Under the pieces are notes generated by a model. The model saw nothing but the letters and a program-made list of their open reading frames with translations. It did not search any database and was not told where the DNA came from. 42,092 nt of DNA, taken from assembly GCA_913058195.1 (NCBI GenBank), contig CAJXPP010000002.1, positions 1 to 42,092 of the forward strand, in the 5' to 3' direction. The DNA comes from an uncultured Gammaproteobacteria bacterium. GTDB taxonomy: Bacteria > Pseudomonadota > Gammaproteobacteria > Nitrosococcales > Methylophagaceae. Numbering within the stretch: the stretch's first letter is position 1; each line of letters begins with the position of its first letter. The position numbers and the translations under genes are program-made. This document shows, piece after piece, positions 1-42,092 of the stretch.

Positions 1-49
1 ACGAGATCATGCCTAGTCTCGTGGGCTCGGAGATGTGTATAAGAGACAG
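1..49 (+). other. Untrimmed Illumina Nextera i7-side adapter (artifact): ACGAGAT + 8-nt index CATGCCTA + GTCTCGTGGGCTCGGAGATGTGTATAAGAGACAG
   Basis: Exact match to the Nextera read-2 adapter with transposon mosaic end; index matches a standard i7 index. Confidence 0.98.
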
Positions 50-93
50 AATTTACACAATGAAGCGGTAAGAGCAACAAGGCTAGAGTTCTA

Positions 94-351
94 ATGAATA
101 ACATAACTAATTTATTTAAAGATAAAAAAGGCTTTGAGGTTGAGTATATTTATTCTGGTGATGTGATCACAGGAGTTACGCACCCTGAATGGCCTTATGT
201 GATAACCAAGAACGGAGCGCAAAGAGCTTTAGTTTGTAAAGAGACAGGCGAGCCGTTCGGTAAATTAATGAAAGATGATTTTAATGCTATATTAATGTGC
301 TGGTTATTGATTGACGACCCGCAACTAATAGACCAAGCAAAAGCAAACTAA
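94..351 (+). CDS. Hypothetical small protein (cassette-like ORF)
   Basis: 85-aa ORF; stop TAA overlaps the R''-like TAAC of the following attC-like element. Confidence 0.7.
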   Translation: MNNITNLFKDKKGFEVEYIYSGDVITGVTHPEWPYVITKNGAQRALVCKETGEPFGKLMKDDFNAILMCWLLIDDPQLIDQAKAN

Positions 352-437
352 CCTAAGCAACAGAGGCGAAAACCAACGCCACTGTTAAATTGATAGAATA
401 ACCAACTGTTTTCGTCCTTTGATTGCAGTTGTTATGT
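347..437 (+). repeat. attC-like element 1
   Basis: CTAAC...GTTATGT boxes; L'' CAACAGAGGCGAAAAC pairs with L' GTTTTCGTCCTTTGATTG, with extra T and A on the L' side. Confidence 0.65.
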
Positions 438-462
438 TGCGAACTGAATAGGAGAGAGAAAG

Positions 463-684
463 ATGTTAGAGCAAAAAATATTAGATGAAGCGCCAGAAGG
501 GGCGACACATTACTGTAAGGGTGATTATTACAGAGAGGTTTTTATTGATAACGGTAACGGTGGTCAGTCGCAAGCGTTTGATTTTTACTGGGTTGAGGAA
601 GATAAATGGTACAACGAAACCGTACCTCATGGCATTAGGTCGTTAAATGACATTAGAGAGATAGCTGAACTTAAAGCAACATAA
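463..684 (+). CDS. Hypothetical small phage-type protein (cassette-like ORF)
   Basis: 73-aa ORF; preceded by GGAGAGAG; stop inside ACATAAC. Confidence 0.75.
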   Translation: MLEQKILDEAPEGATHYCKGDYYREVFIDNGNGGQSQAFDFYWVEEDKWYNETVPHGIRSLNDIREIAELKAT

Positions 685-738
685 CCTTTTAAATAAACTG
701 CGAGCGTAGCGAAGTCAGATTTGATTTTGTTGTTATGT
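679..738 (+). repeat. attC-like element 2
   Basis: ACATAAC/GTTATGT perfect 7-bp R boxes; L'' AAATAAACTG vs rc(L') AAATCAAATCTG with extra C and T. Confidence 0.65.
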
Positions 739-762
739 TCGTTTTTAAATAGTGAGAGAAAT

Positions 763-960
763 ATGGAACCAGTTACAGAAAGCTACGAAGTAAAAACAGA
801 AGACAAAGAGCTTCACACGATAAATGTAATTATTGAAGCGCTGATAAGGCACATAGATAGAAGCAAAGACAATCCTAATTGCGAAGAAAACATAATTAAC
901 GGACATAAGGCCGCCATAAGAATTATTGACTATGTATCTGCTAGGATTAAAAACACATAA
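763..960 (+). CDS. Hypothetical small protein (cassette-like ORF)
   Basis: Internal ATG of ORF 721-960 with upstream GAGAG; stop inside ACATAAC. Confidence 0.65.
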   Translation: MEPVTESYEVKTEDKELHTINVIIEALIRHIDRSKDNPNCEENIINGHKAAIRIIDYVSARIKNT

Positions 961-1031
961 CCTAAAGCACAGAGGAAAATACGTTTAGCTTGGAACAAGC
1001 TGTATTTTTCCTTTGATGTAAGTTGTTATGT
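955..1031 (+). repeat. attC-like element 3
   Basis: ACATAAC/GTTATGT perfect R boxes; L'' CACAGAGGAAAATAC vs L' GTATTTTTCCTTTGATG; AGCTTG/CAAGCT apical hairpin. Confidence 0.7.
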
Positions 1032-1048
1032 GACGTACTGGGGGAATT

Positions 1049-1264
1049 ATGAAAACACACTTTAGCGATGATGAATATGCAGAAGAAGGGATATGCAATA
1101 TATATTCTGAGGAAATATCTAACCACTGGCGCGAAGTTACTTGTAAAAAGTGCCTAAACTTAAGAGATAAATACGAGGCTTTAGTTATTGTTGAGGAGCA
1201 AGATATAGTAAATCAAATGGGGGGGGATTTTGTAGAGTTTCATCAAAAACACAAAGACACATAA
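1049..1264 (+). CDS. Hypothetical small Cys-containing protein (cassette-like ORF)
   Basis: 71-aa ORF; TCKKC motif; stop inside ACATAAC. Confidence 0.7.
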   Translation: MKTHFSDDEYAEEGICNIYSEEISNHWREVTCKKCLNLRDKYEALVIVEEQDIVNQMGGDFVEFHQKHKDT

Positions 1265-1345
1265 CCTAGCACTAAACGGTTGCCTGCTCCCATGTAGAAT
1301 AGGCGACCAACTGTTATGCAATCCGATTTGAGTGGGTTGTTATAA
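1259..1345 (+). repeat. attC-like element 4
   Basis: ACATAAC/GTTATAA; L'' CTAAACGG vs rc(L') CTCAAATCGG with extra C and T; TTGC/GCAA continues the stem. Confidence 0.65.
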
Positions 1346-1373
1346 GTTGATTTACGAAACAAAGGAAGAAATT

Positions 1374-1541
1374 ATGAAAAAGAGAACGGCACCAAAATAT
1401 AAATGCAAAACACACGGGTGTGTGCGTATAGGTAATTTGAGTGGAATTTGCGGAAAGGTGCGATGTGGGCCAGAAGGTTATTGCGGAGCGCATGGTAACA
1501 CCAAGTGCGTAAATAAAATAAAGATTACAGAGGTGGATTAA
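1374..1541 (+). CDS. Hypothetical Cys-rich small protein
   Basis: Internal ATG (MKKRTAPKYKCKTHGC...) after AAAGGAAG ribosome-binding site. Confidence 0.6.
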   Translation: MKKRTAPKYKCKTHGCVRIGNLSGICGKVRCGPEGYCGAHGNTKCVNKIKITEVD

Positions 1542-1713
1542 ATCTTTATAACACTGCGAACACGAGAAATAATCTCGATTTCACACATTAGACCAGTTTA
1601 GTTAAGTTACTGGTTTAGCGTGTGATTTACATGTTGGCACGGTTTTCCCGTGGAAAGGGGGATTTATAAAAAGATTAACAACAGGTAATAAACTGCCGTT
1701 AATAATAACTAAC

Positions 1714-2133
1714 TTGGAAAGGCTGAAGATGAAAAGACTTAAACTGATAACATTTTCAAATAATTTATGTACAACGGGTAAGCTGTATCATGACAAAGAT
1801 ATGGTTTGTTATACAATGGAATTACCATGGCTAAAGAATGCTAAAAACATAAGTTGCATTCCGGCAGGCGAGTATATGGTAAAAATGACTAACTCGAACA
1901 AGTACGGGCCATGTTATAAAATCCGCAATGTAACAGGGCGAACTGATATACTGATACACAAAGGAAATACAACACTTGATACTGAGGGTTGTATATTGCC
2001 TGCGTCTACTATCGGCGTACTTGACACCATGAAAGGTACTTACATTGCAGGCTTGTCGAGTAAAAACGCTTACGTTAAGCTAATGAATTTGCTAGGCGGC
2101 GAGAGTTTTACATTAACCATAGAGAGGCATTAA
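1714..2133 (+). CDS. DUF5675-like protein of the lysis region
   Basis: Motif pattern ...YTMELPWLKN...CIPAGEYMV...ILIHKGNTTLDTEGCILP; located next to a holin. Confidence 0.7.
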   Translation: MERLKMKRLKLITFSNNLCTTGKLYHDKDMVCYTMELPWLKNAKNISCIPAGEYMVKMTNSNKYGPCYKIRNVTGRTDILIHKGNTTLDTEGCILPASTIGVLDTMKGTYIAGLSSKNAYVKLMNLLGGESFTLTIERH

Positions 2134-2135
2134 TA

Positions 2136-2501
2136 ATGAGTATATGGTCAGGCATAAAAGCAATATTTGGTTTTGACGGGGTGGGCGAGAGCGCACTAAA
2201 GATAGTTGATAAGCTAGCCGGTACTGATTGGACGCCTAAAGAGCAAGCACAGTTTATACTTGACCATGCTAACGCAACCAAGCACCAATCGCCAACCAGG
2301 AGAATGATGGCAATATTAATTACTATTGAGTGGTTCTTACTTGCTAACACTTGGTTAATAGCTTCTATATTCGGCAGAATATTAAACATAGATGCCTGTA
2401 TGTTACTTGCCAGTGATGTTTCAGCGTTCTTACAAAGTGACATTAATCTGTTAATTAATGGCTTGATGGCGTTTTATTTCCTAATCGGCATGAAAAAGTA
2501 G
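2136..2501 (+). CDS. Putative 3TM-type phage holin
   Basis: Two clear TM stretches; follows the lysis-type gene; WTPKEQAQFILDHA. Confidence 0.6.
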   Translation: MSIWSGIKAIFGFDGVGESALKIVDKLAGTDWTPKEQAQFILDHANATKHQSPTRRMMAILITIEWFLLANTWLIASIFGRILNIDACMLLASDVSAFLQSDINLLINGLMAFYFLIGMKK

Positions 2502-2524
2502 TATAATAAAAGGCCCTTACAATC

Positions 2525-3052
2525 ATGGATTTATCACAATGGTTAATTACGTCTCAGGCGATAAGCGAAAGCGCTCTCGTACTACACAGCCTAAACCTAA
2601 ACGTAAATAGTATTCTATTTACTGCTTATGTGCTGGTTTCTGTTTTAACTAAAAGGGCGGCTTTTATAGCTGCCTTTTTCTTTTCTTGCTTATTGTTTGA
2701 TGCTGCTTTGTTTGATCCACTAAGTGAAGCTAGCTTGTATCTGTTGACGTTTGCTATTTACTCTTACGTAATCGCTTGTAATGCTCTGACATTTTATCAA
2801 AAGTTAGCTTGTGGTATTATATTAATCCTGTCAATTACACTAGCTTACGATGCTTACTTCTACGGCATGGATGGGATATATGGGGCACATGAAACAATTG
2901 TTTACAACAATATCGAATATCTTGCTTTATACGCTCATATTATCTTTATCAGTACGCTTATACCATACAGAGGAATTGGTGACAGTATCAGACGTTTCGT
3001 TGATACTTTTATGCTTATCACGCGCAATAGTGCTAATTTTGTGTTGCTGTGA
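2525..3052 (+). CDS. Hypothetical multi-TM membrane protein
   Basis: 175-aa hydrophobic ORF in the lysis cluster. Confidence 0.55.
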   Translation: MDLSQWLITSQAISESALVLHSLNLNVNSILFTAYVLVSVLTKRAAFIAAFFFSCLLFDAALFDPLSEASLYLLTFAIYSYVIACNALTFYQKLACGIILILSITLAYDAYFYGMDGIYGAHETIVYNNIEYLALYAHIIFISTLIPYRGIGDSIRRFVDTFMLITRNSANFVLL

Positions 3053-3091
3053 TAAAATTAAGGTTACATACAGTAATCGAAAGTAAACACG

Positions 3092-3502
3092 ATGGAAGAT
3101 CGCTTAATAAGAGTTGAAAAAGCCATAGAGAATATGGCTAACGGGATCACCAAGCTGACCGAGGCTATTGGTGACGTTATTAAGGATAATGCTGTTCGCA
3201 ACGAAAAAGACAAGCACCAACAAGAAAAGCACGAAGAGTTGTCATACGATGTTAAAGCGATAAGCAAAAAGATGGAAATTGACACGGCAGAAATGAATAA
3301 GAAGGTTAACACTTTTATAGAATCATACAAAGAGCATGACAAGCCAGTGATTGAGACGGCTAGAAAAATGCAAGGCTGGCTTTTTTGGTGGTTAACTCGT
3401 GTTATTGCTCCTGTAGTGCTCGGCGCTTTATTGTTAAGTGCAGGGGCTGAACTTTACGACAAAGCTAGCGAAAAACAAAAGATAGTAAAAACAAGTAATT
3501 AG
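3092..3502 (+). CDS. Coiled-coil plus C-terminal TM phage protein
   Basis: Charged heptad-like N-terminus followed by WLFWWLTRVIAPVVLGALLL. Confidence 0.65.
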   Translation: MEDRLIRVEKAIENMANGITKLTEAIGDVIKDNAVRNEKDKHQQEKHEELSYDVKAISKKMEIDTAEMNKKVNTFIESYKEHDKPVIETARKMQGWLFWWLTRVIAPVVLGALLLSAGAELYDKASEKQKIVKTSN

Positions 3503-3563
3503 TTAATGATTAGATTAATAACTAACAAATAAAGATGATTAAATAATCAATTAAGGTTAAGTA

Positions 3564-3872
3564 ATGGCTCACACCTTTTTGGCGCTAGATATGAATCTAA
3601 TCCCGCAAAGCACAAAAGATAATGTTCCTACGTTCTGGATGGGGCTTTTTTCTAACGATCAATCAAGAATGCTTATTGATGGCTATAACGAACAAGGTGT
3701 ATTAGTTCACCCGCAAGCAACACTAGACGCTTGGCTTCAATGGTCAGATAACCCACAAGAAATTCAATATAACCTGTTAGCGGAAGCTATCGAATATACA
3801 TCATCAGAATTCACAGCGTTAAAGAATGATATTAATTCTATTTGGTATTTTGATGCAGAGGTTGAACTATAA
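3564..3872 (+). CDS. Hypothetical phage protein
   Basis: 102-aa ORF; stop/start overlap with next gene. Confidence 0.65.
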   Translation: MAHTFLALDMNLIPQSTKDNVPTFWMGLFSNDQSRMLIDGYNEQGVLVHPQATLDAWLQWSDNPQEIQYNLLAEAIEYTSSEFTALKNDINSIWYFDAEVEL

Positions 3873-5005
3873 TGGCTTGGGCGCTGCAATTTGATGGTGT
3901 AAATGATTACGTGTCAACGTCATCTGACTTAAGCTTTACAACAACTCAAGAATACGCAATAGAAATAAAATTTAAAATTGATTTATCAACTAGCAAAGAT
4001 ATACATATACTTTTTAGAGGGAATAACACCAACTACCTTTACTATAGGGTTTCAACTAATGCTTTTTTGTGGAAGGTGGCAGGAAGTAATGTCTCAATAT
4101 CAGTACCTTCCGCCAGTGTTTTAGGTGTAGACTCAACGATAATAGTTAGACAGGCCAATACAGGTTCAAAAACTATGGAGTTTGTTGGCTTGCCGGAGGG
4201 GGGGCCATTTACCGCGTTAAGAACTTTCTTATTATCAGGCTTTGGTAATGGTGGGAATGGCTGGCCTCTAGATGGTTATATTCAAGAGGCTAGTGTGTAT
4301 ACTGACACTTCTCTAATAACAAAGGTTAATAAATGGGATGCCACAGCATCATCTCACGCAGCAGGAACTCCAATACTAACGGATACCATAGGGGGTAATA
4401 ATGCTACTGGTGTTAACATGCCTACTGATGGTAGTGCATGGTTAGATTTGGGTGGCGGAGGTTTGAGTTTATTAATATCAGAGCAGGGCCCGTCATTCTC
4501 CGAAAGCTCACAGGTATCTGCTAGTCAAAAAATAGCCGCGGCGGTATCAGTATCAGGACCGTCTTTTACCGAGTCTTTAAGTGCCACTTTGTCAGCTTTA
4601 CCAATAGAAGCCTCAATGATAGAGCAAGGGCCATCTTTTGCTGAAAGCTATTTATTGTCAGTATTGGCATCAACAAATATAAGCGCAGCAATTACAGGGC
4701 AGGGACCGTCTTTTATTGAAAGCTCAACAGCATTCACTAGCAAGAATTTTAGTGCAGAAATAAACGAGCAAGGACCATCATTTACAAGTCAACTTCTAAC
4801 GTCTGTTTTTAAGGATGCGTCCGGGCAGATTGCAGAGCAAGGGCCGTCTTTCTCGGAAAACTCATTGATTGCGTTACCAGTAAAGGTAACCATAAACACT
4901 AAAAATATAGTTCAAGTGAAAAGAGTTAGCAGAAATGTTACAATCTCAAGAGCAACAAAAAAGATTAAAGTAAGAAGCAAAACAAACACTATAAGGATTA
5001 AATGA
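3872..5005 (+). CDS. LamG/concanavalin-like virion-associated protein with internal (Q)GPSFxES repeats
   Basis: N-terminal ALQFDGVNDYVSTSSDLSF LamG-type start; six GPSF repeats. Confidence 0.7.
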   Translation: MAWALQFDGVNDYVSTSSDLSFTTTQEYAIEIKFKIDLSTSKDIHILFRGNNTNYLYYRVSTNAFLWKVAGSNVSISVPSASVLGVDSTIIVRQANTGSKTMEFVGLPEGGPFTALRTFLLSGFGNGGNGWPLDGYIQEASVYTDTSLITKVNKWDATASSHAAGTPILTDTIGGNNATGVNMPTDGSAWLDLGGGGLSLLISEQGPSFSESSQVSASQKIAAAVSVSGPSFTESLSATLSALPIEASMIEQGPSFAESYLLSVLASTNISAAITGQGPSFIESSTAFTSKNFSAEINEQGPSFTSQLLTSVFKDASGQIAEQGPSFSENSLIALPVKVTINTKNIVQVKRVSRNVTISRATKKIKVRSKTNTIRIK

Positions 5006-5006
5006 T

Positions 5007-5390
5007 ATGCAATTAGCTATAGCAGGGCGTAACGCCTCAATCGACGCCGTTAATACATTATTAAACGGGGGCACTTTAGAAATTAGAACAGGAGCAGCCG
5101 CAGCTATAGACAGCGCACCTACCGGAACAGTATTGGCGACATTAAATATCAATGCAACAGCGTTCGCTAACGCATCATCAGGAAGCGCCGCAGCAAACGT
5201 AATTGCTGACGTTACCGCAACAGCAGCAGGAACAGCGGGTCATTATGTAGCTAAAAACTCAGTCGGAAACCCTGAGCGAAATGGCACAGCAGGAACGAGC
5301 GGTACAGATATGATATTAAACACAACAACCTTTGGGGTTGGTGATGATGTTTCAGTTACTAGCTGGACTTACGCACAAGGAACAAGTTAA
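5007..5390 (+). CDS. Hypothetical phage protein, Ala/Thr rich
   Basis: 127-aa ORF, tightly packed with neighbours. Confidence 0.65.
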   Translation: MQLAIAGRNASIDAVNTLLNGGTLEIRTGAAAAIDSAPTGTVLATLNINATAFANASSGSAAANVIADVTATAAGTAGHYVAKNSVGNPERNGTAGTSGTDMILNTTTFGVGDDVSVTSWTYAQGTS

Positions 5391-5461
5391 TGCCAGTTAA
5401 TTCAAGAGGTCATCGAGTAAAGACAAATAAGAAAAAACCGACCAAAAAGAAAAGTAAATAA
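5390..5461 (+). CDS. Tiny Lys-rich protein MPVNSRGHRVKTNKKKPTKKKSK
   Basis: ATG overlaps previous stop (TTAATG); paralogue at 18845-18952. Confidence 0.55.
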   Translation: MPVNSRGHRVKTNKKKPTKKKSK

Positions 5462-5482
5462 ATCAAGCGGTTAGTGAGGTTC

Positions 5483-5510
5483 GCTCAGTAGTAATATACT
5501 GAGCTTTTTT
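5483..5510 (+). terminator. Rho-independent terminator
   Basis: GCTCAGTA-GTAATA-TACTGAGC-TTTTTT. Confidence 0.85.
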
Positions 5511-5550
5511 ATGATATAATTTAAGTAAATAAGGGCTAAATAAGGGCGAT

Positions 5551-6003
5551 ATGGCTACTTCAGGAACGACACTAAAGGCAGGAGATAACCTACCAGCTAG
5601 AGGCAAAGCCTTTAAGACCTTGTTGCTAGAGGTTTTAAGGGAAGAGTCAATGATCGGCCTTAAAAAGAAAGCAACTAAGGACGAAGCGAACAAAGCATTT
5701 ATAAAGCACATCGCCAATAGAGCCTTGAACATTGAAGATCCAAACAGTGCAATGCTGTTAAAAGAGTTAATAACTAAATCATATCCATCGCTAAAGCCCA
5801 CGCTTGATAAAATAAATTTTGAATTCAGGGCTGACGGTACTGACTTACAAAAAGCTAACGATGTTTTAAAAGCCATATCCACAGGTAAAATACCTCCAGA
5901 TGTGGGCGGATTGGTTATGGGTGTTATTAAAGATAACTCAGTAATAGAGGCTAATACGGAGTTAGCTGAAAGAATAGAAGCTTTAGAGAAATTAATTAAC
6001 TAG
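5551..6003 (+). CDS. Terminase small subunit (putative)
   Basis: Position just upstream of terL; helical, charged 150-aa protein. Confidence 0.6.
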   Translation: MATSGTTLKAGDNLPARGKAFKTLLLEVLREESMIGLKKKATKDEANKAFIKHIANRALNIEDPNSAMLLKELITKSYPSLKPTLDKINFEFRADGTDLQKANDVLKAISTGKIPPDVGGLVMGVIKDNSVIEANTELAERIEALEKLIN

Positions 6004-6007
6004 TTTT

Positions 6008-6064
6008 AAGTGCGGCTAGAAGGCATTCGAAAGCAGGTTGTCACCCTGTTGCCGCTACTTTTTT
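6008..6064 (+). terminator. Structured intergenic stem (AAGTGCGGC/GCCGCTACTT + T-tract) containing a tRNA-like anticodon arm
   Basis: Near-perfect stem followed by TTTT; inner GCAGG-TTGTCAC-CCTGT. Confidence 0.5.
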
Positions 6065-6090
6065 AGTGACTGCCAATGACAAGGTGATTT

Positions 6091-6609
6091 ATGAAGGCTA
6101 AAAAAAGAGATTTAACGCAAGAGCAGTTAATGTGTATGTTTGATTACGACCATAAAAAAGGGATGTTGTTTAGAAGGTGTTTTTCTAACGGTTTATTTAT
6201 AGGTCTAGAGCGAGCAGGAAGTAGTAATGAATCATGTGGATATAGATATATAGAAATACATGGAATTAATTACCTAGAGCACAGGCTTGTTTGGGTTTAC
6301 GTTACAGGTGCGTGGCCTTTGGACCAATTAGATCACATAAATAAAAAAAGGTTCGATAATAGATTTTCAAACTTAAGGCAGGTTAGCAACTCTGAAAACC
6401 AAAAGAACACCACACTAAGAAAAAGTAATACGTCTGGAATTATGGGTGTTCACGCCAGAAGTGATAACGGCAAATGGTCAGCAAGAATAAACCATGATGG
6501 AGAAAGATACACGCTGGGATCTTTCGATAGTTTTCTTGAGGCTTGTTGCGCTAGAAAATCAGCAGAGGCTAGATTTAGTTATCATATAGATCACGGTAAA
6601 TCATCATGA
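6091..6609 (+). CDS. HNH homing endonuclease with AP2-type DNA-binding domain
   Basis: LEHRLVWVYVTGAWPLDQLDHINKKRFDNRFSNLRQVSNSENQKN...TSGIMGVHARSDNGKWSARI. Confidence 0.9.
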   Translation: MKAKKRDLTQEQLMCMFDYDHKKGMLFRRCFSNGLFIGLERAGSSNESCGYRYIEIHGINYLEHRLVWVYVTGAWPLDQLDHINKKRFDNRFSNLRQVSNSENQKNTTLRKSNTSGIMGVHARSDNGKWSARINHDGERYTLGSFDSFLEACCARKSAEARFSYHIDHGKSS

Positions 6610-8303
6610 GGAGCTTAGCAAAAAGGCTAGAATTTATAGAGCCTCGGATTTTATCCCAAGCGGGAGCATTAGATAAAACCGTATACGGTATAGTTGATAA
6701 GGTTGATAAGGTTGACGGTGAATTAGTTCCTCATTTCGTTAGGAAGTGGAAAGGAACCATAGGGCATATGGAGCCAACCGATGACAAGCCAACAATATGG
6801 CTCGTAGAAAAGCTAGAGCCTTTAATATTAAAACACAGAAAAGTAAAAGGGGCTTGGGGTGGTCGCGCTGGAACTAAGTCTATTATGGCAATGGATGCCA
6901 TGGTGGGTGAGGTTAACTCTAGCGGTGTTGGTGTGTTTTGTTTGCGTGAAAGAATGAAGTCTATCTCTCAATCAATATACAAAGGCATAAACGGCAGGAT
7001 AAGCGAGTTAAATTTTGCCGGGTTTAATCCTGTCGAATCTAAATGGAAAATAGACCATAGAAGCGGTGGTATAATATCTTTTGGCGGTTTAATGAATGTC
7101 GAAGATATGAAATCTTTATTTAAATATAAGTACTTCTTTCTTGAAGAGGCAGCCAAGACAAGTCAACACGCACTTGATACATTGGGACCTACTTTAAGGG
7201 GCGTTGATGGAGCAGAGCAATGGATGATTTGGAATCCTTTATCAAGCAATGATCCTATGAGCCTAGAGTTTATAGTTCCTTACCAAGAGCATTTTGATAG
7301 ACAAGGTTATTATGAAGATGATCACCATTTAATTATAAAGGTTGGTTATGAAGATAACCCGTTTTTTGAGCATGATAAATCATTGGTTGAAGAGTTCGAA
7401 AAAGACACAGCAAAAGTTAAGGACGGGCGAATGAGCAAGGCTAGATATAATCACATATGGCTAGGTGCGTTTAATGATGATATAGAGAACTCTATCATAA
7501 ACGCTGACTGGTTTGATGCCTGTATTGATGCCCATATAAAGTTAGGGTTTCAACCTAAAGGGGCGATTGTTGTTGGGCATGACCCCGCCGATGTAGGTGG
7601 AGACAAGAAAGGCTATATACAAAGGCATGGCGTAGTATTCACAAAGGCTGAAGAAATAGACTCAGTTAACGCAAATGACGGATTCGACATAGCGTGTAGA
7701 TACGCAAAAGAAGCAAACGCCGATTCTTTTGGTTTTGATGCTGACGGAATGGGAGCGCTATTAAGAAGGCAGGCAGATGACAACTTTAAGGGAACTAAGA
7801 TGCACACCTTTATGTACAAAGGCAGTGAAGGCGTCCATTTGCCTGATGCTATCTTTGATGCATCAGAAAACTACAACATGAAAGGGCAAAAGAAAAACAA
7901 GGACGTATTCAAAAATAAGAAAGCTCAAAACATTGTTTCGTTTGCTGAAAGGTGTAGAAGAACTTGGGAGGCCGTTACTCTTGGTGTATACCATGACCCC
8001 GACACCTTAGTCAGTTTTGCCAGCTACAAAAAAGAAACAGGCGAAGGAATAGACAAGCAAACGATGAGCAAGCTTAGGTCTGAGTGTTGTCGTATGCCAT
8101 TTAAACCAGGTGATACAATAACTTTCTACTCAAAAGAAGAGATGAGAAAGGGTGTTTTACAGCCAGATGGTAGCAAAACTAAGATACCATCGCCTAACCT
8201 GTTCGATGCCGCGGTGCTTTCTTTTGATAAATCAAGTATAATAAATAACATCGAGAAAATAGATGTCAGCACGATACAAACAACAAAAGTTAGTCACTGG
8301 TGA
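6606..8303 (+). CDS. Terminase large subunit
   Basis: Walker-A-like WGGRAGTKS, FFLEEAA Walker B, nuclease motifs VVGHDPADVGGDKKG and DADGMG. Confidence 0.9.
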   Translation: MRSLAKRLEFIEPRILSQAGALDKTVYGIVDKVDKVDGELVPHFVRKWKGTIGHMEPTDDKPTIWLVEKLEPLILKHRKVKGAWGGRAGTKSIMAMDAMVGEVNSSGVGVFCLRERMKSISQSIYKGINGRISELNFAGFNPVESKWKIDHRSGGIISFGGLMNVEDMKSLFKYKYFFLEEAAKTSQHALDTLGPTLRGVDGAEQWMIWNPLSSNDPMSLEFIVPYQEHFDRQGYYEDDHHLIIKVGYEDNPFFEHDKSLVEEFEKDTAKVKDGRMSKARYNHIWLGAFNDDIENSIINADWFDACIDAHIKLGFQPKGAIVVGHDPADVGGDKKGYIQRHGVVFTKAEEIDSVNANDGFDIACRYAKEANADSFGFDADGMGALLRRQADDNFKGTKMHTFMYKGSEGVHLPDAIFDASENYNMKGQKKNKDVFKNKKAQNIVSFAERCRRTWEAVTLGVYHDPDTLVSFASYKKETGEGIDKQTMSKLRSECCRMPFKPGDTITFYSKEEMRKGVLQPDGSKTKIPSPNLFDAAVLSFDKSSIINNIEKIDVSTIQTTKVSHW

Positions 8304-8307
8304 AAAA

Positions 8308-10455
8308 ATGAAAGAGTTAAAAGACGTTAGGCTTGACCTTAATAATTACATCTCAGCTTACTATGACAGAAATAGAAGTTGTTTAGAGGATTATGAATTT
8401 GCAACTGTTAGCGGGGCAATGTGGAAAGGCTCCTATTCTGAGCAATTCAAAAACAAACCTAAGCCTGAGATTAATAAGATATACGGCTCAATAAATCGCA
8501 TTCTAGGTCAGAAGCAAAGAATGGAGATGAACGCTAAAATTATCTCTAATTCTGACGAAGCAACCGACGAAGGTGCAGACTTATTACAATCAAGATGGCG
8601 CAACGATTTTCAGGCTAGTGACGGTAACGAAGCGTTAAACAACTCAGACCAAGAGGCTTTCTTTAGTGGTTTTGGTGCTTATAAGCTAGTTGCAAAGTAT
8701 GAAGACGAAGAAAACCCAGATTCAGAAAAGCAATATCTTTGTGTTGAGCCTATATACTCAGCTGCTTCATCAGTCGTGTTTAGCCCTTCGGTTAGAAAAG
8801 ATAAAGCCGATTCAAAACAGGCTTGGCATATAATCCGAACCTCACGAAAAGAGGTTGAAGAAGAATTTAACACTGATGTTAACTCTATTAATGCGCAAAT
8901 TGATTGGTTTGATTGGGATACAGACTCAGAAAAAGATATTTACCTAGCTCATTACTATGAGGTAATCGAGAAGAAAATAACTGAGTATGATTTTGGTGGC
9001 GGGTATATCATAACTACCGGTGACGGCATAAAGGATAGCTACGGCAATAAGATAACTCGCGATGACTTAAATGAGATACGCGACATAAGAGAACATAAAA
9101 CAACTAGGCGCAAAGTCAAGTATGTTGAATATGCTTTGATGTCTGGTGATAAGTTCCTAACTAAGCCGGTCAAGCTTCCTTTTAAGCGTGTTCCTGTTAT
9201 TCCTCAGTATGGTTACTACCAAGTTATAAATGGTATTGAATATTATTGTGGCGAAGTAAGAAAGCGCCGCGATCCTCAAATGTTCCTTAATACTTATCAC
9301 TCTGCACTAATGGAGATAATGGCAGCACCTCAAGTTGAAAAGCCAGAGTATACACCTGAGCAAATAGCTAAACATGCAGGACAAAGAAGCCAAGCAGATG
9401 TAGATAACGCAGCTTTCGTTATGTCTGACCCTATATTAAACACTGACGGATCTATAGCGCATGTTGGACCGATAGGAACACAGAAGCCGCCACAAGTCGG
9501 AACTGGCTTGATGGCAGCTGGTCAGCAGTTAGGCTCTGACTTGTTAGATATGGCAGGAACGGGGCAAACAACACTACCAAGCAATGCTAGTGGTGATGCA
9601 GTTCAACAGGTTAATGATAGAAACGATGATGCATTCCAGCCATTAATGCAGAACTCTATCGCAGCTATTAAAACAGCGTGTGAGGTTTGGATTGATGCAG
9701 CCCAAAAGCTTTACTTTAGTAATCAAAGAAGCTTAAGGGTTCAAGCTGTTGATGGCAGTTATTCACAGGTTACTACACTTGAATATGACACTGATGACAA
9801 TGGCGTTTATGGCCCATTTAAAAATAACGCCAAAGGTCGTTACACTGCACAAGTTAAAGTCGGTGAGTCGTATAAATCCAAGAAAGAGGCAGAGCTTGAA
9901 ACAACGCTTAAAATGCTTCAGTTCGCAGATACGAATACCCCACAAGGACAAATGCTGCTTAACCAGGCGATAGTGTCAACTACGGGCGAAGGTGGTGAGC
10001 GCTCACGAAAAGTAGCTAACTATCAAATAATGGATAGCATGATAGCCCTAGGTTTAGACCCTGAGCCAAAAACAGAAGAGGAAAAGCAATACGTTGAGCA
10101 AAAGGTTACGCAGATGCAGCAAGCAGCGCAAAATCAACAGCCGGATGCGGCTATGGTTATGGCACAAGCTGAAATGCTCAAAGGTCAAGCCGACATGTTA
10201 GAACAGCAAAACAGACAGGCAGAGATACAATTGCAAGCAGGTAAAGTCCAAGCTGACGCACAAGGCAAGCAGGTTAAGCAAATGTCTGACGACCAATATA
10301 ACTTCATTAAGGCACAGCAAGACCAACAGAAGATTGATAATAAAGCTTTTGACGATCAACAAAAGAACGCCATCAAACTAACAGAGGTCGAGGTTAATGC
10401 AGGACTAGAACTTAACAAACAAGTTTCTCAGAATGTGGCGGCTACTAATGGATGA
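8308..10455 (+). CDS. P22-like portal protein
   Basis: Position after terL; 700+ aa; Gln-rich coiled-coil C-terminus. Confidence 0.85.
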   Translation: MKELKDVRLDLNNYISAYYDRNRSCLEDYEFATVSGAMWKGSYSEQFKNKPKPEINKIYGSINRILGQKQRMEMNAKIISNSDEATDEGADLLQSRWRNDFQASDGNEALNNSDQEAFFSGFGAYKLVAKYEDEENPDSEKQYLCVEPIYSAASSVVFSPSVRKDKADSKQAWHIIRTSRKEVEEEFNTDVNSINAQIDWFDWDTDSEKDIYLAHYYEVIEKKITEYDFGGGYIITTGDGIKDSYGNKITRDDLNEIRDIREHKTTRRKVKYVEYALMSGDKFLTKPVKLPFKRVPVIPQYGYYQVINGIEYYCGEVRKRRDPQMFLNTYHSALMEIMAAPQVEKPEYTPEQIAKHAGQRSQADVDNAAFVMSDPILNTDGSIAHVGPIGTQKPPQVGTGLMAAGQQLGSDLLDMAGTGQTTLPSNASGDAVQQVNDRNDDAFQPLMQNSIAAIKTACEVWIDAAQKLYFSNQRSLRVQAVDGSYSQVTTLEYDTDDNGVYGPFKNNAKGRYTAQVKVGESYKSKKEAELETTLKMLQFADTNTPQGQMLLNQAIVSTTGEGGERSRKVANYQIMDSMIALGLDPEPKTEEEKQYVEQKVTQMQQAAQNQQPDAAMVMAQAEMLKGQADMLEQQNRQAEIQLQAGKVQADAQGKQVKQMSDDQYNFIKAQQDQQKIDNKAFDDQQKNAIKLTEVEVNAGLELNKQVSQNVAATNG

Positions 10456-10624
10456 TTTAATAGTAGCATTCGCACAAAACAAAGCAGGTAAGCGCTATTT
10501 GTTAGGTGTGTTCGATGATAAAAAGATACTCAAACGAGCTTATGATAACTTTAACCAAAAGGTAGGCGGAGAGGTTGCACTTGTTACCACTAACCTAAAT
10601 CAATCAGGATTGTTTGAGATATAA
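10448..10624 (+). CDS. Hypothetical small protein
   Basis: Start overlaps portal end; ends just before terminator. Confidence 0.6.
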   Translation: MDDLIVAFAQNKAGKRYLLGVFDDKKILKRAYDNFNQKVGGEVALVTTNLNQSGLFEI

Positions 10625-10626
10625 CC

Positions 10627-10650
10627 AAAACGCCTTGGCTGGCGTTTTTT
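10627..10650 (+). terminator. Rho-independent terminator
   Basis: AAAACGCC-TTGGCT-GGCGTTTTTT. Confidence 0.9.
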
Positions 10651-10781
10651 ATTGCCTAAAATATAGCGATTCCCACTATTAATAAGTAGCCAATTTAACC
10701 AAGTTGGTATTTATCACTAACTAATGGTAAAATACACCTACCTATCAACGAGGGGTTATAGCTCGTTTTTTCGTTCACCAT

Positions 10782-11723
10782 ATGACGAGGATATTAAATA
10801 TGGATACTGGTAATGCAATCGAGACTAAAGAAGAAGCTAATCAACCTGTAGATTCTGTGGTAGAAAATACAGAGGCAACCGAGGCTAAACCACAAGCCGA
10901 GGCAACAGAAGAGCAAGAACTTTATGTTGATGATAGTAGTGACGACCAAGAATCAAGTCACAAGAATGAAATGTCGCAGGCTCAAGCTTACGCAGCATTT
11001 CAAAAGAAAAAGAAGCAATCTGCACAACGCAAGAAAGATTTAGAAGCCGAGCAAGAGAAAGCCAATAAATTACAGGCTGAACTTGACGAGCTAAAAGCTA
11101 CTGTTGGAAAGATAACAAAGGGTAAGCCGCCAACGCTTGAGCAATTCGATTATGATGAGAGTCAATATCAGAATGCTGTTAAAGAGTATTATAGCGCACC
11201 AGAAACAACGACAACAAAAGCAAATAAAGCAGAGCCTGAGCAGGCTTCAAACCCTGTGAATGACGAAGCTGAGTTTTATCTTTATCAGCGTGAGCAAGAG
11301 TTAACTAAGAAAGTTCCTGGATACGATGCAGCTAAAAGCAATGTAACAGAAATTTTAGCTAAAAAAGGTTTGACCGATACGTCAGGCGCTATCAACTATC
11401 TTTCAGCTATTTCAAAGCAGAAGGGTGTGGATATTGCAAAGGTTATTTTTGCAATAGACAAATCACCTAAGATAATTGATGACTTACTAGCAGCTGGAAA
11501 CAATGCGTTCGCTGTAGCTGACATATTATCGAATGCTGAAAGCAAAGTTAAAACTCGCTCAAAGAAAAAGATTGATTCTGAACCAGAACCCAATATTACT
11601 AACTCTGGCGCGATTAATAGTAACAGCGAAAAGGTTAATCAAGCTCGCAAAAAATGGATAGATAATCCAAATGCGGCAAACTATAACGCTTATCAATCCG
11701 CCAAAAACAAAAAAGGTGAATAA
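10782..11723 (+). CDS. Scaffolding protein
   Basis: Acidic N-terminus, coiled-coil, directly upstream of coat gene in P22 order. Confidence 0.75.
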   Translation: MTRILNMDTGNAIETKEEANQPVDSVVENTEATEAKPQAEATEEQELYVDDSSDDQESSHKNEMSQAQAYAAFQKKKKQSAQRKKDLEAEQEKANKLQAELDELKATVGKITKGKPPTLEQFDYDESQYQNAVKEYYSAPETTTTKANKAEPEQASNPVNDEAEFYLYQREQELTKKVPGYDAAKSNVTEILAKKGLTDTSGAINYLSAISKQKGVDIAKVIFAIDKSPKIIDDLLAAGNNAFAVADILSNAESKVKTRSKKKIDSEPEPNITNSGAINSNSEKVNQARKKWIDNPNAANYNAYQSAKNKKGE

Positions 11724-11725
11724 AA

Positions 11726-12985
11726 ATGGCTAACGAATTAGCACATGACCTGATGTGTACTTTGTGGGAAGAAACAGCAAAGACAACAGGTATGAAAATG
11801 GCGTTATCTCGCGACTTAGAAACTTGGAATATGGGTGGCGATAGCGACTCAGACCGAGCAGCTGACGCGCCTGATAACTCAAACACTGGCGGTTCAGACC
11901 GTGAATATATCCCACAAGAGTATCGTTTTGAGACTCAAGACGGGATTGTTTCATCTGATTCAGATTTCCAAGATTTAGTAGACCGTATGATCCCTATTAA
12001 TCGCGGTAAATCTAAACGAGTTCTTGCAAGCATTGACGCTAAGGGTTTACGTGACCCACGACGTCGCGCAAAAGTAGCTCAAGGTATGGCGCGAGACTTA
12101 GCTAACGCTATCGACTTACTTTGCTATCAAACCATGATCAACAGTTCAACTATGGTTATTCAAAACCCTAACGCTTTTGATTTCCAACAAGGTATTGATG
12201 CTGAAGTGTTAATGCTTAACTATGGTCTTGGCGCTTACGATAAGAAACTATTCTTGTCTAACAAAGATTACGCCAATGTAGCTAAAGACTTAGGGCAAGC
12301 GTCACGTGAGACTATGGTTAATGACGCATGGTCACGCGCTCAGATTCCTGATCTAGCAACGTTTGACACCATGCGAAGCGATTACCTTGTTAACTTGCCA
12401 TTAAGCTCAGCGGCTGGTGTTACAGTTAATGGGACGCAAGAGCATACAGTAGCAACTTATGACGCTAATGACTTTTACCTTGATAACCGCTCAATGACGT
12501 TAAACTTGACAGGTGCCACTACTGCTAACATGCCAGTAGGTACTAAGTTTACTATTGATGGTGTTAACTTCCTTCACCCTGAAACGCGTGAAGACACAGG
12601 CGAGCTATTAACCCTAACTGTTGTCACTGCATCTAACGGCGCTCCAGTTGTTCAACCTGCAATTGTTGCTACTGGCCCATACCGTAACGCGAGTGCTGCC
12701 GCTGGTGCTGCCGCTGCTGTAACAGTGTTAAACATCGCAAACTCTAACCCTTCTCTTTTCTATACTCCAGAGTCTACGGTTTTAGTTCCAGGTACTTTAC
12801 CAGTTCCTAGTGATGGTGCAGGCGTAACAGCTATTGACGCTGTAACCGAGCAAGGCTTACCGATGCGTATGACTTACAAGTATGACTTTCATGAAGAGCG
12901 CTTTGACATTAAAGCATTAGTGTTCTTTGATGTGCAGGTTGTATACCCTAACCAAGTAGGCGCGATTTTGAGTAATCAAACCTAA
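11726..12985 (+). CDS. P22-like major capsid (coat) protein
   Basis: 419 aa; MANELAHDLMCTLWEETAKTTGMKMAL...; position. Confidence 0.85.
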   Translation: MANELAHDLMCTLWEETAKTTGMKMALSRDLETWNMGGDSDSDRAADAPDNSNTGGSDREYIPQEYRFETQDGIVSSDSDFQDLVDRMIPINRGKSKRVLASIDAKGLRDPRRRAKVAQGMARDLANAIDLLCYQTMINSSTMVIQNPNAFDFQQGIDAEVLMLNYGLGAYDKKLFLSNKDYANVAKDLGQASRETMVNDAWSRAQIPDLATFDTMRSDYLVNLPLSSAAGVTVNGTQEHTVATYDANDFYLDNRSMTLNLTGATTANMPVGTKFTIDGVNFLHPETREDTGELLTLTVVTASNGAPVVQPAIVATGPYRNASAAAGAAAAVTVLNIANSNPSLFYTPESTVLVPGTLPVPSDGAGVTAIDAVTEQGLPMRMTYKYDFHEERFDIKALVFFDVQVVYPNQVGAILSNQT

Positions 12986-13012
12986 GTGTTACAATATACT
13001 TAGTAAGTTAAT

Positions 13013-13038
13013 AAAGGTCGGCTTATGTCGGCCTTTTT
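13013..13038 (+). terminator. Rho-independent terminator downstream of coat gene
   Basis: AAAGGTCG...CGGCCTTTTT. Confidence 0.75.
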
Positions 13039-13056
13039 ATTTTGTGGAGAAATATC

Positions 13057-13239
13057 ATGATCAACATCTTTAAATCTGGCGGGCCTTGGAAGAAAGACGG
13101 GAAAGAGTACACTGTAAAATCAATCAACTCAGAAGATAAAGTCAAATTTTTGTCTGATGGTTGGGTTTCTAGTCTTGACGAGGTTAAGGCCAAAAAAAAA
13201 GCTAAAACCAAGGTGAAGCAAGATGATAACAAAGAATGA
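13057..13239 (+). CDS. Hypothetical small basic protein
   Basis: Internal ATG after GTGGAGAAA. Confidence 0.6.
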   Translation: MINIFKSGGPWKKDGKEYTVKSINSEDKVKFLSDGWVSSLDEVKAKKKAKTKVKQDDNKE

Positions 13240-13945
13240 TTTAGTTCTTAGTGCATTTGAAGAGTTAAGGATTAGCGGGATAACTGTTAAGCCTTCACCG
13301 TCAGAGGTTGCATCAGCAATAAAGCGACTTGATAGCATGATTCTAGGTTGGCAAAACAAAGGTTTGTGTCTTAGTTATGTTCGCTCTGCTGGTTTTAGTG
13401 ATGTTGACCCGAACCAAGATAGTGGACTTAATGACGTAAATGCTAACGCTGTGATTACAAACCTAGCTAAGACGCTATGTCCTGCATATGGTAAAACATT
13501 ACACCCTGACACAAGGGTTGAGGCTAGAACATCTTATTTAGGTCTGTTTAGCTCTGACTTAACTATGAGAGAATCAAACCCTTACTTACCTACCGGTAGT
13601 GGGCACTCTTTTGGTTATGGATATAATGACAGGTTTAGGTTTCAGAGTGCAGATAAAAACGCACCTGAAAACTGCGAGACTATTGATATTAAAGTTGGTG
13701 AGGTTGACTTTTACCCTGTAGACTTTAACCCGTACTTAAACGAGGTTGACGGTGATGTCATAGCAAGCTATGCCGTAGAAGATGGTCAAGGTGTCGAGGT
13801 TTTATCTCATGCTGAAGCTGAAGGTGTAATAACTTTAGAGGCTAAAGGATTAACAGTTGGTTTTGCACCTATCAAAATTACCGTTACAACTTCGAGCAAT
13901 AGAGTTAACCCAGAAACAATTAACTTTAACGTTGTATCAACATAG
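13223..13945 (+). CDS. P22 gp4-like head-completion/tail accessory factor with C-terminal Ig-like domain
   Basis: ITKNDLVLSAFEELRISG...RLDSMILGWQNKG; position after coat. Confidence 0.75.
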   Translation: MITKNDLVLSAFEELRISGITVKPSPSEVASAIKRLDSMILGWQNKGLCLSYVRSAGFSDVDPNQDSGLNDVNANAVITNLAKTLCPAYGKTLHPDTRVEARTSYLGLFSSDLTMRESNPYLPTGSGHSFGYGYNDRFRFQSADKNAPENCETIDIKVGEVDFYPVDFNPYLNEVDGDVIASYAVEDGQGVEVLSHAEAEGVITLEAKGLTVGFAPIKITVTTSSNRVNPETINFNVVST

Positions 13946-13948
13946 TGC

Positions 13949-14075
13949 TATAATGAATTTGTCCTAGTGTCGGGCTAGGGCAAGTTAAGCGCGTTTAACA
14001 CCCACCCCGACTAAACACCCCGACTAAAATTAACCCCGACGAAGCATTGAAGCTATAACTTTAAGGGGTTTTTTT
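13949..14075 (+). promoter_or_regulatory. Structured 5' leader with -10-like TATAAT, three ACCCCGAC repeats and a terminator-like stem overlapping the SD
   Basis: TATAAT; CCTAG/CTAGG, GTTAA/TTAAC hairpins; ACCCC...GGGGTTTTTTT before ATG 14076. Confidence 0.55.
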
Positions 14076-14345
14076 ATGGCTACCTCACTACCTCCTGTGA
14101 TACTACCGAGAAACAAATGGGTAGACATATACGCAGAAACTGGGATAACACCCGGAACATCAATCATAATTCAGAATATCGGCAAAGATGAGGTTGTATT
14201 AACCGAATCCGCAACAGAGCCTACTACTGGTTATGGGCACAACAAATTACCAAGCAGACAGTTCTTTACTAATGGAACTGGTAACGTTGGCGCATGGGCT
14301 TACACTGCGAGAGGCTCTAAGCTTCAAGTGGAGGTGTCCTCATGA
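14076..14345 (+). CDS. Hypothetical virion-associated protein
   Basis: 89-aa ORF, overlaps start of next gene (ATGA). Confidence 0.65.
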   Translation: MATSLPPVILPRNKWVDIYAETGITPGTSIIIQNIGKDEVVLTESATEPTTGYGHNKLPSRQFFTNGTGNVGAWAYTARGSKLQVEVSS

Positions 14346-16525
14346 GCGGGTTTAAACCTTACATCTTGAATTCAGGTTCAGGTTCAGGATTTTTAATGCC
14401 TGACTCTGCAACATATCCTTTTACATCAAATGGCGCTCGTGATACATGGGCTAACGCTAACAAACAAGACCTAATTAAAAACTCTACAGTAGTGAATGTA
14501 AGTAGTACAACATGGTACGTTTGGCGCGGTGAGGACAATCCAGAAACTTATGACTCAATAAACTGGGCCGATGTAACACCAATAATCAAAGGTGAAAAAG
14601 GTGATCAAGGTAACGCGCTAGATTTATCGTCAATACCTGGCGACACAATAACAAAAACAAATTCAGGTAGCACAGGAATTGAATCTTCTTTAATTACTCA
14701 GCCTGATAATACGGGCGTAATTGTTGACGGAGAACTTACCACGTCGAAGGGGACTTTAAACATAGGTCGTGGACTTTCGCTTGGTGAGTCAGGTTTGGCA
14801 CCAATATTTACAGATGTTTTAGAGTCCGAATCATCTCTTCCTGTTTTATCTAATTTAAATGAAGACGGAACAACATTACAGCCCCACTATATAAAACGTT
14901 ACGATTTAACGAATAGTGTATTGCAGCCTCTTGAAGGCGAGAATGTTGCAGGATCTTGGGATGCGACAGTACCTGTAACATCAACAAGGGTAATCACAAA
15001 ACTGCGAATAAAGTTTGGCGCTAGCGCAACAGGCATTAGGCTTACTCTTAGGTATGCCGAAACACCCTCAGAAAAAGACGGTATTGTTCTGTATCAGTCA
15101 CATACTGACGCTGAGTTCAATTCAGGTGTAGGTTTTTCGGTTGCTAGCGGATTGTTTGAGATAGATTTGGGAAAAGAAGCTGCAAAAGTAATAAGCGGTA
15201 AATACGTATGCATATTGCTTGAACAAAGTCCTTTAGGTGCTGGTCAAATTCAGTTGCTTGGTGCTACAACAGATATAGGTGGCGTCACTCAATTCTATGC
15301 TTATCTAGAGCAAACATATGTACTAGAGGAAGCCGTTGCCATTTCATCTCAGCCAGTAAATTGGAAGAAAGTTTCGTCAGACTATACTTCAGTTAGCGGT
15401 GATATGTATTTAGATTGCAGACCATCCGCAGAGAATATTACTGTTACAATTAATGATACTTACCCTACTGATTGGTCTGGTTTGTTTATTTACAATGAAT
15501 CTAAGAGAAAAGATGTAATAGTAAAAAACCAATCAGGAGACACAGTAGTAATTGTTGATAGGAAAGAAGGGCAAGCAATATATTTAGATGCTGGCTCTTT
15601 TCAATCAACTACAATAATGGGTAGACCTGAAGGTATTAGCGAGGTTGTAAATCTTGATGTTTCTGCGGACTCAAGCATTACTCTAGATAATACCTACACA
15701 GGAAAGTTTGTAAACATAATTCAAAATGGAACGCAGACAGCAATACCAATGATTATTACATTGTCAGATCATGCGCAGTTCAGCACTGGTGATGTAATTA
15801 AAATTGGCACTGAAAAAAGTTATGTAAATTACTACTATGCTGTTAATTATAATGATAGCCAAGGTACTTTACTTGTGGTCTATCCTTCAAGACTTCAGGG
15901 AATTAGCTTGGTTAGAACTGATGGAGGATGGGACGTAAGCCTTGACGGAACTTATAATAAAGTTGCTGTTAGGCCAAAAGCAAAGGCAGGGGTTCCATTT
16001 GCTGACAATGACCCAGATGTAAGGCCCGTACAAGCATTTTCTTTTATTGATCACCCTGCGGTTGATTATATAGAGGATGCGTCAGGAAATAGAGCCATAG
16101 AAATAGATCTCAATAAAGTAATTAATGTTAACCCAGATACTGTTGACATAGTTGGATGGTGGTCTATAAATGCTTCACCTGATGCCAGTGACATAGCAAA
16201 CGCTTTAGGTCAAGTACAATCTTCAGCTGTAATTAGCCACACAGACAACATCAAGTCTGACGAACTACCTGAAACAAACATAGCAATGAAAAGAGATGAG
16301 ACAAGCGCGAAATACACTTACTTTGCTTACCCTACTGGCTTTTTTACAGATAAAGATGGAGGGTCACTTGAGCCAACGCTAGTTAACACAGGTGTCGGTA
16401 ATTCTGCTGACTGGGTGGTTAGTACAGTTTATGTTGACGGAGTGACGTATCGAGTTCAAAGAAGCCCAGCGCAAAACTTTTCACAACAGTTATTAACATG
16501 CAAGCTAATTCAAGAGGGTTACTAG
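14342..16525 (+). CDS. Large hypothetical virion/tail-associated protein with short collagen-like KGEKGDQG segment
   Basis: 727-aa ORF in structural module. Confidence 0.6.
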   Translation: MSGFKPYILNSGSGSGFLMPDSATYPFTSNGARDTWANANKQDLIKNSTVVNVSSTTWYVWRGEDNPETYDSINWADVTPIIKGEKGDQGNALDLSSIPGDTITKTNSGSTGIESSLITQPDNTGVIVDGELTTSKGTLNIGRGLSLGESGLAPIFTDVLESESSLPVLSNLNEDGTTLQPHYIKRYDLTNSVLQPLEGENVAGSWDATVPVTSTRVITKLRIKFGASATGIRLTLRYAETPSEKDGIVLYQSHTDAEFNSGVGFSVASGLFEIDLGKEAAKVISGKYVCILLEQSPLGAGQIQLLGATTDIGGVTQFYAYLEQTYVLEEAVAISSQPVNWKKVSSDYTSVSGDMYLDCRPSAENITVTINDTYPTDWSGLFIYNESKRKDVIVKNQSGDTVVIVDRKEGQAIYLDAGSFQSTTIMGRPEGISEVVNLDVSADSSITLDNTYTGKFVNIIQNGTQTAIPMIITLSDHAQFSTGDVIKIGTEKSYVNYYYAVNYNDSQGTLLVVYPSRLQGISLVRTDGGWDVSLDGTYNKVAVRPKAKAGVPFADNDPDVRPVQAFSFIDHPAVDYIEDASGNRAIEIDLNKVINVNPDTVDIVGWWSINASPDASDIANALGQVQSSAVISHTDNIKSDELPETNIAMKRDETSAKYTYFAYPTGFFTDKDGGSLEPTLVNTGVGNSADWVVSTVYVDGVTYRVQRSPAQNFSQQLLTCKLIQEGY

Positions 16526-16526
16526 A

Positions 16527-17948
16527 ATGTCTATTGATATTATCGAAGACTTAGAAAATGCCAGCTTAGGCCGACCCCTAAAAGGTTTAATGCTTGAGAA
16601 CGGTATACATATTTTTAACACTAAACAAGAGATACTAGATCAACAAACGCTGTCACTAGATAGAGTTGAAAACGCTGTTATATTTGCGCGCGATATTAAA
16701 AAGTTTCTTATCTTTGATGCTACTGGTGAAAACTACGAAGAAAGAGATGTTCCAGGCGGTAGTGGGAACGCCTATGGCGGTCAAGGCTTAGGCACTCCAA
16801 AACCGATAAGCGCTGGTAATTCAGATATATACTTGACCGATCCAGTTGGCTATTACGTGAGTCAAAATAACAAACCATCATTACTCACTATATATGTCAA
16901 TGATACTCAGGGTTATTCAGAATTTCGCGTAATCTATGACAATGCAAACAACGTAACTAGAGAGGTTAAAGTCAGCGCTGATGGCATAAAAGATAGCTCA
17001 AAGACAATTGAAACAGGCGAAGTTTGGGAGTGTCGAGTAACTTTAAGTCGTGATTCACTTGATAAAAATACTTTTTTCTGGGCTAAACTAGATACCTTGG
17101 GTGGTAGTAGCTACGATGGAGACGGCTTTGGCGTACCATCATCGACAAACGTTAGCTACGGATTGATAACTCAAGAAGAAATCACAGGCAACTGGAAAAA
17201 CAACAGTACAGAGGCTGGCGACTTAACAATAAGGCTTCTATCTACAAAAGGCTACAAGAATTGGCGCTTTTATTATACCTTCCCATTAGGTACTTTAAAC
17301 TCACGGAAGCTTATTATACAAGTAGATGACAAGCCAGCGACGACAAAAACAGTGAGAAGTGGTGAGACGTGGCTTTGTGAGATTAAAGCAGGGCGCTTCT
17401 ATGATGACTTCTTTTTTCAAAAGATTATAGATAATCAAAGCACGTTTATTAGTGAAGAAGATTTCAACTCTAAATCAGGCTATAGCAAGCTTTCTAGCGG
17501 TGGCGGATCAACTCATAAAATAGAGTTTTTGGAAAACGGAACGATATTTAAACTATCTAACAGTAAGATAGAAGTTCGACTACTGGAAGGCATGCAGGAC
17601 GAGGATGGCAAAAGGCACGGCTATGTTAAGTATATAAATAGTCGCGGAAGCGATGTTAATTTTGAATGGTACGACAGAAACGGCAATCAAGTAACAAATA
17701 ATGTTCCTAGTGTTTGCCCCAAAGACACTGTAGTGGAAATATTCGCGGATTATGCAAAAAATGAATATGTACTTAACTTTGGTCAATCAAAAGTAATAAA
17801 CACAATAAGCGAAAAGGAGCTTTTGGTAGAAAACAACCTTTATCTAGCTGATTTGCAAACTAGGTTTGGTCCGGGAACAGTGGAAGCTAACAACCTAACT
17901 TTTATTGTAGACTCAATTACATCTAACAATCTAAACGGAGAAAACTAA
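16527..17948 (+). CDS. Hypothetical virion-associated protein
   Basis: 473-aa ORF; two similar internal segments (TIETGEVWECRVTLSRDS... / KTVRSGETWLCEIKAGRF...). Confidence 0.6.
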   Translation: MSIDIIEDLENASLGRPLKGLMLENGIHIFNTKQEILDQQTLSLDRVENAVIFARDIKKFLIFDATGENYEERDVPGGSGNAYGGQGLGTPKPISAGNSDIYLTDPVGYYVSQNNKPSLLTIYVNDTQGYSEFRVIYDNANNVTREVKVSADGIKDSSKTIETGEVWECRVTLSRDSLDKNTFFWAKLDTLGGSSYDGDGFGVPSSTNVSYGLITQEEITGNWKNNSTEAGDLTIRLLSTKGYKNWRFYYTFPLGTLNSRKLIIQVDDKPATTKTVRSGETWLCEIKAGRFYDDFFFQKIIDNQSTFISEEDFNSKSGYSKLSSGGGSTHKIEFLENGTIFKLSNSKIEVRLLEGMQDEDGKRHGYVKYINSRGSDVNFEWYDRNGNQVTNNVPSVCPKDTVVEIFADYAKNEYVLNFGQSKVINTISEKELLVENNLYLADLQTRFGPGTVEANNLTFIVDSITSNNLNGEN

Positions 17949-17949
17949 A

Positions 17950-18792
17950 ATGTCTGATTACTCAATCAATAACTTAAACTTAAAAAACAACTTAAATGTT
18001 GTAGATACAGACGGCAATCTAATCGAGACTATGACGGTAAACGATTTGATTAAATCTAAACTTCTATCATCTTTTGTTGGCTTTGCCGATGCTGTTGAGG
18101 ACTTACCCACAGGCCAGACTGGTGAGAGAGCTGTGGTAACGGAAGGTGTTGCGGTTAACTACGCATCAGAGTGGATTGTGCCAAATAAAATTGGCTCGGC
18201 GTCTAACGCTGGTTTAATGATTCAAGCTGATGAAGGTGTGCCAATGACAGCGCCAACAACATCAAGTTATGCAGGGGATCGAGGATGGTACTACAAAAAC
18301 AGTGCCGGAAACATTGATCCTCAGGGTAACCCTTCAGCCAAAATTAACTGGTACTTTGGTTCGCAGGGTTACAACAAGACGCTTGGAGACATTAGTACTT
18401 TAGCTATGAATCTAAATACTTTCCAAGTTCCAACAAGCGGCGATTTGTTCCTAACCATTTACACTAAATTTCAAGGAGATGGTGGTGATGCTGGATCATG
18501 GTATCGTTCACGCCTAAACTACATCATTGCACCGACAGCAACAGGTAAGCATTTAGTTCATTATGGTGCAGACATTCCTGCGCTACTTCCAGCACTTCCG
18601 CGCCTTGATATTACAAGCGCGTTAGACTCCGGATCTAGCAATGGCCCTCAAGACTCAGCAGAGGAAATCTTTTTAATTGCCCTATCAACAAACTCAGCGG
18701 CAACAGTTGATACAGTTGAACTTAGCTTATCAAGCACTTTCGAACTGTACTCAAATGACGCAGCAAGCAACATTAACATTTATCGAGTATAG
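17950..18792 (+). CDS. Hypothetical virion-associated protein
   Basis: 280-aa ORF followed by a terminator. Confidence 0.65.
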   Translation: MSDYSINNLNLKNNLNVVDTDGNLIETMTVNDLIKSKLLSSFVGFADAVEDLPTGQTGERAVVTEGVAVNYASEWIVPNKIGSASNAGLMIQADEGVPMTAPTTSSYAGDRGWYYKNSAGNIDPQGNPSAKINWYFGSQGYNKTLGDISTLAMNLNTFQVPTSGDLFLTIYTKFQGDGGDAGSWYRSRLNYIIAPTATGKHLVHYGADIPALLPALPRLDITSALDSGSSNGPQDSAEEIFLIALSTNSAATVDTVELSLSSTFELYSNDAASNINIYRV

Positions 18793-18802
18793 TTAAAATC
18801 AC

Positions 18803-18825
18803 GGCCTCAATAGTGAGGCCTTTAT
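18803..18825 (+). terminator. Rho-independent terminator-like hairpin
   Basis: GGCCTCA-ATAG-TGAGGCC then TTTATAATT. Confidence 0.75.
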
Positions 18826-18844
18826 AATTGCTTTGGATTAAATT

Positions 18845-18952
18845 ATGCCAGTAAACTCACGAGGTCAACGCACCAAAACCAGTAAGAATAAGTCAACTAA
18901 GAAATCAACAAAGAAGCCAGTAAAGGGAAAGGCTGTGGTAAGGAGTAAATGA
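18845..18952 (+). CDS. Tiny Lys-rich protein MPVNSRGQRTKTSKNKSTKKSTKKPVKGKAVVRSK
   Basis: 35-aa ORF sharing MPVNSRGxRxKTxKxK with 5390-5461. Confidence 0.5.
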   Translation: MPVNSRGQRTKTSKNKSTKKSTKKPVKGKAVVRSK

Positions 18953-19079
18953 AATAAGGCACATTAAGCGCCTTTTATCACCATAAAAACAAAAACCCAG
19001 AAAATCCAAGCGATTCATTTAGCAATGCAGAGTTTTAGCCTGATTAGTTGCCTATGCCAAATTGGGTGAAGATACCTAG

Positions 19080-19170
19080 CCGACGGTTACTGGTACAGTG
19101 GTAAACTTAACTAACGGTGCTTTGGTTGACGGTGCTGCTGATGACTTCAAAGAGGTACCAACAGAATAAT
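19080..19170 (+). pseudogene. Possible gene remnant (reads ...PTVTGTVVNLTNGALVDGAADDFKEVPTE*) without a start
   Basis: Open, protein-like 3' end directly before a terminator but no upstream start or RBS. Confidence 0.35.
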
Positions 19171-19187
19171 AAATAGGTTAATGATTC

Positions 19188-19218
19188 GGGGCTATACAAA
19201 AGTACAGCCCTTTTTTTT
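19188..19218 (+). terminator. Rho-independent terminator
   Basis: GGGCTATAC-AAAA-GTACAGCCC-TTTTTTTT. Confidence 0.85.
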
Positions 19219-19282
19219 GTGTATTATTAAATTAAATTCACTCATGCTATAATTGAGTCATTAAACAAACAAGGCTTTTGCA

Positions 19283-20695
19283 ATGCCAAAAATAAAACTA
19301 CCAATGATTAAAGGTGACCGTAAATCAGATTATGATTACCGTTCAAACCTTCCTGTCAACTTAACAGCTGTAATCAGAAATATAAGAGGCGATCAAGGCT
19401 ATCTACTTAGTCATGACGGTCTAACTGAGTTTGCATCAACTAGCGGTGTTGCTAGGGGTGGTGTTTTTAATGAAAGATTTGAAAAGCATTACAGAGTGTC
19501 AGGTGATTCTTTTGAAGTAGTAAACACTGACGGAACAACTACCGTTATAGGCTTAACTGCTGGTGACGGAATATGCTCGCTAGCTAACTCGTTTAACACT
19601 CAAGCTGTCTTGACTGATGGTAAACTGTACCTTTGGGATAACGCTTCATTGGTTCAGGTTACAGATCCAGACCTAGGATTCCCGATAGATATAACTCATT
19701 TTAGAGGTATCTATGTGATGACTGATGGTCAATTCCTTTTTCATACTGATATAAACAACGAGTTTTCAATAAGCCCTCTCAAGTATTCTTCTAGTGAATT
19801 TTCTAGCGACAAAATCCTAGCAGTAGAAAAGATAGAGCAAAATAAAATAGTCGCCTTTAACCGATATTCAACAGAGTATTTTTACTTTAACGCAAACGCA
19901 CCGAGCGGAACAAGTGTCTTGCAGGTTATTGACGGGGCATCAAACAATGTAGGCATAATGGGAACTCATTGTCAAACAGTTTTAGGTGGTATGTTTTTTA
20001 TTTTAGGCGGAAGGAAAGAAGAGTCTCCGAGTATTCATATTTTAAGCTCCGGTAAAGAGGAGCCTGTAGCTACTAGAGAGGTTGAGCAGATACTATCAAA
20101 GTACACTGAATCTGAATTGTCTAGAGCGTACCTAGAATCAAGAACAGTTGATAAAGATGAGTTTTTAATTGTTCATCTGAAAAATGAGACGTTGATATAT
20201 AACCACGCAGTAGCAAAAGCTATGGGTATAGATGCTGCATGGGCTTATTTGAAAACTGGTGCTGATACTGACAACCCTTGGCGAGGAAAGTTCGGCGTAT
20301 TTGATCCGCGCGTTTCAAAATGGATTTACGGGGATATTCTCGAAAGCAAGCTGGGGTATCTTGATGATAAATCAGCGGCACAGTACGGCGAGCAAGTAGA
20401 GAGCGTTTGTTATACGCCTATTGTTTCAGAATTAGAGACGTTCTCTATAGATAAATTTGAGATAGACACTATATCTGGCTATGGAACAAGCGATTTCACT
20501 TCAGCTTTTAGCTTATCCTATGACGGAGTGACTTACGGAACCGAACACTGGAATTTAATCTCATACTCAAGGGGATATAATAAAAGATATATTACAAGGC
20601 GCCTTGGTTATGTGGAAGATGATTTTAACTTTAAGTTTAGGTTTGTTTCAGGTGATAAAATGGCGTTTTCAGGCTTAACGGTGGATTACTCATGA
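19283..20695 (+). CDS. P22 gp10-like packaged-DNA stabilization protein
   Basis: 470 aa; order after gp4; PKIKLPMIKGDRKSDYDYRSNLPVNLTAVIRNI. Confidence 0.75.
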   Translation: MPKIKLPMIKGDRKSDYDYRSNLPVNLTAVIRNIRGDQGYLLSHDGLTEFASTSGVARGGVFNERFEKHYRVSGDSFEVVNTDGTTTVIGLTAGDGICSLANSFNTQAVLTDGKLYLWDNASLVQVTDPDLGFPIDITHFRGIYVMTDGQFLFHTDINNEFSISPLKYSSSEFSSDKILAVEKIEQNKIVAFNRYSTEYFYFNANAPSGTSVLQVIDGASNNVGIMGTHCQTVLGGMFFILGGRKEESPSIHILSSGKEEPVATREVEQILSKYTESELSRAYLESRTVDKDEFLIVHLKNETLIYNHAVAKAMGIDAAWAYLKTGADTDNPWRGKFGVFDPRVSKWIYGDILESKLGYLDDKSAAQYGEQVESVCYTPIVSELETFSIDKFEIDTISGYGTSDFTSAFSLSYDGVTYGTEHWNLISYSRGYNKRYITRRLGYVEDDFNFKFRFVSGDKMAFSGLTVDYS

Positions 20696-20994
20696 CACTT
20701 CAAACGTTAAAAGGTTGGCGAGATGTTAGGGAAAACCTACAGGGCGCCACTCAAAAATTCGTACAAGATTATTCTGCTGTAAAAGATGACTTATCATCTG
20801 CCGAAAGGTCAATAGCCACACTACTGGAAACTATTGAAGGATTTAAGCCGTTATTTGGCGCACAAACTCCAGAGGGCAACGTAACATCTAACGCTTCACA
20901 GGTTTACTTCGACACGACAGCAAGCCCAGCAAGTGTTACAATGTATTTTAATGAGTCGGTAGGTGTTGATACTGGCTGGGTACAAATTAGTTAA
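20692..20994 (+). CDS. Hypothetical protein at the tail-needle position
   Basis: 100-aa ORF overlapping gp10-like gene. Confidence 0.55.
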   Translation: MTLQTLKGWRDVRENLQGATQKFVQDYSAVKDDLSSAERSIATLLETIEGFKPLFGAQTPEGNVTSNASQVYFDTTASPASVTMYFNESVGVDTGWVQIS

Positions 20995-21003
20995 AGGTGA
21001 TTT

Positions 21004-21579
21004 ATGAGTTTATTCGGTTCAATTGGTAAAGCGTTATTTGGTGATCCATCTAAGGACATTCGAAGAGGCGAGCAAGCAGCTTTAGCGCAACAACAAAAAG
21101 CACTAGACTACCAGATGGAAGTTGACGCGCCTTTACTTGGTTATCGTAATCAAGCTTTAGGTGGTTTATCTGATTACTATATGGGCGGCCCTGAAAGTCA
21201 ACAAAGATTTTACGACCAAGCACAAGCAAGCCCAGGCTATCAGAATTACATGCAACAAGGTGAAGAGTCTATACTTCGAAACGCTGCTGCAACTGGTGGT
21301 CTACGTGGTGGTGCTGTAAACCCTGCATTAGCGCTTAATCAACACAACGTTACGCAAGGCTTAGTTAACCAGCAATTGCAAGGCCTAGGTCAGTTTGCTA
21401 ACCCTAACTTAAGCACGGCTAACATAGCTAACACTTACGGCAACATGGGTAATATTCAGCAACAATCAGCTATTGCGCAAGGTCAAGCGGATCAGTCATT
21501 AGCGGGTAGTGTTTTAGGTGGAATTACTGGCGGCTTAGGTTTAGCCGGTGGTCTTGGTTGGAAGCCTTTTGGCGAATAA
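21004..21579 (+). CDS. DNA ejection protein (P22 gp7-like position)
   Basis: Ala/Gln-rich; LGGITGGLGLAGG C-terminus; gene order. Confidence 0.7.
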   Translation: MSLFGSIGKALFGDPSKDIRRGEQAALAQQQKALDYQMEVDAPLLGYRNQALGGLSDYYMGGPESQQRFYDQAQASPGYQNYMQQGEESILRNAAATGGLRGGAVNPALALNQHNVTQGLVNQQLQGLGQFANPNLSTANIANTYGNMGNIQQQSAIAQGQADQSLAGSVLGGITGGLGLAGGLGWKPFGE

Positions 21580-21588
21580 GGAACAATA

Positions 21589-22845
21589 ATGGCTAATCAA
21601 TTTACTATCAACCCTTTAGGCGGCTTTAACTTAGGTCAAGCTTTAAGTGGCTTAGGGCAGCAGTTCGGCAGAGCTAGAGAGCGTGACGAGCAAATGCAGG
21701 ACATGCAAGATACTCGCGCTTTTGCTGTACAGGCTCAATCTGGCGACCCTGTCGCTATGAAGGAGTTGTTTGCACGTAACCCGAACATGGCTATGCAATT
21801 ACAGGAAGTTGAGCAAAACAGATTATCCAAGATGGATGCTAGGCAGAAAGCAATAGCTGACGAGGCTAACTTTGGTTACGCTAAACAGTTAAGGCTTGCT
21901 GGAACTCCAGAAGAAAAGCAGATGATACTTGAGCAGGTCATACAAGACCCTGCATCTGATTTGTATGACCAAGATGACGTTGGTAAATCACCTGAAGAGT
22001 TAGAGCTTGATAGTAATATTCTGCTTTACTCGAAGCTAGGTGACAAAGGCTATCAAACAATGTTTGGTGGTGGCTATACCAAAGAAAAAACACTACCAGC
22101 TGAGTCACAGGCATTTAACGACCTGATAAAAGACTTTACGCCAGAACAGCAAAAAACAGCAAAGCTTATTAAGGCTGGATTAAAAGGTCGAGCGATTACT
22201 AACGCAGAGCTTACAGCTATAGAGGACGGCACTATAGATAGCTACTCCGATTATAAGGTGCAGCAAAAACAAGCGGAAAAATTCGCAGAAGCTACAGGCT
22301 CACAAAGGGCTAAGATTATAGATAAAGGCTTTGAAAGCATAAACAAAGCTAATACAGCACTAGGGAATATTGATAAAGCTATAGCTGTACTTGATAAAGG
22401 TGCTGGTGTTGGTGCTATCGAAAAACTATGGCCATCAATTAAGGCTTCGTCTGTTGAGTTGGATAATATCCGCGGACAAATGGCTTTAGATGTTGTAGGC
22501 GCCACAACTTTTGGCGCATTGTCAGAGGGTGAACTGAACCTAGCTAAAGATGTCGCGTTGCCAACAGGGTTAGACACTGCCGAGTTAAAAGATTATTTAC
22601 TTAGGAAGAAGGCTGCGCAAGAAAAACTAAGGGATTACTACAGCGCACAAATACAGCACCTTGACCAAGGCGGAACAGTTGCTAGCTTCTTAAGAGAGCA
22701 GGAAAGGGGTAAAAAGCAACCTGCGAAACAATCAGCACAGTCGGAGCAACAGAATCAAAACAATCAAGCGTTACAGTGGGCGCAAGCTAACCCTAATGAC
22801 CCAAGAGCAGCGCAAATAATGCAAAAACTGCAAGGGGCGCAATAA
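21589..22845 (+). CDS. DNA ejection protein (P22 gp20-like position)
   Basis: Helical Gln-rich 418-aa protein; gene order. Confidence 0.65.
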   Translation: MANQFTINPLGGFNLGQALSGLGQQFGRARERDEQMQDMQDTRAFAVQAQSGDPVAMKELFARNPNMAMQLQEVEQNRLSKMDARQKAIADEANFGYAKQLRLAGTPEEKQMILEQVIQDPASDLYDQDDVGKSPEELELDSNILLYSKLGDKGYQTMFGGGYTKEKTLPAESQAFNDLIKDFTPEQQKTAKLIKAGLKGRAITNAELTAIEDGTIDSYSDYKVQQKQAEKFAEATGSQRAKIIDKGFESINKANTALGNIDKAIAVLDKGAGVGAIEKLWPSIKASSVELDNIRGQMALDVVGATTFGALSEGELNLAKDVALPTGLDTAELKDYLLRKKAAQEKLRDYYSAQIQHLDQGGTVASFLREQERGKKQPAKQSAQSEQQNQNNQALQWAQANPNDPRAAQIMQKLQGAQ

Positions 22846-24476
22846 TGGCAACTTTTGATCCAGATGCTTTCTTAGCTCAAGATTCGCAACCAGCTTTCGA
22901 CCCTGATGCTTTCCTATCTTCCGGTCAGGCTTCTAACGTTTCAGCCGGCAATGTAGACGTGCCAGGAGGCGGACAAACCTCATACGCCACACCAAAAGAC
23001 AGAAGCTTTGCAGAGCAGTTGAAGGGTGTAGGCGAAGCAGCATTGACGACATTAACAGGCGCAACAGCCGGTGCTTTAGGTTTTGGTGCTGGAACTGTCG
23101 CCGGTGCGGTGGGAGAGCTTACAGGTATTCTTGATAGGGGTGATGGTTTAGAACTCGCTCAGTCGCTAGCGGAAAAAGGAACGTATTCACCAGAAGGCGA
23201 GGCCGGGCAAGAGTACGTTAAAAATATAGGTGAAGCAGTTGGAGCATTACCGCCAGTACTAGGAACTGCACCCGTTGTTGGGCTAAACGCTCTAAAAGGT
23301 GGCTCCAAACCTTTCAGTAAGACCAATACACCATTAGCAAATAAAATAGCTAACGAGGCAACAGGAGCAATACAAAAAAGCTTTAAGAAAAAAGCGGAGA
23401 GCGAAAGATTTACCCCTAGAGTTTGGGGTATGGTTCAAAAAGCAAGAAAGCAAGGCTTTGACGAGGGCATGACAAATGTTATCGCTAACGCTAGCCCTAT
23501 CGATAAGCGCAGAATGTTACAAATGGTTAGTAAAATGGAAAAGGGTAAAACTGACTCGCTGTATCAAGCTAAAAACAGACCTGCCGATATTGCCGGTGAC
23601 TCGCTGTTAAAGCAAGTTGATTTCGTTAAAAGCAACAACAAGCAAGCAGGGCAGCAATTAAATAGAGTTGCTAACAGTTTAAAAGGGAAAGAGGTTGATA
23701 TTAATGAGCCTAGAAATAAATTCTTTGATGATGCTTCCGAATCATTAGGTGTGACTTTTGATGAGTCAGGCATGCCTGATTTTACTGGATCTCAAATTGA
23801 AACAATAGCACCAGCCAGAAAGTTAATAAAAGACATCTCGCTAAGAATAAAGAGAAACCCAAACCCTGACGCACTTGACGCGCACAACTTTAAAAAGTTT
23901 ATAGATGAAAATGTAGACTTCGGCAAAAGAGCGCAAGGCTTAGGCGGAAAAACTGAGCGAATAGCTAAAGACCTAAGAAAGAGTGTTAATAATACTTTAG
24001 GCGGTCAATTCGGCAAATACAAAGAGGCCAACGCTAGATTCTCTGATACTGTACAGGCTTTAGATTCATTGCAAGATGCGGCAGGGAAAAAACTAGACTT
24101 CTTTGGCCCTAACGCTGACAAGGCAACAGGCACAGTATTAAGAAGGCTAATGAGTAATGCTCAAGGCCGTGTAACTTTGATGGACGCAATAGAAAACATA
24201 AGCGAGACATCTAAGAAATACGGTGGATCTTTTGATGACGATATAATGACGCAGATGCTTTTTGCTGATGAGTTGGATTCTGTTTTCGGTGGTAGTGGCA
24301 GAACATCGCTAAGAGGTGAAGTTAAGAAGGCCGGAGTCGATACCGCTGTTGATGTTTCTCAAATGACAATACCGGGCGCTGTAGCTTTAGGCGTTAAAGA
24401 AGGCGCTAGAAAGTTAAGAGGGGTTAATGAAAAAAATCAAATAAAGGCTATCAAGGAGTTATTGAAAGCTAAATAG
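22845..24476 (+). CDS. DNA ejection protein (P22 gp16-like position)
   Basis: FDPDAFL repeats at N-terminus; Gly/Ala hydrophobic segment; gene order. Confidence 0.65.
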   Translation: MATFDPDAFLAQDSQPAFDPDAFLSSGQASNVSAGNVDVPGGGQTSYATPKDRSFAEQLKGVGEAALTTLTGATAGALGFGAGTVAGAVGELTGILDRGDGLELAQSLAEKGTYSPEGEAGQEYVKNIGEAVGALPPVLGTAPVVGLNALKGGSKPFSKTNTPLANKIANEATGAIQKSFKKKAESERFTPRVWGMVQKARKQGFDEGMTNVIANASPIDKRRMLQMVSKMEKGKTDSLYQAKNRPADIAGDSLLKQVDFVKSNNKQAGQQLNRVANSLKGKEVDINEPRNKFFDDASESLGVTFDESGMPDFTGSQIETIAPARKLIKDISLRIKRNPNPDALDAHNFKKFIDENVDFGKRAQGLGGKTERIAKDLRKSVNNTLGGQFGKYKEANARFSDTVQALDSLQDAAGKKLDFFGPNADKATGTVLRRLMSNAQGRVTLMDAIENISETSKKYGGSFDDDIMTQMLFADELDSVFGGSGRTSLRGEVKKAGVDTAVDVSQMTIPGAVALGVKEGARKLRGVNEKNQIKAIKELLKAK

Positions 24477-24477
24477 T

Positions 24478-24558
24478 TTATTTGAATACTTGGCATAAAC
24501 CGATAACAACACCGACAACTACACTTAAAGCAATATAACCAAAAATTAAAGCAATCAT
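24478..24558 (-). CDS. 26-aa single-TM peptide MIALIFGYIALSVVVGVVIGLCQVFK
   Basis: Minus-strand mini-ORF in the ejection-protein/tailspike gap. Confidence 0.35.
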   Translation of the reverse strand: MIALIFGYIALSVVVGVVIGLCQVFK

Positions 24559-24612
24559 AAACAAACCTAAAATGTTAAAATAAAACTAAAGCATAGCACA
24601 GGATTAAATAAA

Positions 24613-25806
24613 ATGGCTACAGTGGTAAATAATAGTTTAACAGCAGATGAAAGCATAATTAGGATTCACAACCCTATTATGTACGTTCCAGACCCAGACA
24701 AGGGTAAGCCACTGGGTGAGTTCCAAGCTTACTTTGGGATCGTCGGGCGCGATCCTCAACTCGAAGATAACCGCAAGAAACCTTACGCGCTCCAGGAGGA
24801 TGGATCAGCTGTACCAATAGATCAACCCGTTATCGGCTCTGCTGGTGGTGTTCCTGTTTACAATGGCTCTCCTGTTGGTGTTGCTGTAAATGGCTCTTAC
24901 TCCCTAAAGATACTAGATAAGAATGGTGCTCAAGTTTATTACTTCCCTCACGTTGAGGCGTTTAACCTGCAAGGTTTTAGCGGTGTAATTGCAGAAGAGT
25001 CTAAAACTGTAGGCGCAGGTTTAACGCTAACCTTTGATAAAATAGAAACAACGACAGCGAGCTTTTACAAGTCAGTTGATGCTTTAGGCGCTAAGTTTGA
25101 AGGTGCTTACCTGAAAAAAGGCGTTGATTATGTAACCAACTCACCAACTACTGTTACGCTATTAACCGCTACTGCTTTAGGCACAGTTATTCTTGGCAGG
25201 CAAATGGACCCAACAGGCCAGATAGTACCGGTAACTGAAGGCTCTAGCGCTTTATTTGTATTTGAAGATATTGCGGTTGCTAAAACATCTGATTTACAGC
25301 CAGGTGATACTGTAACCATTAACGGTGGTGTAGCAGTTGGTGACAAGTTAGGCGGAGCTAAGTATTTAACTGTCCTTGGTCAGCCTGATCCTGATGATGG
25401 TGAAAACTATATAAACCTAGATAACGGCAATCAAATAAGGGCGATTGAAAACACCTTTAAGCTTGCTAGATATTCAGAGGTCACAACAAGCGTATCAAGC
25501 GTTTCTGGTGCTTTAAATCTTGACTTAGATCAAGGTAACGTATTTAAAACAACGTTAACTGAGAACGTATCATCGATAAACTTCTTGAATGTTAATCCTG
25601 ACAGCTCTCTAACAACCACTGCTACATTGAAAATAACACAGGGTGCGGCCTCGGCTTACACTGTCGGCTTTGCTGGTGTTAAATTCTCTGAAGGTGTAGT
25701 TCCAACGATGTCACCAACGTTAAGCGCAAGAGATAGATTTGTGTTCACCACTGATGACGGTGGAAGCACTTGGGATGGTGGTGTTTTCGGGCAAAACTTC
25801 TCATGA
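24613..25806 (+). CDS. Tailspike-type protein with P22 tailspike-like head-binding domain
   Basis: NPIMYVPDPDKGKPLGEFQAYFGIVGRDPQ...VPVYNGSPVGVAVNGSYSLKILDKNGAQVYYFP. Confidence 0.8.
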   Translation: MATVVNNSLTADESIIRIHNPIMYVPDPDKGKPLGEFQAYFGIVGRDPQLEDNRKKPYALQEDGSAVPIDQPVIGSAGGVPVYNGSPVGVAVNGSYSLKILDKNGAQVYYFPHVEAFNLQGFSGVIAEESKTVGAGLTLTFDKIETTTASFYKSVDALGAKFEGAYLKKGVDYVTNSPTTVTLLTATALGTVILGRQMDPTGQIVPVTEGSSALFVFEDIAVAKTSDLQPGDTVTINGGVAVGDKLGGAKYLTVLGQPDPDDGENYINLDNGNQIRAIENTFKLARYSEVTTSVSSVSGALNLDLDQGNVFKTTLTENVSSINFLNVNPDSSLTTTATLKITQGAASAYTVGFAGVKFSEGVVPTMSPTLSARDRFVFTTDDGGSTWDGGVFGQNFS

Positions 25807-26156
25807 TAGGCGTAGCAAAAGTTCAATCAGTAACGGGTTCGCCAGTGACTCCAGTTTATAGTGTGTCGTTGTCTCCTGGTCGCATAGATGTGCTCTCAGG
25901 CAATGGCTCTGCAACTAGCCCTAGGGCATTCTCAACGGTTAAGAACGGCATTGGGCCTTACACTTACTCTTGGGTGGTAACGGGTATCGATATAAATATA
26001 AATAGCGAAACGAGCGATAGTACAACGTTTTTCGCTTCAGGTTTCGATAGTTCATACACTGAAACGGCAACGCTAACGGTTACAGATACCGGTAACGGCA
26101 ACGCTCAAACATCAAAACAAATAACAGTAAGATTTGACTTCGAGTCAGGAGCATAA
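25803..26156 (+). CDS. Ig-like-fold small tail-associated protein
   Basis: GPYTYSWVVTGI...TATLTVTDTGNGNAQTSKQITVRF. Confidence 0.55.
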   Translation: MIGVAKVQSVTGSPVTPVYSVSLSPGRIDVLSGNGSATSPRAFSTVKNGIGPYTYSWVVTGIDININSETSDSTTFFASGFDSSYTETATLTVTDTGNGNAQTSKQITVRFDFESGA

Positions 26157-26161
26157 AAGCA

Positions 26162-28597
26162 ATGAGAACTTATAGCAACTCAATAGTAATTCAGTTTGAT
26201 AATTCAGGAACCGGCAACGCTGGATCTGGTAAGCCTGTTACGGTTTTTGAAGCAGGCACAACAACAAAGGCGCTACTGTTTGACAATGGTCTAAACGCAC
26301 TTAACAACCCAGTGCAGGCTGATGATTCTGGTAATTACACATTTACCGTTAATGATGGCACTTATGACATATACATAGACTACGGACTGCCAACGCAAAC
26401 AGCTATACTTAACGAGCAAATAGCTAACACTGTAGATAATCCGCCTCTTTCGCCTGGAGACTTAGTTGTTGCTTTCGACACACTTGAAGAAGCCGTTAAC
26501 GAAACAAACCCACTAAAGATGTTTATTGGTGCGGCGTTAAACTTAAGGGAACCCGTTGTAGGTAGCGGCCTCGGCTCTATGTGGGACGTTGTTGACTCTA
26601 GCACCGTTCAAGTTAACGGGCGTGACGTACTTTTAATAGACGGAATACCCTCTTTAGCGATGGTTAAGCGCAAAACTTGGAATTCGTCAAGTAATGGTAT
26701 AAAAGTAACCCGCGCAAACAATAAAAAGCATTACGGATGGGGTTCTACTGCTATCTTACCTGATGGTCGCTGGATGCAGATTTTTCGAGCTAGTTCCACT
26801 CATGCCACTGAAAACGGTGCGCAAGTACTAGTACACTTTAGCAATGATGAAGGTTCTACTTGGTATGGTGAATACGAGGTATATAGCCAGCCAACATCGG
26901 ATGCTAGGCCGGATGCTTTATGGGTAATGGCTAATGGCAGAATAGGGTTTATGTTGAACAGGGCCACTTCGCCTGCGCTAAGTCCACACTACTCACCGTT
27001 ATTTATGTATACAGATAACAATGGTGCTACTTGGAATAGTGTTGTAGTTACTATGCCATCCCCTTACACATTTCAGGCTGCTGGCGGCATGACAGAGTTC
27101 CCTACTTCCCAAGGTGGCGATGACACTAACGGCTTTATAACTTTCGGTTTTGCTAGCGCTGGACAGCTAGACGCGCTAACAACCGTAGACAATGGGGCAA
27201 GCTGGAGTATAGTTGACGATATAAACGGAGTAGGTGCTTTTGCGGACAGCTTGTCAGAGACTTGTTACGCGAGAATAGGTGATAGTGATAGATGGTTAAT
27301 ATATTCAAGAGCTAAGAAAGATGGCGATTGGACTGATCAATCAGTAGTGTTTGCAACAACTAATTTGCTTGATTGGGGTACTCCTATTTTGAGTGGTGTT
27401 CTAAACAAAGGCACGCCACCCGCGATGGCTTATAACTCAAGGAAAGGTACTATAGATTTGTATGTAGTTGCGCGAGGCGGCAAGGACTTATACGACTATG
27501 ATAATGCTTTATTAGTTGCCTCAGAAGATGCTGAAGTATTGTGGGCGGCATCAGGTGCGTACACTGGTTACCCTGCTAGAGTCGCGGAGTTGCCAAACTG
27601 GTTTACAGGTTATTTAAAACCGTTCAGATCTGGCAGCGCATATTACTTCACCATGATGTTTGGCGAAAACCCTACCTCATCAAATGGTAGTACGAGTGCT
27701 GTAGCTGTTTTGAGTGATGTGCCAACCAATTCAAAAGATGCTGCAACAATCTCAAAGATAACTAATAACTATATTGAGTGCTCAAATATAAAAGTTATAG
27801 CCGAGTCAAACGTAACAACTGAGGCCGCAATAACTCTTAATAATAACGCGGAGAATATAAGTGCTAGATATGGAGGATACGAGGACAGACATACAACGCC
27901 TGCAATAGAATACCTATCTTATTTCTCTGACGACTACAGACAAGATGTGCAAGGTGATTTTACAATAGATACGGGCGGCGAGTTATGGTTAAGTCCACAA
28001 AATATAATACTTGGAGCTACTAATAACACAGAAGGCATGTCCGCTGCGGTGCACTTAGGTGTTGCTAGCTCTAGCTCACCATCACTAATAAGTCACGCTG
28101 TTGGCACGTCTAATGCAAGAACACATATAACCTTTACCAATCCGAATGGTATTATAGGTAGTATTGTTGGTTCTGGCTCAGCAACGGCTTACAATACATC
28201 ATCTGACCCACGATTGAAAACTGAGTTTACTGATTTATCTTATGACGAAGCGCGAAGTGTTATAAATAACTTGTATGATTGCACGGGCAAATTCCAGTTT
28301 AAGGGTGACTTAGATGTCGATGTTGTTGGCTTCAATGCCCATAAGGTTATTGATATTCAAGGTCTTGGTTCTGAAATAGGCACAGAAGGTAATGGCTCTA
28401 GAGACAAGGCGATTGGTGAAGTGGTTGGCCTTAACGAGCTAGGTGAAGAATTAAAAGTATCGCCTGCTAGTGTAGACCAATCAAAAGCAGTTCCTTACCT
28501 ATTGTTAGCAGTAAAAACGCTGATGGATAAAGACGCTGAAAAGGATGCGCTTATAGCTGAGTTAACTGGCAGAATTGAAACGCTAGAGGGCAATTAA
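26162..28597 (+). CDS. Tail fibre with BNR/sialidase-like repeats and C-terminal S74 intramolecular chaperone
   Basis: Asp-box motifs SNDEGSTWYG, TDNNGATWNS, VDNGASWSI; S74 motif SDPRLKTEFTDL...VVGFNAHKV. Confidence 0.85.
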   Translation: MRTYSNSIVIQFDNSGTGNAGSGKPVTVFEAGTTTKALLFDNGLNALNNPVQADDSGNYTFTVNDGTYDIYIDYGLPTQTAILNEQIANTVDNPPLSPGDLVVAFDTLEEAVNETNPLKMFIGAALNLREPVVGSGLGSMWDVVDSSTVQVNGRDVLLIDGIPSLAMVKRKTWNSSSNGIKVTRANNKKHYGWGSTAILPDGRWMQIFRASSTHATENGAQVLVHFSNDEGSTWYGEYEVYSQPTSDARPDALWVMANGRIGFMLNRATSPALSPHYSPLFMYTDNNGATWNSVVVTMPSPYTFQAAGGMTEFPTSQGGDDTNGFITFGFASAGQLDALTTVDNGASWSIVDDINGVGAFADSLSETCYARIGDSDRWLIYSRAKKDGDWTDQSVVFATTNLLDWGTPILSGVLNKGTPPAMAYNSRKGTIDLYVVARGGKDLYDYDNALLVASEDAEVLWAASGAYTGYPARVAELPNWFTGYLKPFRSGSAYYFTMMFGENPTSSNGSTSAVAVLSDVPTNSKDAATISKITNNYIECSNIKVIAESNVTTEAAITLNNNAENISARYGGYEDRHTTPAIEYLSYFSDDYRQDVQGDFTIDTGGELWLSPQNIILGATNNTEGMSAAVHLGVASSSSPSLISHAVGTSNARTHITFTNPNGIIGSIVGSGSATAYNTSSDPRLKTEFTDLSYDEARSVINNLYDCTGKFQFKGDLDVDVVGFNAHKVIDIQGLGSEIGTEGNGSRDKAIGEVVGLNELGEELKVSPASVDQSKAVPYLLLAVKTLMDKDAEKDALIAELTGRIETLEGN

Positions 28598-28643
28598 GGT
28601 AATAACAGCTTCACTTGATGTTAATTATTTTCCCATAAAAGCT

Positions 28644-28675
28644 AGCGCGCTTGTTAGATGCGCGCTTTGTTCTTT
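28644..28675. terminator. Terminator-like hairpin between convergent operons
   Basis: AGCGCGC-TTGTTAGAT-GCGCGCT then TTGTTCTTTTT. Confidence 0.75.
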
Positions 28676-28767
28676 TTAAGCACTAGGCGTTAACCCTTCA
28701 GCCCTTAATAGTTCCCTATACCTTTTGATTTCGTTTTCGATGTCTTGAGTTGTAGGGAATTGCTCTT

Positions 28768-29160
28768 TTAGTACTGAATTATTTCCGCTTCGACTCTTGG
28801 TTTTTCTTTGTCTACCCCTCCGTAAGCTTGTGTGCTGCATATTATAAAATTAACATTATCATCTTCGATCAATCCTACCTCTGATAATGCATCTTGGAAA
28901 AACTTGATTACACACACGGTAAAGTTATCCAGGTCTGTACCCTTTCTTGCTGCGTAGTACGTGTACTTTATTTTTAATTGCCCGTCAATCTTGTCAAATT
29001 GACTTAATTGATCTTCAATCATGGCTTTAAATTTTTTCTTTGCTGACCCGTATGTTCTGAAGTGGCACGCTCTAGACCAGTTAAATGTTATAGCGCAATT
29101 AGCATTGTTCTTCGTCTTTTTTATTACGCCATATATAGGTAATATAAACTTATAACTCAT
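28768..29160 (-). CDS. rusA: RusA-like Holliday junction resolvase
   Basis: YYAARKGTDLDNFTVCVIKFFQDALSEVGLIEDDNVNFI. Confidence 0.85.
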   Translation of the reverse strand: MSYKFILPIYGVIKKTKNNANCAITFNWSRACHFRTYGSAKKKFKAMIEDQLSQFDKIDGQLKIKYTYYAARKGTDLDNFTVCVIKFFQDALSEVGLIEDDNVNFIICSTQAYGGVDKEKPRVEAEIIQY

Positions 29161-29450
29161 ACAATCACCAACAACCCTTTATCAATTAATTTCATTTGTG
29201 TTCTTTCTAGTGCATACAGTTTCGCATTATCAACCATCTCATATCCGTACAGTGCCGGCGCTCTGCCGTCAATAACGTCATGGCAATTAGAGCAAGCGTA
29301 TACGGCGAAATGATCACTACATTTATAACCCATCCCTCTGTTCTTTCCAATATGGCAAAGTACAACGGTTTCATTGCTCGAACAATCACCTAGAAGTAAA
29401 GTGCAATCCTCACCTCTTGCTGATTTAGTTATCTTTGTTTCTTTAGCCAC
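29157..29450 (-). CDS. DUF1364 putative nuclease
   Basis: ARGEDCTLLLGDCSSNETVVLCHIG...GMGYKCSDHFAVYACSNCHDVIDGR; GTG start. Confidence 0.8.
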   Translation of the reverse strand: MAKETKITKSARGEDCTLLLGDCSSNETVVLCHIGKNRGMGYKCSDHFAVYACSNCHDVIDGRAPALYGYEMVDNAKLYALERTQMKLIDKGLLVIV

Positions 29451-29562
29451 AATTACAAACCCCCTCAATTAAATAATAAACACTAAACACTATAGGTGCG
29501 CATAGTAAAATCAAACCTACAACAGATAAAAGCCAGTGCTTTAAATTTGGTGTAATACTCAT
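29443..29562 (-). CDS. 39-aa single-TM hypothetical protein MSITPNLKHWLLSVVGLILLCAPIVFSVYYLIEGVCNCG
   Basis: GAGGAGGG SD upstream; follows attC-like element 6. Confidence 0.6.
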   Translation of the reverse strand: MSITPNLKHWLLSVVGLILLCAPIVFSVYYLIEGVCNCG

Positions 29563-29573
29563 AAACCCTCCTC

Positions 29574-29625
29574 ACATAACCTTCACTAACAAGGACGCTC
29601 CGCGCCTTGTAGTTTTCAGTTATAT
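29574..29625 (-). repeat. attC-like element 6
   Basis: On minus strand: ATATAAC...GTTATGT; L'' ACT-ACAAGG vs rc(L') ACTAACAAGG (extra A on L'). Confidence 0.5.
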
Positions 29626-29627
29626 TA

Positions 29628-29819
29628 CTAAAAAGGCTTTAACCCTGTTTTATCAGTAAATTCGTTCATCTCATCAAGATACAAGCTCGTCAAGTTAGGG
29701 TTTTCTTTCATCGCTTTTTCTATACTTTTTTTGTGGCACTTTTTATGTATTGGACTAAAGCTAATATTGCTTTGCTGTCCGAACCATATCAATTTATTAC
29801 ACTTACAGCATTTCTTCAT
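29628..29819 (-). CDS. Hypothetical Cys-rich protein (CCKCNK...)
   Basis: 63-aa ORF with SD GGAGATT upstream. Confidence 0.65.
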   Translation of the reverse strand: MKKCCKCNKLIWFGQQSNISFSPIHKKCHKKSIEKAMKENPNLTSLYLDEMNEFTDKTGLKPF

Positions 29820-29838
29820 CGTTCAATCTCCTATCGTA

Positions 29839-29898
29839 ATATAACAAGGCAATCAAGCGCGATTTCGCAAGCTCAACACCTTATTACTATGGTTATCT
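29839..29898 (-). repeat. Intercistronic hairpin, weakly attC-like
   Basis: ATAAC/GTTAT ends; stop codon of NinB-like gene inside the ATAAC; asymmetric spacer. Confidence 0.35.
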
Positions 29899-30336
29899 CT
29901 CATACTCTAAAGCCAAACCCTGTTGACCAAAAAAGTATTGTAAATCATCCCGCAACTTATTGTGCATCGGCGTTGTAAATAGCCGCGTTACAGGTATCTT
30001 GTCCATTAATTCAAGCTGTCGCTCATAATCAAGATTAAAGAAACCGTTTGATTCCATACCATCACGAACAACAAAGCCAAAGTCTTTATTGCTAAATAAG
30101 ATAGGCAGGCCAAAAGTTAATTTAACATACCTGGTAGCCTCGTTAATCGTTAAAGCCATGTGGTCTGATATTGGACCGTACCAAGATTGATAAACAGAGT
30201 TAGCAGGATTAGACCGCTTATTTTCTCGCTTGGTTATATTTAAAAAATAACCTTGAGACGGATTACTAGCTATAAGCGCGTCAATCTGCTTATAAACTTC
30301 CGCTTTAGTTGTTAGTGATAGTCTTACGTTTTTCAT
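29893..30336 (-). CDS. ninB: NinB-like recombination protein (lambda Orf family)
   Basis: RSNPANSVYQSWYGPISDHMALTINEATRYVKLTFGLP; position in nin-like operon. Confidence 0.65.
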   Translation of the reverse strand: MKNVRLSLTTKAEVYKQIDALIASNPSQGYFLNITKRENKRSNPANSVYQSWYGPISDHMALTINEATRYVKLTFGLPILFSNKDFGFVVRDGMESNGFFNLDYERQLELMDKIPVTRLFTTPMHNKLRDDLQYFFGQQGLALEYER

Positions 30337-30350
30337 ATTCCTCCCTCTAA

Positions 30351-30740
30351 TCATTCGCCTTCAACGTAATTAAAGGTTGTTGTGCCGCCAAGCCCCTTAG
30401 ATGTTGTTCTTGTTATTACTCCGTCATTTTCTAGCAATCTAGCACAACGGAAAACTTCACCCTTACATATACCGGCCTTTAATTGCAAATCTAAAGAAGT
30501 TAGAACTTTAAACTTTTTAATAACAAACTCAGTTTTTTGTATATTGCTTAAGCCTTTAAGCTCAGCAGGTGTATCAATAGGCTTTTTGGCTGTTTTCTTG
30601 TTAATAGTTCCTGGTAAAATATCGCTCTTTTGTCGCGATGGTATAACGTTAATTTTATTGCCTGCTTTAACGAATGCCTCACAATCTGCTAGGCATCTTT
30701 CGTGCTCTGCGTTTGCTTCTGCTGTTGTATTGCTCATCAC
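30351..30740 (-). CDS. Hypothetical protein with winged-helix-like C-terminus
   Basis: LDLQLKAGICKGEVFRCARLLENDGVITRTTSKGLGGTTTF. Confidence 0.55.
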   Translation of the reverse strand: MMSNTTAEANAEHERCLADCEAFVKAGNKINVIPSRQKSDILPGTINKKTAKKPIDTPAELKGLSNIQKTEFVIKKFKVLTSLDLQLKAGICKGEVFRCARLLENDGVITRTTSKGLGGTTTFNYVEGE

Positions 30741-30847
30741 TCTTTACCCTTATTTAATTCTTGAATGTCTTGGCGGCTTTCTAGTAACTCTAATTCTTTT
30801 GCTTCTTGTTCGCGATCTTCTTCTCGCTGTTCATTGTAATAACTCAT
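30737..30847 (-). CDS. 36-aa charged protein MSYYNEQREEDREQEAKELELLESRQDIQELNKGKE
   Basis: ATGA-type overlap with 30740. Confidence 0.5.
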   Translation of the reverse strand: MSYYNEQREEDREQEAKELELLESRQDIQELNKGKE

Positions 30848-30849
30848 GA

Positions 30850-31437
30850 TTATTCCTTGTTATTTATAGTTATTGAGTTAGGTGCTTCATTACCAAATAC
30901 ATCCCAGCCTTGAGCACTTTCGCGAGCAAACATTTCAAGCCTTGGTAAATCTCCGCATAAATCGATTATCAAATCCCTGACTTGTGTGGGTTTTCTTGAG
31001 TGCACGAGTGCTTTGCCTTCGAATTGAATTTGCTCATCCGCATTAAATACAGCTCTTACACCGTGTGATACAGGCTTAAATTTACCTTTAGTTGCAATAA
31101 TTACAGATTCACTACCAGCTCTAGTGTAAAACCCCATACCAAAGTGAGGCTTGTTTTTCTGTGTAAGTTTGTTCCACACAAAGCCATTCATGTTTTTAAT
31201 GGTAAAGCCCCAAGCATGAACCAGATCGATAGCCTCTTGCGGCATCGCGCCAACGTACCACATAAATAAAATAGCGTTATCGGCAGCTAAAGAATCAACA
31301 TCCATATTCATCAGGCCTTTAATGCCAGTGGTTAAATATTGATGCGCCGCACCTGACTTCATTGAACCGCCAGTTTTCTTGTTGCTGAATTGCCATGGTG
31401 GATCAGCGTATATAATTTCGTATTTTTTATCATTCAT
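30850..31437 (-). CDS. MT-A70 family adenine-specific methyltransferase
   Basis: IIYADPPWQF catalytic DPPW; MT-A70-type C-terminus RKPTQVRDLI. Confidence 0.9.
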   Translation of the reverse strand: MNDKKYEIIYADPPWQFSNKKTGGSMKSGAAHQYLTTGIKGLMNMDVDSLAADNAILFMWYVGAMPQEAIDLVHAWGFTIKNMNGFVWNKLTQKNKPHFGMGFYTRAGSESVIIATKGKFKPVSHGVRAVFNADEQIQFEGKALVHSRKPTQVRDLIIDLCGDLPRLEMFARESAQGWDVFGNEAPNSITINNKE

Positions 31438-31459
31438 TCTCTCTATCCTCTTTATAGTG

Positions 31460-31852
31460 CTATTGGTTGGTTAACTTGCGTCCGACTCGAGTAATCGCGC
31501 CTCTAATTTGACCTAGTTTAGTTCCGATAAATCCCATCTCTATCTTAAGCTTTCTTGCCTTGATGCAGGATTCGCAACCGTACATATGCAACACTTCGTC
31601 ATAACCATAACCGCCATCATTATCACGATTTAATATCTTTACTGCTTCATACGCATGATTACCACAAGTGCCGTAAATAATATCTTCATTGCTTAGCTTG
31701 TCTTTACCGCTAAAAACTTCCTCGAATGCTTCGCTATATTTGTGATTAGATAACTCAGCGCCAATCTTGCGCTTTAAGTCGCTTTTTAAATCTGCGTATT
31801 TTGCGTGCTTAACAACAAGGCTCTCTATACTCATACTATCTCCTATTGCCAT
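31460..31852 (-). CDS. Hypothetical protein
   Basis: 130-aa ORF in same operon. Confidence 0.6.
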   Translation of the reverse strand: MAIGDSMSIESLVVKHAKYADLKSDLKRKIGAELSNHKYSEAFEEVFSGKDKLSNEDIIYGTCGNHAYEAVKILNRDNDGGYGYDEVLHMYGCESCIKARKLKIEMGFIGTKLGQIRGAITRVGRKLTNQ

Positions 31853-31883
31853 AAGGCTTTAAACGCTATGCGCTATGTGTTGG

Positions 31884-32096
31884 TTAAACTTCTGTAATGT
31901 CGAGTCGTAATAATATACGCTCAATTTCATCTACACTACCAAACTCCCATTTGACCTCGTTGCACTCTTCGTTATTCATGGCGTCAAAAATAAAGTACAA
32001 ATTAAATATTCCTGACTTTTCGCTAATTGACGGATATATCTGGGTTACTTTGTCCAAGTTTACAATTGAACCATTTTTGCTATTTCTAATTATCAT
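31884..32096 (-). CDS. Hypothetical protein
   Basis: 70-aa ORF in same operon. Confidence 0.55.
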   Translation of the reverse strand: MIIRNSKNGSIVNLDKVTQIYPSISEKSGIFNLYFIFDAMNNEECNEVKWEFGSVDEIERILLRLDITEV

Positions 32097-32157
32097 CGTA
32101 TTCCCTCTTGCTTGTTAAGTTGAGCAACCATTGCGCTGCAACAGTTGCTAGTGGGTG

Positions 32158-32538
32158 TTAGTGCTCTAAATACACGCCAGTAGCCAAGCACCCAAACCGT
32201 TGATCATTGTCGATTTCACTTGTTTTAATTATTCCGTGTTCATCGTTAGATATTGACCCTGCCATGAACTCATCAACCAAAAATGGGAGCAACCACAAAG
32301 GGATCAGTAATAAGTCGCTGCCCTCATCCCATTTATTAAATCCTAGTGTTTCGGCTTCGGCTACTGTTAGTTCGTTAGGGTTTATTTTAAAGAACCCGTC
32401 CATTGACTTGATCTTATCTGGGTAACCTCTAATTTCAGATAATGCGAAGCCATCTTCCCAGTTAATATACGTGTAAATTTCAGCCGCCTTACCTGCAACC
32501 ATGTCTTTTAATTTTACAGCTAGTTCAAAGTTGTTCAT
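32158..32538 (-). CDS. Hypothetical protein
   Basis: Internal ATG (MNNFELAVKLKDM) with AGAGAG SD. Confidence 0.6.
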   Translation of the reverse strand: MNNFELAVKLKDMVAGKAAEIYTYINWEDGFALSEIRGYPDKIKSMDGFFKINPNELTVAEAETLGFNKWDEGSDLLLIPLWLLPFLVDEFMAGSISNDEHGIIKTSEIDNDQRFGCLATGVYLEH

Positions 32539-32598
32539 TTTATTCTCTCTATTGGTTAGTTGTATTTTGTAACTGAGACTAACTTTAATATACAAAAC

Positions 32599-32627
32599 TT
32601 GACATTGCAAATAAAATTTAATAATAT
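32599..32627 (+). promoter_or_regulatory. Sigma70-like promoter for the Arc-like gene
   Basis: TTGACA - 17 nt - TAATAT. Confidence 0.75.
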
Positions 32628-32656
32628 TTGTTAAACAATAAACGAAAGGAAATATC

Positions 32657-32791
32657 ATGGCTAAAAAAGTTCAACCGTTAAACCTAGATGAAGAGGTTAT
32701 TAAGCTATTAAAGGCTGAGTCAGAGAATAATGACCGCTCAATGTCTGCAGAAGCTAACAGAATATTAAAAAACTGGTTGCGTAAAAAGTAA
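32657..32791 (+). CDS. Arc-like ribbon-helix-helix regulator, 44 aa
   Basis: MAKKVQPLNLDEEVIKLLKAESENNDRSMSAEANRILKNWLRKK. Confidence 0.8.
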   Translation: MAKKVQPLNLDEEVIKLLKAESENNDRSMSAEANRILKNWLRKK

Positions 32792-32841
32792 ATAAGTATT
32801 AATATTAATTTGTTGTTTGGCGTCGATTCCAAATAATAGAT

Positions 32842-32912
32842 AAGGTTTAGTAGGTATTTCTGGGGTTATTAAGTTAACCCAATCGACCAGATGTACCCAC
32901 TAAGCCTTTTTT
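32842..32912 (+). terminator. Extended stem-loop followed by T-tract
   Basis: AAGGTTTAGTAGGTA / TACCCACTAAGCCTT with inner CTGG/CCAG and GGGTTA-type/TTAACCC stems, then TTTTTT. Confidence 0.75.
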
Positions 32913-33350
32913 ATTGCCTACGATTTCAACAACTCGATTATATCTTTATGCGTCACGGTTTCGACTGTCCCGGTTCGAGTGTAATTTAAAGTGTTAGAAT
33001 GTGCGCCCACAACACAACTGAGTTTTTAGTTAATTATAGGGGCTGGACTGCTAAACAGGCAGGAATGATTAACCGAGCTATTAACTGTTTAAAATAATGG
33101 CTTATGAGTTCTCTACGGAGATAGGTACAAGAATCAATTATGTGAGTCCTCGCCGGGCATTAATGGTTTAACTCATAGTAACCTGAGTGAATTATTTGTT
33201 TAATTCTCCTTTGGGTTTTCTATGAATTTTACTAAAGAAACTTGTACAGAATAAGTAATTAGTTAGATTAATACTCTACAGAGTTTATACAACTATTACA
33301 GTCTTACATAAATCCGAATACCGGTGTAAGGCTTACAATTTGGAGGTTAT

Positions 33351-33590
33351 ATGTTGCCAAAGCATCACTATAGCGCAAAAGATAGCGCTACATTTAATGA
33401 TAGTGAGTGGATAGGTGGTCAGATAGATCAGTTGCCTATCTCTATGCAAAAGAAAGTGGCGGTTAAGTATAGTGATATATATTTAAAGCTAACTACTGAA
33501 GAAGATAAAAAAGCACGATACAGGGCCAATACATGGCTAAGAAAAACTGTTGATAAAAACAAAGTTACTAACAAGGTAGGGCTATTTTAA
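33351..33590 (+). CDS. Hypothetical protein upstream of helicase
   Basis: 79-aa ORF with TTGGAGG SD. Confidence 0.65.
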   Translation: MLPKHHYSAKDSATFNDSEWIGGQIDQLPISMQKKVAVKYSDIYLKLTTEEDKKARYRANTWLRKTVDKNKVTNKVGLF

Positions 33591-35116
33591 TGTTATATGA
33601 ATTAAGACCACATCAGCAAACAGCTTTAAACGAATTAAGAATTTCTTTTAGCCAAGGTAAAAAGCGCCCTATGCTTTACGCTTCGGTTGGTTATGGTAAG
33701 ACGGTTGTAGCTGCTCACATTGTTACAGGCGTACTTGATAAAGGTAAAAAGGTTTTATTTGTTGCGCCTTATACTGCGTTAATAAATCAAACGGCACGTT
33801 CTTTTATGGACCAAGGCATACCACAGCCGGGAATAATGCAAGCCGATCACCCGTGGACCAACCCGGGCAAAAGATTACAAATTGCATCAGTGCAGACTTT
33901 GGCCAGAAGAACTATACCTGAGGTTGATTTGATTATAGTTGATGAGGCGCACCTGCAGTACTCAGTTATTTGCAAGTTAATGGATGAGACAGATATACCG
34001 GTAATAGGTTTAAGTGGTTCGCCTTTCTCGAAGGGGTTAGGTAAGTATTACGATAATTTAATACAAACTACTTCTATGCGTGAATTGATTGATCAAGGCT
34101 TTCTTTCTGACTATGTTGCGTACTCGCATGATAAGCCAAACTTAACCGGCATAAAAACCGTTGCCGGTGATTATCACGAAGGGCAATTAGGCGATCGTAT
34201 GAGCGATCCTAAGCTTGTTGGTTGTATTATTGATACATGGTTAAAGAATGGCGAGAACAGGCCTACAATTTGCTTCTGTGTAAACGTTGCTCATGCTGAA
34301 TTTATAGGGTCTGAATTTGAAAAGGTAAATATTACAAATGTAGTGATCACCGGTAAAACACCGATAGAGGAGAGAGAAATTTATTTCTCTCAATTCAAGA
34401 AAGGAAATATAAAAGTATTGGTTAATGTTGGAACGTTGGTGGCTGGGTTTGATTCAGATGTAAGGTGTATTATAGATGCAGCTCCGACTAAGTCAGATAT
34501 TAGACACGTACAAAAGCTTGGCAGAGGCTTGAGAACTGCAAAAGGCAAAGATCATTTAATTATATTAGATCATGCAGGCAATTTAGTTAACTTGGGTTTT
34601 CCTGATGATATAGGAATAGATAAACTTGATACTGGCAACAAACAGGAAGCTGCAGAGCGAAAAGAAAAGCAAGCCAAAGAGAAGAAAGAAAAAGAACCGA
34701 AGGAATGCGGAAAGTGTCACCACATGAAGAAGGCAGATGAGCACGAATGCTCAAAGTGCGGCTTTACTCCTAAGTTTATTGAAAACGTAGAGGTGGCTGA
34801 TGGTGAGTTAACATCAATTAAAACATCTAATAAATTCACTAAGGATGACAAACAGCGTATATGGTCAGAAATAAAAGGCTATCAACGAGAGCGCACATTA
34901 TCCGGGAAAAACCTAACTGATGGTTGGTGCTCGCATTTGTATAAAGATATGGTTGGAGTATGGCCAAGAGGACTAAGAGACGCTGCAGCTCAACCAGGCG
35001 AACAAGTGAGAGGGTTTATAAAACACAAGGCTATTGCATGGGCCAAGAGTAAAAATAAAATGAAAGACAGAGCTAAACATTCTGAATGGCTCGAAAGAAG
35101 ACAAAATATAGCTTGA
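33590..35116 (+). CDS. DEAD/DEAH-box superfamily II helicase
   Basis: SVGYGKTVVAA Walker A, VDEAH Walker B, QKLGRGLR motif VI, CxxC zinc motif. Confidence 0.9.
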   Translation: MLYELRPHQQTALNELRISFSQGKKRPMLYASVGYGKTVVAAHIVTGVLDKGKKVLFVAPYTALINQTARSFMDQGIPQPGIMQADHPWTNPGKRLQIASVQTLARRTIPEVDLIIVDEAHLQYSVICKLMDETDIPVIGLSGSPFSKGLGKYYDNLIQTTSMRELIDQGFLSDYVAYSHDKPNLTGIKTVAGDYHEGQLGDRMSDPKLVGCIIDTWLKNGENRPTICFCVNVAHAEFIGSEFEKVNITNVVITGKTPIEEREIYFSQFKKGNIKVLVNVGTLVAGFDSDVRCIIDAAPTKSDIRHVQKLGRGLRTAKGKDHLIILDHAGNLVNLGFPDDIGIDKLDTGNKQEAAERKEKQAKEKKEKEPKECGKCHHMKKADEHECSKCGFTPKFIENVEVADGELTSIKTSNKFTKDDKQRIWSEIKGYQRERTLSGKNLTDGWCSHLYKDMVGVWPRGLRDAAAQPGEQVRGFIKHKAIAWAKSKNKMKDRAKHSEWLERRQNIA

Positions 35117-35170
35117 TTAAATAACCATTATTAATTATTATTAAAGCATAAGTTAATAACGGTGGTAAAC

Positions 35171-36097
35171 ATGAAAACTTCGGACGCAGCAAAAGGCCAA
35201 TGGGATTTGATTTATAAATCCTTTGGTCTGCAGATAATACCTAACAAGCATCAAGCTTGCCCTATCTGCGATAGAAAAGGATCATCAGGCATACGAATAC
35301 ACGATAAGACCGGCAATGGTGATTACATTTGTGTATGTAGTAGCGGGAACGGACTTTCTTTATTGATGGAAGTTACCGGGTTGCCTTTTGCGGATGTAGC
35401 AAAGCAAGTTGATGAAATCATAGGTAATCAGCCAGATAGAAACAATTTAAAACCTAAGTTAACCGGTGTTCAGAAAAAAATAGCTAGCACATCAAAGCCG
35501 ATTAACGGCACTTGGTCAGAGTATTACTTGAAAGAGAGAGGTATTATAAACTTGCCTACTATGTCAGTACATCACTGTGACTCAGTGCCATATTTTAACG
35601 AAGACGGCCAAAAGGTCGGTAACTATGAGGCTATGGTGGCCACTGTTACAGATGCACAAACACTTGAAATACTGCAGCAGCATATAACGTACCTAGAAGG
35701 AAGTAAGAAAATTTACCGTAAAGTAAGAAATATTACTGATGTAGATTATAAGATCCCTGTAGTTAGGCTTATGGATGCAGAGAAAACACTTGGCATAGCT
35801 GAAGGAATTGAAACAGCTTTAAGCGCCCACGATAAATATGACATTCCTTGCTGGTCCACAATAAACAGCGGGTTCTTAAAAAGATTTAGAGCGCCTAACG
35901 GTGTTACAAAGTTATTTATATTTGCTGATAATGACAAGAGCTTAACCGGTCATGCTGCAGCGTTTGAATGTGCAAGAGCTAATTTAAACGCTAAAAACGA
36001 TGTTACTGATGTTGTTGTAGCTTGGCCAGATGAGCTGGGAGATTTTAACGATCTAGATGATAAAGAAAATATATGTATGTGGGAAAGCTCGAAGTAA
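35171..36097 (+). CDS. Toprim-containing phage primase
   Basis: CPICDRKGSSG zinc motif; GIAEGIETALSA and FADNDKS Toprim motifs. Confidence 0.85.
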   Translation: MKTSDAAKGQWDLIYKSFGLQIIPNKHQACPICDRKGSSGIRIHDKTGNGDYICVCSSGNGLSLLMEVTGLPFADVAKQVDEIIGNQPDRNNLKPKLTGVQKKIASTSKPINGTWSEYYLKERGIINLPTMSVHHCDSVPYFNEDGQKVGNYEAMVATVTDAQTLEILQQHITYLEGSKKIYRKVRNITDVDYKIPVVRLMDAEKTLGIAEGIETALSAHDKYDIPCWSTINSGFLKRFRAPNGVTKLFIFADNDKSLTGHAAAFECARANLNAKNDVTDVVVAWPDELGDFNDLDDKENICMWESSK

Positions 36098-36136
36098 TTA
36101 ATTTAAAACAAACCAAATAAACAAAGAGGGTATAAG

Positions 36137-37051
36137 ATGAAAGTATTAAGTCTGTTCAACGGAATGTCATGCGGAATGATGGCGCTAGAAAGTTTAAATA
36201 TTCCAGTAACGAAATATTACAGCAGTGAAATTGATAAATATGCCAACCAGGCAGCACAAGCATTATTTCCTGACACTATTCAGCTAGGTGATGTTACTAA
36301 CTGGCGCGAGTGGGATATTGATTGGGCTAGTATTGATTTAGTTACTGGTGGCTTTCCTTGTCAAGCTTGGTCGATGGCTGGTAAGCAGTTAGGTGATAAA
36401 GATGAGCGCGGAATGCTATTCTGGACGATGCTGGATATTATGAAGCACGTTAAATATCACAATCCGAAAGCTGATTTTTTAATTGAAAACGTGAAGATGA
36501 AAAAAGAGTTTGAGGAATATATTACAACTCACACTGAAAACGCTTTAGGTCATGTTCATAAAATACTGATTAATAGCGCCCTGGTATCTGCTCAGAATCG
36601 CAATAGATATTACTGGACTAGCTTCGAGGTTGAGCAACCAGAAGATAAAGGTATTTTGCTTAAAGATATAATTGAACCTACTGTTAGTGAAAAATACGCC
36701 CTGTCTCATAGAATGATAACTGGATTCTTCAATAAAAAAGGTGATTTCGGTAAAAGATTTAAGCCACTAAGCATAAGCACATCGAAAAAAGCAAACACTC
36801 TGACGGCTAGATATTTCAAGCTTGCAATAACTGATAACTACATAATCACAGGGGTTACGGATAGTAACGGTTATGGGGTTAATGTTAGAAAACTAACCCC
36901 ACGCGAGTGCATGAGACTTCAAACAGTGCCAGAGCATCATATTGATACACTATTAAGCGCTGGAATTAGTAACACGCAGCTTTATAAAATGACCGGTAAC
37001 GGTTGGACGGTTGATGTCATAGCTCACATATTGAAAGCTAAATTCAAATAA
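36137..37051 (+). CDS. C5-cytosine DNA methyltransferase
   Basis: LSLFNGMSCG, GGFPCQAWSMAG, ENVK, QNRNRYY, RKLTPRECMRLQ. Confidence 0.95.
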   Translation: MKVLSLFNGMSCGMMALESLNIPVTKYYSSEIDKYANQAAQALFPDTIQLGDVTNWREWDIDWASIDLVTGGFPCQAWSMAGKQLGDKDERGMLFWTMLDIMKHVKYHNPKADFLIENVKMKKEFEEYITTHTENALGHVHKILINSALVSAQNRNRYYWTSFEVEQPEDKGILLKDIIEPTVSEKYALSHRMITGFFNKKGDFGKRFKPLSISTSKKANTLTARYFKLAITDNYIITGVTDSNGYGVNVRKLTPRECMRLQTVPEHHIDTLLSAGISNTQLYKMTGNGWTVDVIAHILKAKFK

Positions 37052-37067
37052 ACAAAGAGAGTATAAG

Positions 37068-37232
37068 ATGAAGAAAGAGAAATTGTGTTTTGATTGCAGA
37101 AAGTCAAAAGGCTATATCGGTCGAGACAATGGTGCACATACAGCACAAAGAACAGAGTGCGAGTGTTGCGGCAAAATTAAATCAATATTACCAGCGCGCC
37201 ACTGGGTAAAAGCTAAACAACCCATTACATAA
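37068..37232 (+). CDS. 54-aa Cys-rich (zinc-ribbon-like) protein
   Basis: MKKEKLCFDCRKSKGYIGRDNGAHTAQRTECECCGKIKSILPARHWVKAKQPIT; AGAGAG leader. Confidence 0.6.
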   Translation: MKKEKLCFDCRKSKGYIGRDNGAHTAQRTECECCGKIKSILPARHWVKAKQPIT

Positions 37233-37244
37233 AAGGGAAGAGAG

Positions 37245-37436
37245 ATGAGCAACCCAACACTAACACCTGATGAGTGGTGTATGATAAAACAAATGCTAAC
37301 CAGGAAGAAGAAAGGCAGTAATCCAGAAAAGAACCGCGCTATAAACGATAAAAGATTAGCGTTAAAAAACAAGATAGACACGCAGCTAAATGATGATGGT
37401 CATGATAGCGTAGTAATTGAAGAGTTAGTTAAATAG
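37245..37436 (+). CDS. Hypothetical protein
   Basis: 63-aa ORF with GGGAAGAGAG SD. Confidence 0.6.
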   Translation: MSNPTLTPDEWCMIKQMLTRKKKGSNPEKNRAINDKRLALKNKIDTQLNDDGHDSVVIEELVK

Positions 37437-37444
37437 AGGTTGAT

Positions 37445-37654
37445 ATGAAAACTAAGTTAAAAAATAGGCTAAAAAACTGGCGTTGGTGGGTTATTGTTAT
37501 CCCATTCTCAATTATCATACTTTTAATTTCATTAGTGCAATGCGTTTCTATTGTTTTTAGTTTCTTGGCTAATATTACAAATATTATAGATATGACAAGC
37601 CCTAAGATATTTAAAAAGGCGGTTAAATGGGTTAATGGTAACAATAGAGGTTAA
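37445..37654 (+). CDS. Small membrane protein
   Basis: 69-aa, TM VIVIPFSIIILLISLVQCVSIVFSFL. Confidence 0.6.
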   Translation: MKTKLKNRLKNWRWWVIVIPFSIIILLISLVQCVSIVFSFLANITNIIDMTSPKIFKKAVKWVNGNNRG

Positions 37655-37740
37655 TAGCGACAGGCTATCAATTAAAGAATTAAGCTAGTATACTAAGAGC
37701 ATAAACAATGTAATCCGTTGCTTATACTCTCTCCCCTAAA

Positions 37741-37767
37741 GCCTCAAGTTAACCCTTGGGGCTTCTT
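37741..37767. terminator. Terminator-like hairpin between convergent genes
   Basis: GCCTCAAG-TTAACC-CTTGGGGC. Confidence 0.6.
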
Positions 37768-37919
37768 CCTTTTGCGACAAGCTTAAATATAATTGCATCA
37801 ACAATATAAACAACCTCACTAACATAGCCTGAGACAACAACGTCTTTCATCGTCACATCATGCTTAGGAACCCAAGGCTTTAACTTGTTTTGATACTCTG
37901 ATATTTCTCTGTTAGTCAT
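37749..37919 (-). CDS. 56-aa hypothetical protein MTNREISEYQNKLKPWVPKHD...
   Basis: Short ORF traced by eye on the minus strand; stop lies in the hairpin. Confidence 0.45.
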   Translation of the reverse strand: MTNREISEYQNKLKPWVPKHDVTMKDVVVSGYVSEVVYIVDAIIFKLVAKGRSPKG

Positions 37920-38003
37920 ATTTTCCCCACAAAAAAGGCCGCAATAGCAGCCTTTAGTTAATCATTTAATTCTGGTATGAATGACAATAGCCATTCGATG
38001 ACG

Positions 38004-38348
38004 TTATCTTTCATTATGAGCCTCTATTATTGCCAAACATATTGCTTTGTTAATGTCATCATCTATTGATATTACGGCTTTGTGAGTTCGGTTTGTGTAA
38101 TCACTTAATATGTATGCGGTATCGGTATAAGTATCAACACCCACTTCATACTTAACCATTAGCCGAAAACATAAAGCATCATCAGTTAAAGGGTTGTAAG
38201 ACGAACTACCAAGACTCATACCTACATCTTTAAATGGTACTTTAGGCCAAACACCAACAGGCGTCACACTAGTTAGTGATCCAACCCTAAATTCAAACCC
38301 TTCAATCTCTGCTATACGCTTACATATTTCTAAATCAGTTAATTCCAT
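38004..38348 (-). CDS. NinX/DUF2591-like protein
   Basis: LTDLEICKRIAEIEGFEF...YNPLTDDALCFRLMVKYEV...INKAICLAIIEAHNE. Confidence 0.55.
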   Translation of the reverse strand: MELTDLEICKRIAEIEGFEFRVGSLTSVTPVGVWPKVPFKDVGMSLGSSSYNPLTDDALCFRLMVKYEVGVDTYTDTAYILSDYTNRTHKAVISIDDDINKAICLAIIEAHNER

Positions 38349-38350
38349 CT

Positions 38351-38629
38351 TTAAAATTCCTCCAATAAACTATAAAAATAGTCTTTCTCTGTTTGAGTCT
38401 CAAGCGCTTTAATCTCTAACTTATCCGCTATAGCTTCACGCTTTTGTCTAGCTTCACCATGTGATGAGCTTAAACCGCTATTTGATTGCGTTAAATCGCT
38501 GGTGTTGCTCTTTCTATCACTCTCAGCTTTTAGTTTATCAATATGTCCACTAGGGATGTGACGATTAAAGGTTGATAGTGATTCTTCTTTGTTCATGTCT
38601 AATATGCTCATTTGTTTATCTCCATACAT
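38351..38629 (-). CDS. Hypothetical protein
   Basis: 92-aa ORF in repressor-side operon. Confidence 0.5.
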   Translation of the reverse strand: MYGDKQMSILDMNKEESLSTFNRHIPSGHIDKLKAESDRKSNTSDLTQSNSGLSSSHGEARQKREAIADKLEIKALETQTEKDYFYSLLEEF

Positions 38630-38808
38630 TCAATAACAGTATTAAGTTTAGATTGGATAGTGTGAACTTGCTTACACAGTAAAGTTTTTTCATCTAGGCG
38701 CTTATTAAGTGCTTCAATTTCTTTCTTTGCCACCTCTATATCATAAGCATTCCACCAAGTAATAAGTGTCGATGCGAACAAAAACCCTACAAGTATTGAT
38801 TTAAGCAT
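38608..38808 (-). CDS. Small TM-anchored coiled-coil protein
   Basis: N-terminal TM then helical Lys/Glu segment. Confidence 0.5.
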   Translation of the reverse strand: MLKSILVGFLFASTLITWWNAYDIEVAKKEIEALNKRLDEKTLLCKQVHTIQSKLNTVIECMEINK

Positions 38809-39020
38809 TACCCCTCTCCTTTATCTACAAATTTGATTTTGAGTCCGAGAACGTCAGCAACATGTGCTACATCACTAAGCTTAGCTGATACACTTCCACC
38901 ATAAACGCGAGACACGCGCTCATAGCTTAAGCCACACTCCTTAGTTAATGCCATTACGCCATCGATACCGCTTTTTACTGCCGCTGTTCTAATAATCTTT
39001 TTAAGTTCTGCGTTTTCCAT
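38808..39020 (-). CDS. HTH (Cro/CI-type) transcriptional regulator
   Basis: GIDGVMALTKECGLSYERVSRVYGGSVSAKLSDVAHVADVLGLKIKFV. Confidence 0.75.
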   Translation of the reverse strand: MENAELKKIIRTAAVKSGIDGVMALTKECGLSYERVSRVYGGSVSAKLSDVAHVADVLGLKIKFVDKGEG

Positions 39021-39050
39021 TTTATTTCCTATTATGTTATTGATGCGTTA

Positions 39051-39142
39051 AATTTACTACTATATAAGTGTATTGTCAAATAATTAAACAATCTAAATTA
39101 ATTTGATAAAACACTTGCAATAGTTTTTAATTAGTCTAATAT
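39051..39142. promoter_or_regulatory. Divergent promoters with 16-bp inverted-repeat operator
   Basis: Minus: TTGACA-17-TAAATT (39079 to 39051); plus: TTGCAA-16-TAATAT (39115-39142); IR AAGTGTATTGTCAAAT / ATTTGATAAAACACTT. Confidence 0.7.
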
Positions 39143-39188
39143 TACCTACATCAACGAGCCAAGCAGCTAACAACTTTGGGGAGAGTTA

Positions 39189-39368
39189 ATGAATAGTTTT
39201 CAAGACCAAGCAATAAAGGCAGGCCAGCGTCATTTAGACACAAAGATAGATACATTGCAGGAGTTACTATCTGATATTGATACTGAAAAATTCACAGAGA
39301 TTTATCAATTGCAAGGCCATATTAACAACACGCTTGATATTTTAAGAGAGCTTAAGGAAGAGCAGTGA
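39189..39368 (+). CDS. 59-aa helical protein MNSFQDQAIKAGQRHLDTKIDTLQELL...
   Basis: GGGGAGAG SD; first gene of rightward operon. Confidence 0.6.
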   Translation: MNSFQDQAIKAGQRHLDTKIDTLQELLSDIDTEKFTEIYQLQGHINNTLDILRELKEEQ

Positions 39369-39706
39369 AGAACCATAAAATAGAGTTTAAATTCACAAAG
39401 ATGGCATTTGATTACTCTTTACCGTTAACGGGTGTTGACCTAGCTTTTATCAATGCTAGAAAAGAAGAAATACAGCATTGCATGGCTCAGCTAGCTGATA
39501 GGGTTAAGTATATAAATATAGCTTCAGCTAAAGGTGTAGCAGACTTTGAAACAGCTAGTAAATTAGTAAAATATTACTGGTACGCAATGTGCGTAGTTAA
39601 GCGCAAAGAAAGCTCGTTACTTGGTTATAAAGACGAGTTAACAGATGAGCAAAAAGAAAGATTCGCGGTTCGCATGTATGAGCAAACAAAAGAGAGGACA
39701 AGATGA
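39365..39706 (+). CDS. Hypothetical protein
   Basis: ATGA-type overlap with previous and next ORF. Confidence 0.65.
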   Translation: MKNHKIEFKFTKMAFDYSLPLTGVDLAFINARKEEIQHCMAQLADRVKYINIASAKGVADFETASKLVKYYWYAMCVVKRKESSLLGYKDELTDEQKERFAVRMYEQTKERTR

Positions 39707-39822
39707 TTAAAGTTATTTATGAAGGTAAAGAGTATATTTTTACCGGTGATGAATTAACGTCACCAATTAGCGAAGCAATGTTATTTTTACAGGATAAGCA
39801 AGAAAAGGAAATGGTGGTTTAG
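39703..39822 (+). CDS. 39-aa hypothetical protein
   Basis: ATGATTAAAGTTATTTATGAAGG...TAG, overlaps previous stop. Confidence 0.5.
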   Translation: MIKVIYEGKEYIFTGDELTSPISEAMLFLQDKQEKEMVV

Positions 39823-40416
39823 GTGATTAATTCAACAGAGCTAAATGAAATATTTAAAGCTTTATCAGCGTTTCAGGGTGAGCTAGGTAATGCAGCTAAA
39901 AACGTAGACAAGCAAGGTATAAGTTGGAAGTATGCAGATTTAGCAGAATGCATTAATGTTGCCAAGCCTCACCTAGCGAAGCATGGATTAGCGGTTACTC
40001 AGTTTATGGGTATGTATGATGGAAAGCAGTCACTTACAACAATGTTAACTCATAGTTCAGGTCAATATATATCTGATGAGGTTCAATTGCCTGATGCTGT
40101 ATTGCATGGCTCTAGCGGTAAAAACCCTGTGCAAGTTTTAGGTTCAGCCATTACTTATGTTAGACGTTATAACTATGCAGCCATTATCGGTATGGCTCAA
40201 GAAGATGATGACGGGTGCGCAGCTAATAACGCAAAACCAAAACATGGTAATGAAAAGCCTGTTAAGTGGTATCAAGAATCACAGTTCAATCAAGAGAAAG
40301 GCGCTATAACTGAAGCCATTAAAAATGGCACGCCTCCTGGCGATGTTATAGCTAACCTGCAAGGGCAAGGCTTCACAATAAACAACAAGATCAAAGACGC
40401 GATTAATTCAATTTAA
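39823..40416 (+). CDS. erf: ERF-family single-strand annealing recombinase
   Basis: GNAAKNVDKQGISWKYADLAECINVAKPHLAKHGLAVTQ...GSAITYVRRYNYAAIIGMAQEDDDG. Confidence 0.9.
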   Translation: MINSTELNEIFKALSAFQGELGNAAKNVDKQGISWKYADLAECINVAKPHLAKHGLAVTQFMGMYDGKQSLTTMLTHSSGQYISDEVQLPDAVLHGSSGKNPVQVLGSAITYVRRYNYAAIIGMAQEDDDGCAANNAKPKHGNEKPVKWYQESQFNQEKGAITEAIKNGTPPGDVIANLQGQGFTINNKIKDAINSI

Positions 40417-40435
40417 CTAAAGAAGGTAAATAGAA

Positions 40436-40474
40436 ATGGCAGGTGTAAATAAAGTAATTATCGTTGCTTGCTAG
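40436..40474 (+). pseudogene. Orphan 5' fragment of ssb (MAGVNKVIIVAC*)
   Basis: Same start region as intact SSB ([14 protein letters not shown]) displaced upstream of the HNH gene. Confidence 0.75.
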
Positions 40475-40520
40475 TTTCTTTTGTGGCACTATATAATAAA
40501 ATGGTGCCACGAGGGTTGTT

Positions 40521-40982
40521 ATGGATTTATCTAGAGCTAGAGTTAAAGTTGTTGAAAGGGTGAATATAACAGATAGCGGTTGCTGGGAGTGGAAGCTAAA
40601 AATTCGCCCGAATGGTTACGCTAGAGTTACTTATTTGCGTCAAAGTTTTTACGCGCATAGGTTGTCATTTTTAGCGTTCAACGGTCATCTTGATGGCAAG
40701 TTAGATGTTTGTCATTCGTGCGACAACAGAAAGTGTGTTAACCCAGCGCATTTATTCCAAGGGACACGAAAGGATAATATGCAGGATGCGGCATCAAAAG
40801 GGAGAGTGGCAACGGGTGATAAGCTACCTCAAACAAAAATACACGGATCAGACTTGGAGCATGTTTTGTATATGGCTAAGGCTGGCGTCAAATATAAAGA
40901 AATAGCTGATATTTACGGAATGACACCCCAGAGTATCGGTAAAATCGCAATAAAACATAATATTAGAAGGAATAAGAAATGA
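40521..40982 (+). CDS. HNH homing endonuclease with C-terminal HTH
   Basis: [17 protein letters not shown]...[45 protein letters not shown]. Confidence 0.9.
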
Positions 40983-41482
40983 GTAGCGTGAACAAAGTTA
41001 TAATTATTGGTAATGTTTGCAAGGAGGTTGAAACTATATTTATGCCTAACGGTGGCGCTGTTTCAAATTTAACTGTTGCCACAAATGAAAAATGGAAAGA
41101 TAAAAATACTGGTGAACAAAAAGAAAAGGCGGAATTCCACCGTGTTTCGATGTTCGGTAAGTTAGCGGAGATTGCTGGCGAATACTTAAAGAAAGGCTCA
41201 AAGGTTTATATTGAGGGTAAGCTTCAAACTCGCAAGTGGACTAACCAACAAGGACAAGATCAATACACTACTGAAATTGTATTGCAAGGCTTTAACGGTG
41301 TGATGCAAATGCTTGACGGTAAATCAGGCGGTCAATCGCAGGGCGCACCACAACAACAGGCTCAAGGCGGCTTCCAACAACAAGCACCATCTCAAGGTGG
41401 ATTCCAACAACAGCAAGGCCAGCAACAAGGCGGCTTTGCTCCTCAAGGTGGTTATGCTAACGACAATAAACCAGCATATTAA
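40979..41482 (+). CDS. ssb: Single-stranded DNA-binding protein
   Basis: [76 protein letters not shown]; Gln/Gly-rich tail. Confidence 0.95.
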
Positions 41483-41539
41483 CAATTAACGCAATATCAC
41501 AAGGAAGTGGATTGCACCTATAAAGTAGAGGTGAGTAAC

Positions 41540-41737
41540 ATGTTTCTAATCGAGAACGAAAAAGGCTCTTTTGTAGATGCTGAAAAGATTGATTGTATAA
41601 ATACAAATGGCGGAAAGATAACTTTTACGCTAAGTGGTGATATAGAAAATGAGTATTCTGTATCTGCTGACTGTAATGATCAATTCTTAAACCATCTTGG
41701 CGCGATAGATGGTAATCCTTGGCGCGATAGATGGTAA
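41540..41737 (+). CDS. Hypothetical protein, C-terminus altered by 22-bp repeats
   Basis: Internal ATG of ORF 41507 after AGAGGTGAG. Confidence 0.6.
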   Translation: MFLIENEKGSFVDAEKIDCINTNGGKITFTLSGDIENEYSVSADCNDQFLNHLGAIDGNPWRDRW

Positions 41738-41762
41738 TCCTTGGCGCGATAGATGGTAATCC
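41697..41762 (+). repeat. 22-bp tandem repeat x3 (TTGGCGCGATAGATGGTAATCC)
   Basis: Three perfect copies, followed by partial TTGCGCC. Confidence 0.95.
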
Positions 41763-41800
41763 TTGCGCCAGTTTATTTACACCAAAGTAGAGGTGAGTAT

Positions 41801-41948
41801 GAATATAGCCACAACCCACACACAAAGACGCTGTAAATTTTGCAGGAATAATCTTTTTATCGGTTGCGGCTATTATTCACTAGGCCATAACAAATACATA
41901 TGTGAGCAATGCAATAATTTAATGGTGTGGTGCTTAGCTATAACCTAG
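41801..41948 (+). CDS. Small zinc-ribbon-like protein (CKFC...CEQC)
   Basis: Internal ATG after AGAGGTGAGT; 2x CxxC. Confidence 0.65.
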
Positions 41949-42023
41949 AGCTAAACGGGCGCTAACACCTAAATTAGAGTTAGCGACCAACTTTGTGCGC
42001 TCCTTTTGAGCGTGTTGTTAGTT
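41938..42023 (+). repeat. attC-like element 5
   Basis: CTATAAC...GTTAGTT; L'' GCTAAACGGGCGC vs rc(L') GCTCAAAAGGAGCGC (extra C and A); apical GCTAAC/GTTAGC. Confidence 0.65.
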
Positions 42024-42047
42024 TTGCTGATGACACAAATATATAAG

Positions 42048-42092
42048 CTGTCTCTTATACACATCTGACGCTGCCGACGATCTACTCTGTGT
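42048..42092 (-). other. Untrimmed Illumina Nextera i5-side adapter (artifact): CTGTCTCTTATACACATCTGACGCTGCCGACGA + index TCTACTCT + GTGT
   Basis: Exact reverse complement of the Nextera read-1 adapter plus an i5 index. Confidence 0.98.

Follow-up and report, generated by a model that had tools for sequence, protein, structure and literature searches.

The window, a stretch of 42,092 nucleotides, corresponds to one entire contig from a fragmented, 86%-complete assembly of 2.46 Mb. Apart from adapter sequence at its two ends it represents a P22-like phage, as the sequence-only reading of this DNA had maintained: PHROG families are matched by its terminase, its portal and scaffold proteins, its coat protein and Hc3. 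The gene of the terminase large subunit (6606..8303, plus strand) is followed by the portal, coat and Hc3 genes, and among named phages the closest terminases belong to phages of Vibrio lentus (59%). Towards the right end the plus strand encodes an Erf-like ssDNA annealing protein (39823..40416) and a single-stranded DNA-binding protein (ssb, 40979..41482), directly 3' of whose homologues arrays are found in other phages. A 22-base unit in three exact tandem copies occupies 41696-41765, 3' of ssb and just before the ORF at 41799. Adapter sequence of the Nextera type, common to approximately 40 contig ends of the assembly, is present at positions 1-50 and about 42048-42092, and consequently the array is truncated at both contig ends. 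Copies of the phage DNA are present in IMG/VR as two contigs (3300038491_000026 and _000049; 35,063 and 6,972 bases), and the IMG/VR contig L358 contains the same DNA as the right end of the window and extends 54 bases further.

The array consists of small plus-strand ORFs alternating with hairpins that we designate as minus-strand attC sites. Its left part comprises cassette ORF 1 (94..351, 85 aa, with its stop TAA within the R box of attC1), attC1 (about 345/346..438), ORF 2 (463..684, 73 aa, weakly matching PHROG families of unknown function), attC2 (679..738), ORF 3 (763..960, 65 aa), attC3 (955..1031), ORF 4 (1049..1264, 71 aa, phrog_30413, with a Vibrio phage relative at 44% amino acid identity), attC4 (1259..1345) and a final ORF of 55 aa (1374..1541), after which no attC-type site was found. 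At the right end, the stop codon TAG of an ORF with a zinc-finger-like Cys pattern (41799..41948, plus strand) lies 3 nt inside attC5 (41938..42023, minus strand), whose recombinogenic bottom strand is the plus strand of the window; the contig ends shortly beyond, and the position of this site implies that both contig ends fall within one array. All four elements of the earlier count are present, each starting with ATAAC or CTAAC that carries the upstream stop codon and ending with GTTA, but the array has five sites, the fifth being found within the interval 41400-42050 that had been named for checking. A sixth copy, attC6 (29839..29898, plus strand), constitutes a second location, antisense to minus-strand genes, and its R box holds the stop TAA of an ORF at 29893..30354 (minus strand). 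Adjoining minus-strand genes, the stretch 29590-29625 (CACTAACAAGG...CAGTTATATT) is possibly a degenerate attC-like sequence. Read along the genes, the layout of a unit is C-attC(antisense)-GTTA-RBS-ORF-TAA.

The sites were assessed with a pairing scanner and two covariance models, of which the first (R1) was built from 24 attC sites, contributed by a V. anguillarum integron, by Shewanella and class 1 integrons and by phage TJE1, with no site of the window phage among them, and the second (R2) was built from phage sites including those of inverted layout. Two TJE1 sites outside the R1 training set score 22.8 and 23.8. In the window R1 matches attC2 (23.4 bits, E 7e-4), attC4 (21.6 bits, E 2e-3) and attC6 (16.3 bits, E 0.065), that is, two of the four sites initially reported, or two of the five array sites, plus attC6. 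The lack of full-length R1 matches for attC1 (a partial match of 11.6 bits), attC3 and attC5 (9.2 bits) counts against the explanation we favour below. R2 assigns 28.2 bits to attC1 and, on the same DNA in L358, 38.8 bits to attC5, both sites being members of its training set. The scanner gives 34.5, 38.0, 38.5 and 37.0 for attC1 to attC4, compared with a maximum of 32.5 in more than 1 Mb of other phage sequence, and 33.5 and 30.5 for attC5 and attC6. The E values of attC2 and attC4 and these scanner scores bear out the original recognition of attC-type sites.

R''/R' boxes with a paired AAC...GTT core are found in all six sites of the window, and their columns are invariant in A2. Extrahelical bases on the R''-L'' arm and an unpaired central spacer are likewise present, less clearly so in attC1, attC3 and attC6. 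Among 33 phage sites the covariation supports the bulged attC pairing (0.252) over slid versions of it (at most 0.141). Folding of the DNA in silico, a check proposed at the outset, gave a divided answer: attC3 (955-1031) folds clearly better than shuffled sequences (z about -4), attC2 (679-738) and attC4 (1259-1345) adopt the attC shape but are no more stable than expected, and attC1 (345-438) and attC5 (41938-42023) have competing hairpins. The unremarkable folding energies of attC2, attC4 and attC6 count against the favoured explanation as well. Chance hairpins can be ruled out on sequence and scores. Judged from sequence, the hairpins are real attC-type sites. This assignment is strong when the array is considered in its entirety, and less so for attC1, attC3 and attC5 taken singly. 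With at least two close attC sites, two of them recognised by R1 and the others by the scanner, and no integron integrase nearby, the array can be classified as a CALIN. Searches with the array DNA and the attC of one relative against known phages returned chance matches only, those of a loose attC pattern search in IMG/VR look like chance only, and protein searches with the products of cassette ORFs 2 and 4 retrieved their own contig only.

Intrinsic terminators were considered and rejected, as no T-tract follows any of the four elements first described, in agreement with the sequence-only reading. The hairpins might nevertheless function in RNA, as weak terminators, in translation coupling or by affecting mRNA stability, with their attC likeness being secondary. 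They would indeed be co-transcribed with the genes, and in some relatives an RBS and ATG lie within the hairpin. We find this hardly credible, given that the T-tract is missing, that an Rfam search yielded no match, and that neither the asymmetry of the extrahelical bases nor the R-box core is expected of an RNA element.

The polarity of the sites differs from that first proposed, which had the extra bases on the L' arm and each attC in the orientation of its ORF. Extrahelical bases lie by definition on the R''-L'' arm and set which strand recombines (PMC2727003), so the labels of the arms had been swapped. As the extrahelical bases are found on the GTTA-side arm, the attC polarity is that of the minus strand (plus strand for 29839-29898), antisense to the genes. 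A sense orientation is likewise overturned when the sites are aligned with attC sites of Vibrio and of class 1 integrons, and every R1 match in the window is antisense to the genes around it. Canonical gene cassettes, in which ORF and attC share their orientation, are therefore not what the window contains. The stop codon is located at the predicted crossover point, TAA|C, and the antisense polarity is consistent.

About 20 IMG/VR contigs of aquatic phages show this inverted layout, an ORF with its TAA stop in the R box of an antisense attC. Two pattern searches of IMG/VR together with terminase relatives provided 22 contigs with R2 matches. In these, 48 sites have an antisense ORF that reaches its stop within the R box, 13 have a sense ORF and 25 neither; the offset of the stop within the R box is identical for every antisense ORF. 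R2 had been built from such sites, and for this reason the census was repeated with R1 alone, resulting in 19 antisense, 5 sense and 8 neither, against 0, 30 and 9 in integron controls (Fisher p 2e-10 for the antisense and sense counts, with sites in one contig not being independent). Contig G068, in which sense ORFs outnumber antisense ones, counts against the favoured explanation. A terminase related to that of the window is encoded in 8 of the 22 contigs and has no match in the others, some of which are fragments. R2 found no attC in the terminase relatives L023, L024 and L026 (up to 88% identity), nor in the named phages closest to the window (MG592390, MG592643 and MG592444, all from Vibrio), and the relative of ORF 4 in a Vibrio phage has no attC beside it.

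A sample of 80 ssb homologues, not selected for attC, provides insight into the location of the arrays. All 17 attC sites found there (nine loci) point against ssb, most of them at most 3 kb 3' of it, as do 15 of 15 sites in the seven contigs outside the R2 training set. R1 calls the same strand wherever its match has an E value under 0.1, and the ORFs of the sample are antisense in eight cases and sense in one. The array of the window sits 3' of ssb, a position that recurs as a hotspot of accessory genes of this type.

Some further features of the related arrays deserve mention. In three contigs (L306:3716-3765, L218:11553-11602 and L328, also named G069) the gene-distal array end carries a conserved palindrome some 50 bases long (ATAACAAAGAGTTCGCGCGTCGAGG...); oriented opposite to attC, it is possibly a fixed insertion site. 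The loop of some attC sites contains an RBS and start codon (L216, L219 (G072), L319, L325 (G080, G061)), so that the cassette protein has an attC-encoded N-terminus, and one array repeats near-identical attC copies (L304 and L305, G066).

Comparisons between related phages show that whole cassettes are exchanged, although the comparisons alone do not prove an integrase. Contigs G067 and G074 have exactly one unit (C-attC-ORF-TAA) in common, which is about 80% identical between unrelated flanks; both junctions are at TAA|C, and the ORF lies downstream of the attC, which is the unit predicted by the polarity. In G061 and G080 common flanks (95.7% identical on the left, 78% on the right) surround two and four unrelated cassette ORFs, respectively, with the right junction at TAA|C and the left one keeping the attC. 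These pairs differ by whole cassettes, and the gain or loss at the expected points that the sequence-only reading had listed among the tests of its proposal is thereby seen in relatives. A different pattern is displayed by ORF 3 of the window, whose DNA is 81% identical in a different phage (G066): the homology ends at the attC borders and neither whole attC is common to both. This ORF-only sharing and the left junction of G061 and G080 count against the favoured explanation, since ordinary homologous recombination may account for some of the exchange.

It is conceivable that the hairpins serve as homology linkers, conserved intergenic repeats of 50-90 nt by which Erf/SSB annealing recombinases or host RecA shuffle small genes with no integron integrase involved. 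Erf and ssb adjoin the array, attC copies of 88-96% identity are flanked on both sides by unrelated ORFs, and the window and G066 have the ORF segment only in common. We nevertheless regard this as unlikely, because it leaves unexplained the retention of attC structure, extrahelical bases and compensatory changes in divergent copies, their recognition by a model trained on integrons, and the junctions exactly at TAA|C. T4-type phages possess PeSL (promoter early stem-loop) elements, stem-loops between small interchangeable phage genes, which provide a lead only. We know of no attC-type asymmetry or R-box core in PeSL elements.

No integron integrase exceeds the cut-off in the 22 phage contigs, which counts against the favoured explanation and at the same time supports the earlier assertion that the phage has none of its own. 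The window's own assembly (86%-complete) likewise has no intI over the cut-off, only sub-threshold tyrosine-recombinase matches, and a complete integron, i.e., an intI gene with attI, is found neither there nor in the phage contigs. This assembly does hold several canonical attC sites, and of 28 host genomes from the same genus, 11 encode an intI scoring above the cut-off. Among the attC sites of this genus that could be classified, every one except a single site has a sense ORF. The host attC sites appear to be of a different sequence type, a further point against the favoured explanation. Supply of an IntI by the host would be plausible.

The missing integrase, together with the poor R1 scores of three of the five array sites, might also suggest a relic, i.e., bacterial cassettes taken up once by the phage and now fixed and inert as an ordinary CALIN. 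This appears highly improbable, as bacterial cassettes, those of the host genus included, are sense whereas the cassettes here are antisense, as related phages differ in array content, and as phage-type genes, such as those for dUTPase and DNA methylase, occur as cassettes.

CALINs have been described from the virulent phages TJE1, P12002L and PH101, with IntI1 recombining five of the six attC sites tested (Qi et al. 2023, PMC9892861), and the initial impression that no equivalent had been described does not hold in view of this 2023 publication. Like the window, these phages possess attC clusters without integrase, together with methyltransferases and small ORFs whose function is unknown (PMC9892861). 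However, the ORFs of TJE1 are sense, and the four canonical attC sites of PH101 are accompanied by ORFs on both strands with stops outside the R boxes, in contrast to the antisense ORFs of the window with their stop at the crossover. The recurrence of arrays 3' of ssb is likewise a feature of window-type phages when set against the TJE1 and PH101 CALINs. Sedentary chromosomal integrons (Vibrio anguillarum, Shewanella) share the R''-L''-VTS-L'-R' arrangement with extrahelical bases and usually have one ORF per unit, but unlike the window phage they possess an integrase and attI; in the integron controls, which include class 1 and own-assembly sites, ORFs are sense to attC in 30 of 30 classifiable sites. 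No description of a systematic inversion or of an ssb hotspot was found in the literature searched, which excluded most subscription papers and all bioRxiv preprints. Phage CALINs being already known, the apparent novelty lies in the systematic inversion, with junctions fused to stop codons, and in the hotspot close to ssb.

The structure is real, recurrent and cassette-like. We interpret it as probably being a phage-adapted integron cassette array that lacks an integrase and is mobilised by one in trans; IntI-driven mobility of these sites is what we infer. During infection, an integron integrase from the host or a co-resident element would act on the array and would recombine the folded plus strand of the window at the R' box, which, given the inverted polarity, would immediately follow the upstream gene's stop codon. 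Owing to this position, neighbouring genes and the phage operon would stay intact at each insertion or loss. A wider proposal, which we are slightly more inclined to doubt than to accept, is that a dedicated pool of reverse-polarity cassettes is common to phages whose terminases are unrelated. Host-integron integrases acting in trans would insert these cassettes behind stop codons at the ssb-proximal hotspot, and the whole would form a phage-side integron system distinct from the bacterial pools.

The inverted polarity leads to a testable prediction, namely that crossover would occur exactly after each stop codon and that the recombinogenic strand would be the coding strand. If our interpretation is correct, phages would not just pick up integron fragments but use an attC-based cassette exchange fitted to phage operons, and small accessory genes, among them those for dUTPase, methylases, a restriction-alleviation-like protein and many unknowns, would have a defined route between unrelated phages.
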